Source: Rubripirellula lacrimiformis
GTDB taxonomy: Bacteria; Planctomycetota; Planctomycetia; Pirellulales; Pirellulaceae
Assembly (NCBI RefSeq): GCF_007741535.1
Contig: NZ_CP036525.1
Coordinates: 6,200,001-6,264,000 of the forward strand
Direction: 5' to 3'
Length of the DNA: 64,000 bases
The position numbers and the translations under genes were made by a program. Under the pieces are notes generated by a model. The model was not told the DNA's origin. It worked only from the letters and a program-made list of their open reading frames with translations, and made no database searches. Of this stretch, positions 1-64,000 are shown one piece after another. Numbering within the stretch: the stretch's first letter is position 1; each line of letters opens with the position of its first letter.

Positions 1-119
1 GCTGCTCGTCGAAGTGGACTATTCCGGAACCACATTACCAGGTGTTCGGCCAGTTGCTCCGATGCCTCGACAAGCGATGCCCCCCCGAAAGTCAAATCAG
101 GGAACACCACTACAACCAT
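1..119 (-). CDS. Hypothetical protein, 5' fragment cut by the window edge
   Basis: Only the first 39 codons are visible. The protein starts MVVVVFPDLTFGG and continues with SLVEASEQLAEHL before leaving the window. The ATG lies inside the last codons of the upstream cutC gene on the same strand (10-base overlap), an arrangement typical of translational coupling within an operon. I do not recognise the family from so short a stretch. The hydrophobic start could be a buried beta strand rather than a signal peptide, because no basic residue precedes it. Confidence 0.5.
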   Translation of the reverse strand, partial: MVVVVFPDLTFGGASLVEASEQLAEHLVMWFRNSPLRRA

Positions 120-895
120 CCGCCGCTGGGCAATCCATCCAGTGCGGCGCGGACGGCCGCGACCAGCGTCCGATTGGTCACCGGGTAATCCGATGCGTCG
201 ACGGGGCCAGCCTGGTCGTGACGGCTATCGCGAAACGTTCCGTGCACTTGGTCGCAACCGGTGACTCGGATCAACGGCACGACGTTGTCCGGCGTGATCC
301 CAGCACCGGGCAGGACTTCAATCTTGCCAGCCGATGCGATCTGGATTTGCTGGATCGCGGTACGCCCATGCCATGCGGTAGCTTGACGCCCCGACGTTAG
401 CACCCGATGGACACCGATGTCGATCAATTGCTGCAACGCATCGCCCTGATCCGGCACGACGTCGAACGCGCGGTGGCAGACAACTTGCTGTTGGTCCGCC
501 GTGCGGCAAACCTGCCCCAACCAGTCCAGGTCCAACGTTCCTGCCGCCGTTAGGCAGCCAACCGCGACCCCGTCGGCGCCCAGCGACAACAGGGATTCGA
601 CATCACGCATCATCACGCGACGTTCGGTGCCCGAGTACCCGAACCCGGCGCCACGTGGACGTATCAAAGCAATGATCGGAACATCGACGGCCTGCCTCGC
701 CTGGACCATCAGCCCGACGCTGGGCGTCAGACCACCTGTCTGAATCGCCTGACACAATTCCAAACGATCGGCGCCGCCCGCAACGGCATCGATCGCCGAC
801 TGAACCGAATCAACACAAACCTCGATCAGACGCTGGGGGGACAATGCGATTCCTGCATGTTGGGGTTTGAACGCAAATTCTAAAACCAGATCCAT
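110..895 (-). CDS. cutC: CutC family protein (copper homeostasis protein CutC)
   Basis: A 261-residue cytoplasmic TIM-barrel protein of the CutC family, historically linked to copper tolerance although its biochemical activity is uncertain. Family hallmarks are present in order: EVCVDSVQSAIDAVAGGADR near residue 24, LELC, GGLTPS, IRPRGAGFGYS, HRAFD and the barrel-closing LTSGR. The ATG giving MDLVLEFAFK was chosen because the longer in-frame extension is compositionally unlike the family and would overlap the divergent gene's 5' region. The end overlaps the start of the next gene on this strand. Confidence 0.85.
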   Translation of the reverse strand: MDLVLEFAFKPQHAGIALSPQRLIEVCVDSVQSAIDAVAGGADRLELCQAIQTGGLTPSVGLMVQARQAVDVPIIALIRPRGAGFGYSGTERRVMMRDVESLLSLGADGVAVGCLTAAGTLDLDWLGQVCRTADQQQVVCHRAFDVVPDQGDALQQLIDIGVHRVLTSGRQATAWHGRTAIQQIQIASAGKIEVLPGAGITPDNVVPLIRVTGCDQVHGTFRDSRHDQAGPVDASDYPVTNRTLVAAVRAALDGLPSGGWL

Positions 896-1045
896 CACTG
901 CTGCTGCGGCGATCCAATCCGTGTCGACCGATTCAAACGACGGTCGCCCTAGGCATATACTGTGGTGGCTGTTGCCTGCTTCGCCCAGGTGCGGCCATGA
1001 CTTTTGCCGCTCGAACGCCATCCCCCAATACCGAGAATCGTACCC

Positions 1046-2200
1046 GTGATCATTTTCCGAACGATGTTGGCTGTCGCCTGCTTGGCGAGCGTCGCGCAAG
1101 CACAACAGCCGCTGCTACGTGCACATGCTCACAACGATTATGAACATGACCGCCCTCTGCTGGATGCGTTGGACCAAGGGTTTTGCAGCGTGGAGGCGGA
1201 CGTCTACTTGGTCGACGGCAAGCTATTGGTCGCTCATGATCGCAAAGACCTGCGTCCCGATCGCACTCTTTCGGCACTGTATTTGGATCCGCTTCGCAAA
1301 CGAGTCCAGGACAACGACGGGCACGTTTATCCGGTGAAAACACCCTTCTATTTGATGATCGATTTCAAGAGCGAAGCCGAATCAACCTACGCCGCGTTGG
1401 ACCAAGTCTTGTCAGGCTATGACGAAATGATTTCGGTCGTGCGAGATGGAAAGCTACATCCGAAGGCGATCCAAGTGATCGTATCGGGCAATCGCCCATC
1501 GGAAACGATGGCAAGCCAGTCGGTCCGCTATGCGGGATACGATGGCCGCATCAGCGATTTGGAATCAAACGCTCCTGATCATTTGATGCCAATGATTAGT
1601 GATAACTGGAAGAATCATTTCCAATGGCGGGGCAAGGGAGAATTCGGCGACGACGAGCAACAGAAGCTGACGAGCATCATCGAAAAAGTTCACGCCGCCG
1701 GGCGACGAGTGCGTTTCTGGGCCACGCCGGATCATGTTGATATGTGGCGGATGCTGAATCAGGTCGGTGCCGATGCCATCAACACCGATGACTTGGCCGG
1801 CCTGGCTACTTTCTTGCGAGAATCCGAAACCGCAACGGACTCTGCCGACGCACCCGCCCAAGCAACCATCATCGGAAAATGGTTGGTGGAGGATATCGAA
1901 CAGCACGGCGTCATCGACCGGGCTCAAACGACGATTGAATTTGCCAAAGATGGAACGGTAACAGGCAGCACCTGTGTCAACCGCTACAACGCAAAGGCGA
2001 CCGTCGACGGATCGGACTTGACGTTTCAACCGATGGCGATGACACGCCGCGCCGGTCCACGATCGATGATGGACCAAGAGTCCAGATTCGTTGCCGCCAT
2101 CGGCAAGGTGAAATCGTTCCGCATCGATCCCAACGGCCTGCTGTACTTGGTCGGCGGCGATGGAAAAGACCTGCTGCGATGTTCGTCGATGCAGCGCTAA
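1046..2200 (+). CDS. Secreted PI-PLC/GDPD-like (AIM6-type) protein with C-terminal META domain
   Basis: The N-terminus (IIFRTMLAVACLASVAQA) is a signal peptide, so the protein is probably exported. The first ~260 residues show a TIM-barrel phosphodiesterase pattern: HAHNDYEHDRPLLDAL, SVEADVYLVDGKLLVAHD, a conserved DFK and a terminal ADAINTDDL. This resembles the AIM6 branch of glycerophosphodiester phosphodiesterase/PI-PLC folds. The last ~110 residues (IIGKWLVEDIEQHGVIDRAQ to the end) resemble a META/HslJ-type domain with G-STCVNRYNA and MAMTRRAG motifs. The GTG start immediately before the signal sequence is preferred; an ATG six codons later is possible. Substrate unknown. Confidence 0.75.
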   Translation: MIIFRTMLAVACLASVAQAQQPLLRAHAHNDYEHDRPLLDALDQGFCSVEADVYLVDGKLLVAHDRKDLRPDRTLSALYLDPLRKRVQDNDGHVYPVKTPFYLMIDFKSEAESTYAALDQVLSGYDEMISVVRDGKLHPKAIQVIVSGNRPSETMASQSVRYAGYDGRISDLESNAPDHLMPMISDNWKNHFQWRGKGEFGDDEQQKLTSIIEKVHAAGRRVRFWATPDHVDMWRMLNQVGADAINTDDLAGLATFLRESETATDSADAPAQATIIGKWLVEDIEQHGVIDRAQTTIEFAKDGTVTGSTCVNRYNAKATVDGSDLTFQPMAMTRRAGPRSMMDQESRFVAAIGKVKSFRIDPNGLLYLVGGDGKDLLRCSSMQR

Positions 2201-2310
2201 GGAAAACACTGGGCAGCGTACATTCCCAATGACCGCGTCCGCGGTCCACCCGCGCCGGTTTGCCGCCGCTGGTTCCTTTCGTTTTGTTTCTCTGTTTTGT
2301 CACGATTCAC

Positions 2311-2691
2311 ATGACCCGTCTGTTTGCTGGAACTCCGTTCGACATCCCGCCTCAGTGCGACCTTTGCGGCAAGCCGGAAACGGATTGCGTTTGCACGGAT
2401 CAGCAGAAAGCGGAAGTCGAAGCCAAACGTCAACGGGACGCCGATCGGCAGGAACCTTCGCAGCAGACGGCTCGCGTCAGCGTTCAAAAACGCAAAGGCG
2501 GTCGACAGGCGACTGTGGTCGAAGGACTGACATCCAAAGCAAACGATCTGCCTGAACTGCTGACCCGATTGCAAGCCGGTTGCGGTGCAGGCGGAACGGT
2601 CAAAGCGAAGGAAGACCTGATCGAACTGCAAGGTGATCATCGCGACAAAGTGATGCAAACCCTGCGAGACATCGGATACAAAACCAAGTGA
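2311..2691 (+). CDS. eIF1/SUI1-like translation initiation factor (YciH family)
   Basis: A 126-residue protein. The C-terminal half has the SUI1 fold signature: VSVQKRKGGRQATVVEGL, LPELLTRLQAGCGAGGTVK and a final IELQGDHRDKVMQTLRDIGY. In the family this domain binds the small ribosomal subunit and monitors start-codon selection; the role of bacterial YciH proteins is less clear. Residues 16-28 contain a compact cysteine motif (CDLCGKPETDCVC) that could bind zinc, followed by a charged linker. The ATG giving MTRLFAGTPFDI was chosen; a longer upstream frame would add an atypical hydrophobic stretch. Confidence 0.85.
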   Translation: MTRLFAGTPFDIPPQCDLCGKPETDCVCTDQQKAEVEAKRQRDADRQEPSQQTARVSVQKRKGGRQATVVEGLTSKANDLPELLTRLQAGCGAGGTVKAKEDLIELQGDHRDKVMQTLRDIGYKTK

Positions 2692-2713
2692 CAGCGTCCC
2701 AACGCGACGCCAA

Positions 2714-3418
2714 TTAATTGGCCAGCAAACGTTGGATCGCGGATAGGCGTTCCGCCGACGCTGGGCTTCGCTTTGTCATGTCCGTCAGATAATCGCGTTC
2801 TTCGGCCAATCGATCGACGAACGCTGGTTCCCAGCGACGAATCAGGTGAGGACCGAATAGCACGGCGGCTTCAAGATCGAGTCGATCGTAGGCGGGGTCC
2901 GGGCGATGGCTGGATTCGACCCGCTGCATCCGCAAGATTACAAATGCCCGTTTGCCGGCCGTCGCCTGTTCGTCGACCAGATGGAATCCATGATCGATGC
3001 CCCAGCGGCGGATCAGGTCGGCGCGGCGGTTGGGCTGCAACACAAGCAGCGGTGGGACACGATCGGGATGCCCCCGCAGAATGCGAACGATTTGTTCGCC
3101 CCCCATGCCACAGATGCTAAGGCTGTCCGCTTCGCCCGGTTGCAGTCCGGCTAGGCCATCGGCGAAACGCACTTCGGCAGGCAGGCCAGCCAGCGTGGCG
3201 ATTGAGTTCCGAAACGGTTGCGACTTGTTCTCGATCGCGATGCCACGCTGGATACGCCCCGACGCCAACAGGGCTCGGACCAAATGCCCATGGTCCGATC
3301 CCACATCGGCATGGACGTCCGAACGGATTTGGCGTGCAACGGTTTTCAGACGCTCGTCAAGTCGTGGCAACGGATCGGCTTGCTGGTGATGATTCGGGAT
3401 GGATGCGACTCTCTGCAA
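2714..3418 (-). CDS. TrmK-like SAM-dependent tRNA (adenine-22-N1) methyltransferase
   Basis: A cytoplasmic Rossmann-fold methyltransferase of about 234 residues. Family features are LDERLKTVARQI at the start of the domain, the SAM motif DVGSDHGHLVRALL, then AIENKSQPF, LSICGMGGEQIVRIL, LVLQPN and the C-terminal helical tail. These match the TrmK group, which methylates N1 of A22 in tRNA. The N-terminus is uncertain. The TTG used is the only usual start codon before an in-frame stop upstream, and later TTG codons just before LDERL are also possible. It stands alone on this strand, convergent with the eIF1-like gene. Confidence 0.75.
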   Translation of the reverse strand: MQRVASIPNHHQQADPLPRLDERLKTVARQIRSDVHADVGSDHGHLVRALLASGRIQRGIAIENKSQPFRNSIATLAGLPAEVRFADGLAGLQPGEADSLSICGMGGEQIVRILRGHPDRVPPLLVLQPNRRADLIRRWGIDHGFHLVDEQATAGKRAFVILRMQRVESSHRPDPAYDRLDLEAAVLFGPHLIRRWEPAFVDRLAEERDYLTDMTKRSPASAERLSAIQRLLAN

Positions 3419-3620
3419 AGAATCGGTACTTTCAGTGCCAATGGTCGTACCCGATCGATCGGTGGATCGTCAATTCGACCGAAATTCGCGGTGGTTCAGC
3501 CATCGATTCAGCCCGTCATGAAACCGGGCCGCATTTTCTTGTTCGGTCCTTGGGGCATGCCGGGCGGTGCTGCGTCTACAATGGGGCCCACCGCATCCTA
3601 TTCCGAAAAGAGCCACTGAA

Positions 3621-5141
3621 ATGAATCGTCGCGTTCCTGTATTCCTGCTTGCGCTCATGTGGCTTTCATTTTCGTGGGGCGGGGATATCGCGTCTAGCCA
3701 ATCATCGGCCGCCGAACCGTTGGCTGGATCGCGTCCCAACGTGATCTTGGTGATGACCGACGACCAGGGTTATGGCCAGATGGGGCGGCATGGACATCCG
3801 TGGCTGCGGACGCCCAACATGGACGCGATGTATGACGTCAGCACTCGCTTCACGCGGATGCTAGTGGCCCCGACCTGTGCACCCACGCGTTCGGCGATCA
3901 TGTCTGGCCGACATCCGATGAAGAACGGCGTGACCCATACGATCCTAGAACGCGAACGCATGGCCCTGGATACGGTGACGTTGCCGCAGGTACTGGGCCA
4001 AGCCGGTTACAAGTCGGGGATCTTCGGCAAATGGCACCTAGGGGACGAAGACGAATACCAACCGGATCACCGTGGCTTTGACGAGGCCTTTATTCACGGC
4101 GCCGGCGGCATCGGACAATCCTACGATTGCAGTTGCGCCGACGCGCCGGGCAACAAGTACGTCGACCCCGTGATTCGACACAACGGTTCGTTTGTCAAAA
4201 CCAAAGGCTTTTGCACCGACGTGTTCTTTGATGCTGCATTGGGGTGGATTCGAAAGTGCCAGGCGGATGACCAACCCTTCTTTGCGTACATCGTTACCAA
4301 CGCACCCCATTCACCGTTCATCGCGCCCAAGGCAAACGCGGACCGATTCAAAGCGATGGGTTTCAAGAACGGCCAAGCCGGTTTCTATGGGATGGTCGAA
4401 AACATTGACGAGAACGTCGGTAAGCTGATGGGCAAAATGGGTGACTGGGGGCTGCTGGAAAATACGCTGGTGATCTTCATGAGCGACAACGGAACCGTCG
4501 GTTCGGGGATCGGCAAACCCGGCATGGTGATCGGAAAGACCGCCGACGGGACTCCGCTGAAGGCCTACAACGCCGGGATGACAGGGTTGAAGGGCAGCGT
4601 CGACGAAGGCGGCTGTCGGGTGCCGTTCCTGGTCCGCTGGGACGGTCACGTCCAACCCGGGCAAGACGTCGATCGGATCGCCGCTCACCTGGACATTTTC
4701 CCCACGATCGCCGCGCTCGCCGGTGCCGAACTCCCCAAGGATCAAGTCGAAGGTCGCAGCCTGCTGCCGTTGATCGAAAATCCGTCGGCCGACTGGTCCG
4801 ATCGGTTCCTGTTTTCTCACAGAGGACGTTGGAAGACCGGCGAAGACCCTGGGCTTTCGCAGTGGAAAGACTTTGCCGTCCGCAACCAACGCTTCCGGAT
4901 GGTCGGAAACCGTTTGTTCGATATGCAGGAAGATCCCGGTCAATCCAAGGACGTCGCGGATGACCATCCCGAAGTGGTCGCCGCCATGCGTTCGGCCTAC
5001 GAACAATGGTGGTCCGAGACACGACCGATGATGGTCAACGAAGACGCGCCGATGTGTCCGGTGCGTCCCTTTCACGAAGCCTATCGCCAACAATTGGCGA
5101 CCTCTGGAATCCCTGACTGGAATCCGCCGCCCCTGAATTAG
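3621..5141 (+). CDS. Secreted Cys-type sulfatase (arylsulfatase family)
   Basis: A 506-residue exported sulfatase. A signal peptide (MNRRVPVFLLALMWLSFSWG) precedes the alkaline-phosphatase-like sulfatase domain. Visible active-site elements are the metal-binding TDDQGYGQMG (Asp47/Asp48), the formylglycine signature CAPTRSAIMSGRHP with Cys86, GKWHLG, and MSDNGT later. Cys-type sulfatases need formylglycine-generating enzyme, which is not in this window. Substrate cannot be read from sequence; in planctomycetes such enzymes desulfate marine polysaccharides. A second sulfatase follows about 100 bp downstream, probably co-transcribed. The ATG before the signal peptide was chosen over a longer frame. 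Confidence 0.92.
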   Translation: MNRRVPVFLLALMWLSFSWGGDIASSQSSAAEPLAGSRPNVILVMTDDQGYGQMGRHGHPWLRTPNMDAMYDVSTRFTRMLVAPTCAPTRSAIMSGRHPMKNGVTHTILERERMALDTVTLPQVLGQAGYKSGIFGKWHLGDEDEYQPDHRGFDEAFIHGAGGIGQSYDCSCADAPGNKYVDPVIRHNGSFVKTKGFCTDVFFDAALGWIRKCQADDQPFFAYIVTNAPHSPFIAPKANADRFKAMGFKNGQAGFYGMVENIDENVGKLMGKMGDWGLLENTLVIFMSDNGTVGSGIGKPGMVIGKTADGTPLKAYNAGMTGLKGSVDEGGCRVPFLVRWDGHVQPGQDVDRIAAHLDIFPTIAALAGAELPKDQVEGRSLLPLIENPSADWSDRFLFSHRGRWKTGEDPGLSQWKDFAVRNQRFRMVGNRLFDMQEDPGQSKDVADDHPEVVAAMRSAYEQWWSETRPMMVNEDAPMCPVRPFHEAYRQQLATSGIPDWNPPPLN

Positions 5142-5243
5142 ACACGCGATCCGCACAGGCAGTTCAGCGATTGGGTTGCCGCCCTGCGAACGACTGTACC
5201 CCACCATCCGATCAGACAATCACCGTTTAAAGAGTATAGAAAC

Positions 5244-7379
5244 ATGGGACTTAGAAATTTGGCCAGCACGCTGGCCTGCTTCACGACGCTGCTGACCGGC
5301 ATGGCGACGGCGGCCGAACGCCCCAATGTCATCCTGGTGATGTGTGACGACCTGGGGGTAGGTGACTTGGCTCGCTTCCATGACGCGTCGCCGATCCAGA
5401 CGCCTCATTTGGACGCGATGGCCGACGACGGTTTGGTGTTCAACCGGTTTTACGCTGCCGCACCAGTCTGTAGCCCAACACGCGGCAGTTGTCTGACAGG
5501 ACGGCATCCGTTTCGGTATGGCATTTACTTTGCCAACACCGGGCATATGAAAGTCGAAGAACATACGCTGCCAGAAATCTTGAAGGATCACGGTTACACC
5601 ACCGGTCACTTTGGGAAATGGCATCTAGGCACACTGACCAAAACGATCAAGGACGCCAATCGTGGCGGCCCGTCCAAGCAGGGGATTCAGCACTTTTCGC
5701 CACCGTCGATCCATGGTTACGACGACAGTTTTGTCACCGAATCGAAGGTGCCCACCTACGATCCTATGATTCGGCCCGTCGGTGCCAAGGTGAACGGTGC
5801 CTGGGATGCAGTGCGTGACAAATCGTCGGCCCAACACTATGGCACTCACTACTGGGACCACGATGGAAACGTCGTCACCGAAAATTTGGAAGGCGATGAT
5901 TCGCGGGTCATCATGGATCGTGCGATCCCATTCATCGAGAAGGCCGCCGAATCGAAGACGCCATTCTTCGCAGCGGTCTGGTTCCATAGCCCACACCTGC
6001 CTGTGGTCGCAGGCCCCAAGCATGTTCAGCCCTATGCCGATCGTGATGTCGAATCGCGAAACTACTTTGGTTGCATCAGCGCGATGGACGAACAAGTCGG
6101 CAGGTTGCGTGCCAAGTTGGCGGACCTTGGCGTCGCCGACAACACTATGATTTGGTTCACCAGCGACAACGGTCCCGAAGGCCAAGATGGGAAGGCCCCC
6201 GGTTCGGCCGGTGACTTCCGCGGCCGCAAGCGATCTCTCTACGAAGGCGGCGTTCGCGTCCCCGGCATCCTGGTTTGGCCCGGCCACGCCAAACCGAACA
6301 GCGTCACCGATCATGCCGCGGTCACCAGCGACTATCTGCCAACCGTTTTGGATGCAATCGGCGTCGAACTGCCCGCCGATCGGCCGATCGACGGTGTTTC
6401 GCTTCTGGATGCGATCAACGATCCGAAACTGCGTCGGCAAGCGCCGATCGGTTTTCAATCGGCCAACCAAATCGCCTGGCACCATGGTCGACACAAATTG
6501 ATCAGCAACGACAAGGGAACCACATGGCAGTTGTATGACATCGAATCGGATCCCGGTGAATCCAGCGACTTGGCCGGGGATCAGCCTGACCGAGTCGATG
6601 CGCTGCGCACCGAAGTCGAACAGTGGATCGCGTCTTGTCGTGCCAGCGACAAGGGCGGTGACTACTTGGTGGCTACCAATGCGAAGCCTCACGAAGTGGC
6701 CTCCAGTCAGAAGGACTGGTACGAAAAATACAAAAAACAAGAAAACGCACCCGAGCCGTCTGAAATGCTGCTCAACACAGACGTCGAACCCGAACTCGAC
6801 AACGGGTTTATCGATCTACTGAACGGTAAAGATCTTTCGGATTGGACGCCACGCGGCGGGACCTGTTCGTTCAAGTATGTCGATGGGATGGTGGTCGGCG
6901 AAACGGTTGCCGATTCGCCCAGCACTTACCTGTGCACTCAGCGAGATGACTACAAAGATTTCATTTTCACATGCGAAATGAAGTGGGAAGTCGATGGCAA
7001 TTCGGGCGTGATGTTTCGGGCCCGCAGCAAGACCGAAGGCGATCGAGTCACCGTCTTCGGTCCGCAAGCGGAAATGGAGGGGATTACCGGCGACCGCGGT
7101 TGGTCGGGCGGCATCTATGGCCAAAGCTGCGGCGGCTATTTCTATCCGCTGTGGTTGACCGAGCATCAGGATGCACGGACGGCCTTGAACAAGACGGGCT
7201 GGAATCGGTTGACCGTCGAAGCACGCGGCAATGTTGTCAAAACCTGGATCAACGGCGTGCCCGCGGCGCACTGGGTGGATACGGACGATAGCTACCCCAG
7301 CGGTTTTCTTGGGTTGCAGATTCACAAAGGCAAAAACGGCAAAGTGCTGTGGCGTGGCCTTCAGATCAAGGAGCTTTAA
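5244..7379 (+). CDS. Secreted sulfatase fused to a C-terminal DUF1080 domain
   Basis: A 711-residue two-domain exported enzyme. After a signal peptide (ending near ATAA) comes a sulfatase domain with CDDLGVGD, the formylglycine motif CSPTRGSCLTGRHP (Cys76), GHFGKWHLGT and TSDNGPEG. From about residue 516 to the end lies a DUF1080 (3-keto-disaccharide hydrolase/laminin-G-like) domain recognisable by FIDLLNGKDLSDWTPRGG, SGVMFRARS and GFLGLQIHKG. Fusion suggests coupled desulfation and glycan binding or cleavage outside the cytoplasm. The next gene starts three bases after the stop, so both belong to one transcript. Confidence 0.9.
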   Translation: MGLRNLASTLACFTTLLTGMATAAERPNVILVMCDDLGVGDLARFHDASPIQTPHLDAMADDGLVFNRFYAAAPVCSPTRGSCLTGRHPFRYGIYFANTGHMKVEEHTLPEILKDHGYTTGHFGKWHLGTLTKTIKDANRGGPSKQGIQHFSPPSIHGYDDSFVTESKVPTYDPMIRPVGAKVNGAWDAVRDKSSAQHYGTHYWDHDGNVVTENLEGDDSRVIMDRAIPFIEKAAESKTPFFAAVWFHSPHLPVVAGPKHVQPYADRDVESRNYFGCISAMDEQVGRLRAKLADLGVADNTMIWFTSDNGPEGQDGKAPGSAGDFRGRKRSLYEGGVRVPGILVWPGHAKPNSVTDHAAVTSDYLPTVLDAIGVELPADRPIDGVSLLDAINDPKLRRQAPIGFQSANQIAWHHGRHKLISNDKGTTWQLYDIESDPGESSDLAGDQPDRVDALRTEVEQWIASCRASDKGGDYLVATNAKPHEVASSQKDWYEKYKKQENAPEPSEMLLNTDVEPELDNGFIDLLNGKDLSDWTPRGGTCSFKYVDGMVVGETVADSPSTYLCTQRDDYKDFIFTCEMKWEVDGNSGVMFRARSKTEGDRVTVFGPQAEMEGITGDRGWSGGIYGQSCGGYFYPLWLTEHQDARTALNKTGWNRLTVEARGNVVKTWINGVPAAHWVDTDDSYPSGFLGLQIHKGKNGKVLWRGLQIKEL

Positions 7380-7382
7380 ATC

Positions 7383-8231
7383 ATGGATCATCCTGTGCTG
7401 AAAAATGCTGTTCGGATCGGTTTCGCAGGCGTCTTGTGGCTGGCAATCCCGTTGCTGGTCGCGTCATCGGCGGCCCCGGATTGGCCGGGGCAACCGAGCC
7501 AATGGCAGGGTCATGCGAAGCATGATTTCACGGTCGACGGTCGCCCCGCTTATGTCGTGGTGCCCAGCGAGTCGGTCGACGGGAATCCATGGGTCTGGCG
7601 AGCTCGCTTTCCCACCTTTCACGCCGAGGCGGATCAGTTGTTGCTGGATCGTGGGTTCCACATCGCGTACATCAACACCGACGGCATGCTGGGCAGTCCC
7701 GCGGCACTGGATCACTGGGATGCGTTTTACGATTTCATGGTGTCCCAGCACGGGATGTCCGCGAAGCCGGCACTCGAAGCGGTCAGCCGAGGTGGGCTAT
7801 TCGCTTATCGCTGGGCATCGAGGCACCCGCAGCGAGTGGCATGTATCTACGCGGATACGCCCGTGTGCGATTTCCGCAGTTGGCCGCTGGGACGAGCGAC
7901 GGGGATCGGACATCCGGCAACGTGGCAATCACTGCTGACGCAGTACGGCATGACTCAGGACGAAGCGATCCAGTTCGATGGAAACCCGATTGACGTGCTG
8001 GCACCGATCGCTGCAGCAAGGATCCCACTGCTGCACATCATCAGCATGAATGACCGAGTGGTTCCACCAACCGAAAACACGCTAGTGCTAGCCGACCGCT
8101 ATCGCAAGCTAGGCGGTGAAATCGAAGTCATCCAGGTCGACGAAGGCACCGAAGCATCCAACGGCCATCACTTCACGCATCCCGATCCGAAGCGAGTGGC
8201 GGACTTTATTGAGAAGCACACGCGGCGCTGA
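7383..8231 (+). CDS. Exported alpha/beta hydrolase, sulfatase-operon member
   Basis: A 282-residue protein with an N-terminal hydrophobic export segment (FAGVLWLAIPLLVASSAA). The core shows an alpha/beta hydrolase layout: a strand-turn around Ser135 in EAVSRGGLFAYRWA, an acid in MNDRVVPP and a late histidine in GHHFTHPDP. The nucleophile elbow is V-S-R-G-G rather than strict GxSxG. The start codon follows the stop of the sulfatase-DUF1080 gene by three bases, so the two are almost certainly co-translated and this hydrolase probably acts on the same glycan, for example by removing ester groups. The exact reaction is not visible. Confidence 0.8.
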   Translation: MDHPVLKNAVRIGFAGVLWLAIPLLVASSAAPDWPGQPSQWQGHAKHDFTVDGRPAYVVVPSESVDGNPWVWRARFPTFHAEADQLLLDRGFHIAYINTDGMLGSPAALDHWDAFYDFMVSQHGMSAKPALEAVSRGGLFAYRWASRHPQRVACIYADTPVCDFRSWPLGRATGIGHPATWQSLLTQYGMTQDEAIQFDGNPIDVLAPIAAARIPLLHIISMNDRVVPPTENTLVLADRYRKLGGEIEVIQVDEGTEASNGHHFTHPDPKRVADFIEKHTRR

Positions 8232-8283
8232 TGAAGGTGTCACTGTCGTGTTTGGGGGCCGAATCCGTCGCTGGACAAGGAAC

Positions 8284-8494
8284 GGGGAGATTGCAAATTG
8301 CAAAATGAACATTTCAAATTTAAAATTGCAGGGAGCGGAAGATGTCTTGGTCTGCATCCCTATTCGTCAGCTGGAGCGTAAATTCTAGGTTGGTAGAACT
8401 GCGGTCGCCCAAGCGCGTCGCCGCTCCCATTAGCTTCTCCCTCCAAAGCTCAATTTGCAATTTGAAATGGTTATTTTGCAATTTGCAATCTTCC
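8284..8494. repeat. 211-bp palindromic repeat, copy 1
   Basis: The left arm starts GGGGAGATTGCAAATTGC and the right arm ends TTTGCAATTTGCAATCTTCC; the arms are near-perfect inverted repeats over about 36 bp. A second inner pair, GGGAGCGG (8331-8338) with CCGCTCCC (8421-8428), extends the potential hairpin. The central part shares GGAAGATG, CTGCATCCC, CGTCAGCT, CTTCTCC and TCCAAAGC with copy 2. Confidence 0.8.
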
Positions 8495-8604
8495 TTCATC
8501 ATTCACCAGATTTCCGCAACAGAGCCAATCAGTTGATTTGCAGGCTGCGCAGGGGCTAGATTGAACAGTGTTCAGACAGTCACTGGAACGAAGCGGAAGC
8601 AAAG

Positions 8605-8985
8605 ATGATGAAGCCGAATGATCTATCGGAGCGTCTGCTGGAACTTGCCGTCCGGGTCGGGAAAGTGGTCGATGCCCTACCCGAAACGAGGCTCGGCAAG
8701 CACATTGCCGGCCAACTCGTTCGCAGCGGCACGTCCCCAGCACCGAATTATGAAGAAGCGTGCGCTGCCGAAAGCCGACGCGACTTCATTCATAAAGTAA
8801 GAATCGCACTGAAGGAGTTGCGAGAGACCCGATGCTGGTTGAATCTGATCGTAAGATCGGAATTGCTTCCAGAATCTCGCATGAACGGAGTCGCAAACGA
8901 AGCCGATGAACTGTGCCGAATCTTGGGCCAGACGCTCGTGACAGCGACGAAGAACGAACAACAAGTAAGGAAAAGCATCCGCTAA
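8605..8985 (+). CDS. Four-helix-bundle protein of the S23/IVS family
   Basis: A 126-residue, probably all-helical cytoplasmic protein. The pattern of the TIGR02436/S23 four-helix-bundle family is clear: an N-terminal helix LSERLLELAVRVGKVVDALP, then GKHIAGQLVRSGTSPAPNYEEA, RRDFIHKVRIALKELRETRCW and a last helix ending in LCRILGQTLV. Relatives are encoded inside 23S rRNA intervening sequences and also as free-standing genes; a related fold (Avd) serves diversity-generating retroelements. Function of the free-standing form is unknown. The gene sits alone between two copies of a palindromic repeat. The first of two adjacent ATG codons was used; there is no strong ribosome-binding site. Confidence 0.88.
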   Translation: MMKPNDLSERLLELAVRVGKVVDALPETRLGKHIAGQLVRSGTSPAPNYEEACAAESRRDFIHKVRIALKELRETRCWLNLIVRSELLPESRMNGVANEADELCRILGQTLVTATKNEQQVRKSIR

Positions 8986-9009
8986 ATCGCGAAGGGACGA
9001 GAGAGGGAA

Positions 9010-9220
9010 GGGGAGATTGCAAATTGAACATTTCAAATTTCAAATTTGAAATTGCGGGGACCGGAAGATGGTTTGGACTGCATCCCCAATCGTCAGCTCT
9101 GGCCGGGTACTCAGGGTTCCTAGGAGGTGGTCGGTCAGCGCCACCGCAGTTCCCGCCTGCTTCTCCATCCAAAGCCCAATTTGCAATTTGAAATGTTCAA
9201 TTTGCAATTTGCAATCTTCC
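9010..9220. repeat. 211-bp palindromic repeat, copy 2
   Basis: Same length and orientation as the copy upstream of the four-helix-bundle gene. The right arm (CAATTTGCAATTTGCAATC) is nearly identical to that of copy 1. The left arm lacks a short GCAAAAT segment and instead has an extra CAAATTT iteration. The central region is diverged but keeps several identical blocks, so the two copies are not a recent exact duplication. It ends 26 bp from the deaminase stop codon. Confidence 0.8.
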
Positions 9221-9246
9221 TTTCTCCAACCATCGAATAAACGCCG

Positions 9247-9687
9247 CTACTCTTCCCCGATATCTTCGTTCCACAATTCCGGATGCGACGCGATGAACTT
9301 TTGCATCAGTTCGATGCAGCCTGGATCATTGGCGATCACTAGTTCGGTGCCTCGCGATTGGACGTAGGATTCCGGGCCTTGAAAGGTTTGGTTCTCGCCG
9401 ATGACGATCTTGGGAATCTGGTACAGCAGGGCAGCTCCGCTGCACATATCGCAGGGCGACAACGTCGAATACAGAACCGAACGTCGGTATTGTTCCGCCG
9501 TCAGCCGGCCTGCGTTTTCCAGGCAATCCATTTCGGCGTGCAGCACGGCGCTGCCGTTTTGGACGCGGCGGTTGTGCCCGCGGCCGACAATCTCGCCATC
9601 GATCACCAACACAGATCCGATCGGAATGCCTCCCTCGTCACGTCCAAGGCAGGCTTCGTCGTATGCCGATTTCAAAAAGAGATCCAT
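9247..9687 (-). CDS. Nucleoside/cytosine deaminase, zinc-dependent
   Basis: A 146-residue cytidine-deaminase-fold enzyme. Zinc ligands and catalytic residues are visible: His50 and Glu52 in LHAEMDCLENAG, Cys79 and Cys82 in STLSPCDMCSGAAL. Overall sequence (GIPIGSVLVIDGEIVGRGHN, a C-terminal GTELVIANDPGCIELMQKFI) is closest in pattern to yeast-type cytosine deaminases (FCY1-like) and guanine deaminase relatives. Cytoplasmic pyrimidine or purine salvage is likely; the substrate base is not decided by sequence alone. It is monocistronic and divergent from the beta-propeller gene. Confidence 0.85.
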   Translation of the reverse strand: MDLFLKSAYDEACLGRDEGGIPIGSVLVIDGEIVGRGHNRRVQNGSAVLHAEMDCLENAGRLTAEQYRRSVLYSTLSPCDMCSGAALLYQIPKIVIGENQTFQGPESYVQSRGTELVIANDPGCIELMQKFIASHPELWNEDIGEE

Positions 9688-9785
9688 GGTGTTCCTTGGG
9701 GAAGTTATCGAATGAAGCTAGCGAAAGGCACCGTTTCGACCTCGGATCGCCAATCCACCCAGGTCGATGCGTTTCCCAGAACCCC

Positions 9786-9839
9786 TCTAGGATGCAGAGT
9801 CTTTCTAGGATACGGGGCCCTTCTAGGATACGACTACCG
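9786..9839. repeat. 18-bp tandem repeat, three copies
   Basis: Three consecutive 18-bp units each begin TCTAGGAT followed by RC, with variable last bases, spaced exactly 18 bp apart. They lie in the intergenic region between the divergent deaminase and beta-propeller genes, 70 bp before the latter's ATG. Confidence 0.75.
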
Positions 9840-9909
9840 AGCCGCGACGGGGACAAGTAAACTGACGGGCCATTCCTGCCCTTCCACGCCTTCACGAGAC
9901 ACCAGTCCG

Positions 9910-11154
9910 ATGAAAACGTTCCGTTCTGTTGGTGCATTTGCCGCCATCGCCATTGCTGTTTCCGTCGCACAGGCCGGTGACTGGCCTCAGTATCGCGGTC
10001 TGGCCGGCGATGGAAAGTCGGTTGAATCGATCGGGCAGGTCTCGTCCGACGCGATGAAGGTGCTGTGGAACGTGCCGGCCCCGCTGGGGTTCAGTTCCAT
10101 GTCCGTCGCGGATGGCCTCGCCTATACCCTGATCGCTCGAGACGACAAAGAAACCGTTGTGGCTCTCGATGCGGCAACTGGCCAAGAAGTGTGGAGCGTG
10201 CCGCTAGGCAGCAGCAAATACGAACAGGGCGGCGGTGACTCCGGTGCCCCCGGCAACCGCGGCGGCGATGGCCCGCGTTCCACACCCACCGTCGATGGTG
10301 ATCGACTGTACGTGTACGACTCGTACATGGTGCTGTCCTGCTTGGACACAAAGACTGGCCGCGTCTTGTGGCAGCATGATGTGATCGCCGAAAACGAAGG
10401 ACGCAACATCAAGTGGTTGAACGCAAGCTCGCCACTGATCGAGGGTAATCGAGTGATCGTCGGTGGCGGCGGTGCCGGACAATCGTTCTTGGCATTTGAC
10501 AAGTCGACTGGCGACCGAGTTTGGGCCAGCGGAGACGAAACCGTCACTCACGCGACACCGATCCTAGCCGAAGTCGGTGGCAAGAGCGGAGTCGTGTTCT
10601 TCACGCAATCGGGATTGGTTGCCGTGGGCGCAGATGACGGTCAAGAAGTATGGCGAGCCAAGTTTCCATTCAGCGTTTCGACCGCTGCGTCGCCGGTCGC
10701 TGATGGCGACCTGGTCTACTGTTCCGCTGGCTATGGGGTCGGCGCTGGCTTGTTCAAAATCGACAACCAGTCGACACCTCAAGAAATGTGGTACAAGTCG
10801 AACGAGCTGATGAACCACTGGAGCACCCCCGTGGTTCACGACGGCCACCTGTACGGAATCTTTGAATTCAAAAAGTACGGCAAGGCTCCGCTGCAATGTG
10901 TGGAGTTGTCGACCGGCGAGATCAAATGGAACGAACGAGGCTTTGGCCCCGGCAACTGCATCCTGGTCGGCGACAAGCTTGTTGTGCTGTCGGACGCTGG
11001 CGAGGTCGTGATCGCCAAGGCTACGCCCACCGCCTACGAAGAAGTCGCTCGCAAACAAGTGCTAGAAGGCAAGTGCTGGTCCACACCTGCCTATAGCGAT
11101 GGCAAAATCTTCGTGCGAAGCACTCAGCAAGCAGCCTGTGTTGCGATCGACTGA
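9910..11154 (+). CDS. Exported PQQ-type beta-propeller protein
   Basis: A 414-residue protein with a signal peptide (MKTFRSVGAFAAIAIAVSVA, cut after AQA). The rest is a series of PQQ-like/quinoprotein-type propeller blades: DWPQYRG at the start, then repeated A/V-x-D-x-x-TG-x-x-VW motifs (LDAATGQEVWSV, LDTKTGRVLWQHD, FDKSTGDRVWASGD, GADDGQEVWRAKF). Such planctomycete proteins usually bear no proven cofactor and are thought to be scaffolds or oxidoreductase-like. No quinoprotein dehydrogenase catalytic motif was identified. A longer upstream open frame was rejected because it runs through the tandem repeats and the divergent gene. Confidence 0.82.
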   Translation: MKTFRSVGAFAAIAIAVSVAQAGDWPQYRGLAGDGKSVESIGQVSSDAMKVLWNVPAPLGFSSMSVADGLAYTLIARDDKETVVALDAATGQEVWSVPLGSSKYEQGGGDSGAPGNRGGDGPRSTPTVDGDRLYVYDSYMVLSCLDTKTGRVLWQHDVIAENEGRNIKWLNASSPLIEGNRVIVGGGGAGQSFLAFDKSTGDRVWASGDETVTHATPILAEVGGKSGVVFFTQSGLVAVGADDGQEVWRAKFPFSVSTAASPVADGDLVYCSAGYGVGAGLFKIDNQSTPQEMWYKSNELMNHWSTPVVHDGHLYGIFEFKKYGKAPLQCVELSTGEIKWNERGFGPGNCILVGDKLVVLSDAGEVVIAKATPTAYEEVARKQVLEGKCWSTPAYSDGKIFVRSTQQAACVAID

Positions 11155-11196
11155 CCGGGCTGCTGGCCGGTGTTTCTGCTGGCCATTTGTCCGACG

Positions 11197-13077
11197 CTAG
11201 CTCGGTTTAACGTTTAGCCGAGCGTAGTCGCGGGCGTCCTGTTCTAGCGCTTGCAGGCGGGCGCCCAGCACCGATTCGGCCTTTTCCAAATCGGCCGATT
11301 GATCCGGTGCCAGCCGAGTGAAAACGTACAGTTTGATCTTCGGCTCGGTACCGCTGGGACGAACGGCAACGTAGTTCCCTTCGTCCGCTAGGTCCAAGAT
11401 GATCAGGTCGCCCGATGGGCCGGCCAGGTGGCCCACCTTTCCGGTGGCGGTATCGGTGATCGTCGCGGCGGAATAGTCACGCACCTTGGCGACCTGGATC
11501 CCCGCCAGCGATGCGGGCGGCGAAGTACGGAACGCCTTCATCAATCGCTGCATGGCGGCCATCCCTTCGCTGCCTTCCATCACCAGGCTGATCAACGTTT
11601 CGCGGTGATACCCGTGACGTCGTTGCAGGTCGCCCAGGTATTCGTCCATCGAAATGCCCTTGGCTTTCAGTTCGGCCGCCAGTTCGCACATCAGCATCGA
11701 TGCCACCGCGCCGTCTTTGTCGCGGCAGTATTGGCCCACCAGGTAGCCGTGCGATTCTTCGGTTCCGTACACGAACAGGTCCGGCCCTTCGGCGTCGATC
11801 ACCGCCGCGATGTGCTTGAAACCGACCAGCAGATCGCCGACGCAGCGAACGCCATAGCTTTCCGCGATCCGTCGACACAGTTCGGTGGTGACCAGAGTCT
11901 TGATGATGTAGTGCTGGGGCGAAAGAGTGCCGGCGGCCTTTCGCTTGCTAAGGATGTATTCGCCCAGGATGGCACCGATCTCGTTCCCATTGAACGTTCG
12001 CCATTCGCCCGAGGTGTCGGTTGTTTTGGGGGCCGCGACGCCGATCCGGTCACAGTCGGGATCGGTCGCCAGGATCATGTTCGCACCGATCGTTTTGGCA
12101 TACTTGATCGGTTCCTCGAAAATCACTGCGTTTTCGGGATTCGAAACGTGGCCGGGGACATTGGGAAAGTCACCGTTGGGTTCGGCATGCGGTCCGTAGA
12201 CTTCGATGTCCTTGAAGCCATCACGAATGGCCAGGGGAACGACCGCGGCAGTGCCGACGCCGTGCAGGGGCGAGTACAAGACTTTGACGTCGCGGGGGCC
12301 GTCGAAGCCGCATTTGCCGGCGGCATCGAAATACGCGGCATCGATTTCGTCAGTGACGACTTCGACCATCCCAGCAGCGACCGCCTCGTCGAACGGCATG
12401 CTGCGGATCTGTTGGCAGGTCATCACCTTTTCGATGATCGCTTTGTCGTGCGGCGGCAACACCTGAGCTCCGCTGGACCAGTAAACCTTGACCGCGTTGT
12501 CGCTGGGGGGGTTGTGGCTGGCGGTGACCATGATGCCGCAATCGCAATTTTTGTAGCGAACGGCGAACGACAATTGGGGTGTCGCGCGATAATCGTCTAG
12601 CAAATAGACCTTGATGCCAGCGGCTGCCATGATGCCGGCGCAAAGTTCGGTGAAATGGCGGGATTGGTGGCGAGTGTCGTATGCGATTGCACAGGACAGG
12701 TCCTTCTTTCCGCCATGAAAGGCGACCACATAGTCGGCCAAGCCTTGGGCGCTTTCGCCGATCGTACGGTCATTGATGGCATTGGATCCGATTGGGTACA
12801 TCCGGCCACGTCGACCACCGGTTCCGAACGGAATGATGGTCCAGAACACATCGTCCAGTTTTTGCCACTTGCCGGCCTCGATGTGTGCAATCACTTCGTC
12901 GCGATACTGGCTGTATCGATCTTCGGTCAGCCAAACGCGAAGGTTCTCGACCGCGGTCTGGCTGATCTTGGATTCCTGCGCTGCGGTTTCGATCGCAGAA
13001 ATAGCGGCTTGGACACTCGGATGGACGTTCATGAAATCTTCAAATTCGAGTTGATAGAGATCTTCGACCGGCAGCAT
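11197..13077 (-). CDS. Phospho-sugar mutase (phosphoglucomutase/phosphomannomutase family)
   Basis: A 626-residue alpha-D-phosphohexomutase. Key motifs are the phosphoserine loop VTASHNPPSDNAVKV (Ser187), the metal-binding DPDCDRIG, the sugar-binding GTEESHGYLVG and the C-terminal phosphate-binding RPSGTEPKIKLY. The long N-terminal region with FGTGGRRGRMYPIG matches bacterial PGM2-type enzymes, which interconvert hexose 1- and 6-phosphates and in some cases phosphopentoses. It is divergent from the glmM-like gene with about 100 bp between. An alternative start 15 codons later (MNVHPSVQ) exists. Together with glgC in this window it would feed glycogen synthesis. Confidence 0.9.
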   Translation of the reverse strand: MLPVEDLYQLEFEDFMNVHPSVQAAISAIETAAQESKISQTAVENLRVWLTEDRYSQYRDEVIAHIEAGKWQKLDDVFWTIIPFGTGGRRGRMYPIGSNAINDRTIGESAQGLADYVVAFHGGKKDLSCAIAYDTRHQSRHFTELCAGIMAAAGIKVYLLDDYRATPQLSFAVRYKNCDCGIMVTASHNPPSDNAVKVYWSSGAQVLPPHDKAIIEKVMTCQQIRSMPFDEAVAAGMVEVVTDEIDAAYFDAAGKCGFDGPRDVKVLYSPLHGVGTAAVVPLAIRDGFKDIEVYGPHAEPNGDFPNVPGHVSNPENAVIFEEPIKYAKTIGANMILATDPDCDRIGVAAPKTTDTSGEWRTFNGNEIGAILGEYILSKRKAAGTLSPQHYIIKTLVTTELCRRIAESYGVRCVGDLLVGFKHIAAVIDAEGPDLFVYGTEESHGYLVGQYCRDKDGAVASMLMCELAAELKAKGISMDEYLGDLQRRHGYHRETLISLVMEGSEGMAAMQRLMKAFRTSPPASLAGIQVAKVRDYSAATITDTATGKVGHLAGPSGDLIILDLADEGNYVAVRPSGTEPKIKLYVFTRLAPDQSADLEKAESVLGARLQALEQDARDYARLNVKPS

Positions 13078-13183
13078 TTCGCTGTGTCGGTAACCTTGTT
13101 GTCAGATGGGGTTAGGATTCTATTTGCAGGCAGTCTATCGTCGCAACCAAGGCATTTTCTTCGACCCCCACAATATCGAAACC

Positions 13184-14524
13184 ATGAGCGAATTGATCAT
13201 CAGCGTCAGCGGCCTACGGGGCATCGTTGGCGAAACATTGACCCCCGAAGTCGCGATGCGGTTCGTGGCAGCCTACGCCAGCAAGCTTCCCGACGGTCCG
13301 ATCATCGTCGGCCGCGACGGTCGCAGCAGCGGGCCGATGCTCAGCCGTGCCATCATCGCCGCCCTGGCCGCCAGCGGCCGTGACTGCATCGACGTCGATG
13401 TCGCGGCAACGCCAACCATCGGCGTTCTGGTCCGCGAACGGGGGGCCGCCGGAGCGGTCCAGATTTCTGCCAGCCACAATCCGCCGCCTTACAACGGGAT
13501 CAAATTGTTCGGCCCGACCGGCCGCGTTTTGGATGCCGTCACCGGGACAGCGATCCGCGACGCGTATTTCGAAGGAAAAGCCGACTACAAACCATTCAAT
13601 CTGATCGGCCGGATCAGCGCGGACACCAATCCGCATGAACCGCACCTTCGCAAAGTGCTGGAAACGGTCGACGCGCTGGCCATCCGCGCCGCCAAACATC
13701 GTGTGCTGATCGACAGCAACCACGGTGCGGGCAGTTTGTTGGGGATCCGGTTGCTGGAAGCCCTGGGTTGTGAAGTGGTCGCCGTCGGTGCCACACCCGA
13801 CGGAAAGTTTGCTCATGTGCCCGAGCCGACGGCCGAGAACTTGACCGAAGTGGCCAAACGAGTGCGTGACGAGAAGTGTGTCGTGGGTTTCTGCCAAGAC
13901 CCGGACGCCGACCGATTGGCACTGGTCGACGCCAATGGACGCTATGTGGGCGAGGAATACACGTTGGCGCTGTGCGTCATGCGAGCGATGGCGGACGAGT
14001 CGATTCGCGGGCCGATCGTGATCAACGGTGCCACTAGCGGGATGAGCGAGCGAATCGCCCGTGACGCAGGTGCCGAAGCGTATCGCAGCTTTGTCGGCGA
14101 AGCCAACGTGGCCGACATGATGATCGACAAGAAAGCTGCTTACGGCGGCGAAGGCAACGGTGGCCCGATCGACCCTCGCGTTGGATACGTCCGCGACAGC
14201 TTTGTGGGAATGGCTCAGATCTTGGACCTGATGACGTCGTCCGGGAAATCGGTCGCCGAGTTGGTCGATGGGATTCCCAAGCTGCACATCCACAAAGACA
14301 AGGCCACCGTGTCAGCGGATCGGTTGCCAAAGCTGTTCGAACAATTGATCGCTGCCCACCCCGACGCCACCGTGCAAACCGGTGATGGGCTGCGTTTGTC
14401 ATGGGACGACAAGTGGCTGTTGGTTCGCGGCAGCAACACCGAGCCGATCGTACGCTTGATCGCCGAAGCGGAAACCGAAGCCGAAGCCAAGTCGCTATGC
14501 GCGGGCGCCGCCGCACTGCTGTAA
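13184..14524 (+). CDS. glmM: Phosphoglucosamine mutase-like phosphohexomutase
   Basis: A 446-residue enzyme of the phosphohexomutase superfamily. Visible motifs are SGLRGIVGETLTPE at the N-terminus, the catalytic serine in ISASHNPPPYNGIK (Ser97), the Mg-binding DPDADRLAL, the sugar-selecting GEGNGGPIDP and the phosphate-binding RGSNTEPIVR. GEGNGG and the compact length point to phosphoglucosamine mutase, which makes GlcN-1-P for UDP-GlcNAc, but phosphomannomutase activity cannot be excluded. The ATG giving MSELIISVSG was chosen because the fold begins there. A GGGATTCGCC hairpin repeat lies directly after the stop. Confidence 0.85.
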   Translation: MSELIISVSGLRGIVGETLTPEVAMRFVAAYASKLPDGPIIVGRDGRSSGPMLSRAIIAALAASGRDCIDVDVAATPTIGVLVRERGAAGAVQISASHNPPPYNGIKLFGPTGRVLDAVTGTAIRDAYFEGKADYKPFNLIGRISADTNPHEPHLRKVLETVDALAIRAAKHRVLIDSNHGAGSLLGIRLLEALGCEVVAVGATPDGKFAHVPEPTAENLTEVAKRVRDEKCVVGFCQDPDADRLALVDANGRYVGEEYTLALCVMRAMADESIRGPIVINGATSGMSERIARDAGAEAYRSFVGEANVADMMIDKKAAYGGEGNGGPIDPRVGYVRDSFVGMAQILDLMTSSGKSVAELVDGIPKLHIHKDKATVSADRLPKLFEQLIAAHPDATVQTGDGLRLSWDDKWLLVRGSNTEPIVRLIAEAETEAEAKSLCAGAAALL

Positions 14525-14540
14525 CGCTTCACACACCGCC

Positions 14541-14613
14541 GTAGTGGGATTCGCCAGAATCCCCTCCCCACCTCCACCGTCCACTCGGTTCCATCACCGG
14601 CGAATCCCGCTAC
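14541..14613 (+). repeat. GGGATTCGCC hairpin repeat, copy a
   Basis: GTAGTGGGATTCGCC is separated by about 43 bp from GGCGAATCCCGCTAC; the arms pair over 15 bp with one G-T wobble. It lies 16 bp after the glmM-like stop. Related copies follow rhaB and the CrtI-like gene. Confidence 0.75.
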
Positions 14614-14635
14614 CAGTGCGTGTCTGGGAATTTCC

Positions 14636-14664
14636 TTGACACGCTTTTTCTATGCTGCTACTGT
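14636..14664 (+). promoter_or_regulatory. Predicted sigma70-type promoter of the gntR-ABC operon
   Basis: TTGACA is a perfect -35 hexamer, followed after 17 bp by TACTGT as a plausible -10. The -10 lies inside the palindromic operator, as expected for an autorepressed operon. Confidence 0.55.
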
Positions 14665-14686
14665 ACTACGTACCGCAGTACAGCAG
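14655..14686. promoter_or_regulatory. Palindromic operator for the GntR regulator
   Basis: CTGTACT (14661-14667) and AGTACAG (14677-14683) form a perfect inverted repeat with a 9-bp spacer, extended by flanking CTGCTA/CAGCAG. The site overlaps the predicted -10 and lies 17 bp upstream of the gntR start. Placement and symmetry fit autoregulation by a YtrA-type GntR dimer. Confidence 0.6.
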
Positions 14687-14699
14687 TCAGGGGATCGCC

Positions 14700-15092
14700 A
14701 TGTTTCGCATTCAGATCACGACCGGGTCAAGCCAGCCGATTTATCGGCAGGTCGCTGACCAGATTCGGCACGGCGTGGCCACCGGGAAACTGGCGGTCGG
14801 CGATCCGTTGCCCAGTGTCCGGGCGCTTGCGACCGAGTTGGTTGTCAACCCGAATACGGTCGCCAAGGCGTACGCGGCGCTGGTTCGCGATGGAGTGCTA
14901 GAGAGTCAGCAGGGACGCGGTTACTTCGTCGCCAAGCGGCGGGAAATCTACAGTCGCGCCGAGCGGACGCGGCGATTGGGCGAAGTGATGGATCCGTTCT
15001 TGGCCGAAGCCTTATCGCTAGGGTTCGACGAGGACCAGATCATCGTCGAAATACAAAAACGCATGCGCAAGATTGCGAGGAACCAGCCATGA
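14700..15092 (+). CDS. GntR-family transcriptional regulator, YtrA subfamily
   Basis: A 130-residue DNA-binding protein. The winged helix-turn-helix covers about residues 8-75 (QPIYRQVADQIRHGVATGKL, LPSVRALATELVVNPNTVAK, GVLESQQGRGYFV) and is followed by a short helical tail rather than a large effector domain, as in YtrA-type GntR proteins that control ABC transporter operons. An AGGGG ribosome-binding site precedes the ATG. The stop overlaps the ABC ATPase start as ATGA. A palindrome over the promoter is the likely operator. Confidence 0.9.
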   Translation: MFRIQITTGSSQPIYRQVADQIRHGVATGKLAVGDPLPSVRALATELVVNPNTVAKAYAALVRDGVLESQQGRGYFVAKRREIYSRAERTRRLGEVMDPFLAEALSLGFDEDQIIVEIQKRMRKIARNQP

Positions 15093-16039
15093 ATGCCGCC
15101 GTGATTGAATTGGATCGTTTGACACGCTACTTCGGCAAACGTGCCGTGGTGCGTGATCTGGATCTGCAAATTCCCGCCGGACAGGTGACGGCACTGCTGG
15201 GCCTGAACGGTGCAGGAAAAACCACCACCATTCGCATCATCATGGGGCTGCTGTATCCGACGCGTGGCAAGGCCACCGTGCTGGGCCACGACACAGGCCA
15301 GTTGTCTCCGGAAATCCGAATGCGGATCGGGTACATGATCGAGGGGCATTTCCTGTACCCCGGTTTGCGAGTCAGAGAGTGTGCCGATTTGCAGCGATCG
15401 GGCTACCCGCATTGGGACGATGGTCTTTTCCAACAGGTTGTGCATCATTTTGGCGTCGGGCTAAACGATCGGGCGGGCGAGCTTAGTCGTGGGCAACGGG
15501 CGGGCGTGTCGCTGGCGCTCGTGCTTGCTCCTGATCCCGAACTATTGGTGCTAGACGACCCGTCCTTGGGATTGGATCCGGTTAGCCGGCGTGCCCTGAA
15601 CGAAACGCTGATCGAGTTTGCGGCCGACGGGAAACGAACGGTGCTGCTGAGTTCACACATGCTGGACGACGTCGAACGGGTCGCCGATCGAGTGGCGGTG
15701 ATGACCGCGGGCCGACTGCAAGTCGACACAACGATGGACGATTTTTCCAAGCGTGTGTCCGGCTGGGTGGTCGAGATCGCGGAAGTTGATTTGAAGTTGA
15801 TCGAGTCGATCCCCCGCTTGATCGAGGCCAGGCAGATCGGAGCTCGATTGCAGTTGGTCGTCGCCGATGCGGACGACGAAACGACCGCTGCGATTGACCG
15901 TTTGGGAGCGACAGGGGTCGAACCCATTGAAATGACATTTGGCGATTCGGTGCTGGCCTATTTAGCGCGTCGGCGGGGCGAGTCGTCGTTCCTAGGGGCT
16001 GACGCCTCGGTATCGACACAAAGTGGGGTGAAACGATGA
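15089..16039 (+). CDS. ABC transporter ATP-binding protein
   Basis: A 316-residue ATPase, membrane-associated through its partner permease. Walker A is GLNGAGKTT (residues 38-46), the signature is LSRGQ (132-136) and Walker B is LLVLDDP with a downstream switch histidine in LLSSHMLDDV. About 100 residues after the core form a variable domain as in YtrB/CcmA-type exporters. Start and stop each overlap the neighbours by four bases (ATGA), so the gene is translationally coupled to gntR and to the permease. Substrate unknown; YtrA-linked systems often respond to cell-envelope stress. Confidence 0.92.
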   Translation: MNAAVIELDRLTRYFGKRAVVRDLDLQIPAGQVTALLGLNGAGKTTTIRIIMGLLYPTRGKATVLGHDTGQLSPEIRMRIGYMIEGHFLYPGLRVRECADLQRSGYPHWDDGLFQQVVHHFGVGLNDRAGELSRGQRAGVSLALVLAPDPELLVLDDPSLGLDPVSRRALNETLIEFAADGKRTVLLSSHMLDDVERVADRVAVMTAGRLQVDTTMDDFSKRVSGWVVEIAEVDLKLIESIPRLIEARQIGARLQLVVADADDETTAAIDRLGATGVEPIEMTFGDSVLAYLARRRGESSFLGADASVSTQSGVKR

Positions 16040-18219
16040 ATGCGTTGGTCAACCGCGAACTTCTGCTGAAGGAACTACGTGAATCCCTTCGCTGGACGCC
16101 GCTAGGGATGCTATTGGTGGTCGTCTTGGCGTGGCAGTCGATTCCCTCGTATTTCGACAGTTACCAATACCCGGCGTTGCCGACATCGATGATGGGGTTG
16201 ACCAGCATCGGCTTCAGCGTGATCGCCATCGCGTTGGCGTGGCTGCAAACCATCCCCGACATGCGGCCCGACGCGCGCGGTTTCTTGCTGCACCGACCGG
16301 TCCGGCTCAGTGCAATCTTTGGGACCAAGCTGATCGCCGGATGGATCACCTATGCGGTTGCGGTGCTGCCGCCGTTGGCCTTGATCGCTTGGCGGCTTAG
16401 CATCATCGGTCCGACGCGGGCGCCGACCAATGGCGGCGCCGTGATCCCGTCGTTGATCGCCGTGGCGGTGGTGTTTGTGCTGCATCCGGCGGCGATGTGG
16501 GCCGCCTTTCGGACGGCACGTTGGGTCGGTACGCGAACGATGCCGCTGATTTTTGCGGGCGGCGGAATCGCTTTGGCGTTGGGACTGTTGGCATCCATCG
16601 ACTCTGTTGGAATGCTGTTCTTTTTCCTCGCCGTGGTCGTCCTGGTGTTCTTCGTGACGGTGACCGGCGCATGGCAGTGCTTTCGCGACCAGACGTTTTT
16701 ACCTTCGCTGTCATCCGGCAAGACAACTTCCGCGGCACGTGCCTTTGGTCTTTTGGTCGGCTCGATCGCCCTGGTGGTGACCGCTGGGGTTCTGTTGGTC
16801 ACGTCGACTTTCGCATCTCAGTACGACGATTGGAAGCGTTACTACCTGACGATGGATGACCATGGGAGTCTTTGGGAAGTGATGGAAACGCCGGCGCAAA
16901 CGGGTGCCTACGCTGGCGGTACCAAACGCCTGCAGGCTCGATTGCGGAGCGTTGATTTGGATTCAGGCATCGGCGAATTCTCTCATCTTTCCGATGGATG
17001 GAAATCAGCACGCCGAACCTCCATTGGAGAACACGGCAAAAGAGGGTGGTTCGCTCCGTTCCATCATTGGGGTTCGGTCAGCACCGTGATCGACGAGGTT
17101 CCGTACTACTACCAAATGGTGTCCTACGAGGGCGCGCTGTTGCTGTACGATCATCGTGGACTGGAATCGGTCATTACTCCCGACGGGATTCTAGCCACGT
17201 CGGATCAGCCGGAGTCTCGATTCGATGATCTGATGGTGATCAACAGCGTCAGCGTTAGCGTCAACGCAAACATCCAGTTGCAAGGACAAACGCTGTTGTA
17301 CGACGATCGAGGTGTCTACCAGCTTGATCTAGAGAGTCGGACATTGCGCAAGATCATCGATTCGCAAGGCGGTACCTTTGTGCTTTCGTTGCCTGCCGGG
17401 GGGCCACTCACTGGATCGACAGCGGCGGAAGAAAACGAAGCTTCGCTCTGGAACCTTCACGACAACCAGCTAACCCATTATCGGTTGAAAACGCTTGAAG
17501 GCGACGATCTTCCAGCCCCGCAATTGGTCGCCAACGTCAGCAGCCAGTACCACCTACCGGCGATCGTGGCGACGCGGGGCCAGGTCTATCCATGTTCGTC
17601 GGAAGGCCCGCGTTGGCTATCGATGGGGGTGTTCGAGTGGGCAGACGGTCAAGTGTCGACGATCCAATCGCTAAGCAGTTCGCTTCATCGAGTCACTCGC
17701 TACGGCGATGCAGGAAAGCCTGAAAGCGAGCATCTGGTTCCGATCGCGATTAGCTCCAGTTCCTCGCATGTCGGGAAAGAGATTCATTGTCTTCCGCCGG
17801 TAGTGCTGGCATCGATTGCAGCAACGATCAAAATCTCGCAGGCCCAACCCCACGTGGCGGGTTTCGACAGTACGACCGCTGGGTTTCCGTATGCGATCAT
17901 CCTGTCGATATCACTACAGTCAATCATTGCAGTCGCCTTTGTGATCTGGATGTCGGCACGACTGGGTTTGTCCACCAGGCATCGAATCGTGTGGGTGGTG
18001 CTGGCCAGCCTGTTCGGATTGGGGACCATGCTGGCGATCGTTGCCATCCATCAAAGGCCGGTTTGGGAGACCTGTTCCGATTGCCAGAGCCCGCGGCGGA
18101 TCGACGAAGAACGATGTCGTCACTGTGACGCTGCGTGGGAGCGTTTGCCGGTTGAAGGGATCGAATTGATTGGGCCGTCGGTGGCAAGGGACGCAGCGAT
18201 TGCCGGTGGTGGGGGTTAG
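16036..18219 (+). CDS. ABC-type permease with large soluble insert and C-terminal zinc ribbon
   Basis: A 727-residue integral membrane protein co-transcribed with the ABC ATPase. The first ~260 residues hold about seven hydrophobic segments (for example MLLVVVLAW, LFFFLAVVVLVFFVTVTGAW). A soluble region of ~350 residues follows, then two more membrane helices near 616-672 and a CxxC...CxxC zinc-ribbon motif (Cys680, 683, 694, 697). I do not recognise a named family for the whole protein; by position it is the transmembrane partner. The soluble insert has no recognised domain and could be a sensor or substrate-binding part. Topology of the C-terminus is unclear because the helix count is uncertain. 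Confidence 0.75.
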   Translation: MNALVNRELLLKELRESLRWTPLGMLLVVVLAWQSIPSYFDSYQYPALPTSMMGLTSIGFSVIAIALAWLQTIPDMRPDARGFLLHRPVRLSAIFGTKLIAGWITYAVAVLPPLALIAWRLSIIGPTRAPTNGGAVIPSLIAVAVVFVLHPAAMWAAFRTARWVGTRTMPLIFAGGGIALALGLLASIDSVGMLFFFLAVVVLVFFVTVTGAWQCFRDQTFLPSLSSGKTTSAARAFGLLVGSIALVVTAGVLLVTSTFASQYDDWKRYYLTMDDHGSLWEVMETPAQTGAYAGGTKRLQARLRSVDLDSGIGEFSHLSDGWKSARRTSIGEHGKRGWFAPFHHWGSVSTVIDEVPYYYQMVSYEGALLLYDHRGLESVITPDGILATSDQPESRFDDLMVINSVSVSVNANIQLQGQTLLYDDRGVYQLDLESRTLRKIIDSQGGTFVLSLPAGGPLTGSTAAEENEASLWNLHDNQLTHYRLKTLEGDDLPAPQLVANVSSQYHLPAIVATRGQVYPCSSEGPRWLSMGVFEWADGQVSTIQSLSSSLHRVTRYGDAGKPESEHLVPIAISSSSSHVGKEIHCLPPVVLASIAATIKISQAQPHVAGFDSTTAGFPYAIILSISLQSIIAVAFVIWMSARLGLSTRHRIVWVVLASLFGLGTMLAIVAIHQRPVWETCSDCQSPRRIDEERCRHCDAAWERLPVEGIELIGPSVARDAAIAGGGG

Positions 18220-18458
18220 CGGTTTCACGGCTGTGAAACTCCGGTGCCATCCCATGTGTCCCGCTAGGCGACGTTACATCATCGGCAATCGTTAGGACCG
18301 CCAAAGGCCGGTCCGAAAAGATTTCCAAAGATCGAAACTTCGCTCATGAAACGTTGACCGAACGCATGCTGCGGCGTTCACTTACACCGGACACCGCGCG
18401 GTCTCGTTTTTCCGCATCGTGGTTCCAAGTTGGATTCCTCTGTTCCGGAAAATCGTGG

Positions 18459-20348
18459 ATGTCGAAACGACGCCTCTCGATCGCACTACTGGCTATCACT
18501 GTCGCTGGCAGCGCTGCGCCGATTAGCGCCAATGCCTGTTGCCTGACAGACTGGTTGTTCGGGCGTGCGCCGTCGCCCTACGTTGCCGGGTACGCTCCCT
18601 ACTACAGCGGCTATGCGCCCTACACCGCAGGTTACGCACCGGTGGGATCGCCCCAGGTGCTGACAACGCCGATCGGCAGCAATCCGTATTCAGCCAACTA
18701 CGCGACTCCGTACACCGCTCAGCCGCTACTGACCCCGATGGCATCCAACGGTGCGTTTCAGGTTCAGCGGCCGGCGTATTTGAACAACCCATCGGTCTAC
18801 ACCGGCATGCCGACTGCCGCGACGGCACAGGCTGCGTACAGCGCGCCGATTGCCTATGGATCGTCCGCAACGGCGGGATCGACGATGGGCGCAAACGCGA
18901 TCATCAGCAACTATCGCGGCGGCGCGGCTGCACAGGCCGGCTACCTAGGCGGATCGAACGCCTATCCGACACAGCCCTATGCATCCGGCATGCCGATCAA
19001 CAGTTCGTATTCGTCGAACTATTCGTCCTATGCACCCGCGACCGGTTACGTATCACCGGCATCGCCGGGGCTGCCGATCACGGGCGTACTGCCGCAAGGG
19101 GCACCGCCATCGGCATTGCCCACCACTGCGGTCCAGCCGCTATTCCCGAACTCCCCTCAACCGGCCGCCGGCGGCGGTCTGTCGCGATTCTTTGGATCGT
19201 TGTTCGGAACGGGTTACAGCAGCAGCTACTACCGTGCACCGGTGACTTACTATCGTCCGGTGACGACCGTCGATCCTATGTTGGGGACGACCGTCACGGT
19301 CCAGCGACCTTGCACATCGACGGTCCAACAACTGCAACGGACTCCCTACAGCAGCCTAATGAACGCGCAGCCGGCACCCGTGTACGGATCGCCTGCGGAT
19401 AGTTGCCAAACCAATCCAGCCTACGGCGCTGGCCAACCCTACGCGCCGCAAACCAATTACGCGCCGCAAACCAACTATGCACCGGTTCAGCCGTATGGCA
19501 GCGTCGGTCAGGCCGGAGCGGTCGGCGCAATCGGGGCATCGCCGAATCAATTCACCGTGCCCATTCCGTCAACCGCGCCGCCTAGCGGTATCGTTGGCGG
19601 CAGCAACGCCTACGGTGGTCCATCGGGCACACCTTCGCCATTGACCGGGTCACCGACTGCGCCGCGAGCTCAGTCGGGCAGCGGCGACATGGCACCGCTG
19701 GACCAGCCAAGACTGGAAACGTACCGCCGGACCGAATCGGGCCAACCATCAGCCTACGACCAGTACAGCCAACCAGCCGATTCGCAGCCTGGCGTTTCCG
19801 GTCCGCCATCCTATGGCGCACCACCGCAAACACCACCATCGGAATCGGCCCCTACCGAGGAACCGCCCAAGTCGTACTGGCAACTGCAGGATGCTGACAA
19901 TTCGACAGCGATGATCCGCGACCCAAACCAGAGCCAAAGCCAGCGTCAGGCATCGGTTCCCGCACGCGATCCCATCAGCCTTCGTCCGCCTGCGTTCACC
20001 GCAGCCGAACCGATCCGTGCACCGGAGAGCGAGCCGTCGCCGTTCCAGGATCGAGATTTGCGAGAAACGGGTTTTGCCCCGCCGCCAGCAACCTCGTCGT
20101 CTTTCGATGCACCTCCACTGCCACCGGCTCGATCGTACACACCATCGGACGCCAACAGCGCCGCGGTGCGTCCAGCAGGTTCGGGATCCCAGGTTCGCGA
20201 GGTCGCCTTGGTTCGGCAAAAGAGCCCAGCCGAGCCGCAGACGCAGTATCGTCCGCAACCGCAGTACCGCGCGGCACCTGCCGCCTCGACTCCGCGACCG
20301 AAACCGCAGCCCGAGCGAGATTCGCGTTGGTTTACGGTCCAGCCGTAA
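18459..20348 (+). CDS. Secreted Tyr/Pro/Ala-rich low-complexity protein
   Basis: A 629-residue protein starting with a signal peptide (SKRRLSIALLAITVAGSAAP, cut after ANA) followed by a cysteine pair CCLTDWLFG. The remainder is low-complexity: YAPYYSGYAPYTAGYAP near the N-terminus, NYAPQTNYAPQTNYAP near the middle, and a Pro/Gln/Ser-rich C-terminal half ending in a basic QPERDSRWFTVQP. Such proteins occur in planctomycete envelopes, but no function is known. The ATG directly before the signal peptide was chosen over an upstream in-frame start. It appears monocistronic. Confidence 0.75.
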   Translation: MSKRRLSIALLAITVAGSAAPISANACCLTDWLFGRAPSPYVAGYAPYYSGYAPYTAGYAPVGSPQVLTTPIGSNPYSANYATPYTAQPLLTPMASNGAFQVQRPAYLNNPSVYTGMPTAATAQAAYSAPIAYGSSATAGSTMGANAIISNYRGGAAAQAGYLGGSNAYPTQPYASGMPINSSYSSNYSSYAPATGYVSPASPGLPITGVLPQGAPPSALPTTAVQPLFPNSPQPAAGGGLSRFFGSLFGTGYSSSYYRAPVTYYRPVTTVDPMLGTTVTVQRPCTSTVQQLQRTPYSSLMNAQPAPVYGSPADSCQTNPAYGAGQPYAPQTNYAPQTNYAPVQPYGSVGQAGAVGAIGASPNQFTVPIPSTAPPSGIVGGSNAYGGPSGTPSPLTGSPTAPRAQSGSGDMAPLDQPRLETYRRTESGQPSAYDQYSQPADSQPGVSGPPSYGAPPQTPPSESAPTEEPPKSYWQLQDADNSTAMIRDPNQSQSQRQASVPARDPISLRPPAFTAAEPIRAPESEPSPFQDRDLRETGFAPPPATSSSFDAPPLPPARSYTPSDANSAAVRPAGSGSQVREVALVRQKSPAEPQTQYRPQPQYRAAPAASTPRPKPQPERDSRWFTVQP

Positions 20349-20454
20349 ACGGCCCCCGAGCGATGCTTGGCTGACGCGGGCGGGACTGCCGTTTTTCCCG
20401 GGGCGTGGTACACTCGACGCCTTTGAAAATCGGATTCAGGCTAGAGGTTTGCAC

Positions 20455-22167
20455 GTGGACAATGCGGCGATCGCGGACGTTTTTGACGAAATGGCTCAGC
20501 TGTTGGAGTTTCGTGGCGAAAACCCGTTTCGGATCCGCGCCTACACCAACGGATCCAAAGCGATCCGAGAATTGGACGAATCGGTTGCCGCGATCCTGGC
20601 TGACCCCGAGCGCGACCTGTCCAAAGTTCCTGGTATCGGCAAGACGCTTGCCGAAAAGTCAAAGGTGCTGGTCGAAACCGGTTCTTTGCCGCAGCTAGAA
20701 ACGCTTCGTAAAGAGATCCCCGAGGTTGTCATCCAGATGGCTCGGATTCCCGGATTGGGAGCCAAGAAGGCAGTCAAGTTGCAACAGGAACTGGCCCTGG
20801 AATCCCTGGGCGATCTCCGCAAAGCCTGTCACGAGGACAAAATTTCGTCCTTGAAGGGTTTTGGTGCCAAGACGCAGGCCGCCATCTTGGATGGATTGTC
20901 GATCGCCGAAGCGGCAGCCGCTCGGATCTACTGGTGCGATGCCGACGAATTGGCGGCTTCGATCGGGCGGCACATGGAATCATGCAAAGTGATCTCCAAG
21001 ATGCAGTGGGCCGGAAGCTATCGCCGTGGACGCGAAACGGTGGGCGACTTGGATCTGCTCGTTGTGGCCGACGACCATGCGGCAGTGATGGATCATCTTG
21101 AAGCCTATCATTCGCATTCGCAAACCATCGTCCGCGGCGACACCAAGATCTCGATCCGAGTCGGCAAATCGTTTCAGGTCGACATGCGAGTCGTCGAGGC
21201 GGATCAGTTCGGGGCGGCGTTACAGTATTTCACTGGCTCTCAGGCTCACAACATTCACACGCGTCGACTGGCCAAAGAACAGGGTCTGAAGATCAACGAG
21301 TACGGCGTCTTTCAATTGGATGACGAGTCGCGTGTCGCCGGCAGCACCGAACAGGACGTCTACGCAGCAATCGGGTTGCCATGGATTGCACCGGAGCTAA
21401 GGGAAGACCGACGCGAGTTCGAAGCAGCGGCCAGCGGAACGCTGCCGGAACTGATCGAAACCGAGGATGTGATCGGCGACCTGCACATGCATACCAATGC
21501 CACCGATGGCACCGCCACGATTCGCGAGATGGCCGACGCAGCGATCGCACGGGGACTGCAGTACATCGCGATCACGGATCACAGCAAACGCGTGTCGATG
21601 GCGATGGGACTGGACGAAAAACGTTTGCGCGAACAATGGAAGGCGATCGACGAAATCCGTAGCGAGTACGACGGGCGGCTGACAATCTTGAAGGGCATCG
21701 AGTGTGACATCCTGGAACGAGGCGGCATGGATCTGGCCGACGATTGTTTGGCAGAAGCCGACTGGGTGCTAGCCAGTATCCACTATGGCCAGAAACAACC
21801 GCGTGACCAGATCACCGAGCGGATTCTCGGCGCGATCGAAAACCCGCACGTCTCCTGCATCGCGCACCCGACGGGACGACTGATCAATCGCCGTCCTCCC
21901 TACGACGTGGACATGGACGCCGTGATGACGGCCGCCAAAAAGCATGGCACGTTCATGGAACTGAACGCAAACCCGGCGAGATTGGACCTGAACGATCTGC
22001 ACCTAGCCGCCGCCAAACGGATGGGCATCCCGATCGTCATCAGCACCGACGCGCATTCGATCGACGGGCTGGGTGTGATGCAGTACGGGATCAAACAGGC
22101 TAGGCGGGGCGGGCTGACCAAGGCCGACGTCGCCAACACACGACCTTGGTCTGAATGGACAAAGTAG
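20455..22167 (+). CDS. polX: DNA polymerase X family with PHP exonuclease domain (PolX)
   Basis: A 570-residue repair polymerase. The N-terminal ~150 residues carry helix-hairpin-helix motifs (KVPGIGKTLAEK, RIPGLGAKKAVKL, LKGFGAKTQAAI). The palm follows with GSYRRGRETVGDLDLLVVAD, whose two aspartates are the metal ligands. From about residue 340 a PHP domain shows DLHMHTNATDG, ITDHSKRVSMAMG, ECDI, HPTGRL and STDAHS; it supplies 3'-5' exonuclease or AP-endonuclease activity in characterised PolX proteins. Role: gap filling in base excision repair. A GTG start is preferred because AGAGG stands seven bases upstream and the fold begins there. Confidence 0.92.
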   Translation: MDNAAIADVFDEMAQLLEFRGENPFRIRAYTNGSKAIRELDESVAAILADPERDLSKVPGIGKTLAEKSKVLVETGSLPQLETLRKEIPEVVIQMARIPGLGAKKAVKLQQELALESLGDLRKACHEDKISSLKGFGAKTQAAILDGLSIAEAAAARIYWCDADELAASIGRHMESCKVISKMQWAGSYRRGRETVGDLDLLVVADDHAAVMDHLEAYHSHSQTIVRGDTKISIRVGKSFQVDMRVVEADQFGAALQYFTGSQAHNIHTRRLAKEQGLKINEYGVFQLDDESRVAGSTEQDVYAAIGLPWIAPELREDRREFEAAASGTLPELIETEDVIGDLHMHTNATDGTATIREMADAAIARGLQYIAITDHSKRVSMAMGLDEKRLREQWKAIDEIRSEYDGRLTILKGIECDILERGGMDLADDCLAEADWVLASIHYGQKQPRDQITERILGAIENPHVSCIAHPTGRLINRRPPYDVDMDAVMTAAKKHGTFMELNANPARLDLNDLHLAAAKRMGIPIVISTDAHSIDGLGVMQYGIKQARRGGLTKADVANTRPWSEWTK

Positions 22168-22199
22168 TTTCAACACTGAAATTTGATTGCAGCACGACG

Positions 22200-23030
22200 A
22201 TGACATCCAAGAATAAGAAACAAAAGACGTTGGCTGAAAAGGCCGACAAGTTCGATTGCTACCAGCGTTCCGTTCAGCACCCCGAGCACGAAGTCGAATT
22301 TTTCGAACAAGCGTACCGGGATGCGAATAAGTCAAAACCGCTGTCGTTGCGGGAAGATTTTTGTGGAACGTTTGCGATCTGCTGCGAATGGGCCAAATCC
22401 AGTTCGCGGCGGACCGCTGTCGGCGTGGATCTATGCCGCGAAACACTGGACTGGGGCACCAAACACAACCTCTGCAAACTGTCCAGCAGCCAACAGAAGC
22501 GGGTTCGAATTCTTCGCCAAGATGTGCGGAAGAGCGATCGTCCGAAGGTGGACGTTTTGGCGGCACAGAATTTTTCATTCTGGCTGTTCAAGACACGCAA
22601 GGAAGTCATCGACTACTTCAAGGTCGCTCGCGGAAACCTGAAGGACGACGGCATCATGGTCATGGACATGATGGGCGGTGGCGACTGCTATACCGAAGAG
22701 AACGTCGACAAGCGGAAGATCCGCAAAGGCAAAAAGGGATTCTCGTATCACTGGGAACAAGCCAGTTTCAATCCGGTCAACGCCGATGCGTCTTTCTACA
22801 TTCACTTCAAATTTGCCGACGGCAGCAAGCTGAAGAAAGCGTTCGAATACCATTGGCGTTTCTGGACGATTCCCGAAGTCCGCGAGATGCTGGCCGAAGC
22901 AGGATTCAGCAAGTCACACGTCTACTGGGAAAACGACGACGAAGACAGCAAACACTATGGGAAATGGCAGCGAGGCGACGTCGCCCCCAGCCATCCCAGT
23001 TGGATCTGCTATATCGTCGCCCAGCGTTAG
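22200..23030 (+). CDS. Class I SAM-dependent methyltransferase
   Basis: A 276-residue cytoplasmic protein encoded 32 bp after polX, so likely co-transcribed. The Rossmann-type core is suggested by LREDFCGTFAICCEWA, AVGVDLCRETLDWG, a motif-IV-like VDVLAAQNFSFWLFK and GIMVMDMMGGGDCY. The C-terminal half is aromatic and charged (SYHWEQASFNPV, EYHWRFWTIPEVREMLAEAG), as in methyltransferase domains acting on small molecules. No substrate can be assigned. The first ~20 residues are basic. A slightly earlier alternative start would overlap polX. Confidence 0.75.
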   Translation: MTSKNKKQKTLAEKADKFDCYQRSVQHPEHEVEFFEQAYRDANKSKPLSLREDFCGTFAICCEWAKSSSRRTAVGVDLCRETLDWGTKHNLCKLSSSQQKRVRILRQDVRKSDRPKVDVLAAQNFSFWLFKTRKEVIDYFKVARGNLKDDGIMVMDMMGGGDCYTEENVDKRKIRKGKKGFSYHWEQASFNPVNADASFYIHFKFADGSKLKKAFEYHWRFWTIPEVREMLAEAGFSKSHVYWENDDEDSKHYGKWQRGDVAPSHPSWICYIVAQR

Positions 23031-23069
23031 CGGCGGCAGCCGTTCGAGGACGTTTCCAAGTCCAGCGAT

Positions 23070-24608
23070 TTACTGCTTTGCCTTTTTGCGAGGCTTGGCA
23101 TAGGCGGTGCCGTGTTGATTTAGGATCGCAGTGAGCCGCGATACCAATTCAGGTTGTTCGGCGGCCAGGTTCTTGGATTCGACCGGGTCATTCTGGTAGT
23201 CGTACAGTTCGTACTCGGCCGTATCGTCGGCGGCGTCGGCGTTTTTCCATTGGACCAATCGGTATCGGTCGGTACGGATCGCCCGGCCGAGCGTTCGTTT
23301 GGGATACGCGTGGTACGCATGATCGCGAACGCGTGCCTGTGGTTGTTTCAGCACCGGCACCAGCGACACACCGTCGATCGGTTGTGGTCCCGTGGGCGCG
23401 GGCAAACCGGCCAGTTCAGCCAGGGTCGGAAATAGGTCCACGCTTTCGGCCAACTGCCCGGTCGATGTTCCCGACTGAGTCACCCCCGGCGCGACGACCA
23501 AGATTGGGATTCGCGTTGCTTGTTCGTAATTGGTGTGCTTGGTCCAGATGCCAAGATCGCCAAGGTGGAAACCGTGGTCGCCCCACAGGACGACGATGGT
23601 GTTGTCATCGAGTTCAAGACGATCCAGTTCGCCGATCACTTTGCCAATTTGGGCATCCACATAAGATGTGCTGGCGTAATAGCCGTGGATTAACTTTCGA
23701 GCCAGCGAATCGTCGATATCGGCGTTTTCGGGGACGGGTTTGTAAGCGGTGATTTCCCCACCGTGTTTGCCAGCGACCCGAGGTGCATCGGTCGGCGCGA
23801 CCGTTCGCTTTGGCATCGGCAGCGATTGTGGATCATGCATGTCCCAGTATTTCTTCGGCACACTGAACGGCATGTGCGGCCGGGCAAATCCGGCGACGAT
23901 CAAGAACGGGGTGCCATCGTCGATTCGACGTTGCTTGGCATCCGCCAAACGCTGCATCGTTTCTTGGGCGACACGTCCGTCGGCATAGTCGGCATCCTCA
24001 GCCACCGGCGATTCAAATGCGGCCCCACGGGGCAATGCGCGGATGTTGCCCAGTTCCTGGTTGGTGAACAACGCTTCCTCGCGCGTCAGTTTGCCACCAT
24101 CGGTGCTAGCCGGATCCAAGTATTCGACGACCTTGTCCTTGAAATGTGGGACACCAAAGGATTCGGGATCTCCTAAGTTGCCGTGGCCGACGTGAAAGAC
24201 TTTGCCAAGCGATTCGGTGCGATAGCCCGCGGCGGCAAAGTACTGTGGCAATGTGACGGCGTCCGGAACAAGATCGCGAAGGTTGCTTCCCAAACCGTAC
24301 AACCCGGTCGACGTCGAATGCGATCCCAGCAACAACGTGAATCGCGACGGAGCGCACACCGCTTGGTTACAGTATGCCGCGTCGAACCGCATACCGCGCG
24401 CGGCCAGCCCATCCATGTTGGGGGTCTTGGCGTGCGTGTCGCCATAGCAGCCCATCGCAGGCTTCAAGTCGTCAACCAAAATCATCAGAACATTGGGGGA
24501 ATCGGCAGCCACGGCCAAGTCAGTCCAAATCCCGGCAAGCGGTGACAACACAACCGCCATGGCGCACAGTCGAATCCATGTCAGATAAGGTGATCGGATT
24601 GGTTTCAT
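23070..24608 (-). CDS. Secreted Cys-type sulfatase, iduronate-2-sulfatase-like
   Basis: A 512-residue exported enzyme with a signal segment (LCAMAVVLSPLAGIWTDLAV). The sulfatase core shows LMILVDDLKPAMGCYG, the formylglycine motif CAPSRFTLLLG with Cys85, HGFHLGDLGIWTKHTNYE and a C-terminal LYDYQNDPVESKNLA. VDDL..GCYGD together with the GFHLG-WTKHTNYE block is characteristic of iduronate-2-sulfatase-like members. A likely substrate is a 2-O-sulfated uronic acid or deoxysugar, but that is inference. The start is the ATG before the signal peptide. It is divergent from another sulfatase gene, sharing a 269-bp control region. Confidence 0.9.
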   Translation of the reverse strand: MKPIRSPYLTWIRLCAMAVVLSPLAGIWTDLAVAADSPNVLMILVDDLKPAMGCYGDTHAKTPNMDGLAARGMRFDAAYCNQAVCAPSRFTLLLGSHSTSTGLYGLGSNLRDLVPDAVTLPQYFAAAGYRTESLGKVFHVGHGNLGDPESFGVPHFKDKVVEYLDPASTDGGKLTREEALFTNQELGNIRALPRGAAFESPVAEDADYADGRVAQETMQRLADAKQRRIDDGTPFLIVAGFARPHMPFSVPKKYWDMHDPQSLPMPKRTVAPTDAPRVAGKHGGEITAYKPVPENADIDDSLARKLIHGYYASTSYVDAQIGKVIGELDRLELDDNTIVVLWGDHGFHLGDLGIWTKHTNYEQATRIPILVVAPGVTQSGTSTGQLAESVDLFPTLAELAGLPAPTGPQPIDGVSLVPVLKQPQARVRDHAYHAYPKRTLGRAIRTDRYRLVQWKNADAADDTAEYELYDYQNDPVESKNLAAEQPELVSRLTAILNQHGTAYAKPRKKAKQ

Positions 24609-24877
24609 GACAGGTGGGCTTTCGGTGTGCGAAGGGCTTGGATGGGGCGGCAGGTTGCAGACTTGATGATAAGCGACCGTCAGCCAGCAACAATGAGACG
24701 CTGACCGGTGACAATGAGATTGGTTGCCAAGTCCACGAACAAGAGCCTGGCCAGCGAAGTTGCTGGACGTACCGATCGCTAGCGGCGAAGATGTTTCGTT
24801 CCCCGTCCTCGCATGACGCCCGTCAATCCATGCCGCCAAGATGCATCCCGCCAACTCCCCCCGATCCGAGGTTCTGA

Positions 24878-26659
24878 ATGTTTGTCCGATCGCCCTTGTC
24901 GATTCCGTTGATGTTGTTGGCACTGGCCACCACTTCGGCCGCGTTTGGCGTTGAAATCCGCCAACCCAATGTGATCGTGATTTTGACCGACGATCAGGGA
25001 TGGGGCGATTTAAGCTTAAACGGGAATCCGAACCTATCGACGCCAAATATCGATTCGTTGGCTCGGGACGGTGCCGAGGTGAAGAACTTCTATGTGTGTT
25101 CGGTCTGTTCACCGACGCGAGCCGAGTTCTTGACCGGACGTTATCACAGCCGGTCGGGCGTCTACAGCACGTCCACCGGCGGCGAACGCTTCAACGCCGA
25201 CGAGCAAACGATTGCCGATGTGTTCAAGTCTGCCGGTTACACGACGGCGGCGTACGGAAAGTGGCATTCCGGGATGCAGTATCCGTACCACCCCAATGCT
25301 CGTGGTTTCGATGACTACTACGGATTTTGCAGTGGGCACTGGGGCGACTATTTTTCGCCAATGTTGGAACACAATGGCAAGATGGTCAGCGGAAATGGGT
25401 TTCTGGTGGACGATCTGACCGACCGCGCGATCGGCTTTATCGACGAACATCGCTCGAATCCATTTTTCGTTTACCTGCCCTACAACACACCCCACTCGCC
25501 GATGCAGGTTCCCGATGCGGATTGGGACCGGTTCAAGGACAAGTCATTGGTTGCCGATCCGGTCCAGGCGAATGCCGATCGCCAGGACGACAACCACACT
25601 CGCGCCGCTTTAGCGATGTGCGAAAACATCGACCACAACGTCGGCCGTTTGTTGTCGCATTTGGATTCCACGGGTTTGGCCCAGGACACGATCGTCGTTT
25701 ACTTCAGCGACAACGGTCCCAATGGGTATCGTTTCAACGGGGGGATGCGAGGTCGCAAGGGATCGACGAACGAGGGCGGATTGCGATCGCCGCTGGTGAT
25801 CCGCTATCCGCGGAGGATCGATCCTGGCACCAAAGTCGATTTGATTTCTTCGGCAACCGATCTGTTACCAACCCTGGCTCAGTTAGCGTCGGTGCGTTAC
25901 GAACCGACGAAACCTTTGGATGGCATTTCGATGGCGGCAGCGCTGCAGGGGAATCCGATCAAGCAGATGGGGCGAACGATTTTCAGCACCTGGAATGGTC
26001 GCGCCAGCCTGCGGTCAGACCAGTTCCGCTATCACGAATCGGGACAGCTGTTCGACATCACCAGCGACCGTGGGGAATCGCAAGACATCAGCAAAACTCA
26101 CCCCAAGATCGCTGCGTCGATGGATCGAACGCTGCGTCGATATTTGACCGAATTGAAACCTCGAAAATCGCAGCAAAAAGAGACGCGGCCGATCACGTTG
26201 GGGCATCCCGACGCAAATTACAACCAGATGCCAGCCCGGGATGCCGAACCACGGGGCGGGATCCAGCGCAGCAATCGGTACCCCAACTGTACGTTCATGA
26301 AAAATTGGATCGACACCGATGGCGAAATCGTTTGGGACGTCGACGTCTTGGGATCGGGACTCCATGAAGTCAGCATGTTTTACGCATGTGCCGACGGGAA
26401 TGAAGGTTCCGACATCGAACTTTCGCTAGGCGACCAACGGATCCGGGCCACCATTGCCCAGCCGCACGACGTACCGCTGCGGGGAATGGAAAACGATCGC
26501 GACCCCAGAACCGAGGGCTACATCAAAGATTGGAAAGAAATCACGCTGGGAACGATGCAACTGACCCCTGGTCGAGGGGAACTGAAACTTCGGGCGACCC
26601 GTGTTCCGGGCACCGAGGTCGCCGAAATGCGGCTGTTGATGTTTCGGCGTCTGGAATAG
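24878..26659 (+). CDS. Secreted Cys-type arylsulfatase with C-terminal accessory domain
   Basis: A 593-residue exported sulfatase. After a signal peptide (FVRSPLSIPLMLLALATTSA) come the metal-binding LTDDQGWGDLSLNG, the formylglycine motif CSPTRAEFLTGRYH (Cys77), TTAAYGKWHSG and YFSDNGPNGYRFNGG. Residues from about 445 to the end form an extra beta-rich domain (NCTFMKNWIDTDGEIVWDVD, GRGELKLRATRVPG) of the kind that follows arylsulfatase A-like cores in planctomycetes, perhaps for carbohydrate binding. It is transcribed away from the iduronate-type sulfatase gene. Confidence 0.9.
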   Translation: MFVRSPLSIPLMLLALATTSAAFGVEIRQPNVIVILTDDQGWGDLSLNGNPNLSTPNIDSLARDGAEVKNFYVCSVCSPTRAEFLTGRYHSRSGVYSTSTGGERFNADEQTIADVFKSAGYTTAAYGKWHSGMQYPYHPNARGFDDYYGFCSGHWGDYFSPMLEHNGKMVSGNGFLVDDLTDRAIGFIDEHRSNPFFVYLPYNTPHSPMQVPDADWDRFKDKSLVADPVQANADRQDDNHTRAALAMCENIDHNVGRLLSHLDSTGLAQDTIVVYFSDNGPNGYRFNGGMRGRKGSTNEGGLRSPLVIRYPRRIDPGTKVDLISSATDLLPTLAQLASVRYEPTKPLDGISMAAALQGNPIKQMGRTIFSTWNGRASLRSDQFRYHESGQLFDITSDRGESQDISKTHPKIAASMDRTLRRYLTELKPRKSQQKETRPITLGHPDANYNQMPARDAEPRGGIQRSNRYPNCTFMKNWIDTDGEIVWDVDVLGSGLHEVSMFYACADGNEGSDIELSLGDQRIRATIAQPHDVPLRGMENDRDPRTEGYIKDWKEITLGTMQLTPGRGELKLRATRVPGTEVAEMRLLMFRRLE

Positions 26660-26660
26660 T

Positions 26661-26684
26661 CCGGCGCGAAGCTTTGCCGGTTTT
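26661..26684 (+). terminator. Weak terminator-like hairpin after the arylsulfatase gene
   Basis: CCGGC pairs with GCCGG across a 10-base loop and is followed by TTTT. The stem is only 5 bp. Confidence 0.3.
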
Positions 26685-26827
26685 GCGGGATAGCACCGTC
26701 GTCGGTCTGCAACGATTGGCACAGTGGTGCCGAATTGACTGGGCTTGTCGATCCAGTTGTGACGATGGTGCATGGGGTGTGGCTGTCGCCTGCTGCACTT
26801 TTGTTTTCCGCGTCTAGTAGGTTGCCC

Positions 26828-27709
26828 GTGGCTGTTTCGCTGAAGATTTTTCGTGAGGAAGCTGGTACCGCAACAAGCCTAAGAGTGGGCAGCCGGCTGG
26901 ATAAATATCGGATTCTGCGACGACTCGGCGAAGGTGGCTTTGCAACCGTGTACTCGGCCCAGGATTTGGTCGAAGATCGAAAAGTTGCGCTCAAGATTCC
27001 CGACAGCCGCTATGTGACCAACACACAATCGTTGGACGACATGCAGCGAGAGGTTCGCATCATGGCGCGGATGGAACATCCATCGGTGCTGCCGCTGAAG
27101 GATGCTCGGTTCATCAACGGTCATTTCGTGATCGTGTTTCCGCTGGGCGAAGAAACGCTGGCCGATCGGTTGACGCGGCGATTGTCACGAGCCGCTGCGA
27201 TGGACTACGCGGTCCAGATGATCAGCGCGGTGGCGTACGCGCACGAACAATCGGTGCTGCACCGCGACATCAAACCAGACAACTTCATTCTGTTCCCCGA
27301 CCAGGTCATTCGGTTGACCGATTTCGGTCTGGCGCGGATCGAAAAAGGCGACCACGAAATTTCGGGGTCGGGGACGCTGGGGTACTGCGCCCCGGAACAA
27401 GCGATGGGCAAACCGACCTACCGCAGTGACGTCTTTTCGCTGGGCTTGGTGATCTATCGATTGTTTTCCGGCGACGTGCCCGAGTACCCATTCGACAAGT
27501 TGCCCAGTTTCAACAAGCTGCGGCGTGGATTGTCGAAAGACTTTGTGGACCTGATTCGCAAGGCAATCGAGCCCACCCCGAGCAAGCGTTTTCGTGACGC
27601 CGTTGCGATGCACAACGCGATGACCAAGATTCGTTATCCGTTGACCGACCGATCTGTGTCGCTGCGTGGCGCGGCCGTGACCGACGCCTATACCCGCCGC
27701 ATCGCCTAG
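26828..27709 (+). CDS. Serine/threonine protein kinase, soluble
   Basis: A 293-residue Hanks-type kinase with almost no sequence outside the catalytic domain. Motifs: glycine-rich loop LGEGGFATVYSA, ATP-anchoring Lys56 in KVALKI, catalytic loop HRDIKPDN (His145-Asp147), DFG at 165-167, and GTLGYCAPEQ in place of APE. No transmembrane helix or sensor domain is visible, unlike many planctomycete kinases. The GTG start is preferred: TAGG lies six bases upstream, whereas an earlier TTG would add ~31 unrelated residues. Its stop codon interlocks with that of the convergent gene in a shared CTAG. Confidence 0.88.
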   Translation: MAVSLKIFREEAGTATSLRVGSRLDKYRILRRLGEGGFATVYSAQDLVEDRKVALKIPDSRYVTNTQSLDDMQREVRIMARMEHPSVLPLKDARFINGHFVIVFPLGEETLADRLTRRLSRAAAMDYAVQMISAVAYAHEQSVLHRDIKPDNFILFPDQVIRLTDFGLARIEKGDHEISGSGTLGYCAPEQAMGKPTYRSDVFSLGLVIYRLFSGDVPEYPFDKLPSFNKLRRGLSKDFVDLIRKAIEPTPSKRFRDAVAMHNAMTKIRYPLTDRSVSLRGAAVTDAYTRRIA

Positions 27710-29115
27710 TTTCGCACGTCGATTTTGCCGGCCGATCGAATCACCGGAGCGATGCCCACGCCACCCATGGCATTGTTGATGACCGACAAATGGGGCACCG
27801 CGTCGATGTCCGCTTGAATCTGTTTCACGCGGGGACCATGCCCGATGTGGTACTGAGGCATCGCCTCGTTCCAGCGGACAACGCGCGACATGACCGGTTC
27901 GCCAGTGAGCCCGATCAGTTCGGCCAGTTCTTGGCGGACCATTTGGATCAGCGTTTCGTCGTCGTTGCGAAGCAGTTCGGGCTGCAGTGCGCCCCCCACG
28001 AAGCAGCGGATCAGGACGTGACCTTCGGGGGCTCGGCCGGCAAACTTGTGGCTGGCAAAGCTGCCCGCCAAAATGCGGCGGTTCTCGGTCGCAGGGACGA
28101 CGAAACCAAACGTATTGATGTCGCGTTGGATGTCTGATTTGCGCAGCCCCAGCACGACGATCGCCGTGGACGTGGATTCGATTTTCGAAAGCCCGTCGGC
28201 TGCCTGCGGTGCGATGTCAGCCAAAATCTTTGCGGCCGGACGTGGGTTGGTGGCGACCACGACGTGATCGAAGGCCATCGTTTCGCCTGCGGCCGTGGTC
28301 ACGTCCCAGTGGTCTTGTTGTCGCGAAAGATTGGCGACGGGGCAGTTGATCCGGATGGATTCTGGCGGGAGCGAGTTGGCTAGAGATTCGATCAACTGGA
28401 TCATGCCGCCCGGGAAGGATCGGAACTGGCCATAGCGGGCGCCTGTGCTGCCCCGTTCGACGTTGTCTTCGCCCGATCGGCGGCGGGCAGCGGTGGCGCG
28501 GGCCAGCGAGCCGAATTTGCGTTCCATTTCGGCAATCGGCGCCATCGTCGCCCGCATGCTTAGTTTGGTGATGTCCGCGGTGTAGATGCCGGCCGACAAA
28601 GGGGCGACAATGCGATCCAGGACTTCGTCGCCCATCCGTCGCCGCACGAACTGTTCGACGGATTCGTCGTATTCGTCGTCTTCGATTTCCGGCGGCGCGA
28701 CAACAAATCGTTCGATCAGGTAACGCAGTTTTCCCTTTGGCGATAGCAGACCGGTGGTCAACATCGGCCACAGTTTGGTTCCTCGCATCAGCACAAAGCC
28801 GTCGGGGATCGACACCAAGCGGCCGCCACGGACGATTCGCGCACCGCGACCGAGCGTCAACGGTTCGATCAATTTGTCCGCCACCCCTAACCGCTCGCAC
28901 AGGCGCAGCGCATCGGGCGGCTTGGTGGCAAACATGTCCGCGCCGTGATCGACCAAAAATCCGTCGATCATTTCGGTATGGATGACACCGCCGGTTCGCG
29001 GCGATGCTTCGAAAACCGTCAGTTCGATGGAATCAGCAGCATCCAGATGCAGTTGGGCGGCGGTCGCCAATCCAGACAATCCGCCACCGATGATTCCGAC
29101 TCGTCGTTTTTGCAT
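27706..29115 (-). CDS. hemY: Protoporphyrinogen oxidase (oxygen-dependent, HemY/HemG type)
   Basis: A 469-residue FAD enzyme of the amine-oxidase superfamily, catalysing the oxidation of protoporphyrinogen IX in haem synthesis. The dinucleotide-binding motif RRVGIIGGGLSGLATAAQL is at the very N-terminus, followed by VFEASPRTGGVIHTE, DHGADMFATKP and LSAGIYTADITKLSMRATM, which is typical of protoporphyrinogen oxidases. The end has FAD-contacting NNAMGGVGIAPVIRSA. The related coproporphyrinogen oxidase (CgoX) cannot be excluded. The SHD1 gene lies immediately upstream on the same strand (6 bp gap). Confidence 0.88.
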   Translation of the reverse strand: MQKRRVGIIGGGLSGLATAAQLHLDAADSIELTVFEASPRTGGVIHTEMIDGFLVDHGADMFATKPPDALRLCERLGVADKLIEPLTLGRGARIVRGGRLVSIPDGFVLMRGTKLWPMLTTGLLSPKGKLRYLIERFVVAPPEIEDDEYDESVEQFVRRRMGDEVLDRIVAPLSAGIYTADITKLSMRATMAPIAEMERKFGSLARATAARRRSGEDNVERGSTGARYGQFRSFPGGMIQLIESLANSLPPESIRINCPVANLSRQQDHWDVTTAAGETMAFDHVVVATNPRPAAKILADIAPQAADGLSKIESTSTAIVVLGLRKSDIQRDINTFGFVVPATENRRILAGSFASHKFAGRAPEGHVLIRCFVGGALQPELLRNDDETLIQMVRQELAELIGLTGEPVMSRVVRWNEAMPQYHIGHGPRVKQIQADIDAVPHLSVINNAMGGVGIAPVIRSAGKIDVRN

Positions 29116-29121
29116 ATCGTA

Positions 29122-30441
29122 TTATTGAGACTGCATGCCTCGTTCCATTTCGGCTTCGTAGTCGTCCATCCCGCTGTATCCGTCCATGCCATCGTAGCCG
29201 TCCATGCCATCGTAACCACCCATCGGATCGTAGCCTCCCTGCGCCCCCCGGCCCAGGCTAAATCGTTGGCCCAGGAATCCGAGGACCGCGACAGCAGCGG
29301 TTTCCATCTGCTCGGGCGCCGAGAAGATGGATTCCATCGCCCCGTGATACTGGTCCGGCGTTTCCGCGGACGCCATGGGTCCGGCAAATGCCGCGATCGA
29401 AGTCAGCGGATCCAGTTTGGTCAACAGCGACCCGCTGGGACTTTCTTCGACGGTTTGTTTCATCGATTCGACGGATTTGGCCCACCCGTCGGCCATTGAT
29501 TTGGGGACCCAGAAACCTTCCACCTGTTGGTAGATGACGCGTTTCTTTTTGCCGTCTTGGTCGATGGTGACCGTGGCCACACCGTCCTTTTCGCGGTCCA
29601 AGGTTACCGAACGCCCCCCCGCACCGCCGGCTCGGTCAAACAGAGCTTTGACGTACGGGGCGGTGGCGGTGTCGAAACTGGTCAGCCATTGACCGAAGGG
29701 TTGAGTGCGAAGTTTTTCGAGGCTGGTGATTTCCGGATCCAATCCGATTCGCAGTGCACCACAGAGTGTCAAAATCTCGCTTTCGACCATTTCGATCTGG
29801 TCGTCCGGCAACGAGAGGACCCGCGGGCTGGACAAAAACCATCGCTGGCGAGTGACCACGACGTCGCCCAATTGTTGCAGCCCACCGATTTTGGCCTGCC
29901 AACTGGACTCGTCCATTTTCGCAGCCGCAATCTTCACGATCGCATCGATGTCGGATCGATAGCTGGGTGGCAACGCATCGTACATCGCTTTGACATGTCC
30001 GCTGCGAACCGATTGATCGATCTGGTTCAGGAACTCGGCCACACTGGCGCCAGCGGCCGGTGGTTGATAGGCCGGTGCGGGTGCGGGCGTTGGGATCGGG
30101 GTCGGCGCGGGAGCGGCCGCTTCGACGGCTTGACCCTGCAATTCTTTGACTCGCTGTGCGCGGGCCGTGGCGAGTTCTCGCTGCAGTTGTTGTGCTTGGA
30201 TGCGGCTTTCGCTGCGCAGTGCGTTGACGTTCACGCTGACCCGTTTGCCGTTTTGCAACTGCAAGACGACGTTGTCGCCCCACATGCCTACCATCCGTGC
30301 TTCGATCGTGCGGGTTCCACGTAAATCCGTCCACGACTCGGCATGCGAAACTTGGCCGAACATCAGCACAGCCAGCGTGGCCGATGCAACAACGAATGCA
30401 GCGGGCACGACGGATCGAGAAAGCGGAAAATTAGGTCGCAT
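29122..30441 (-). CDS. Exported SHD1-domain protein with Gly/Tyr/Asp/Met repeats
   Basis: A 439-residue protein with an N-terminal export helix (VVPAAFVVASATLAVLMFG) followed by an SLA1-homology-1 (SHD1) domain: ESWTDLRGTRTIEARMVGMW then NVVLQLQNGKRVSVNVNAL. SHD1 is very common in planctomycete secreted proteins. Next come an Arg/Gln-rich helical segment, a Pro/Ala linker (TPIPTPAPAPAY), a ~230-residue domain without recognised family, and a C-terminal tail of GYDGMDGYDGMDGYSGMD repeats. Function unknown, probably periplasmic or surface. The ATG giving MRPNFPLSRS was chosen because it directly precedes the signal sequence. It may be co-transcribed with hemY. Confidence 0.78.
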   Translation of the reverse strand: MRPNFPLSRSVVPAAFVVASATLAVLMFGQVSHAESWTDLRGTRTIEARMVGMWGDNVVLQLQNGKRVSVNVNALRSESRIQAQQLQRELATARAQRVKELQGQAVEAAAPAPTPIPTPAPAPAYQPPAAGASVAEFLNQIDQSVRSGHVKAMYDALPPSYRSDIDAIVKIAAAKMDESSWQAKIGGLQQLGDVVVTRQRWFLSSPRVLSLPDDQIEMVESEILTLCGALRIGLDPEITSLEKLRTQPFGQWLTSFDTATAPYVKALFDRAGGAGGRSVTLDREKDGVATVTIDQDGKKKRVIYQQVEGFWVPKSMADGWAKSVESMKQTVEESPSGSLLTKLDPLTSIAAFAGPMASAETPDQYHGAMESIFSAPEQMETAAVAVLGFLGQRFSLGRGAQGGYDPMGGYDGMDGYDGMDGYSGMDDYEAEMERGMQSQ

Positions 30442-30712
30442 TGGATTTTGGGGGTCGGGTGGATTGGGGGAGGCAAAGGGGATGGTCCTGACCGGCCAGT
30501 GGCAGCCATCGCCGTAAAAACCGTTTGGCGGCACCATGGGTTCCCTTGGAAAGCATTATATTGGGAATTCGTCGGCAGTGCGGCCCCTAAATGTCTTCCG
30601 AAGTGGAGTGATCGTTGTGAAATCAGATTCACCGGGGACCGCGGCCTTGAAAACGGGTTGCCGGCAGCGAACAACCCCATCGCAGACCCCTGGAACTCGG
30701 CCAGTCCCCACC

Positions 30713-30730
30713 GAGGAGGGAACGAAATTG
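30713..30730 (+). promoter_or_regulatory. Strong ribosome-binding site deciding a TTG start
   Basis: GAGGAGGG lies seven bases before TTG in the frame of the reductase gene. It is one of the clearest Shine-Dalgarno sites in the window and argues for the TTG start over earlier GTG codons. Confidence 0.6.
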
Positions 30731-31696
30731 AGCGACGCGATCGATTCACCGGACATAGATGCCGAGGCAGCCGAGCAGCTGCGGACGCGGCACTACAATG
30801 CCACCGTCATCGAGCGGATTGACGTCCACAGCGATCTGGCCCGGTTCCGAATCCGTCCGGACGAGCCATTTCAGCCGTTCCAGGCTGGTCAGTATGTGGC
30901 GATCGGAATGGGCAACTGGGAACCCCGTTTGCCCGGGACTCAGACCGAAATTGTCCCTGCGGAAAAAATGCGAAAATTGGGACGACGGGCGTATTCCATT
31001 TCTTGCCCGATGTTGGATCCCGATGGCCAACTGGCCCCGGTCGATTCGGTCGACTATCTGGAATTCTATGTGACGCTGGTCCGCCGGGCGGATTCCGAAG
31101 ACAAGAAGCCGCCCGTGCTGACGCCGCGAATGTTCATGCTGCAGCCAGGCGGACGGATCGAAGTTCAGCGAAAGATCGTGGGGCATTACGTGCTGGGCGA
31201 CATTGACCCAGACGACACCGTGCTGATGCTGGGGACCGGAACCGGCGAAGCGCCACACAATGCGATGGCCGCGCACCTGTTGTCCAACGGTCACCGCGGG
31301 AAAATCGTCAACGTGACGACCGTTCGCAATCGATCGGACCTCGGATACGCTCGCGAGCACGCCGTTTTGCAGCAGCAGTATTCCCAATACCGCTACCTCG
31401 CCTTCACCACTCGCGAGCCTGAAAACCTGGACCCGTCGCATCCGGCGTACGTTGGCAAGCAGTATTTGCAGCCGCTATACACGTCGGGGCGGTTGGCCGA
31501 ACTTGCTGGCGATCTGCTGACGCCCGACAAGACGCATGTTTTCCTGTGTGGCAACCCGGCGATGATTGGATATGTGCCGCCTGGCGCGGATCCGCCGACA
31601 ACACCGGGGATGCTGCAAATCCTGACCGCCGCTGGCTTTTCGGATGATCATGACTGCGTCGGCGCAGGAACGATTCGTTTCGAAAAGTACTGGTAG
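30728..31696 (+). CDS. Ferredoxin-NADP reductase-like flavoprotein
   Basis: A ~322-residue two-domain oxidoreductase. The FAD half shows FQAGQYVAIGMGNWEP and the diagnostic RRAYSISCP. The NADP half has VLMLGTGTGEAPHNAMAAHL, then TTVRNRSDLGYAREH and LCGNPAMIGY, and ends with a terminal aromatic (IRFEKYW) like the FNR stacking residue. It should transfer electrons between NADP(H) and ferredoxin or flavodoxin in the cytoplasm. A TTG start with a strong ribosome-binding site is preferred. A longer N-terminus from a GTG 114 bp upstream is possible but would be unstructured. Confidence 0.85.
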   Translation: MSDAIDSPDIDAEAAEQLRTRHYNATVIERIDVHSDLARFRIRPDEPFQPFQAGQYVAIGMGNWEPRLPGTQTEIVPAEKMRKLGRRAYSISCPMLDPDGQLAPVDSVDYLEFYVTLVRRADSEDKKPPVLTPRMFMLQPGGRIEVQRKIVGHYVLGDIDPDDTVLMLGTGTGEAPHNAMAAHLLSNGHRGKIVNVTTVRNRSDLGYAREHAVLQQQYSQYRYLAFTTREPENLDPSHPAYVGKQYLQPLYTSGRLAELAGDLLTPDKTHVFLCGNPAMIGYVPPGADPPTTPGMLQILTAAGFSDDHDCVGAGTIRFEKYW

Positions 31697-31836
31697 GCGG
31701 CTGCGAAGTTCCTTCCGCTGGTTTGTTCCGCTGGTTAGAACATCACGCGTCCTTTGCGTTTCCCTGTTTGCCACTTCCAAAACGCACGAAAATCGACTTC
31801 TTTTCATCTCGAACGACTTCAAGATAAGACCCAATC

Positions 31837-33117
31837 ATGGACCTTTCAAAAACGATCGCTTTGATTCTCGGTGGTGGTCGCGGAACTCGCCTGTTTCCGT
31901 TGACCAAGATCCGCGCCAAACCGGCTGTGCCTTTGGCCGCGAAGTACCGTTTGATCGACATTCCGATCAGCAATTGCATCAACAGCGGTCTGAATCGCGC
32001 CTACGTCTTGACCCAGTTTTTGTCGGAAAGTCTGCACCGCCACCTGCGACAAACCTACACCTTCGATCACTTCAGCGGCGGATTCGTGGAACTGTTGGCC
32101 GCCCAGCAAACCGTCGATGAAGGCACCGATTGGTACCAAGGCACCGCCGACGCGGTCCGCAAGAACCTGGTCCACCTAGAAGAAGACTGGATCGAACATG
32201 TTTTGATCCTGTCGGGTGACCAACTGTATCGAATGGACTTCCGCGAAATGATGAAGACGCACATCGAATCCGGTGCTGCGGCCACGATCGCGGGGATCCC
32301 TGTGTCGCGTAAAGACGCGTCATCGCTGGGCATTATGCAGGTTGACGATAGCGGCCGTGTGCAGGGATTTGTCGAAAAACCAAAGACCGAAGAAGAACTG
32401 GCCAAGGTTCGCATGGATCCGGCCTGGATCGATGAACGCGGCATCCCCAGCCACGGACGCGATTGTTTAGCCAGCATGGGCCTGTACATCTTCAACAAGG
32501 ATGTCATGGTCGACCTGCTGCGAAGCACCGACCACGAAGACTTTGGCAAAGAAGTGTTCCCGGCGGCCATCAAGTCGCACAAAGTCCAAGTCCACCTGTT
32601 CGACGGATATTGGGAAGACATCGGAACGATTCGCGCGTTCTACGAAGCCAACCTTTCGCTGGCGGGCAAGAACCCACCATTCGATATCCGTAATCGTGAC
32701 GCGCCGATTTTCAGCCGCCCACGTTTCTTGCCACCCACGATCATGGGCGACACCAAGATCCATGGCAGCTTGATCGCCGACGGTTGCCGGATCGGTGACA
32801 ACGTGACGATCGAAAACAGCGTCATCGGGCTGCGGTCGGTGATCGGTGACAACGTGACCGTCAAAGACACCGTGATGATGGGAGCCGACCATATCGAAAA
32901 CGTGGACACGCCCAACAGCGGTATCCCGCTTGGGATCGGTGACGGTTCGACCGTGATCGGTACGATCCTGGACAAGAACTGTCGCGTCGGAAAGAACGTC
33001 ACGATCGTCAACGAAGCGAAGATTGTCGATCAGGGCGAAGATGAACCGCTGCAAGTTCGCGACGGAATCCCAATCGTGATCAAGAACGCAACGATCGAAG
33101 ACGGATTCAAGATGTAG
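31837..33117 (+). CDS. glgC: Glucose-1-phosphate adenylyltransferase
   Basis: A 426-residue enzyme making ADP-glucose from glucose 1-phosphate and ATP, the committed step of bacterial glycogen synthesis. The nucleotidyltransferase domain has [63 protein letters not shown] and GFVEKP. The C-terminal third has hexapeptide-like turns ([20 protein letters not shown]) forming the left-handed beta helix seen in GlgC. The length is typical. It is preceded by 140 bp without genes and followed by REP-like palindromes. Confidence 0.95.
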
Positions 33118-33121
33118 TCCG

Positions 33122-33225
33122 TTCACGGCCAGGCGATCGCCGAGCGAAGCGACGCGGATCCGGCATCACACACCCAGGCACCACCAACCCATGCCGGAAC
33201 GGCGCTGCGCTTGTTGCGGCCTACG
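33122..33225. repeat. Pair of inverted REP-like palindromes
   Basis: One copy reads (on the minus strand) TGCCGGATCCGCGTCGCTTC and the other (plus strand) TGCCGGAACGGCGCTGCGC then TTGTTGCGGCCTACG. The two face each other, as in BIME arrangements. The sequence style TGCCGGA...GGCCTAC resembles REP elements of other bacteria. They fill the space between glgC and the convergent secA-like gene. Confidence 0.5.
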
Positions 33226-33248
33226 TTGTGGGCCGGATCGACGTCGGA

Positions 33249-35468
33249 TCAGTCCGGTGTATCCAGGTACGGGTCCTGGCCGATTTCTCGCTGCATTTTC
33301 TTTCGTTCTTTTTCATGGTGCATCAGCACCATTCGATCGCGAAAGTGTTTCCGTTCGACCTTACGTTGGGCTCGTCGGAATAGCTTGGCCAGCCGGTCCA
33401 CGGCGCCAGCCGTGATGGCCCCCTGATCTTTCAAGCGGTCTGATTTTTTGATCCCCAAGCCGGTCTTCAGGATGTCATCGTCCAGCGACAGGTATTGGCG
33501 ATAGGACCCGTTATCGCCTTGACGACCACAACGTCCGATCAACTGGCGGTCGATTCGGGCGGCGTCGTGCAATTCGGTACAGATCACGTGCATGCCGCCT
33601 AGGCTTTCCACGCCGTCGGACAATTTGATGTCCGTTCCTCGCCCGGCCATGTTGGTCGCCACGGTGACTCGCCCCATGCCGCCAGCGTCCGACACGATTT
33701 CGGCTTCCTCGGCCACGTTGTTCGCGTTCAGCACTTTGTGTGTGATGCCGATCTCCGTCAGCATTCGCGACAACAGTTCACTTTTGTCGATGGACCGGGT
33801 ACCGATCAGGATCGGGCGTCCGCTGGCGTGGATATCTTCGATTTCTTTGACGATGGCTTCGAACTTACGTTCCATCGTTCCGAACACACGATCGGGCAGC
33901 CGTTTCCGCTGTGGAGGTTTGTTCGTTGGCACTCGCAGCACCGGGGTTCGATAGATCCGGTGCAATTCTCGGGCGCTGGTCGCTGCCGTCCCCGTCATGC
34001 CGGCCAGGTGGGGATAACGCAGAAACAGGTCCTGAACCGTGATCCGTGCGGCTTGTCCGGTGGGCACGCTGATATCGATATTTTCTTTCGATTCAATCGC
34101 TTGGTGGATCCCATCCCGCCATTTCCGGCCCTCGGCCAATCGTCCGGTAAATTCATCGACGATCACGATTTCGTCGACACCCTTGTCGCCCGGTCGGACC
34201 ACGTATTGTCGGTCCAGCAGGAATTCGCGGTGCACCTTGATGGCCCGTTCGGCGTATTCGTACAGATCGACAAGGCCCATTGTTCGCACCAGATCCGACT
34301 TGGGCAAAGCCCGAACCCGTTGGCGACCGCGTGAGGTCAGTTCGTATTGTTTGGTGTCCGGGTGAATCGTGAAGTGTTCTTCTTGTTCGTATCCCTCGGC
34401 GTTGTCGGATGCCCAGCGATAGGTTTCAACGATCTGGTCGCGGACGGTGTCTTCGATACTGCCGATGATCAGCGGCGTTCGTGCTTCGTCGATCAGGATA
34501 CTGTCGGCCTCGTCCACCAAGCAGAAATGCATTCCTCGCATGACGATTTCGTCACCGCTGCCACCAAATCCGCCGCCCCCGTCCCCCAACATTTCGGTTT
34601 GCAATCGGTTTTGGGCACGCAGCAGTAGCCGGTCGCGAAGGAAGTCAAATCCGAATTCTTTGGCCGTCCCGTAGGTGATCGCACAGGCATAAGATTTTCG
34701 ACGCGCGGGCTGGTCATCCGGCGTTTGAATAATGCCCACGTCGACGCCCAGCATCGCGAACAACGGACGCATCCAATCCGCATCCCGTTTAGCCAAGTAA
34801 TCGTTGACAGTCGCCAGGTGGGCTCCCTTGCCGGTCAACGAATGCAGGTACAGCGGCAGGGTCGCCGTCAGCGTCTTGCCTTCCCCGGTCTGCATCTCGG
34901 CGACATAGCCTTCGAACAACGCGATTCCGCCGATGACCTGAACGTCATAGTGCCGCATCGACAGCGCGCGGCGGCCGGCTTCGCGGACCAACGCGTAGGC
35001 CTCGGGAAGAATCAGCGCCAATTTTTCGCCCGCCATCGCGCGATAGCGAATCGCCAGCGAACGTTTGCGAAGATCCGAATCGTCTTCCGCCATCAGCGTC
35101 TTTTCGAACGCATTGACCAGTGCCAGTTGGCGTTTCCAGCGAAACAACTGCGGGCGAAAGCCTTGGCGAGAAAATACCGAAAGGGTCCGACCCGTGTCGT
35201 TGCCGCGACGCTTGGATGCTTCGGCCTCGGGGTTCAGCGGAGCCGGATCGGGCGGTGGCGCTCCCTCGGGCAATGCCAAGCCGTCGGCATCGGCGGCAGT
35301 TTGGGGGACCTGCAGCGGAGGATTTTCCGAGATCGAATCGGTCGTTTCCGAGCCCGCCTGGGGCGCAAGTGGCACCACACCGTCGACGACTTCGCCGGCA
35401 CTGGCAAGCTGGTCGTCGCTCGGTTGAACGTCAGAAAGGTTCTCGGGGTGCGTTTTTCCGGCCGACAT
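33249..35468 (-). CDS. SecA paralogue lacking most of the C-terminal scaffold (SecA2-like ATPase)
   Basis: A 739-residue DEAD-motor ATPase of the SecA family. After an unusual acidic/Pro-rich extension of ~95 residues the motor begins. Walker A is MQTGEGKT, Walker B is VDEADSILIDEARTPLIIG, and NBD2 holds ATNMAGRGTDIKL and IGRCGRQGDNGSYRQYLSLD. It stops shortly after the first scaffold helix (RAQRKVERKHFRDR), so the helical wing, the remaining scaffold and the zinc-binding SecB tail of canonical SecA are absent. The canonical secA must be elsewhere. It may drive export of a substrate subset or act as a different motor. The start is the only ATG before the acidic extension. Confidence 0.85.
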   Translation of the reverse strand: MSAGKTHPENLSDVQPSDDQLASAGEVVDGVVPLAPQAGSETTDSISENPPLQVPQTAADADGLALPEGAPPPDPAPLNPEAEASKRRGNDTGRTLSVFSRQGFRPQLFRWKRQLALVNAFEKTLMAEDDSDLRKRSLAIRYRAMAGEKLALILPEAYALVREAGRRALSMRHYDVQVIGGIALFEGYVAEMQTGEGKTLTATLPLYLHSLTGKGAHLATVNDYLAKRDADWMRPLFAMLGVDVGIIQTPDDQPARRKSYACAITYGTAKEFGFDFLRDRLLLRAQNRLQTEMLGDGGGGFGGSGDEIVMRGMHFCLVDEADSILIDEARTPLIIGSIEDTVRDQIVETYRWASDNAEGYEQEEHFTIHPDTKQYELTSRGRQRVRALPKSDLVRTMGLVDLYEYAERAIKVHREFLLDRQYVVRPGDKGVDEIVIVDEFTGRLAEGRKWRDGIHQAIESKENIDISVPTGQAARITVQDLFLRYPHLAGMTGTAATSARELHRIYRTPVLRVPTNKPPQRKRLPDRVFGTMERKFEAIVKEIEDIHASGRPILIGTRSIDKSELLSRMLTEIGITHKVLNANNVAEEAEIVSDAGGMGRVTVATNMAGRGTDIKLSDGVESLGGMHVICTELHDAARIDRQLIGRCGRQGDNGSYRQYLSLDDDILKTGLGIKKSDRLKDQGAITAGAVDRLAKLFRRAQRKVERKHFRDRMVLMHHEKERKKMQREIGQDPYLDTPD

Positions 35469-35728
35469 CGATACTACTTCGTGAAAAACGTTGGAAAGAT
35501 TAGCCGCTCGAGGGGCCCAGAATCTGTCATCTGGGTCCCTATCGGGCGTGAAACATCATTCTACTGCATGATTTTGGGATGCTAGGTAAACCTTGCTGGG
35601 CCAGGCCGTCAAATTGGGTAGTTTGGTCGAGCTGTTCCGGCTCTTCCGGCGGATCTGCATGTGCCGGTGAATTCGGTCGATCGTCTTATACCAGTCAATC
35701 AGTGTTCCCGGACTGTACGAGACGTTTT

Positions 35729-37327
35729 ATGAAAACGAAAATTCAAAGGCTGGCTCTGACAGCAATGTTGCTTTCAGGTTCTAGCATGGTGATGGCAGAT
35801 AATGGCACCTCTATCGTAGGAGATCTTCCCGGATATGGCGAAGACGCTTACTTCGATGACGACGCCGTGTATGCCGAAGATTACTCAGCGGTCGAAGAAA
35901 ATGACGCCGACGCGTACTTCGACAACACTTCTTACAACGATGGGGAAGTCGCCCCAGTCGGTCACGCCGAGCAATCGGTGATGACCCGAGCCCCTCAACG
36001 GGCAATGGCCAGCCGGATTGCGTCCCGACAGACGTCGGCCCATCCGGCTCACGCAACCGCTCACACCCCGGTCGCTGCATCGCAAATGCAACCAGCGTCC
36101 TACCACGGTGGCGGTAGCTACATCTCCAGCGACTGTGGTTGCGGCGATGGCAGCTGTGGCGGCGGATGTGGTGTCGAAATGATGATGGGCGACTGCGGTT
36201 GCGGTTCGACCAGTTGTGGCGGCGGATGCGGCAGCGGATCCTGCGGCACTTCCAAGCGAATGGCCAAGCTGTTCGATCGTTGTGACAGCAACGCATGGGC
36301 TTCGTTCGAAACCCTGCTGTGGTTCAGCCAACCACGCGATACCGTTCCTTTGATTTTGGGATCGGATGCCGGCACTCTACCAACCCTAGACGAACCTTCG
36401 TCCCGGACCCTGTTTGGTGGAGCTGGCGAAAACGAACTATCGGTCGGCTTGCGAGCAGACGCCGGCTTCTGGCTCGGTGACAACGTTGGTGTCGGCGGTC
36501 GGTTCTGGATTCTGGACGAAAGCGGCGACAGTTTCAGCTACGCCGGTACCGGCAACGATCAATCGGTCGGCCGATCGTACTTCAACACAGCGGCCGGATT
36601 CGTCGGTGAAGACGCTTTGTTGGTCGCCCAAGACGGCATCTTCCAAGGCAACATCGAAGCGGTCAGCGAGCTTGATATCCTGGGTGCAGAAGCCTACGCT
36701 CGACTGCGTTTCGGCAGCGGCAAGAACTGCACGCTTGATTTCATCGGCGGCTACTCGCACTTCGAAATCGACGACAGCCTGTCGATCAACAGCCTGTCGG
36801 TCAACTCGGTCATCAACGGTGGCAACCCCGCCGGCACCCGACGAACTTTCAGTGATCGGTTCAACGCCGAAAACGAGTTCAATGGTGGACAACTGGGCTT
36901 CGACATGGTCATGCACCGTGGTCGTTGGACCGTCCAATCGTTGACCAAGGTTCACTTGGGCAACATGGACCAACGCGTCTCAGCAGCCGGTGACTACACT
37001 CGCCAAATCCCTGCTGGTCCTTTGACCTCAGGTTCGGGCGGCGTCCTGACGGCGGGCAATCAATTCAGCACCGATCGAAGCGTGTTCGCTTTCGCACCGG
37101 AAGCCAACTTCAAACTGGCTTATGCTTTCCGCCCCAACGTCAAGCTGACCGTCGGATACAGCTTCCTGTACTTCGACAACGTCGCCTTGGCTAGCGATGC
37201 CATCAACCGCAACGTCAGTGGCACCACAGACATCGGCACCGGAGCCGGCAGCAACACGCTGGTCGACTTCGAAGATTCCAGCTTGTGGGTGCACGGCATC
37301 GACTTGGGATTTGCGATCGACTTCTAA
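35729..37327 (+). CDS. BBP7-family outer-membrane beta-barrel protein with Cys/Gly-rich segment
   Basis: A 532-residue protein. A signal peptide (IQRLALTAMLLSGSSMVMA) leads to an acidic Asp/Tyr-rich stretch (31-70) and then a Cys/Gly segment at 136-172 with nine cysteines in two similar modules: DCGCGDGSCGGGCG and DCGCGSTSCGGGCG. From about 185 to the end, aromatic-bounded amphipathic strands (WASFETLLWFSQPRD, DAGFWLGDNVGVGGRFWILD, a final HGIDLGFAIDF) fit an outer-membrane barrel ending in phenylalanine, as in the planctomycete BBP7 family. An intrinsic terminator follows. The cysteine modules could cross-link to other Cys-rich envelope proteins; that is inference. Confidence 0.8.
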   Translation: MKTKIQRLALTAMLLSGSSMVMADNGTSIVGDLPGYGEDAYFDDDAVYAEDYSAVEENDADAYFDNTSYNDGEVAPVGHAEQSVMTRAPQRAMASRIASRQTSAHPAHATAHTPVAASQMQPASYHGGGSYISSDCGCGDGSCGGGCGVEMMMGDCGCGSTSCGGGCGSGSCGTSKRMAKLFDRCDSNAWASFETLLWFSQPRDTVPLILGSDAGTLPTLDEPSSRTLFGGAGENELSVGLRADAGFWLGDNVGVGGRFWILDESGDSFSYAGTGNDQSVGRSYFNTAAGFVGEDALLVAQDGIFQGNIEAVSELDILGAEAYARLRFGSGKNCTLDFIGGYSHFEIDDSLSINSLSVNSVINGGNPAGTRRTFSDRFNAENEFNGGQLGFDMVMHRGRWTVQSLTKVHLGNMDQRVSAAGDYTRQIPAGPLTSGSGGVLTAGNQFSTDRSVFAFAPEANFKLAYAFRPNVKLTVGYSFLYFDNVALASDAINRNVSGTTDIGTGAGSNTLVDFEDSSLWVHGIDLGFAIDF

Positions 37328-37413
37328 GCGGCAAGGTTCGTCCGGCGGCTCCGACTCTTCAAAGCAGTCCGGAACACCGCTTCGGAGTCGCAACACGCGA
37401 ACGTCAACGAAAC

Positions 37414-37446
37414 AAAGCTCGGGGGATTCTTCCTCCGAGCTTTTTT
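37414..37446 (+). terminator. Rho-independent terminator of the BBP7 gene
   Basis: AAGCTCGGGGGA pairs with TCCTCCGAGCTT (one G-T wobble) around a short loop and is followed by a run of T. It lies ~90 bp after the stop codon and is among the strongest terminators in the window. Confidence 0.85.
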
Positions 37447-37519
37447 CGTTGGCAGCCCACACCATCGACCCCACAAATCAACCGCTCAACAAGCGATTCG
37501 CCCATCCGCCCAGGCCGAA

Positions 37520-37567
37520 AATCCCGGTAACAATCCCGGTAACAATCCCGGTAGCAATCTCGGTAGC
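37520..37567. repeat. 12-bp tandem repeat, four units
   Basis: Four consecutive units of AATCCCGGTAAC, AATCCCGGTAAC, AATCCCGGTAGC and AATCTCGGTAGC. The unit equals the outer tail of the adjacent reverse-oriented hairpin repeat, so it probably arose by slippage of that tail. Confidence 0.85.
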
Positions 37568-37597
37568 GAGACTCGCCAAGAGTTTCGGCCCTCCCGG
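37561..37597 (-). repeat. 37-bp hairpin repeat (reverse orientation), copy 1
   Basis: Contains GAGACTCGCCAAGAGTTTCG, whose reverse complement is CGAAACTC-TTGGC-GAGTCTCG, an 8-bp stem with one mismatch around the loop TTGGC. It is base-for-base identical to the copy at 37897-37933. Confidence 0.85.
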
Positions 37598-37612
37598 CTT
37601 GGCCGAAGCAAA

Positions 37613-37650
37613 GTAGGCCGGATCAAGGAGCGAAGCGACGCAGATCCGGC
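37613..37650 (-). repeat. REP-like palindrome
   Basis: GCCGGATC (37617-37624) pairs perfectly with GATCCGGC (37643-37650). The loop shares GAGCGAAGCGACGC with the copy near 33140. On the minus strand it reads TGCCGGATC...GATCCGGCCTAC. Confidence 0.6.
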
Positions 37651-37896
37651 AATCGCAGCGTCAACCCAACTACCATCCAGACGCTAGCAGCCTGGTGACC
37701 GAACCGAACCCACGACACAACGGGGAGCCGCTGGCCGTGAAGGCACGGGGGATTCCCGGCCGCGGACGCGTCGCGGCTCACGAAATCGACAGATTGTTAA
37801 CGGGCTTAAAGATGGGCGATCCTAGCGTCGCCAGGGGCCCATGATGCGACTCGGAAATCCGAGTCCATCGACACCTGCCAAGGCGTCCGAAAATCC

Positions 37897-37933
37897 CGGT
37901 AGCGAGACTCGCCAAGAGTTTCGGCCCTCCCGG
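37897..37933 (-). repeat. 37-bp hairpin repeat (reverse orientation), copy 2
   Basis: Identical to the copy at 37561-37597 and, as there, preceded by AAATCCCGG. A forward-oriented hairpin of the same family follows about 20 bp later. Confidence 0.85.
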
Positions 37934-37952
37934 TAGCCTGGCCGACGTATAG

Positions 37953-37985
37953 CTTGGCCGAAGCTCTTGGCGAGCTTCGCTACGG
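37953..37985 (+). repeat. Hairpin repeat, forward orientation, GCTC-stem variant
   Basis: TTGGC precedes CGAAGCTC (37959-37966), loop TTGGC, GAGCTTCG (37972-37979), then CTACGGG. The perfect 8-bp stem differs from the AAGTC/GACTT stem of the copies after der by paired substitutions. Confidence 0.8.
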
Positions 37986-38015
37986 GCGTCTCTACGGGCT
38001 TCTCTACGGGCTTCG
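37980..38015. repeat. 12-bp tandem repeat, three units
   Basis: CTACGGGCGTCT, CTACGGGCTTCT and CTACGGGCTTCG follow one another. The unit begins with the CTACGGG tail of the hairpin just upstream, mirroring the tandem array at the other end of the cluster. Confidence 0.8.
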
Positions 38016-38078
38016 TGACGAGCTACCTTACGGGCACGCCTGCTTGCCTGACGCCTTTTAAAAATCGGGCGTTGTCGA

Positions 38079-39611
38079 TTAGCCGACGATCTTCAGGGCG
38101 GGCTTGGGATCGGCTGCGTCGGCCTTGTCCCACTGCTTTTCGATCATCGCTTCCAGGTTCTGCAGATCGGTTCTAGCCGACATCGCGGTCTGGTATCGAT
38201 CACCGGTGATGACCAGAATCGTATCATTGGGGCCCGAGGAGTTCATCGCCCACTGGATCGCTCGTGTACGGTCTGCGACCAACCGCATCGACGCACACTT
38301 TTCGACGCCGTCCAAGACTGCGTGCGAAGCGGCCAGGAAGTTTTCGCGTGACGACGGCAATGAAGTCACAATCGCTTTGTCTGCGAATCGTTCGATCAAG
38401 TGACCGTATCGAGCCAGGATTTCGGGTTGTTCGCCGCCATCGATTGCTTGGATCACCCACAGTCGTCCAGCACCCTTTCCGGAGCGGAACGTTCGCAGCG
38501 ATGCAGCCACACGGTCAGGCGTACCGCCCAGATCCAGGACGATCGAAGCGTGGCCATAGCGAGAGAGTCGCTGTCCGCGACCTGGCACGGATCGTAGCGT
38601 GCTGACCTTTTCGACCGCTTCGTGAAGCGGTTGATCCAACAGCAATCCGACCAATACCGCGGCGGCATGGTTGGCTGCCATCGCACCGCCACAGAGGCTG
38701 GTTTCCATCACTGCGGTGGTGTCGTCATATGTCACCAACAAAGTCGTCATGCCGCAGGACTGGTCAATGATCTTGGCCGTCACATCGGCGGCTTTCCGAA
38801 CCCCGTAGGTGACCGTTCGCACGTCCTGTTCTTCGATCAACTTCATGGCGCGGGGATCGTCCGCGGGAGCGATCACGACGCCATCGGCGGCCAATCGTTC
38901 CAACACGCATTGCAGTCCCGATGGTCCGAAGTCGCCGGCGCCAATTGCGGATCCGGTGACCACGACCATGTCGAATTCGATTTCGTCGTAGTGCCCATAT
39001 CGGGCAAGTTCGTCGGACAATTCCATCACGGCGGCCTGCGATCCCGCATCCGCAGCATCCCCCAACCACTGGATCAACGACGATCCACTGATCAGCGACT
39101 CCGGTGCAGTGGTCTGCACGACTCCGTCGTTGACGCCCAAGTCGGTTTGAAAACCGACTCGCACGCCGCTGGACTTCAGCAGTGTCGACAGCAACAACGA
39201 TGTGGTGGTCTTGCCTGCCGAACCGATCACGCCGATCGTCAACAGTTTTTGGTCGGGGCGGCCGAGCTGTTCTGCGGCGATCGCGGCCATCGCCAATTCG
39301 ATGTCACCGACGATGCACTGAGGCACCGGGCAGGGCAGTAGTTGTTCGGTCAGAATGCCGCCTGCACCGCGAGCCATGGCCTGTGCGACCAGACGGGCAG
39401 GGTCATCTTTGCCGATGCGGTAGACGACCAAATCGCCACGCTTGGCCTGTTCGACCGAGGCTGCGATTGAATCGGCCAAGATGTCACCAGTGGTGGTGAA
39501 GCGGGCCGCCGGAAGAGCCTTGCGAAGCGAAACTGATGAATCAACATCACCACGACTGTATGGAGTCGCTTGGGTCGCTTTGGTAAGGGCTTGATCGATC
39601 CCGTGACGCAT
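38079..39611 (-). CDS. Mur ligase family protein (MurE-like)
   Basis: A 510-residue ATP-dependent ligase of the Mur family. The N-terminal domain is MurE-like, and the central domain has the P-loop IGSAGKTTTSLLLS (residues 129-142), an ELSDELARY segment where MurE has its EVSSH, and VTGSAIGAGDFGPSGLQCV. The C-terminal domain has RSVPGRGQRLSRYG. The DNPR motif of diaminopimelate-adding MurE is not seen at the expected place (VTSLPSSRENFL), and no other mur gene is nearby. So this may be a MurE paralogue with another amino acid or substrate. The ATG was chosen because GGGAGG stands a few bases upstream. Confidence 0.75.
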   Translation of the reverse strand: MRHGIDQALTKATQATPYSRGDVDSSVSLRKALPAARFTTTGDILADSIAASVEQAKRGDLVVYRIGKDDPARLVAQAMARGAGGILTEQLLPCPVPQCIVGDIELAMAAIAAEQLGRPDQKLLTIGVIGSAGKTTTSLLLSTLLKSSGVRVGFQTDLGVNDGVVQTTAPESLISGSSLIQWLGDAADAGSQAAVMELSDELARYGHYDEIEFDMVVVTGSAIGAGDFGPSGLQCVLERLAADGVVIAPADDPRAMKLIEEQDVRTVTYGVRKAADVTAKIIDQSCGMTTLLVTYDDTTAVMETSLCGGAMAANHAAAVLVGLLLDQPLHEAVEKVSTLRSVPGRGQRLSRYGHASIVLDLGGTPDRVAASLRTFRSGKGAGRLWVIQAIDGGEQPEILARYGHLIERFADKAIVTSLPSSRENFLAASHAVLDGVEKCASMRLVADRTRAIQWAMNSSGPNDTILVITGDRYQTAMSARTDLQNLEAMIEKQWDKADAADPKPALKIVG

Positions 39612-39829
39612 GATGGCCTCCCTGCACATCGACAAAATTGGTTTCACGACGAGTTCCACCGTCGTCGGTAAGAGCATTCCTTGCCCCACCGCTGTGCGTG
39701 ATTGTTCCCATCGCCGAACCGTGGTCAATAGGAAAAAATGCACGCCATTGCTAAGAAAGCGGCGAATTGCGAGAAAAATTCGACGAAGATTTTTGCCGAA
39801 TCAGGCGGACATCGCCTCGCCAGAGGTCG

Positions 39830-40849
39830 TTACAGCAGTCCCGCGTCGCGCATCATCAATTGCAGGTCATCCCATGCCGCCTTCTTGGCCGCCGGGTTCC
39901 GCAGCAGGTATGCCGGGTGATAGGTGACCAACACTTTGCTTTCCATGTATTGATGAATTTTGCCGCGTAATCGGCCCACCGACAGCTTGGTTTTCATCAG
40001 TTCCTGAGCACTGATCGCGCCCAGGCAGACGATGTATTCGGGTCGCAAAATGGTCAGCTGTTGTTCGTAATAGGTGCGGCAGTTGGCGATTTCTTCGACG
40101 TCCGGGTTGCGATTTCCCGGCGGTCGGCACTTCACCGTGTTCAAGATATAGGCATCTTCCCGCCGGAATTTGCAGGCCTGGATCATTTTGGTCAGCAATT
40201 GACCGGCCTTGCCGACGAACGGACGCCCGCTACGATCCTCGTCCGCTCCGGGGCCTTCGCCAAAGAAGACGAACCTTGGCGCCACGCTACCTTCGCCAAA
40301 AACGGTCTGCGTTCGGCAATCGGACAGAATTTTGCACTCGGTGCACGCGGCGACGTCAGCAGCCAATTCATCCAAGCGAGATTGGCGATCGGCGATCGGC
40401 AACAAAACCCCTGGATAGGGGCCTTCGATGGATGTGAACGCGGGGACCGGGTCCGAACGCCGTGGCCGTGCCGCGGGGCTGGCGGGTGCGGCGGGACTGG
40501 CGGGTGCGGCGGGATTCGACGCTGGGGCAGGCGTTTGAGCGTTTTTTCCGGTGACCGGGGATTGCTGGGATGCGGCCTGCGATTGCCCGTCGTGGGGCGT
40601 GCCTGCCTGGGGGCTAGCCACTTGCGGGACATCCGCCTGGGACGCCGGTTGGGGGTCTTCGGCAGGCAGGAACCAGGCCGCCATTTCATCCGCGGTTGCC
40701 GGGTCGGTTTGCGGCAGGAACGCCACGCCGGCACGCTGCAGGTGGGCGGCCAGCGCCGCAGCCTGGCTGTGGATCTGATGCGGGTCCAAAATCGTGGTGT
40801 CCGGCGCCGCGGCATCGGACTGGGCGGTGGTGGGGGCGTTGGTTGGCAT
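39830..40849 (-). CDS. Family 4 uracil-DNA glycosylase with 4Fe-4S cluster
   Basis: A 339-residue base-excision repair enzyme that removes uracil from DNA. The catalytic half (from ~150) has motif A FFGEGPGADEDRSGRPFVG and motif B VTYHPAYLLRNP. Cluster cysteines C169, C172 (ACTECK), C241 (VKCRPP) and C257 have the spacing of thermophile family 4 enzymes. About 140 residues precede this domain: a DUF-like helical start and a long Pro/Ala/Gln-rich linker (ASNPAAPASPAAPASPAARP) not found in minimal enzymes. The ATG giving MPTNAPTTAQ was chosen because further upstream the frame runs antisense through der. It is divergent from der. Confidence 0.9.
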   Translation of the reverse strand: MPTNAPTTAQSDAAAPDTTILDPHQIHSQAAALAAHLQRAGVAFLPQTDPATADEMAAWFLPAEDPQPASQADVPQVASPQAGTPHDGQSQAASQQSPVTGKNAQTPAPASNPAAPASPAAPASPAARPRRSDPVPAFTSIEGPYPGVLLPIADRQSRLDELAADVAACTECKILSDCRTQTVFGEGSVAPRFVFFGEGPGADEDRSGRPFVGKAGQLLTKMIQACKFRREDAYILNTVKCRPPGNRNPDVEEIANCRTYYEQQLTILRPEYIVCLGAISAQELMKTKLSVGRLRGKIHQYMESKVLVTYHPAYLLRNPAAKKAAWDDLQLMMRDAGLL

Positions 40850-40981
40850 GCATGAAGTGTACCCAGCGGTGAAATCTCCGGTTACCAGGCCTGTCTGAAA
40901 TGGCTCGTTCTGCTTACTCTGGTGAGCTTCTGGCATCCGTTTTTGCCGTCCCTTTGCTCCGCTTGGTCCTGCGTCGTTCCC

Positions 40982-42316
40982 ATGCCTGTCCCACAAGTCG
41001 CTATCGTCGGTCGCCCCAATGTCGGCAAAAGCAGCCTGTTCAATTGGTTGGCTCGCCGCCGTCTGGCCATCGTGGACGATCACGCCGGTGTGACTCGCGA
41101 CCGAATGATGACGCTGATCGAGCACGGGGAACGGTTCTTTGAACTGGTCGACACCGGCGGAATGGGCATCGTCGACGATGACGATCTGACCGCCGACGTG
41201 CGTCGCCAAATCGAACTGGCGATCAACGCAGCCGACGTCATCGTGTTGGTAGTCGACGTTCAAACCGGACTGATGCCATTGGACGAAGAAGTCGTCGAAC
41301 GGCTGCGAGGCATCGAACGACCGGTGATCCTGGTTTGCAACAAGGCCGACCAACCGCACCAAGATGTCCAGGCGGAAGAATTCCACAAGCTGGGCCGCGG
41401 TCACATGATCCAGGTCAGCACGACCCAGAACCGGCACCGCGATGACCTGCTGGACCTGATCGTTGACCGATTGCCCGAATCCGACGGTGCGATCCAAGCC
41501 GAATCCCAGATGAAGGTGACCATCGTCGGTCGCCGAAACGTGGGCAAAAGCACATTCGTCAACACCTTGGCTGAATCCGACCGGATGATCACCAGCGAAG
41601 TGCCCGGCACGACTCGCGACAGTGTCGATGTTCGCTTCGAAATGGACGGTCAAACGTTCATGGCGATTGATACCCCTGGGTTGCGAAAGCGAAAGAGCCA
41701 GCGGACGGACCTGGAATACTACGGCATGCACCGGGCGCAGCGCAGCGTTCGCCGAGCCGACGTCGTGCTGATGTTCTTTGACGCTACCGAAACGGTCAGC
41801 AAAGTTGACAAGCAATTGCTTGGCTATGTGATGGAAAATCACAAACCATGCATCTTCGTCATCAACAAGTGGGACCAGTTGCACGGCACCGTGCCAACCG
41901 ACCGCTGGGTGCGATACCTGCGGGGACAGTTCCCGACGTTGGCCTACGCGCCGATCGCGTTCATCACCGGGCAAACCGGCAAGAACGTCAAAGCACTGCT
42001 GAATCACGCACAAATGTTGTTCAAACAGTCCTGCGAACGAGCGTCAACCGGTCAGTTGAACCGCGTCATTCGTGCGGCCGTCGACGCCCACATTCCGCCG
42101 CTGTACCAGAACCGTCGCCCCAAGATTTATTACGCGACGCAGGTGGCCACCCAGCCGCCGACGATCGTGTTGGTGTGCAACGAACCCAAGGCGATCGGCA
42201 ACGATTACCAACGCTACCTGATGGGCGTGTTGCGAGATCACCTGAAGTTTGGCGAAGTGCCGATCAAGATGTACCTGCACAAACGGCACCGCAACGACGA
42301 AGGCCCTGACGCTTAA
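40982..42316 (+). CDS. der: Ribosome-assembly GTPase Der (EngA)
   Basis: A 444-residue tandem GTPase needed for 50S subunit maturation. The first G domain has GRPNVGKSSLFNWL, DTGG and NKAD. The second has GRRNVGKSTFVNTL, DTPGLRKRKSQRTDLEYYG and NKWD. The final ~90 residues form the KH-like domain (RPKIYYATQVATQPPTIVLV, KMYLHKRHRNDE). The ATG giving MPVPQVAIVGRP was taken because G1 follows immediately. A tandem hairpin array starts right after the stop, between it and the convergent ftr gene. Confidence 0.95.
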   Translation: MPVPQVAIVGRPNVGKSSLFNWLARRRLAIVDDHAGVTRDRMMTLIEHGERFFELVDTGGMGIVDDDDLTADVRRQIELAINAADVIVLVVDVQTGLMPLDEEVVERLRGIERPVILVCNKADQPHQDVQAEEFHKLGRGHMIQVSTTQNRHRDDLLDLIVDRLPESDGAIQAESQMKVTIVGRRNVGKSTFVNTLAESDRMITSEVPGTTRDSVDVRFEMDGQTFMAIDTPGLRKRKSQRTDLEYYGMHRAQRSVRRADVVLMFFDATETVSKVDKQLLGYVMENHKPCIFVINKWDQLHGTVPTDRWVRYLRGQFPTLAYAPIAFITGQTGKNVKALLNHAQMLFKQSCERASTGQLNRVIRAAVDAHIPPLYQNRRPKIYYATQVATQPPTIVLVCNEPKAIGNDYQRYLMGVLRDHLKFGEVPIKMYLHKRHRNDEGPDA

Positions 42317-42320
42317 AGCA

Positions 42321-42484
42321 GGTTGGCCGAAAGTCTTGACGACTTTCGCTACGGAGATGGAAATGGTTGGCCGAAAGTCTTGGCGACTTTCGCTACGGAA
42401 ACGGAAATGGTTGGCCGAAAGTCTTGGCGACTTTCGCTACGGAAATGGTTGGCCGAAAGTCTTGGCGACTTTTGCTACGGAAAT
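42321..42484 (+). repeat. Four tandem hairpin units after der
   Basis: Units of 44, 44, 38 and 38 bp each begin GGTTGGCCGAAAGTC and contain CGAAAGTC-TTGRC-GACTTTCG, a perfect 8-bp stem in units 1-3 and one G-T wobble in unit 4, then CTACGG. The 6-bp length difference is a CGGAAA insertion. The array fills the gap between the convergent der and ftr genes. Confidence 0.9.
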
Positions 42485-42506
42485 TTGGGAATCGAGTTGG
42501 GCGTAC

Positions 42507-43412
42507 CTAGATCAGTTCGTGCAGATGCACGAACGTTTTGCCCAGCCGTCCGCCGTAGTTGCCGGCGCTGATTCGGATCAGTCCAGGGATCTCGGCGGCT
42601 GCATGGATCGCGTTTCGCGTTGCGTTTTGAAGCGATTCTAGGTCGCGCCCGTTGACGATGATCTCCATGATGCTGTTGACGCCCTCGGGCACCTTGGATC
42701 GGTCGCCAAGTTTCGACTTCAACGTGGGACAGAACTCGGCATAGGTTGCCGCGATCAAAAAGTCGTAGCTGCTGCCAGCCTTGGACCCGCTGGCGGCGAC
42801 ACCGCCGGGAAACGTGGTGATCACATCCGGGGTTGCCTCGGCCGCTTGTGAAGCGGCTTCGGCGGCGGCCAACGCCGTGGATTCGTCGGGGCCAAAGAAC
42901 CATAGGTTTCCGCCCATCACCCCGTCCCGAAATCCGAATCGGCGAGACAGGAAGAATTCGCCGCCCAAGGTGGGGACGACCCAACCGCGAACGCCAAACC
43001 GCGTGTCGCGAAACTGGTAGCGGTCGCCGAACAACGCAATCTTGCGACCTAGCTTGAAATAGTCTTCGGTGTCCAGCGTGTTGAACAGAGCAGTCGTCGG
43101 ACACGTCAGCACGTTCTGGCTGAGCCGGGCTAGCATCACTTTTTCCAGATGGCGCTGGCGATTCTTGACGAATCGAGGGACGTGGAATTGAACAATCGCG
43201 CCGATTCGTCCATCCGGGGTCTCGCTGGGATCGACCCACCGGGACACGCCCGCTTCGCAGTCGCACAGAATCGTGCTGGACGCATGCCCGGTGACCGCAT
43301 GGACACAGTGGCGCAACCATTTTTCATCGCGCGCGGTGATCAGCACTTCGCCATAGATGCTGCGGAAGCCCTCGGCGTAGGTGTCTTCGACCAGTTCGCT
43401 TAGTTCCGCCAT
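42507..43412 (-). CDS. ftr: Formylmethanofuran-tetrahydromethanopterin formyltransferase (Ftr/FhcD)
   Basis: A 301-residue cytoplasmic enzyme moving a formyl group between a methanofuran-type carrier and tetrahydromethanopterin. The family pattern is clear along its length: EDTYAEGFRSIYGEVLITA, SSTILCDCEAGVSRW, SETPDGRIGA, FPGGVAASGSKAGSSYDFL, YAEFCPTL, VNSIMEIIVNG and a terminal ISAGNYGGRLGKTFVHLHEL. H4MPT-linked genes are known in methanogens, methylotrophs and planctomycetes. It starts two bases after the stop of the 5-formyl-THF cyclo-ligase gene, so they share a transcript. Other fhc or mch genes are not in this window. Confidence 0.92.
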   Translation of the reverse strand: MAELSELVEDTYAEGFRSIYGEVLITARDEKWLRHCVHAVTGHASSTILCDCEAGVSRWVDPSETPDGRIGAIVQFHVPRFVKNRQRHLEKVMLARLSQNVLTCPTTALFNTLDTEDYFKLGRKIALFGDRYQFRDTRFGVRGWVVPTLGGEFFLSRRFGFRDGVMGGNLWFFGPDESTALAAAEAASQAAEATPDVITTFPGGVAASGSKAGSSYDFLIAATYAEFCPTLKSKLGDRSKVPEGVNSIMEIIVNGRDLESLQNATRNAIHAAAEIPGLIRISAGNYGGRLGKTFVHLHELI

Positions 43413-43414
43413 GA

Positions 43415-44017
43415 CTATGCCTTTCGTCCCTTGCCTTGGTACGCCTGTGTTTCGGTAATCACTTGGTCCATGTAGATGTCGTGATCGTGCATCGGGATCT
43501 GGTCGAACATCTGGCATTCGAAAGCCAACGCGATCAGCGGCGTTTCGGGGCGAGCATTTTCCAGCAGCTTGTCGTAGTACCCTTTGCCATGTCCGGTGCG
43601 TCCACCCTCGGCATCAAAGGTGACTCCGGGGACCAGAATCAGGTCCAAGTCTTTGACGTCCACACGCTTGGACGCAACCTCGCGAAGGTCGGCCCGCGGT
43701 TCCAGGATCTTGTACATCCCGACCTCCAGTTCATCCATCGATTCCAACAGGAACAGTTCTAGTTCGCCATCGACGCAGTACGGGATCACGATCTGTTGGT
43801 CGCCTGCGACCGCAGCGGGCAACGCGTGCCGAGTGCGGGCTTCGTCGCGGACATCGACGTACCACATCACACACTTGGCAGCTTGGTATTCGGGCAGCCC
43901 CATCACGCGGTCGGTGATCCGCTTGCTGAGACCGTCTTTGTCAGCCTGGTCTTTGCGGGCGGCGTGCGCCGCTTTGCGGATTTCGTTCTTGCGATCAGCG
44001 AAGGGATCTGAAGTCAT
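43415..44017 (-). CDS. 5-formyltetrahydrofolate cyclo-ligase
   Basis: A 200-residue enzyme (MTHFS, YgfA family) that uses ATP to turn 5-formyl-THF into 5,10-methenyl-THF. Family signs are the basic N-terminal helix KNEIRKAAHAARK, the central VIPYCVDGELELFLL, LDLILVPGVTFDAEGGRTGH and the nucleotide-binding GKGYYDKLL. The ATG giving MTSDPFADRK was chosen; an upstream extension would run into the rhaB 3' repeat. It is immediately upstream of ftr, linking the two carrier systems for C1 units in one operon. Confidence 0.9.
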   Translation of the reverse strand: MTSDPFADRKNEIRKAAHAARKDQADKDGLSKRITDRVMGLPEYQAAKCVMWYVDVRDEARTRHALPAAVAGDQQIVIPYCVDGELELFLLESMDELEVGMYKILEPRADLREVASKRVDVKDLDLILVPGVTFDAEGGRTGHGKGYYDKLLENARPETPLIALAFECQMFDQIPMHDHDIYMDQVITETQAYQGKGRKA

Positions 44018-44166
44018 GATGGACAAGCCCTGATGGTTCCAAGAGGAGTGGTTGGCAAGTGGAGAGGCATATTGGTGACGGTGACAGCAGCGGCAGAACC
44101 GCATCCGTTCATTCCGGAAGCCTGCCTGCCAGAGGACACGGGGGTGGCGATTGGATCGGTGACGTC

Positions 44167-44221
44167 GTAGCTTTTTCGCCAGAAGTCCGGCGCAGCAGGG
44201 AATTCTGGCGAATCCCGCTAC
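44167..44221 (-). repeat. GGGATTCGCC hairpin repeat, copy b
   Basis: On the minus strand it reads GTAGCGGGATTCGCCAGAA, then TTCCCTGCTGCGCCGGAC, then TTCTGGCGA. The inner arms TCGCCAGAA/TTCTGGCGA pair perfectly over 9 bp. The TAG inside its first GTAG is the stop codon of rhaB, so the repeat overlaps the gene end. Confidence 0.75.
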
Positions 44222-45723
44222 CAAAGCTGAGCTCGCTGTGCCGGTTCGGTCCAGGCTTCGCTGTCCGTCGGCTGGTAATGTTCCGGTTCGAAGCTGGCAC
44301 GAACCAATTGTCGGGCATCGTCAAACGAATCCAGTTTGCCGAGGCCAATCATCTGCATCAGCACGTTTCCGATCGCGGTCGCCTCCACCGGGCCGGCGAT
44401 CACGTTCCGATCACAGGCATCGGCGGTCATTTGACATAGCAACGCGTTGACCGCGCCGCCGCCGACGATGTGAATGGTTTTCAGCGGGTGCCCCAGCATC
44501 GATTCCAACATGCCCAAACAAACGCGATAGCGAATCGCCAACCCTTCGAGAGCGCCGCGATAGAACACGCCATCGGATGTTGGCTCGGGCTGCCCAGTCC
44601 GTTTGGCGTAGGCCACGATCGCGTCGACCATGTCGGTTGGCGCGACAAAATCGGCGGCATCGGGATCGATCAACAGACTGAACGCAGGGGCGGCCTTGGC
44701 CTGCTGGACCATGTCGTCCCATGACACCTCTTTGCCACGACGAATCATCGATTGGCGGATCTGCTGGAAAATCCACAGCCCACCAATGTTCTTCAGCAAT
44801 CGAGTGCTGCCGCCGACACCGGTTTCGTTCGTGAAATTCAATTCGGCACAGCGGTCCGTGATCATCGGCTGATTCAATTCACATCCCATCAACGACCACG
44901 TGCCGCTGCTGATGTAACACCAATCGGGTTTGGCGGGTGCGAAATCTTCGGCGGGAACAGCAAGCACGGCGGATGCTGTATCGTGAGTGGCCGGCACGAT
45001 GACCGGCACATCATGCAGTCCAGTGACCTCGGCCACCGATGGCTGGACAGGCCCCAGGTCGGTGCCGGGCGGAGTCAATCGGCCGAACAACTTGGACGGC
45101 AATCCGAAGCGATCGATCAGCGTTCGGCTCCAATCCCCGGCACGCGGATCCAACAACTGGGATGTCGAGACATTGGTAATCTCGTTGCTCGCCTTGCCCG
45201 AAAGCAGCCAGTGAAAGAAGTCGCCGATCATCAGGAACCGCTCGGCAACCTGCAGTGCCGGGTCATCAGCCAGCTTCGCCGCCAGCAACTGGTACAAAGT
45301 GTTGATCTGCATGAACTGCAAACCGGTGGCCGCGAAGATCTCGCGACGAGGAACGATCTGGAACGATTTCTCAAGCATCCCCTGAGTCCGGTTGTCGCGA
45401 TAGTTGAACATCGATCCGGCGAACTGTCCGTTCCGATCGATCAACACATAGTCGACGCCCCAGCTGTCGACGCCGACCGATTGCACATCCGAATACTTGT
45501 TGGCGGCGATGCGAAGCCCGGTTTGGATTTCTTTCCACAGACCGATCAGGTCCCACTGCAACGAGTCTTGAACTCGCACCGGATCGTTGGCAAATCGGTG
45601 AACCGCCTCCAGAGTCAGCTTGCCGTCAATCAGTACACCGGCGATCACACGCCCGCTGGACGCCCCCAGATCGACGGCCAGATAGGCGGGACTTGCGTTC
45701 GGATGGTAAGTGGATGCAGTCAT
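44218..45723 (-). CDS. rhaB: Rhamnulokinase
   Basis: A 501-residue FGGY-type sugar kinase phosphorylating L-rhamnulose at O1 in rhamnose catabolism. The N-terminal ATPase lobe begins YLAVDLGASSGRVIAG, then WDLIGLWKEIQTGL, VGVDSWGVDYVLID and MFNYRDNRTQGM; the C-terminal lobe has THDTASAVLAVPA, ISSGTWSLMGCEL and VGGGAVNALLCQMTAD. This order matches RhaB rather than glycerol or xylulose kinases. No other rha gene is adjacent. The ATG is preferred over a TTG five codons earlier. Rhamnose is a component of sulfated algal polysaccharides such as ulvan, consistent with the sulfatases in this window. Confidence 0.9.
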   Translation of the reverse strand: MTASTYHPNASPAYLAVDLGASSGRVIAGVLIDGKLTLEAVHRFANDPVRVQDSLQWDLIGLWKEIQTGLRIAANKYSDVQSVGVDSWGVDYVLIDRNGQFAGSMFNYRDNRTQGMLEKSFQIVPRREIFAATGLQFMQINTLYQLLAAKLADDPALQVAERFLMIGDFFHWLLSGKASNEITNVSTSQLLDPRAGDWSRTLIDRFGLPSKLFGRLTPPGTDLGPVQPSVAEVTGLHDVPVIVPATHDTASAVLAVPAEDFAPAKPDWCYISSGTWSLMGCELNQPMITDRCAELNFTNETGVGGSTRLLKNIGGLWIFQQIRQSMIRRGKEVSWDDMVQQAKAAPAFSLLIDPDAADFVAPTDMVDAIVAYAKRTGQPEPTSDGVFYRGALEGLAIRYRVCLGMLESMLGHPLKTIHIVGGGAVNALLCQMTADACDRNVIAGPVEATAIGNVLMQMIGLGKLDSFDDARQLVRASFEPEHYQPTDSEAWTEPAQRAQLW

Positions 45724-46166
45724 GGGGGGACTCGACAATGGGCGTCACAAGTGGGGAACTGCGCGGGGGGAGAAAATCGCGGCGGCGGGCGACACCCAGG
45801 CAGTCTGCGGCAGATAGCGGAATTGGGGGCGATGGCTGAATTCGGTGGAATGCCAGCGTATCGGACTTCGCCAGAGGCGGCCAGACATTGAGGAAACAAG
45901 AAGCCGGGGATCGTTAACGGCAGGGCGGGAGTCCCGAAAAACCGGCAAGGTCCCCTCGGGTGGCTTGCGACCCCGCCCCGATCCCGAACCGCCCCCTGAC
46001 ACGCGACACCCCCCATCCGAGGCGCAGGATTGCTATCGTCGACGGGCCAGGGTGTCCTGTGTCGGTCGGCCGGGTCGAAAAACCAGAAAGCTATGTAACT
46101 TGGGAACTTACAAGGCTTTACTGTCGGAAGTCGATCGGGCGGACCAGCAAAAGACAGATTCTGCAG

Positions 46167-46194
46167 TTGACCGTCCACGGCCAGGGCGTAATCT
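46167..46194 (+). promoter_or_regulatory. Promoter-like site
   Basis: TTGACC and TAATCT are separated by 16 bp. No gene start follows closely on this strand, so any transcript would be non-coding. Confidence 0.3.
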
Positions 46195-46277
46195 AACGCT
46201 ACCGAGACGGCGACGCCGAAGCGAAAACGTCACCCGCTCGAGAACCAAATATTCCGCTAAAGATTGAATGCAAGTCC

Positions 46278-46304
46278 TTGACAGCATTCATTTTACGCTA
46301 GGAT
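46278..46304 (+). promoter_or_regulatory. Promoter-like site ahead of hairpin-rich sequence
   Basis: A consensus TTGACA is followed after 15 bp by TAGGAT. The spacing is short of the ideal 17. The ~200 bp downstream are hairpin-rich and run toward the 3' end of the convergent Nudix gene. Confidence 0.35.
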
Positions 46305-46561
46305 GCTCGCGGCCTCCCTTTTGGGGGATCGGTCTCAGCTTGCCTAGTCGAAACGACTCCGCGAGTTCGCCTTGCGTGAGGTTAACGCGGTCAGCTTGCG
46401 GCCACGGGCTGACATTCGTCGAAGCGGTGGATCGACCTCGGTCGGACCACTCAATCGCTCGAAACCTCACGGGCCGGGTACATGGAGTACCCGGTCGCGG
46501 ACGCTCGCAGGTCGCTGCCGTCGAACCCTACCGATGGGTGACACTCAACGCGTGGTCCATG

Positions 46562-47008
46562 CTAGTGGTTCAGGTCGAACTCGCCTCGTTCCCAGGCGGC
46601 TACAAACGCGGGCAGGCTGGGCAGGACACCTTTGGCTCTTCGCAGTTCGTCTGGCTGCATCCAGAAGTACTCTTCGACTTCATCCAAGAATGGCACCGGC
46701 GTGACTGAATGGTCTAGCCGGGCAAGCCACCACGCCAGCCTCGTGCCCCAGGGCGTCACGCTTCGCCAGCACAGGCGAACCGGATCGACATCGATCGCCA
46801 ACTCTTCTTGCATCTCGCGAACCAAGGTTTCCTGTTCGCTTTCGCCAGGTTCGACCGTTCCGCCGGGAAGGCATAGCTTCCCGGGCGCCGTGACCTTCTT
46901 TGATCGGCGAATGATCAGTAGTTTTTCTTCGCGAAAAATCACGCCGACAACGCCACGCTTTTTTCCGAGGCTGCCGTTGGCTGGTAAAGATGGGTCAGGA
47001 TGATTCAT
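46562..47008 (-). CDS. Nudix hydrolase
   Basis: A 148-residue pyrophosphohydrolase. The Nudix box is complete in spacing (G50-x5-E56-x7-R64-E65-x2-E68-E69), reading GGTVEPGESEQETLVREMQE, with alanine in place of the usual last glycine. The fold is otherwise typical: GVVGVIFREEKLLIIRRSKK, APGKLCLPGG. The substrate (a nucleoside diphosphate linked to another group) is not indicated. It is divergent from the CCA-adding enzyme gene across a region with a 26-bp tandem repeat. Confidence 0.88.
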   Translation of the reverse strand: MNHPDPSLPANGSLGKKRGVVGVIFREEKLLIIRRSKKVTAPGKLCLPGGTVEPGESEQETLVREMQEELAIDVDPVRLCWRSVTPWGTRLAWWLARLDHSVTPVPFLDEVEEYFWMQPDELRRAKGVLPSLPAFVAAWERGEFDLNH

Positions 47009-47074
47009 AAGCGTGCTTTTAATCGAAGCGGGTCGGATTCACAATCGCAGCGCCGGCAAAGTCCGACGCCCAGA

Positions 47075-47140
47075 GTATCGATTCGGGGTCCCGATTCGGA
47101 GTATCGATTCGGGGTCCCGATTCGGGGCATCGATTCATGG
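47075..47140. repeat. 26-bp tandem repeat, about 2.5 units
   Basis: Two full units of GTATCGATTCGGGGTCCCGA plus TTCGGR (47075-47100 and 47101-47126) are followed by a partial unit GCATCGATTC. Each unit contains CGATTCG twice around GGGTCC. They lie in the divergent promoter region between the Nudix and CCA-enzyme genes. Confidence 0.85.
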
Positions 47141-47361
47141 GCCGGGTTCGTTGTAGGTTAAGGTGCGTTAGCCAGCCCCGTTTAGTTCCCGCCGATACGC
47201 CCCTTCGAATCACTGCCGTTCAATTCGCACCAACGGTCGATAGGGTTCACTGGATCGATGGGAACGAATCCGAACGGCTGCCACGATGTGGACGCAGCGG
47301 AGTTTGTTTGTGGGACAACGGTTGGCTTGCCCCATGGGGGCAATCGGCTTGGCCTTTCACT

Positions 47362-48657
47362 TTGGATGGTTCGATCAGCAATTCTGACTTGTTTTCGTTT
47401 TCCGATGATTCCCGGGCGTCCGAGGCGTTGCGGATCATCCGTGCGCTAAGCGATGCCGGGTTTGTCGCCATGCTGGCGGGCGGCTGCGTCCGTGATGCCT
47501 TGCTGGGCAAATCGCCCAAGGACTATGACGTCGCGACCGATGCCACGCCGGATGCGGTGCGTGATGTGTTTGGCAAACGCCGAACGCTGGCGTTTGGTGC
47601 GTCGTTCGGAGTGATCGGTGTGCTGCCGCCGCGCGAAGATCGATCGGCCGACACCAAAGTTGAACCTACCGAAGTAGCGACCTTCCGAAGTGATGGCGAT
47701 TATAGCGATGGACGCCGGCCGGATTCGGTGCACTTTGGGAACGCCGAAGACGACGCAAAGCGGCGCGACTTCACCATCAACGGGTTGTTCTACGATCCTG
47801 CGATCGGCCAGGTGATCGACTTTGTCGGCGGTCAAGCGGATTTACGACGCGGGACTTTGCGAACGATTGGCGACCCAGCCAAACGTTTCGGCGAAGACAA
47901 GTTGCGGATGCTTCGGGCTGTTCGGTTTGCCACCGCTTTGGCATTCCAGATTGACGCCGCCACCCGCGATGCGATCCACGTTCATGCTGATCAGATTTCG
48001 GTGGTCAGCGGCGAGCGGATTGGGGCTGAAATGCGGCGTGTGCTTGCATCGCCGTCTGCTGCCGAAGGCTTGACCCGCTTGGTGGACTGTGGACTCGGGG
48101 ATGCCGTGATGCCCGAAATCAATGGACTGGACCTCGCCGCGCTGGCAGATTGTTTGACCGAACTGCAGCCCCCCACGGCTGTGACCGTGCTGGCCACGGT
48201 GCTATTGCACACCGATGCACCGGAGGCCGGTTTGCGATCGATCACCAATCGCTGGAAACTGTCGAACCAGGAAGTCCGTGCTGTGTCGGCGGCGATTGCG
48301 AATTGGCGTACGATCGCCCAGGCCGATCAGCTGCCGTTTTCGACGGTCCAACCGGCGCTGGTCGATCGCGACGTGGATGCGATATTGGCAGTCGCTCGGG
48401 CGATGGTGCGATCGTCGAACCAGACGGGATCGCCGGAACAGCTTGGATCGTCGGGAATCGAATCGGCAGTCCGGTCATTGGGGCTGCCCGCGGATGCATT
48501 AGATCCGCCGCCGCTGCTAACCGGTGACGACCTGCGTGCGCTGGGGATCCCGGCCGGTCCCAAGTACCGGGTCATTCTGCAACAGATTCGAAACCAGCAG
48601 TTGGATGGCAAAATATCGAACCGGAATGACGCAATCGCCGCGGCGACGCTAATCTGA
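47362..48657 (+). CDS. cca: CCA tRNA nucleotidyltransferase / poly(A) polymerase family
   Basis: A ~431-residue class II nucleotidyltransferase adding CCA to tRNA 3' ends. The head domain has FVAMLAGGCVRDALLGKSPK then DYDVATDATP with the catalytic aspartates, followed by RTLAFGASFGV, KRRDFTINGLFYDP and VDFVGGQADLRRGTLRTIGD. Neck motifs are RMLRAVRFATALAF and GERIGAEMRRVL. The C-terminal part ends with LLTGDDLRALGIPAGPKYR. The N-terminus is uncertain: no ATG lies near the domain, and the TTG giving DGSISNSDLFSF is the most economical start. A-adding rather than full CCA-adding activity cannot be excluded. Confidence 0.85.
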   Translation: MDGSISNSDLFSFSDDSRASEALRIIRALSDAGFVAMLAGGCVRDALLGKSPKDYDVATDATPDAVRDVFGKRRTLAFGASFGVIGVLPPREDRSADTKVEPTEVATFRSDGDYSDGRRPDSVHFGNAEDDAKRRDFTINGLFYDPAIGQVIDFVGGQADLRRGTLRTIGDPAKRFGEDKLRMLRAVRFATALAFQIDAATRDAIHVHADQISVVSGERIGAEMRRVLASPSAAEGLTRLVDCGLGDAVMPEINGLDLAALADCLTELQPPTAVTVLATVLLHTDAPEAGLRSITNRWKLSNQEVRAVSAAIANWRTIAQADQLPFSTVQPALVDRDVDAILAVARAMVRSSNQTGSPEQLGSSGIESAVRSLGLPADALDPPPLLTGDDLRALGIPAGPKYRVILQQIRNQQLDGKISNRNDAIAAATLI

Positions 48658-48721
48658 TGGGTAGGCGACCCGGACCATACTCGGGCGTTTCGTTGACCTC
48701 CTTCCCATCCAGCCGATCAGC

Positions 48722-49840
48722 ATGAATCGCTCCGAGGACAATCCAAGTCAAGATCAAGCCATCAGTCCAGCGCCCCACCAGGAAGCCGAAAGATGGTTCG
48801 GACACGATGTTTTACCGGGGCAATCGGTCAGCACGGAATTGGAGATCACCGAAAGCTATAGCGGCCGGACGGTGGTCATTCCGCTGCGAGTGTTTCGCGG
48901 AATGCAGCCTGGCCCCAAGGTCTTTGTATCGGCAGCCCTGCACGGCGACGAATTGAACGGAACCGGCGCGATTCGGACGATTTTGGGGGACGACAGCTGG
49001 AAACTGGACGCGGGCACCTTGTTGATGATCCCGGTGCTGAACGTGCTGGGGTTTGAACGCCATTCGCGTTACCTGCCCGACCGACGTGACCTGAACCGCT
49101 GTTTCCCCGGCAGCAAGGACGGCAGCATGGCGTCGCGACTTGCAAAAGTGATCTTTGATGCGATCGTCAAACGTTGCGACTACGGCGTTGATTTGCACAC
49201 CGCCGCGGTCCGCCGGACCAACTTTCCGAACGTGCGAGCGAACTTGGATAGCCCCGAAAGCCTGCGCATCGCCGAAGCGTTTGGGACGGGCATCCTGCTG
49301 CACGGCAGTGGGCCCAAAGGGTCGCTGCGCCGCGAAGCCACCAAGGCTGGGTGCGTCACCATCGTTGTCGAGGGCGGCGAAGTCTGGAAAGTCGAATCAT
49401 CCGTCGCCGAGTGCATGAGCCGCGGAATCTTCAACGTCCTGAAAGAACTGGACATGATGCAGGGGGAACCGGATCTGCCCGATTCGCAAGTCATGATCCG
49501 CGAAACCAAGTGGCTTCGCGCCGAACGGGGCGGGTTCATGTCGATGCACGTCGCACCGGGCGATAGCGTCCAAAAGGGACAGGCCATCGCCACCAACAGC
49601 AGCCTGTTGGCCGAGGACCAAAACCGGCTGGAGACTCCCTTTTCGGGAATCGTGATCGGAATGACCACCCTGCCAGCCGTCCAACCGGGCGAACCGGTGG
49701 TGCACGTGGGCCGCTTGGCCAACGCAAAATCGGTCCGCCGTCACGCCCGCCAAGTCGCAGGCGACGACGTCCAGCGAACCGCGCACGAACACTTGGCGAC
49801 CAATATCCAAGTGACCGAGCCCACCGACCAAACGGAATAG
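48722..49840 (+). CDS. Succinylglutamate desuccinylase/aspartoacylase-family deacylase
   Basis: A 372-residue zinc-dependent enzyme of the M14-like AstE/ASPA family. Zinc ligands are in SAALHGDELNGTGAIR (His and Glu) and GVDLHTAA (His); the catalytic glutamate is likely in VVEGGEVWKVE. Supporting motifs are PVLNVLGFERHSRYLPDRRD and LNRCFPG. The C-terminal ~110 residues form a beta domain (SMHVAPGDSVQKGQAIA) reminiscent of lipoyl-like folds in this group. The acyl substrate is unknown. It follows the cca gene by 64 bp on the same strand. Confidence 0.85.
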   Translation: MNRSEDNPSQDQAISPAPHQEAERWFGHDVLPGQSVSTELEITESYSGRTVVIPLRVFRGMQPGPKVFVSAALHGDELNGTGAIRTILGDDSWKLDAGTLLMIPVLNVLGFERHSRYLPDRRDLNRCFPGSKDGSMASRLAKVIFDAIVKRCDYGVDLHTAAVRRTNFPNVRANLDSPESLRIAEAFGTGILLHGSGPKGSLRREATKAGCVTIVVEGGEVWKVESSVAECMSRGIFNVLKELDMMQGEPDLPDSQVMIRETKWLRAERGGFMSMHVAPGDSVQKGQAIATNSSLLAEDQNRLETPFSGIVIGMTTLPAVQPGEPVVHVGRLANAKSVRRHARQVAGDDVQRTAHEHLATNIQVTEPTDQTE

Positions 49841-50006
49841 ACGTCGCCGCGATCGCCACCGGAGTATGCGCGCCTGCGTCGAAACGCCCTGCGGAGTGAT
49901 CTTGACGGGTCAGAGCCACCCCGGTTAATTCATGGTGAACCTGACAACAGTGCCCGACGCACTGTTGCGACCCAGCCCATCAGCCCAACCAAGGAAGGTT
50001 GCACGC

Positions 50007-51167
50007 ATGGCCAATTCCGCTCAAAACGTTCCACTTCTTGACGTTAATCGCGACAATCTTCCCTATCGAGACGAGTTCATCGACGCCCTGACCGGTGTCG
50101 TCGATAGCGGCCGTTTCCTGTTCGGCCCCGACGTGGTGGAGCTCGAAAACGAGGTCGCTGCGTATAGCGAAGTCGACAACGCAATCGGCTGTGCCTCGGG
50201 CAGCGACGCGCTGCTTTTGGCTTTGATGGCATTGAACATCGGGCCTGGCGACGAAGTGATCGTGCCAAGCTTTACGTTCTTTGCATCGGTCAGCTGCATC
50301 ACCCGACTTGGGGCGACGCCGGTGTTTGTCGACATTCGGCCCGACACCTTCAATATGGATGCCGAAAAGATCGAAGCAGCGATCACTAGCAAGACCAAAG
50401 CGATCATTCCGGTCTACCTGTTCGGTCAATGTGCCGAAATCGACCGCATCTGCCAAATCGCTTGCTCGCATGATGTGGCCGTCGTCGAAGACGCTGCTCA
50501 GGCGATCGGCGCCGCTTACCATTCCCGCCCGGCAGGCAGCTGGGGTGCGGTGGGCTGTTTCAGCTTTTACCCGACCAAGAACCTTGGCGGCATGGGTGAC
50601 GGTGGCATGTTGACGGCGCAGGATCCGGCGACCGCCGACCGACTGCGCTTGTTCGCCGGCCACGGCATGCGACCGCGTTACTACCACAAGGTGGTGGGCA
50701 TCAACAGTCGATTGGACACGTTCCAAGCCGCCGTGCTACGTGTCAAGTTGCGTCATCTGCCCGAAGCGGTCGAGTCGCGTCAAACCATCGCATCGCGATA
50801 TAGCCGCTGGTTCACCGAAGCCGGTTTGGCCAACGACGACCAGATGGTGTTGCCGTACCAGGATCCCGCGTCCTTCCACGTGTGGAACCAGTACGCACTT
50901 CGCATTCCTGGCGGCCGCCGCGATGATTTGCGATCCCATCTGTCGGAGAACAACGTCGGCAGCGAGATCTATTACCCGATCCCTGTTCACAAACAAGAGT
51001 GCTATCGCGATCTGAACTTCGACGATTCCAGCTTGGTGGAAACCAACCGAGCCTGTGCCGAAGTGCTGAACTTGCCGATCTTCCCCGGCCTGACCGAATC
51101 GGAACAACGCCGAGTGGTCGACACGGTCGTCAAGTTTTATGCCGCAAAATCGCGAATGGTGGCCTAG
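50007..51167 (+). CDS. DegT/DnrJ/EryC1/StrS-family PLP-dependent aminotransferase
   Basis: A 386-residue sugar aminotransferase-type enzyme. Motifs: GPDVVELENEVAAYSEV, GCASGSDALLLALMAL, VIVPSFTFFASVSCI, VEDAAQAIGAAY, then the PLP-binding lysine (Lys191) in SFYPTKNLGGMGDGGML, and INSRLDTFQAAVLRVKLRHL. The family aminates keto-sugar nucleotides for surface polysaccharides and glycosylation. The ATG giving MANSAQNVPL was preferred because AAGGAAGG stands about eight bases upstream; an earlier in-frame GTG/ATG exists. No other sugar-nucleotide gene is adjacent. Confidence 0.9.
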   Translation: MANSAQNVPLLDVNRDNLPYRDEFIDALTGVVDSGRFLFGPDVVELENEVAAYSEVDNAIGCASGSDALLLALMALNIGPGDEVIVPSFTFFASVSCITRLGATPVFVDIRPDTFNMDAEKIEAAITSKTKAIIPVYLFGQCAEIDRICQIACSHDVAVVEDAAQAIGAAYHSRPAGSWGAVGCFSFYPTKNLGGMGDGGMLTAQDPATADRLRLFAGHGMRPRYYHKVVGINSRLDTFQAAVLRVKLRHLPEAVESRQTIASRYSRWFTEAGLANDDQMVLPYQDPASFHVWNQYALRIPGGRRDDLRSHLSENNVGSEIYYPIPVHKQECYRDLNFDDSSLVETNRACAEVLNLPIFPGLTESEQRRVVDTVVKFYAAKSRMVA

Positions 51168-51806
51168 GCCAAGCGGATCGATCGCGGCATGCCGGGATCG
51201 ATCCATCCACTCGCGACGCGTGCGTGTCCCGATTCCTAGAACGGCTCCCTGGCCGGCGATGTCCGGCCAGAGGTAGGCGGTCTGATGCGACGAGAGTCTG
51301 GCGATCCAGCCAGACCGAACCGCGGGCGGACCCGTTACCGCTGCGATCCTGATACCGGGATCTGCAAACCGATCCGCCGCCACGAAAGATCGCTTCGGCG
51401 ACGGCGGCGTTGGCAGCCGAGTTGACCGCGGTCATTCGGCCCAGCCTGCCAGGACGGGCCCAGGATGCCGGGCAATCGGATTTCCAGCGGGGTAGATCGC
51501 AGCCAGCGTGTTACGCCGCCTCCGGTTCCCCCAGACGCGTTTTCGGCGAATCATTCGCCGCCATTTCGTAATCCGAACGGGCAGAAGTCCACGGCCGAAT
51601 CGGACCGTCCTCGTTCTGCCACAGGCAGCCCAGACGGGCTCAGCACGGTCCGCCTCGCTGCCTATCTCCCCTAAAGTGACTCTAGCGGCTGGTTTCCCGC
51701 TGTTGCGGGATCCTTTCGGGAAACGCGGCTGGCCCCTAAAATGCGTCCCTCATCATCACGGGCTGCGTGAATGAATCTTCTGTCACCCTTTTGATCCCTT
51801 GCCGAT
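51168..51806. other. 639-bp intergenic region with a hairpin ahead of the phosphofructokinase gene
   Basis: No protein gene is credible. At 51685-51732 two direct copies of GCGGCTGG flank GTTTCCCG...CGGGAAAC, inside which CCCGC-TGTT-GCGGG can form an alternative hairpin. This lies about 75 bp before the start of the phosphofructokinase gene and could be part of its leader. Nothing was recognised in the first ~500 bp. Confidence 0.5.
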
Positions 51807-53090
51807 ATGCCTGACTCACCAAACTTCGATATCAAACGCGTCGCGATCCTGTTTGCCGGTGGACCGGCACCGGCCGCCAACGCTGTCATCTCGACGGCCG
51901 CTTTCTCTTTTCTGGAAGAGGGGGCTCAGGTCTTTGGCATCAAGCATGGCTACAGCCGGCTGGCCGAGTACACCGCCGCAGGACCGCTGCAGGAGGGCAC
52001 CGACTACATCCGCTTCACTCATGACACGCTGACCAACGCTCGTTGCAGTCGCGGAATCATGATCGGCACCGCTCGCACCAACCCTGGAAAACACGTCAGT
52101 GCACCGGAGCACCTGAAAGATCCGGAACTGGTCGCGCCGCTTCGCCGCGTCTACGAAGGCCTGTGTTCGCTGGAAGTCGATGCGTTGATTTCGATCGGCG
52201 GCGACGACACGCTGAAGACGGCCAACAAGATCAAGATGTTCCAGGACAACCTGCCCGAAGGCGCACGTCGCTTCCCTGTCATCCACTTGCCAAAGACGAT
52301 CGACAACGATTATTCGGGAATCGATTTCACGTTCGGGTTCTTCACCGCCGTCGAAACCCTGGCCGAAGAAATTCGCAACCTGAACTACGACGCCGCTGCC
52401 GGGCGGGCGTATTTCTTGTGCGAAGCGATGGGACGCAGCGCCGGATGGTTGGCTTACGGTGCGGCGATCGCAGGCGAAGCATCGATGGTATTGTCGGTCG
52501 AAGACATCACCGGCAGCCTGGCGGAAGAGGAAGTCGTCAACGCCGAAACCGGGGCCACCCGCAAGGTGATGGCGATGGACCGCGTGATCGACAAAATGGT
52601 CGACATGATGCTGGCTCGCGAACGCGAAGGGCGTCAGTACGGCACGATTGTGGTGGCCGAGGGAATGGCTGAATTCCTGCCGTCGAAATACCTGGAAGGC
52701 GTCAGTCGCGATGACCACGGTCACATCAACATCGCTTCGATTCACTTGTCGTCGATGATGTCGGGAATGCTGGCCCAGCGATACACCGATCGCACCGGCA
52801 AGACTCGCAAGGTCAACGGTCTGCAAATGGGTTACGAAGCCCGTTGCGCACCGCCGCACGCCTACGACGTGATGCTAGGATCGCAGTTGGGCGTTGGAGC
52901 CTACCGTGCGTTGGTCGAAGAAAAATTGAACGGCGTGATGGTTTCGGTTTCCGGCCAATTCAACTTGCATTATGTCCCTTTCGAAGAATTGGTCGATCCA
53001 AAGACCCTGGTCACCAAGGTTCGGTTCATCGAAACCAAGAGCGATTTCCATCGCTTGGCTCGGTTCCTTGAAACCTGCGTCGACAGTTGA
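51807..53090 (+). CDS. 6-phosphofructokinase, probably pyrophosphate-dependent
   Basis: A 427-residue glycolytic enzyme phosphorylating fructose 6-phosphate. The N-terminal VAILFAGGPAPAANAVIST and SIGGDDTLKTANKIK (Gly131-Asp134) are family motifs. The second aspartate of GGDD and Lys163 in LPKTIDNDYSG are the residues that distinguish PPi-dependent from ATP-dependent enzymes, which have GGDGS and GTIDND. Other signs are GFFTAVETLAEEI, EAMGRSAGWLAYG and a substrate-binding GYEARCAPPHAYD. A reversible PPi enzyme would serve both glycolysis and gluconeogenesis. It stands alone, followed by a hairpin. Confidence 0.88.
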   Translation: MPDSPNFDIKRVAILFAGGPAPAANAVISTAAFSFLEEGAQVFGIKHGYSRLAEYTAAGPLQEGTDYIRFTHDTLTNARCSRGIMIGTARTNPGKHVSAPEHLKDPELVAPLRRVYEGLCSLEVDALISIGGDDTLKTANKIKMFQDNLPEGARRFPVIHLPKTIDNDYSGIDFTFGFFTAVETLAEEIRNLNYDAAAGRAYFLCEAMGRSAGWLAYGAAIAGEASMVLSVEDITGSLAEEEVVNAETGATRKVMAMDRVIDKMVDMMLAREREGRQYGTIVVAEGMAEFLPSKYLEGVSRDDHGHINIASIHLSSMMSGMLAQRYTDRTGKTRKVNGLQMGYEARCAPPHAYDVMLGSQLGVGAYRALVEEKLNGVMVSVSGQFNLHYVPFEELVDPKTLVTKVRFIETKSDFHRLARFLETCVDS

Positions 53091-53099
53091 AACCAGCGT

Positions 53100-53123
53100 G
53101 ATCGGCTGAAATGAGCGCCGATC
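53100..53123 (+). terminator. Hairpin after the phosphofructokinase gene
   Basis: GATCGGC pairs perfectly with GCCGATC around a 10-base loop, 9 bp after the stop. There is no T tract, so terminator function is uncertain. Confidence 0.35.
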
Positions 53124-53268
53124 AGCTGAGATTTGGACACACAGCGGGCATTCGGATTCGAAATATTCGATTCCGAGGGCCTGCAGCGATTTGTCCGAGT
53201 GTGGTGGGTGATTAGAATGGACCGCTGTTCTCCTCTCCCCCGCTCGACCCCGCCTCTGTGATCTGAAC

Positions 53269-54531
53269 ATGCTTCGACATTCTCTGGCTCTGCTTTCCGC
53301 AGTGACATTTGCTGGTTTTTCGGTAGCCGCCGACCCGCCAGCCAAGAAAAACGGCAAAGGACCGGCGTACACCGCTGCCCCAGCCGACGACGCCAACTAC
53401 CCGCTGCTGGGTGAGTTTTCAGGCGAAATCACCGTCGGCGACGCCACCGAAGTGCTTGGACTGCAGATCCGACCGATCGGCGGCGACAACTTCGACGCGA
53501 TGTCCTTCACCGGCGGACTGCCCGGACAAGACGGCGTCAGCGGCGAATCGATGAAGTTGATCGGTCGTCGCAGTGGCGAGATGGTCATTTTGTCCGGTGG
53601 TCCATGGGCAATCTTTGTTTCCAAGGATGCCTGCACCCTAGTCGATCACGAGGGCAACAAGCTTGGCAAATTGGATCGCGTCCAACGGGTCAGCCCGACC
53701 ATGCATGCCGCCCCGCCCAAGGATGCCTTGGTCCTGTTTGACGGCACGAACACGGAACAGTTTTCCAATGCCCAGATGACCGACGATGGGTTGTTGATGC
53801 AGGGTGCCGATGTGCGTCCGATGTTCACCGACTTCAATCTGCATGTCGAGTTCAAACTCCCCTACATGCCCGAAGCATCCGACCAATCGCGAGCCAATAG
53901 CGGGTTGTATTTGCAGAGCCGCTATGAGTGCCAAGTGCTGGATTCGTTCGCTCAAGACGCGGTCTTCAACGGCTGTGGCGCCCTGTACCGATTCAAAAAA
54001 CCAGACGTCAACATGTGCCTGCCACCGCTGCAGTGGCAAACGTATGACATTCAATTCACCGCTGCACGCTGGGCATCCGATGGGACCAAGATCCGTGACG
54101 CTCACGTCACATCGTGGGTCAACGGCGTGAAGGTCCAAGACAACGTGGCGCTGCCAGGCCCGACCGGGGCCGGCAAGGACGAAGCACCGATGTTGCTGCC
54201 GATCCGCATGCAGGATCACGGCGATCCCGTTCGATTCCGAAACGTGTGGGCGATCGACCGTGGCATGACGATGGTCGATTTCCCGATCCAGCCGACCGAA
54301 GAAGACTTGGCAGCGATGAAAAAGAAGGCCGAGGACGCCAAGGTGATGGCAAAGGCAGAAGCGAAAGCGAAGGCCGACGCTGCGGCTAAGAAGAAAGCCG
54401 AGGCAGCGAAACAGGCCGAAGCGGACAAGAAAGCCGAGTCCGAAAAGAAAGCTGCCGAAGCCAAACCTGAATCCGACGCCAAGTCGCAGGACGTTGAACT
54501 GAATTCGCCTGTGTCGGACGAAGCCAAGTAA
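53269..54531 (+). CDS. Exported DUF1080 protein with Lys/Ala/Glu-rich C-terminal tail
   Basis: A 420-residue exported protein. A signal peptide (LRHSLALLSAVTFAGFSVAA) is followed by a region with GEFSGEITVGDATEVLGLQI and then a DUF1080 domain (DALVLFDGTNTEQFSNAQMT, HVEFKLPYMPEASDQSRANS, GLYLQSRYECQVLDSF, VWAIDRGMTMVDFPIQP). DUF1080 enzymes include 3-keto-glucoside hydrolases acting on glycans outside the cytoplasm. The last ~75 residues are a charged repeat of KAEAAKQAEADKKAE type, predicted as a long helix or coiled coil, which could anchor the domain to the envelope. Confidence 0.82.
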   Translation: MLRHSLALLSAVTFAGFSVAADPPAKKNGKGPAYTAAPADDANYPLLGEFSGEITVGDATEVLGLQIRPIGGDNFDAMSFTGGLPGQDGVSGESMKLIGRRSGEMVILSGGPWAIFVSKDACTLVDHEGNKLGKLDRVQRVSPTMHAAPPKDALVLFDGTNTEQFSNAQMTDDGLLMQGADVRPMFTDFNLHVEFKLPYMPEASDQSRANSGLYLQSRYECQVLDSFAQDAVFNGCGALYRFKKPDVNMCLPPLQWQTYDIQFTAARWASDGTKIRDAHVTSWVNGVKVQDNVALPGPTGAGKDEAPMLLPIRMQDHGDPVRFRNVWAIDRGMTMVDFPIQPTEEDLAAMKKKAEDAKVMAKAEAKAKADAAAKKKAEAAKQAEADKKAESEKKAAEAKPESDAKSQDVELNSPVSDEAK

Positions 54532-54589
54532 CCGCACCTGCCGCGGCGGACAACAGCCACACAGTAAAGGGCGTCATCGTTTGACTGGA

Positions 54590-55504
54590 CTACGAAGCTG
54601 CGATTTCGGCTAGCCGCAGGGCTTCGGCCAGTTGCTGGATCTGAGTCAGATTCAATTCTTCGGCCCGAGCGGTTTCGCCGTGGCCCTGCTGCTGCAGCAC
54701 CGCGTCGACTTGCGGTTTATCCAGACGTCCTTTCATCGCGCTGATGACGACCGATCGCAAGAATTTGCGGCGGTGGAAAAACAGGGATCGAACCGTCGCG
54801 TGGAAGTGATCCAGGTCGGCAAAGGAGGCTCGCCGTTCTGGCCGGTGGTCCAGCCGGATGATGGCCGAGTGAACTTTCGGGCGAGGCCAAAACACCGTGG
54901 GCGGCAGGATCCGGATAATCTCGGCATCGCAGATCGATTGGACCCAAACGCTGAGGGCGCCGTAGTCCTTCGACCCGGGTTCGGCCACGATTCGGTCGCC
55001 CATTTCTTTTTGGATCGTGACCACGATCACGTCCGGCGTGGGCGTTTCGTGCAGCAGGTTGCTGATGATCGGGGTGGCCACGTTGTAGGGCAGGTTGGAA
55101 ACCAGCAGGAACCGCGAATTTTCGCCTAGCCGCGACTTTGCATCGCGAACATTCTCCATGATTTCGGGACGCAGCGTGTTTTTGTTCTTCAGCGCGTCGC
55201 CGTGGATCAGCTTGACATTGGGTCGGCCGGCCAATTCTTCGCTGGCCATTTGGTGCAGGTTGTTGTCGATTTCGACAGTCAGCACCGCTCCGGCTTGGTC
55301 GCTAAGCCGAGACGTCAACGATCCCACGCCCGTGCCAATTTCCAAGACGACGTCGTCCTTTCGGATTTCGGCGGATCGGGCGATCAAGTCGACCAGGTTC
55401 AGGTCGATCAAGAAATTCTGACCGAAACGGGACACCGGCCGCAGGCCGGCAGCGGCGAGTCGCTTGGAAAGATAAGTAGCGGTTTGACGTGGCTGGTTGG
55501 ACAT
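54590..55504 (-). CDS. rsmA: 16S rRNA dimethyladenosine transferase RsmA (KsgA)
   Basis: A 304-residue methyltransferase that dimethylates A1518 and A1519 of 16S rRNA. Characteristic motifs are [17 protein letters not shown], the SAM motif [24 protein letters not shown], the catalytic [16 protein letters not shown] and the C-terminal [14 protein letters not shown] with [12 protein letters not shown]. The ATG giving [12 protein letters not shown] was chosen because a longer frame adds a non-homologous segment. The ribE gene lies 150 bp upstream on the same strand. Confidence 0.95.
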
Positions 55505-55655
55505 AAAGGTCAGGATACAGGCTTCGGGAACCAGGTTACAGCAGGCAGAATCGCCATGGTAACCAACATCGGGACGGCTGCTGAGGTGGTTTCGGCGTGG
55601 TTTGCCACGAATCAGAACTCGAACACGCGTGTGGCCCAGGTTCCATCTCGACAGA

Positions 55656-56252
55656 CTACGATTGTCGCTGCGCCAGCGATCTTTCGACATATTTGGCCAG
55701 CAAGTCGGTTTCCAAGTTCACTTCGTCGCCGACCTGGCGTTTCCCCAGGGTGGTGGCGTCCAACGTATGGGGAATTAGGGCCACCGAAAAGGAATCGTCG
55801 GTCACTTCGACCACCGTCAAACTGATGCCATCGATCGCGATGCTGCCCTTGGGCGCCACCTGAGACGCAAATTGGCGGGGGATGCTGAACCACAGATTGG
55901 CCCAGGGTGGATCGTCGATTCGCCGGATCAGTTGACCGACCGCATCGACGTGGCCCGACACATAATGGCCGCCCAAACGGTCGCCGGCGGCCAGCGATCG
56001 CTCCAAATTGACGCTGCTGCCCTGATCCAGTTCCCCCAAATTGGTGCGAGAAAGTGTTTCCGCACCGGCTTCGAAATCCAGGTTGGCCCCATCGATCGCG
56101 ACGACGGTCAGGCAGCAGCCGTTGACACAGATACTATCGCCAATGGCGGCATCCTGGGCCACTAACCCGGCTGCAACGGTCAAGCGTTTGCCAGGATCCT
56201 GCGGGGTGACGCAAACGATCGTGCCGATAGCTTCGACGAGTCCGGTAAACAT
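55656..56252 (-). CDS. ribE: Riboflavin synthase, alpha subunit
   Basis: A 198-residue enzyme that dismutates two 6,7-dimethyl-8-ribityllumazine molecules into riboflavin. It starts with the invariant [12 protein letters not shown] and contains the two lumazine-binding repeats: [20 protein letters not shown] with [14 protein letters not shown], and [16 protein letters not shown] with [15 protein letters not shown] and ALIPHTL. The start is fixed by MFTG. The gene faces away from enolase, with 166 bp between starts. Confidence 0.95.
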
Positions 56253-56286
56253 AGCGGGCGGTGGAGTTGGAAGACTGGGGGGATAG

Positions 56287-57702
<1,416 letters not shown>

Positions 57703-57732
57703 TCCGCTTGGGCAGGCAACCGGTGACGGATG

Positions 57733-57755
57733 GCGTCGTGTAGAATGCACGACGC
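57733..57755 (+). terminator. Hairpin after enolase, possible terminator
   Basis: GCGTCGTG pairs perfectly with CACGACGC around a 7-base loop and is followed only by GTTTG. The loop contains TAGAAT, which could alternatively be the -10 box of the next gene. Confidence 0.35.
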
Positions 57756-57803
57756 GTTTGAACATCTTGAATTTTCTTCACCAGTCACCAGCGGCCTGTC
57801 CCC

Positions 57804-58367
57804 ATGACCACCATGATTGCCGAGCAGCCCTGGATGGTTGCGATTGCTTTAGGGCTGCTAGGCGGAGCGTTGATTTTTGGATGGCTGCAAACCGGAAAGA
57901 AGGCAGCGGCGCTGATCGGATTGGTCTGCCTTGGATTGGTTCCCGTTGCCTTCGTTGTGGCGTCCAATTGGGAAACCGATCGCGAACAGATCGAACGGCT
58001 GATTCGCGATACCGCAGCAGCCATCGAGCGGAATGACTTCGAAACCGTTTACCAATTGATTGGTGATGACGAGGCCGAAGCGATGGCTCGGCGCGAACTG
58101 CCGCAGTTCGAATTCACGATGGCGTCGGTCAACAAGATCCGGTCCATCGAAGTGATCGAAGGCACGTTCCCCCCCGAAGCCGATGTAGACATGTCGGTCA
58201 AGGTGGACGTCAGCACCAAGCGAGGTGGCGTGAAAAACATTCGCGTCGTCCGCCGATTGGAATTGCGACTTCAAAAGGAAAACGACCACTGGAAAGTCAC
58301 TCAGTATCGGCATTCGCCGGTTGTCGGCGGCCCAGATCAATACACCGACCAGTTCACGACCAAGTGA
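57804..58367 (+). CDS. Hypothetical membrane protein with SnoaL/NTF2-like soluble domain
   Basis: A 187-residue protein. Two N-terminal hydrophobic helices (MVAIALGLLGGALIFGWL and AALIGLVCLGLVPVAFVVA) are followed by a ~130-residue soluble part with REQIERLIRDTAAAIERNDF, a central FTMASVNKIRSIEVI and strands ending LRLQKENDHWKVTQYRHSP. The helix-then-sheet pattern and the WKVTQYR ending resemble NTF2/SnoaL-type domains. Function unknown. The DUF1289 gene follows 12 bp later on the same strand. Confidence 0.7.
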   Translation: MTTMIAEQPWMVAIALGLLGGALIFGWLQTGKKAAALIGLVCLGLVPVAFVVASNWETDREQIERLIRDTAAAIERNDFETVYQLIGDDEAEAMARRELPQFEFTMASVNKIRSIEVIEGTFPPEADVDMSVKVDVSTKRGGVKNIRVVRRLELRLQKENDHWKVTQYRHSPVVGGPDQYTDQFTTK

Positions 58368-58379
58368 CCGGGGTACACC

Positions 58380-58568
58380 TTGAATAGCGAATCGGATCCG
58401 TCAGTATCCCCCTGCATCCAAATTTGCAAGATCGACCACACAGGCGTGTGCGCCGGCTGCCATCGTACCCTGGACGAAATCGCCACCTATTCAGGCCTGA
58501 CCGACGACCAGCGCCAGATCGTCAATCGACGAGCCATCGCTCGCGGCGATCAAACCCAACCGGGGTAA
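58380..58568 (+). CDS. DUF1289 family protein
   Basis: A 62-residue protein with the four-cysteine pattern of DUF1289: SPCIQICKIDHTGVCAGC, then HRTLDEIATYSGLTDDQRQ. The cysteines probably bind zinc or an iron-sulfur cluster; the family has no settled function. A TTG start is used because no ATG precedes the first cysteine in frame; GGGG lies upstream. It is the second gene of a two-gene unit with the membrane protein before it. Confidence 0.8.
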   Translation: MNSESDPSVSPCIQICKIDHTGVCAGCHRTLDEIATYSGLTDDQRQIVNRRAIARGDQTQPG

Positions 58569-58726
58569 CAGCCGTAAAAAACGCGGCACGGACGCAATCC
58601 CCGTGGTCGCCCGGTTCAACCTAGTGAACCACAGTCTGCCTTGGCCGCTCTTTACACGTGACCGGCCACCGGCGACAATGTTGGATCAGTCCGAGCGTCG
58701 ACCGACTCGGCTGCCCGCATATTTGG

Positions 58727-58762
58727 AAACCTTTCCCCGCACCGGGAAAGGTTTCTTTTTTT
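58727..58762 (+). terminator. Strong intrinsic terminator in the greA upstream region
   Basis: AAACCTTTCCC pairs perfectly over 11 bp with GGGAAAGGTTT across a CGCACC loop and is followed by C and eight T. It lies 159 bp after the DUF1289 stop and 65 bp before the greA start, so it either ends the upstream operon or acts as an attenuator in a greA leader. Confidence 0.9.
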
Positions 58763-58826
58763 GCCCGAGGCAAATTGCTAACCCCCTGTTGCGCAAGCAA
58801 GTAGTTCAAAAAAAAGGATTGGTGCC

Positions 58827-59303
58827 ATGATCGATTCGGTACCCATGACACGCGCCGGCTACAACAAAATCAAAGCCGAGATCGAGCGTCTGGAAAAGGA
58901 GATGAACATTTGCACGGAGAAGATCGCCGAGGCGAGGGAAGAAGGCGACTTGAAAGAGAACGCCGAGTACCATGCCCAGCGCGAAAACCAGGGCATGATC
59001 GCCGCTAAAATCGCTCAGCATCGCGACAAAATCGCTCGCGCATCTATCATCGACCGATCGACGCTGCCCAAGGACGAAGTCGTCTTCGGATGTACCGTCA
59101 CGGTCGAAGATGTGGCTTACGGCGACGAAGAACAGTTCACCCTGGTCGGCGCCGGCGAAGACGATGTGAACGCTGGCAAGATCCTCGTCACCAGCCCGTT
59201 CGGCCGAGGCCTGATCGGCAAGAAGGTTGGTGAAACAGCCGAAGTCGATGTGCCAGCAGGCAAACTGAAGTTCAAAATTCTGAAGATCGAATTCTTGGAC
59301 TGA
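58827..59303 (+). CDS. greA: Transcription elongation factor GreA
   Basis: A 158-residue factor that rescues backtracked RNA polymerase by stimulating transcript cleavage. The N-terminal coiled coil has [20 protein letters not shown] and the acidic tip [20 protein letters not shown]. The C-terminal FKBP-like domain has [38 protein letters not shown] and ends [12 protein letters not shown]. Length is typical. The ATG giving [11 protein letters not shown] is used; the internal MTRAG is an alternative. A perfect intrinsic terminator stands 65 bp before the start. Confidence 0.95.
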
Positions 59304-59566
59304 TTCCATTTCGATTTGCCCCACCCATCCCTGGTGATCCGTGATTGCCAATCGCGATGTGTCGGGCACGTTCAAGACACGCACCTGCGCGGCGGCAATC
59401 AGGCCCACCGCGCAGGCGGCCAACATCGTTCGCTGTTGCCGCATTCGGGTGACGCGGCCCAATGGGCCCGTCGATCGATTCAACCGAGGGCGTGTCAGAG
59501 CCTTGCCGCCGATCGATTGACCGACGTGCTGGTTCTTCCTTTTTTCCATTTCCGGAGCCGTGACCG

Positions 59567-60268
59567 TTGTCCGACGACCAACCTGTATCTGACGTTTCCC
59601 CGGGCGTCACCGACAGCGATGAAGGCCCCGGTTGGTTGCCCGCCATCATGGCTGGCACGGTGCTGTTTGGCATCATCGGTTTTGTGATGTGCGGGTTCAC
59701 CACCTGGCTGCTGTTCCAGAAGCGAACCGAGTTTGCGGTCAGGACACTCAACGCGGCCTATTTGCCCGAGATTGAACAAAGCCTGCTGTCGCCCGAAGAA
59801 AAGGCGGATGTTTTGGATCAGGTCAGCAAACTGGCCAAGGGCATGGAACGCGGTAAGTTCGAAAACTGGCAATCCGCTGGCATCCTGCAACGACTGCAGC
59901 GAACGCCGGTGATCGCATGGGGCGAACTGCAAGCGATTGAATCGTTTGCACAGAAAAACGCTGACCCGGATCACGCGGCCGAGATCAGCAAACAGCTTTC
60001 GCGGCTCCGCAAATCGGTTGCCGACGGCAATGGAACATCGTTTGATTTCGAAGACGTTCTGAAACCGGTCTATGTCGCCGATTCAAGTTCGCCGTCCGGG
60101 CATCGCTTGAAACAACCCCTGGACATGGCGTCGATTGGCGAAGTGGTCACGCTGGCAAAATTGGTGGCTGATCGCGAAAAGGTGCCGGATCAAACTTTTC
60201 CGGACGTTCGGATCGGAGCGATTGTTCGCGACCAGATTCAATCGGGCACCATCGATGGTGGGTTTTAA
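59567..60268 (+). CDS. Hypothetical single-pass membrane protein
   Basis: A 233-residue protein of unrecognised family. A short acidic N-terminus precedes one strong transmembrane helix (LPAIMAGTVLFGIIGFVMCG). The remaining ~190 residues look helical and charged (LLSPEEKADVLDQVSKLAKG, HAAEISKQLSRLRKSVADGN), likely exposed to the periplasm or cytoplasm. The TTG start is used because TCCGGAG lies upstream and no ATG precedes the helix. No partner is evident; the next gene is a CrtI-like desaturase about 100 bp away. Confidence 0.65.
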   Translation: MSDDQPVSDVSPGVTDSDEGPGWLPAIMAGTVLFGIIGFVMCGFTTWLLFQKRTEFAVRTLNAAYLPEIEQSLLSPEEKADVLDQVSKLAKGMERGKFENWQSAGILQRLQRTPVIAWGELQAIESFAQKNADPDHAAEISKQLSRLRKSVADGNGTSFDFEDVLKPVYVADSSSPSGHRLKQPLDMASIGEVVTLAKLVADREKVPDQTFPDVRIGAIVRDQIQSGTIDGGF

Positions 60269-60367
60269 CGGCGCGTAGGGCTTACTTCCCCTGGTCAATG
60301 CGCTACAGTGACGCCGTTCTGCTTTTGCAGTGAACTGTCATCGCTTGCCGCCGCCGAAGGAATCATT

Positions 60368-61885
60368 TTGTCTGCACGCAAAGTCGTTGTGGTGGGCGCT
60401 GGCCCGGGCGGTCTGGCCGCGGCAATGCAGTTGTCGCACGCCGGTTGTGACGTCACGGTGCTAGAACGCCGCGACCGAGTGGGGGGCCGTACGTCAGCCA
60501 TCGAAGCCGACGGCTTTCGATTCGATTGTGGGCCGACATTCTTTTTGTACCCGCGCGTGTTGTCGGAAATCTTTCAGTCGGTCGGCAAAGACCTGACCGA
60601 TGAAGTGCCGATGCAGCGATTGGACCCGCAGTATCGATTGACCTTTGCCGAAGGCGGAAGCCTGGATTGCACGCCCGACTTGGATGCGATGGACCGCCAG
60701 ATCGCCAAGTTTGCCCCCGCCGACGTCGGGGCGCTGGCACGGTACATGAACGACAATCGTAAGAAGCTGGAAAAGTTTCGCCCGATCCTCGAGTCGCCGT
60801 TCAACTCGGCCGCGGACCTCTTGCGTCCGTCCATGATCTCGGCCGCCCGCCATCTGCACCCCATGCGATCACTGGGCACCGAACTGGAACGTTACTTTTC
60901 CGACCCGCGATTGGTGATCGCATTTGCCTTTCAGGCCAAGTACTTGGGAATGTCACCGTTCCAATGCCCCAGCTTGTTCAGCATCCTTTCGTTTTTGGAA
61001 TATGAATACGGCGTTTGGCATCCGGCCGGTGGGTGCAGCCGAGTCAGCCAGCGGATGGGCGAAATTGCCGAATCGATGGGCGTCAAAATCCGCCTGAACG
61101 AACCGGTAACATCCGTCGAATTGGAAGGCCGGCGCTTGACCGCCCTGCACACCGAACAAGATCGTTACACCGCAGACGCGTTCGTGATCAACGCGGACTT
61201 CGCCGACTGGATGAGCAAGACGATCCCAAACTCGTCACGCAAACGGTGGAGCAACGAGAAGCTTGCCCAAAAGAAGTATTCGTGCAGCACGTTCATGCTG
61301 TACCTGGGGCTAGAAGGCCTGTACGAAGATCTTCCGCATCACAGCATCCATATCGCAAAGGACTACACAAAGAATTTGCGAGAGATCGAAATCGATCACG
61401 TGCTGAGCGACGACCCGTCTTTTTACATCCAGAACCCATCGGTGACCGACTTGTCATTGGCCCCGGCCGGTCACAGCGCGATGTACGTCCTGGTGCCCGT
61501 GACGCACCAGACGGCGAACGTGGATTGGTCGACCCAGTCGGATCGGTTTCGCGAGTTGACGTTGGACAAGATGGCCGCGATCGGCTTGGGCGACATCCGC
61601 GATCGAATCCGCTTCGAACACCGCATCACTCCCGATGATTGGCAGTCCGATTACGCGGTCTATCAGGGTGCGACGTTCAACCTGGCGCACAACCTAGGCC
61701 AGATGCTTCACCGTCGTCCCCACAACCGGTTCGAAGAACTCGACGGTGTCTATCTGGTTGGTGGCGGTACCCATCCGGGCAGTGGTTTGCCGGTCATCTA
61801 CGAATCAAGCCGGATTTCCAGCCGTCTGCTGTTGCGGGACCTGGGGCTTTCAACCGACTTCATTGACCAAGCCGCTTCGGCCTAG
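60368..61885 (+). CDS. Phytoene desaturase-like FAD oxidoreductase (CrtI family)
   Basis: A 505-residue flavoprotein of the CrtI/CrtN/CrtO desaturase group. The FAD motif KVVVVGAGPGGLAAAMQL then DVTVLERRDRVGGRTSAI opens the protein. DGFRFDCGPTFFLYP, YEYGVWHPAGGCSRVSQRMG and the terminal GVYLVGGGTHPGSGLPVIYE complete the family signature. A carotenoid or related isoprenoid substrate is expected, fitting the pink pigment of many planctomycetes, but no other crt gene is adjacent. A TTG start preceded by GAAGGA six bases upstream is preferred over a longer GTG start. A GGGATTCGCC hairpin follows the stop. Confidence 0.88.
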   Translation: MSARKVVVVGAGPGGLAAAMQLSHAGCDVTVLERRDRVGGRTSAIEADGFRFDCGPTFFLYPRVLSEIFQSVGKDLTDEVPMQRLDPQYRLTFAEGGSLDCTPDLDAMDRQIAKFAPADVGALARYMNDNRKKLEKFRPILESPFNSAADLLRPSMISAARHLHPMRSLGTELERYFSDPRLVIAFAFQAKYLGMSPFQCPSLFSILSFLEYEYGVWHPAGGCSRVSQRMGEIAESMGVKIRLNEPVTSVELEGRRLTALHTEQDRYTADAFVINADFADWMSKTIPNSSRKRWSNEKLAQKKYSCSTFMLYLGLEGLYEDLPHHSIHIAKDYTKNLREIEIDHVLSDDPSFYIQNPSVTDLSLAPAGHSAMYVLVPVTHQTANVDWSTQSDRFRELTLDKMAAIGLGDIRDRIRFEHRITPDDWQSDYAVYQGATFNLAHNLGQMLHRRPHNRFEELDGVYLVGGGTHPGSGLPVIYESSRISSRLLLRDLGLSTDFIDQAASA

Positions 61886-61894
61886 CATCCGATT

Positions 61895-61951
61895 CGAAGT
61901 GGGATTCGCCGGCGTCCCCTGCTGGAAAAGGACTTCTGGCGAAGCGCCGCT
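61895..61951 (+). repeat. GGGATTCGCC hairpin repeat, copy c
   Basis: It reads GAAGTGGGATTCGCCGGCG, TCCCCTGCTGGAAAAGGAC and TTCTGGCGAA. TTCGCC pairs with the 3' GGCGAA, and TCCC with GGA inside. It shares the CCCTGCTG loop with copy b and starts about 10 bp after the CrtI-like stop. Confidence 0.7.
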
Positions 61952-62016
61952 GGATCACAATTCGAATTGGTATCCGATCGGCTACAGCCTGCCGTGGCTT
62001 TTGTGATTGAAAAACG

Positions 62017-63036
62017 TTAGCCGCCGATGGAATACATTGGCCGATCGGGCGGTCGGAATCCCGCTTCGTCGATCCCGTGTGCTGCGGCTTTCTCCATCAC
62101 ACACTGTCGTACCGTTTGCAACAGTTCGTCTTCGCTGGCACCACTGCGCATGCGATCTCGAATCGCAGTTTCGGTCGACGCAAACAGACAGTTGCGGATA
62201 CCACCATCCGCGGTGATGCGGATCCGATTGCAGTCCCCGCAAAACGGATGCGTCACACTGCGAATGATCCCGACACGGCCACCACGAACGACGAATTCTT
62301 CGGCAGGCTGGGATGGGTGATCACGCGGGATCGGTTCGACGTCGCCAAAGGAATCGCGGATGATCGCAATCAATTCGTCGCCTGAAAGCACGCGTTCGGC
62401 GGTCCATGACCGGTCAGCATCCAGCGGCATGAATTCGATAAAACGCAGCGTGACTCCGCGATCGATCGCAAACCGAATCAGTCGCTCGACCTCGGTCTCC
62501 GTCACACCGGCGATCGCCAATGCGTTCAGTTTGACCGAGTCGAATCCGGCCGTGATGGCCGCATCGATCCCCGCGATGGTCTTGTCCAGACCGTCACGGC
62601 GAGTGATCTTTCGGAAGACATCGACGTCCAAGGTATCTAGCGAAATGTTGACACGTCGTAGACCGGCGGCACGTAAATCAGCCGCCTGGTCTGCCATCAG
62701 GATGCCATTGCTGGTCAGCGAGATGTCTTCCAGACCATCGATACCGGCCAACATCGCGATCAATTTTGGCAGATCTCGACGCACCAATGGTTCGCCGCCA
62801 GTGATCCGAATGTCTCGAACGCCCGCTTGGGTGACCAACAACGACGCTAAGCGATGAATTTCTTCGAACGTCAGCAATCGATCTTTGTCAACGAACTGCG
62901 CACCGAACTCTGGCATGCAGTAAAAGCAACGAATATTGCATCGATCAGTGACACTGATTCGGACGCTGTCATGGACGCGTCCAAACCGGTCAGTCAACGG
63001 GCGAACCGACGGTGGCGTTGGGATCGAGTGGGTCAT
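62017..63036 (-). CDS. moaA: GTP 3',8-cyclase MoaA
   Basis: A 339-residue radical SAM enzyme starting molybdenum cofactor synthesis by rearranging GTP. The N-terminal cluster motif is CNIRCFYCMPE (Cys33, 37, 40). ITGGEPLVRRDLPKLI, LTSNGILM, NISLDTLD and FIEFMPLD follow. The C-terminal cluster cysteines are in FCGDCNRIRITADGGIRNC, and the protein ends in the conserved Gly-Gly (MYSIGG) that enters the active site. It is complete and well conserved. No other moa gene is adjacent. Confidence 0.96.
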   Translation of the reverse strand: MTHSIPTPPSVRPLTDRFGRVHDSVRISVTDRCNIRCFYCMPEFGAQFVDKDRLLTFEEIHRLASLLVTQAGVRDIRITGGEPLVRRDLPKLIAMLAGIDGLEDISLTSNGILMADQAADLRAAGLRRVNISLDTLDVDVFRKITRRDGLDKTIAGIDAAITAGFDSVKLNALAIAGVTETEVERLIRFAIDRGVTLRFIEFMPLDADRSWTAERVLSGDELIAIIRDSFGDVEPIPRDHPSQPAEEFVVRGGRVGIIRSVTHPFCGDCNRIRITADGGIRNCLFASTETAIRDRMRSGASEDELLQTVRQCVMEKAAAHGIDEAGFRPPDRPMYSIGG

Positions 63037-63176
63037 GTCCTGCGCATCTTACACGAAAATAGGCTTCGCTTTGGAAGCCGCCGTGCGTCTCGGCACGAAA
63101 GGCAAGCGATCCGGCACACGTCCTGCGTGCGAAAGCCACCGATAGCAGACTCGCACGGACGACCCCAGCGATCCTA

Positions 63177-64000
63177 TCAGTCCTCTTCGACCAGGCTGAA
63201 CCCAAGGAATTCGATGATGTTCAGATAGATCAGGTAGAACACGGGAACCAGAATCAGCACGAGCCCCGTGGCCACCATCAACCCGAACGCCAAGCTGGCC
63301 GCCATCGGAATCAACAGTTGGGCTTGGAACGATCGCTCGGTCAACAGCGGCAATAGCCCGGCGATCGTCGTCAGGCTGGTCAACATGATCGGTCGAAAAC
63401 GTCGTTGCCCCGATTCCAGCAAGGCTTCGCGGATCGGAACACCATCACGTACACGGGAATTGATGAAGTCGATCAAGACGATCGAATCATTCACCACGAC
63501 GCCCGCAAGCGCGACCAGGCCGAACATGCTGAACAACGTCAGCGGCAAACCTAGAACCGCGTGCCCCCAAACCGCACCGATCATCCCGAAAGGCACGATG
63601 GCCAGAATTAGCAACGGTTGGATATAGCTGCGGAACTGGATCACCAGCAACACGAACATCGCCAACACTGCGATCCCAAAACCGGTCATCAAACTGCTGA
63701 CCGATTCGTTGCTCTGTTCTCGTTGCCCTTCCCAGCGTACCGAGACGCCTGGGAACTGCTCTTTCATTTGCGGAACAAATGCAGTCTGTAAATCGGCGAT
63801 GATCAGATTCGCGTTGGCTTTGGTTTCGTCCAGGTCGGCCGATACCGTGATGCTTCGCATCTGGTCGACGCGGTTGATCTCCGAGAACCCTCGACTCAGA
63901 TTGACCTCGGCAAGTTCCGTAATGGGTCGCTGGCTGCCGTCGGGGGTCTGGATCCGAATTTCGCGGAAATCGACCAAACTGCGTCGTTCGTCTTCCGGAT
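63177..64000 (-). CDS. RND efflux transporter, C-terminal part (cut by the window edge)
   Basis: The visible ~274 residues are the end of an inner-membrane resistance-nodulation-division pump (AcrB/CusA/MdtB type), driven by protons. A periplasmic segment (GSQRPITELAEVNLSRGFSE, MKEQFPGVSVRWEG) leads into transmembrane helices with IAVLAMFVLLVIQFRSYIQP, IVPFGMIGAVWGHAV, GLVALAGVVVNDSIVLIDFI, and IMLTSLTTIAGLLPLL. The reading frame continues upstream beyond the window (first visible codons PEDERRSLVDFRE). Substrate cannot be told from this part. Only the stop is in the window. Confidence 0.9.
   Translation of the reverse strand, partial: PEDERRSLVDFREIRIQTPDGSQRPITELAEVNLSRGFSEINRVDQMRSITVSADLDETKANANLIIADLQTAFVPQMKEQFPGVSVRWEGQREQSNESVSSLMTGFGIAVLAMFVLLVIQFRSYIQPLLILAIVPFGMIGAVWGHAVLGLPLTLFSMFGLVALAGVVVNDSIVLIDFINSRVRDGVPIREALLESGQRRFRPIMLTSLTTIAGLLPLLTERSFQAQLLIPMAASLAFGLMVATGLVLILVPVFYLIYLNIIEFLGFSLVEED

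Follow-up and report, generated by a model that had tools for sequence, protein, structure and literature searches.

S23 genes inside matching heptamer arms suggest a widespread, poorly recognised kind of mobile element

What kind of element consists of one small S23 gene enclosed by two long palindromes, and how does it come to lie between ordinary protein genes? The question is raised by a block in a window of Rubripirellula lacrimiformis DNA, the window being the whole stretch of 64,000 nucleotides that was analysed. A sequence-only reading had proposed that the block (Table 1) is a genomic relative of the intervening sequences (IVSs) of 23S rRNA or a MITE-like composite.

The block and its relatives in the genus

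The reading had described two 211-bp copies in the same orientation around one small gene, and this arrangement was borne out by direct repeats at 8278-8372/9004-9098 (83%) and 8419-8496/9145-9222 (86%), with a spacing of 726. Each copy is indeed a long imperfect palindrome, with arms longer than the roughly 36 bp first given: 44 nt in E1, pairing at 89%, and 48 nt in E2, pairing at 81% with a core of 31 nt at 97%. The outermost ends (8285-8328/9177-9220), previously put at 34/36, form an inverted match of 91% over 44 nt. The block arm can be read by eye as the 7-bp units TTGCAAA TTGCAAA ATGAACA TTTCAAA TTTAAAA TTG, a composition that the sequence-only reading had not noticed. The contrast of AT-rich arms with GC-rich surroundings was also seen in 100-bp windows, with a GC content of 0.39-0.47 over the arms against 0.51-0.66 outside the block.

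Table 1. Features of the block in the window and of its immediate surroundings
Feature	Position	Strand	Remarks
Whole block: S23 gene between two hairpin elements	8284..9220	+	Inverted repeats at both outer ends
Hairpin element E1, 211 bp, S23-less	8284..8494	.	Arms 8285-8328 / 8451-8494; TTGCAAA-type 7-bp units (by eye)
S23 four-helix-bundle gene, 126 aa	8605..8985	+	PF05635, TIGR02436
Hairpin element E2, 211 bp, S23-less	9010..9220	.	Arms 9007-9054 / 9177-9224
Upstream co-directional ORF, 282 aa	7383..8231	+	Hydrolase-like by eye; stop 52 bp ahead of block
Downstream convergent ORF, 146 aa	9247..9687	-	Nucleoside/base-deaminase-like by eye; stop 26 bp past block

Folded as RNA, the whole block gave a z value of -7.0 (20 shuffles) and E1 and E2 gave -7.75 and -5.25 (200 shuffles each), no shuffle being equally good in any of the three. 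The gene matches PF05635 (E 1e-16) and TIGR02436 (E 3e-24), in agreement with its reading as an S23/IVS-like four-helix bundle, and the ORF list, inspected by eye, contains no transposase within the block, as had been stated. Searches of positions 7400-10200 against Rfam (E up to 1), of the defence library, and of the window S23 protein against PHROG gave no match. The earlier observation of a palindrome-bracketed S23 gene is therefore confirmed. Short repeats of TTGGCCGAAAGTCTTGGCGACTTTCGCTACGG type, palindromic and REP-like to the eye, lie elsewhere in the window at 37556-37597, 37892-37988 and 42315-42483.

The genome holding the window (G000) is a single contig of 8.54 Mb, in which the block as blastn query found 148 pieces, in tandem arrays and as single copies; the repeats thus do occur elsewhere, whereas their confinement to the block would have counted against the sequence-only reading, which had not noticed these copies. 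One array, at 2.094 Mb, comprises 10 units of about 273 bp, and others lie near 2.50, 2.54, 5.72, 5.98 and 6.05 Mb. The cores between the arms of E1 and of E2 had no blastn match elsewhere in this genome. PF05635 has only two matches in it, both S23 genes being bracketed by TTGCAAA-type arms, so that nearly all of the arm copies must be S23-less. At L025, L030 and L031 (near 2.50, 5.98 and 6.05 Mb), the TTGCAAATT elements of the tandem arrays are interspersed with another palindromic repeat, which is rich in GC (CCCCTCACCCCAACCCTCTCCCCC ... GGGGGAGAGGG and its variants).

The second S23 element of this genome, L023, measures 519 bp end to end and has the same arms as the window block. It has the N-terminal part of a peptidase-like frame (named by eye) on one side and the C-terminal part on the other; in the relative G021 that frame is open throughout, with 621 bp in place of the element, and BLAST places the breakpoints no more than 5 nt from the ends of the element. 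Because 621 bp of G021 are replaced, the insertion was accompanied, or later followed, by a deletion. An empty site in a relative, which the sequence-only reading had suggested looking for, is thus represented by this occupied/unoccupied pair, but none was found for the window block itself, whose right flank matches 13 other genus genomes and whose left flank has no match among those listed in genus genomes. A second copy of the peptidase-like gene (G000:C1:4632149) lies about 7 kb from the copy broken by L023, and the C-terminal end of its frame is shorter than in G021.

Among 22 genus genomes, with 13-14 candidates scored in each so that absence elsewhere is not strict, the listed arm matches all fall in G000 and G002, both of which have this S23 type, and to that extent repeats and S23 co-occur. 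G002 also gave the longest DNA match to the window S23 gene outside G000 among the matches listed, and has the same arm type. A divergent S23 type was seen at L039 (G001) and L052 (G002), with arrays of the heptamer AGTACTC downstream only in the stretches inspected.

Paired heptamer arms at S23 loci across bacteria

PF05635 matches were found in 146 of 199 genomes of the host's family. A scan of genome_contigs with one query yielded the best 80 of at least 581 confirmed S23 loci, a selection that biases all proportions taken from it; by record title, these belong to Cyanobacteria, Alpha- and Betaproteobacteria, Bacteroidetes, Planctomycetes and others, including Desulfobacteria-type lineages, SAR324, Blastocatellia and Nitrospirae. 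We scored the inverted repeats between the 250 bp before and the 250 bp after each S23 gene, using windows shifted along the same loci as controls. With two of the 80 left out because a flank was too short, 58 of 78 usable loci of these best 80 of at least 581 scored 16 or more, compared with 0 of 844 shifted windows; at a score of at least 14 the figures were 64 loci and 3 shifted controls. The set was enlarged by 52 Planctomycete and 14 viral-contig loci to 146, of which one had no S23 match and four were excluded because their flanks were short or masked. Scores of at least 16 were reached by 99 of the remaining 141 (34/51, 9/14 and 56/76) and by none of 755 shifted controls, two of which reached 14. 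The other 42 loci scored below 16, and some have no visible arms.

The pairing is private to each locus. When a left arm was combined with a foreign right arm, a score of at least 16 was reached in 1.0% of 3000 draws, and in 107 of the 141 loci the locus's own right arm outscored every sampled foreign arm (up to 30). The flanks match themselves best at a lag of 7, where the peak is 0.409 against 0.256 in the control; the best lag per flank segment was 7 in 104 of 158 and 8 in 22. Among the 112 loci with a score of at least 14, the arms have period 7 in 94, and the median arm is 31 nt long. The notion of a genomic relative of IVS elements is supported by these results, and more widely than had been guessed, since S23 genes with private inverted arms occur outside rRNA in many phyla. 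E. coli rrlA (23S) had no blastn match at 1e-10 in the 276 fetched loci, overlapping ones included, and with the negative Rfam search of the window this rules out insertion in a 23S rRNA gene.

The phage collection gave no S23 match to a Rhizobium query. Plasmids 1 and 2 of Calothrix brevissima NIES-22 (L219, L220) carry an integrase, an S23 gene and a hypothetical gene in the same order; because the two plasmids have this longer module in common, the element ends are not readable there.

Arms and protein vary together; a Mesorhizobium S23, for example, has GTGAATG arms and a Rhizobium S23 has AGGCAAT arms. In the 112 loci, arm similarity was 0.05 at 40-50% S23 identity, 0.50 at 70-80% and 0.74 at 80-90%. 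Such co-variation could reflect co-inheritance. The arms were compared with four-fold degenerate sites. At S23 identities of 0.75-0.90 (26 pairs, which are not independent) the four-fold sites agreed at 0.39 and the arms at 0.88-0.90; at 0.70-0.75 (24 pairs) the values were 0.30 and 0.67. Four-fold site agreement was 0.28 in pairs at 0.55-0.65, and the arms of unrelated S23 genes agree at about 0.51. The silent sites are thus nearly saturated, which argues for constraint rather than co-inheritance of S23 and arm, and on these comparisons the arms look constrained rather than merely young. Recognition of the arms by the encoded protein, which the sequence-only reading had offered as one possibility, would fit the co-variation.

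Operon position, exchange and dispersed hairpins

On crude ORF calls, both neighbours are co-directional with the S23 gene in 59 of 75 cases, compared with 105 of 241 triples taken from these loci as controls (p 8e-8). Where the upstream frame is co-directional and has 150 codons or more (71 loci), 48 arms begin no further than 10 nt from its stop (median +1), with the caveat that heptamers containing TAG or TGA can themselves furnish a stop. The window block departs from this pattern, given the distance of its upstream stop and the convergence of its other neighbour (Table 1).

One position recurs: 23 of the 80 loci (again the best 80 of at least 581) lie between nuoC and nuoD in alphaproteobacteria, and their heptamers are of several types. 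With one nuoC-nuoD locus as query, 60 records of the plasmid collection were matched, each over less than 80% of the query. In the four records inspected, nuoC and nuoD are either 48-56 bp apart with no S23 between them (Shinella and two Sinorhizobium records) or overlap (Sphingomonas). For each of the 23 S23 genes at nuoC-nuoD, the nearest sampled S23 is another from nuoC-nuoD, and yet NuoD and S23 identities are uncorrelated (Spearman 0.015, 253 pairs). Rhizobium leguminosarum and R. lentis, for example, share 98% identity in NuoD and 58% in S23, and their arms differ; in R. leguminosarum, however, S23 is interrupted by an internal stop and the arms score weakly, at 13.5. In the NuoD tree three Mesorhizobium rows are grouped at 100/99, and the S23 data reject that clade in the AU test (p 0.001), whereas a Rhizobium clade is not rejected for S23 (p 0.083). 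Mantel tests on the 19 nuoC-nuoD loci with arms gave r 0.45 (p 0.0005) for S23 and arm, r 0 (p 0.52) for NuoD and S23, and a weakly positive r 0.12 (p 0.10) for NuoD and arm. Judged from these trees and comparisons, one S23 exchange at nuoC-nuoD is firm and the others are suggestive, and mobility is supported at two kinds of site, that of L023 and nuoC-nuoD.

The distribution of S23-less arrays was determined in 24 genomes hand-chosen from the 80, all S23-positive, a heptamer being called cognate from one S23 locus per genome even where, as in several genomes, there are more. All 4 cognate genomes, whose S23 locus has GTGAAT arms, contain three successive GTGAATR units (76, 46, 9 and 4 matches, with overlapping windows included in the count), as do 2 of the 20 others (p 0.0014); the off-type genomes are G227, with 15 matches and no such arms at either of its two S23 loci, and G214, with two. 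For GCGAATR the numbers were 4 of 7 cognate genomes, the other three having none, against 2 of 17 (p 0.038), with five off-type matches in G224 and one in another genome, about 50 bp from its second S23. The reversed GTGAATR and GCGAATR patterns had no match in any of the 24 genomes. Of 20 places away from S23, hand-chosen mostly since both strands matched, none has an S23 frame and 18 are convergent arrays of 81-243 bp, many of them overlapping gene ends; E1 and E2 of the window block share this form. S23-less arrays of the two heptamers thus occur mainly in genomes whose S23 has that heptamer, with imperfect specificity. Three units of the Planctomycete heptamer GAGTTGA matched in 7 of 199 genomes, six of them with S23, an uninformative count; in the one without S23 (G020) the matches lie at contig ends among the places listed, and the reversed pattern, being the same repeat backwards, gave nearly equal counts and did not discriminate.

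A proposed explanation, its alternatives and known systems

Taken together, our results suggest that S23 genes inside matching heptamer arms between ordinary genes are a kind of mobile element that is widespread and has been poorly recognised. Comparison of sequences establishes the anatomy of the loci, the private pairing and period 7 of the arms, the co-variation of protein and arm, and the operon position, as well as occupied and unoccupied sites, a single exchange at one fixed site and dispersed hairpins of the same heptamer. We think it probable, with ample room for doubt, that the block belongs, as a composite, to a widespread group of small selfish elements, related to the 23S IVSs and lying between protein genes, which would work as follows. 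The autonomous form would consist of a 5' arm with some four to five 7-bp repeats, the S23 gene and a reverse-complement 3' arm; each S23 lineage would have one private heptamer, and shorter S23-less hairpins of the same heptamer would be scattered in the genome. An element placed directly after a stop codon would have its S23 expressed by read-through transcription of the operon. The transcribed arms would form a long stem, presumably cut by RNase III as in rRNA, and a stem that can be cleaved in this way would make the insertion cheap for the host. The S23 protein may bind its own heptamer arms, perhaps with one subunit per heptamer, and so promote the spread or upkeep of its own element and, in trans, of the S23-less hairpins, in support of small satellites as RAYT supports REPINs; a separate enzyme would move the element DNA.

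An alternative that we regard as unlikely, though deserving of attention, takes the hairpins as the functional unit, arisen by slippage of 7-mers and serving as RNA stabilisers, terminators or processing sites between cistrons, with S23 as a passenger or a host-useful regulator rather than part of a mobile element. BIMEs have functions of just this sort. The great excess of arm copies over the two S23 genes of G000 and their tandem amplification, the 20 chosen heptamer places without S23 and the location of arrays at gene ends would all be expected, and polymerase slippage has been cited for heptamer excess in one report (PMC4679880). However, the arms vary among S23 lineages, match within a locus and track S23 more than NuoD, whereas a plain hairpin function would have no need of a protein-specific heptamer; the L023 element, moreover, sits in a broken peptidase-like frame. 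A DDE-transposon MITE or REP/RAYT element carrying S23 by chance, which would have terminal inverted repeats, dispersed short copies and one gene within inverted copies, seems extremely improbable, because the block has no transposase and the arms are 7-bp arrays. The suggested search for target-site duplications found none, 5 of 44 pairings scoring against 4 of 44 in a single random control; of the five, four are register effects of the heptamer, and some elements are counted in two registers. On this evidence the block is not a classical MITE, and no recombinase was found among the sequences examined. REP/RAYT is rejected for G000, where the five matches to the Y1 transposase (PF01797) are 305-655 kb from the nearest arm copy, none being closer than 300 kb, and where the arms are not, by eye, palindromes of 20-40 bp headed by GTAG/CGTC. 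What stands of the MITE-like interpretation is the dispersal of S23-less copies, which largely track the S23 type, and the earlier interpretation as a whole is partly supported.

We give a small chance to a retro-element, in which S23 would be an Avd-like cofactor and the hairpin RNA would be copied by a reverse transcriptase in trans, as in diversity-generating retroelements (DGRs). One source describes Avd as a homologue of PF05635 (PMC10053308), and the canonical S23 of L080 matches the PHROG 'Avd protein of DGR' (E 7e-10), whereas the window protein has no PHROG match. RVT_1 and S23 are weakly associated across the 199 genomes (115/31/34/19, p 0.043, a raw value with respect to genome size, completeness and kinship). 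However, 31 of the 146 S23-positive genomes have no RVT_1 match, among them G185 and G201 (100% complete, with 15 and 10 S23 matches), and with so weak an association dependence on a resident reverse transcriptase is not favoured. The single RVT_1 match of G000 lies at 1.94 Mb, and the window at 6.2 Mb.

Returning to the selfish-element reading, it can tentatively be taken further, to a generalization that we hold as possible rather than probable: S23 proteins across bacteria would be sequence-specific partners of heptamer arrays, a pentamer reading about five 7-nt units with one word per lineage; the two together would make up a class of mobile elements that, with no transposase of their own, insert or are retained at operon stops, undergo horizontal exchange at fixed sites (nuoC-nuoD is one) and disseminate hairpin satellites in trans; the rRNA IVSs would form a branch of this class; and its satellites would account for much unexplained heptamer repeat DNA in Nostoc, Xanthomonas, Geobacter and Planctomycetes. 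The structures 2gsc and 2rld have five chains each; an S23 structure is reportedly the subject of Lin 2006, and cyanobacterial repeats are said to be treated in Mazel 1990 and Elhai 2008. The link would give a class of repeats a testable partner and an orphan protein family a candidate substrate, its private arm, and the protein/word pairs of the S23 lineages would form a natural series for studies of recognition. It also shows an S23 element persisting in essential operons, where an insertion would be expected to be costly. In the literature covered, which is partial and has most subscription papers outside it, S23 and heptamers are joined for Coxiella alone, and within that coverage none of the papers that describe heptamers in Coxiella, Xanthomonas and Geobacter makes the general link.

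The nearest comparable systems include the 23S IVSs with an S23 ORF, for example those of Coxiella and Leptospira, which likewise lie within a transcribed unit with the ORF in sense orientation, end in inverted repeats that pair into a long stem and are patchily distributed; the block, too, carries an S23 ORF and terminal inverted repeats capable of a long stem. According to one report (PMC4990558), the Coxiella IVS has a 28-bp terminal stem and, just ahead of the S23 ORF, two or three tandem GACAGAT units and a degenerate one, a likeness to the heptamers beside the S23 genes described here; it is excised by RNase III, which cuts at the start of the first repeat. The same text describes a Xanthomonas S23 protein as a homopentamer, S23 proteins as without known function and the functionality and origin of IVSs as unclear. 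It also states that the Coxiella S23 ORF is thought to be unexpressed, which counts against the protein being needed in that rRNA copy. Unlike the IVSs, the loci described here lie between protein genes, have no 23S match, use a private heptamer per lineage and are accompanied by dispersed S23-less hairpins.

In the RAYT/REP/REPIN system, according to PMC2817692, RAYT genes are always flanked by inverted REPs and the abundance of non-autonomous copies follows the cognate gene, both of which resemble our findings; S23, however, is a small four-helix bundle rather than an HUH tyrosine transposase, and its arms are 7-bp arrays rather than GTAG-headed palindromes. The Avd proteins of DGRs belong to a homologous family, as noted above, but neither a reverse transcriptase nor a template or variable repeat was noticed within the block, and S23 also occurs in genomes without RVT_1. 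The GGGAATC and GGGGA(C/T)T repeats of Xanthomonas and Nostoc share the form of dispersed heptamer arrays and convergent inverted pairs (PMC4692102). There, heptameric repeats are said to be over-represented in many bacterial genomes without a detailed literature, and X. campestris is credited with 186 GGGAATC arrays, most of four units, with 70 convergent pairs and an average distance of 28 nt from the 5' neighbouring gene; in contrast with our account, they are treated as G-quadruplex repeats, and 'S23' is absent from that text. The solved S23 structure 2gsc is that of XCC0516 of the same species, Xanthomonas campestris. In Geobacter metallireducens, another report (PMC2700814) describes tandem heptanucleotide families of four (49 places) and five (15/16 sites) as putative regulatory elements, and these may be satellites of the same kind.
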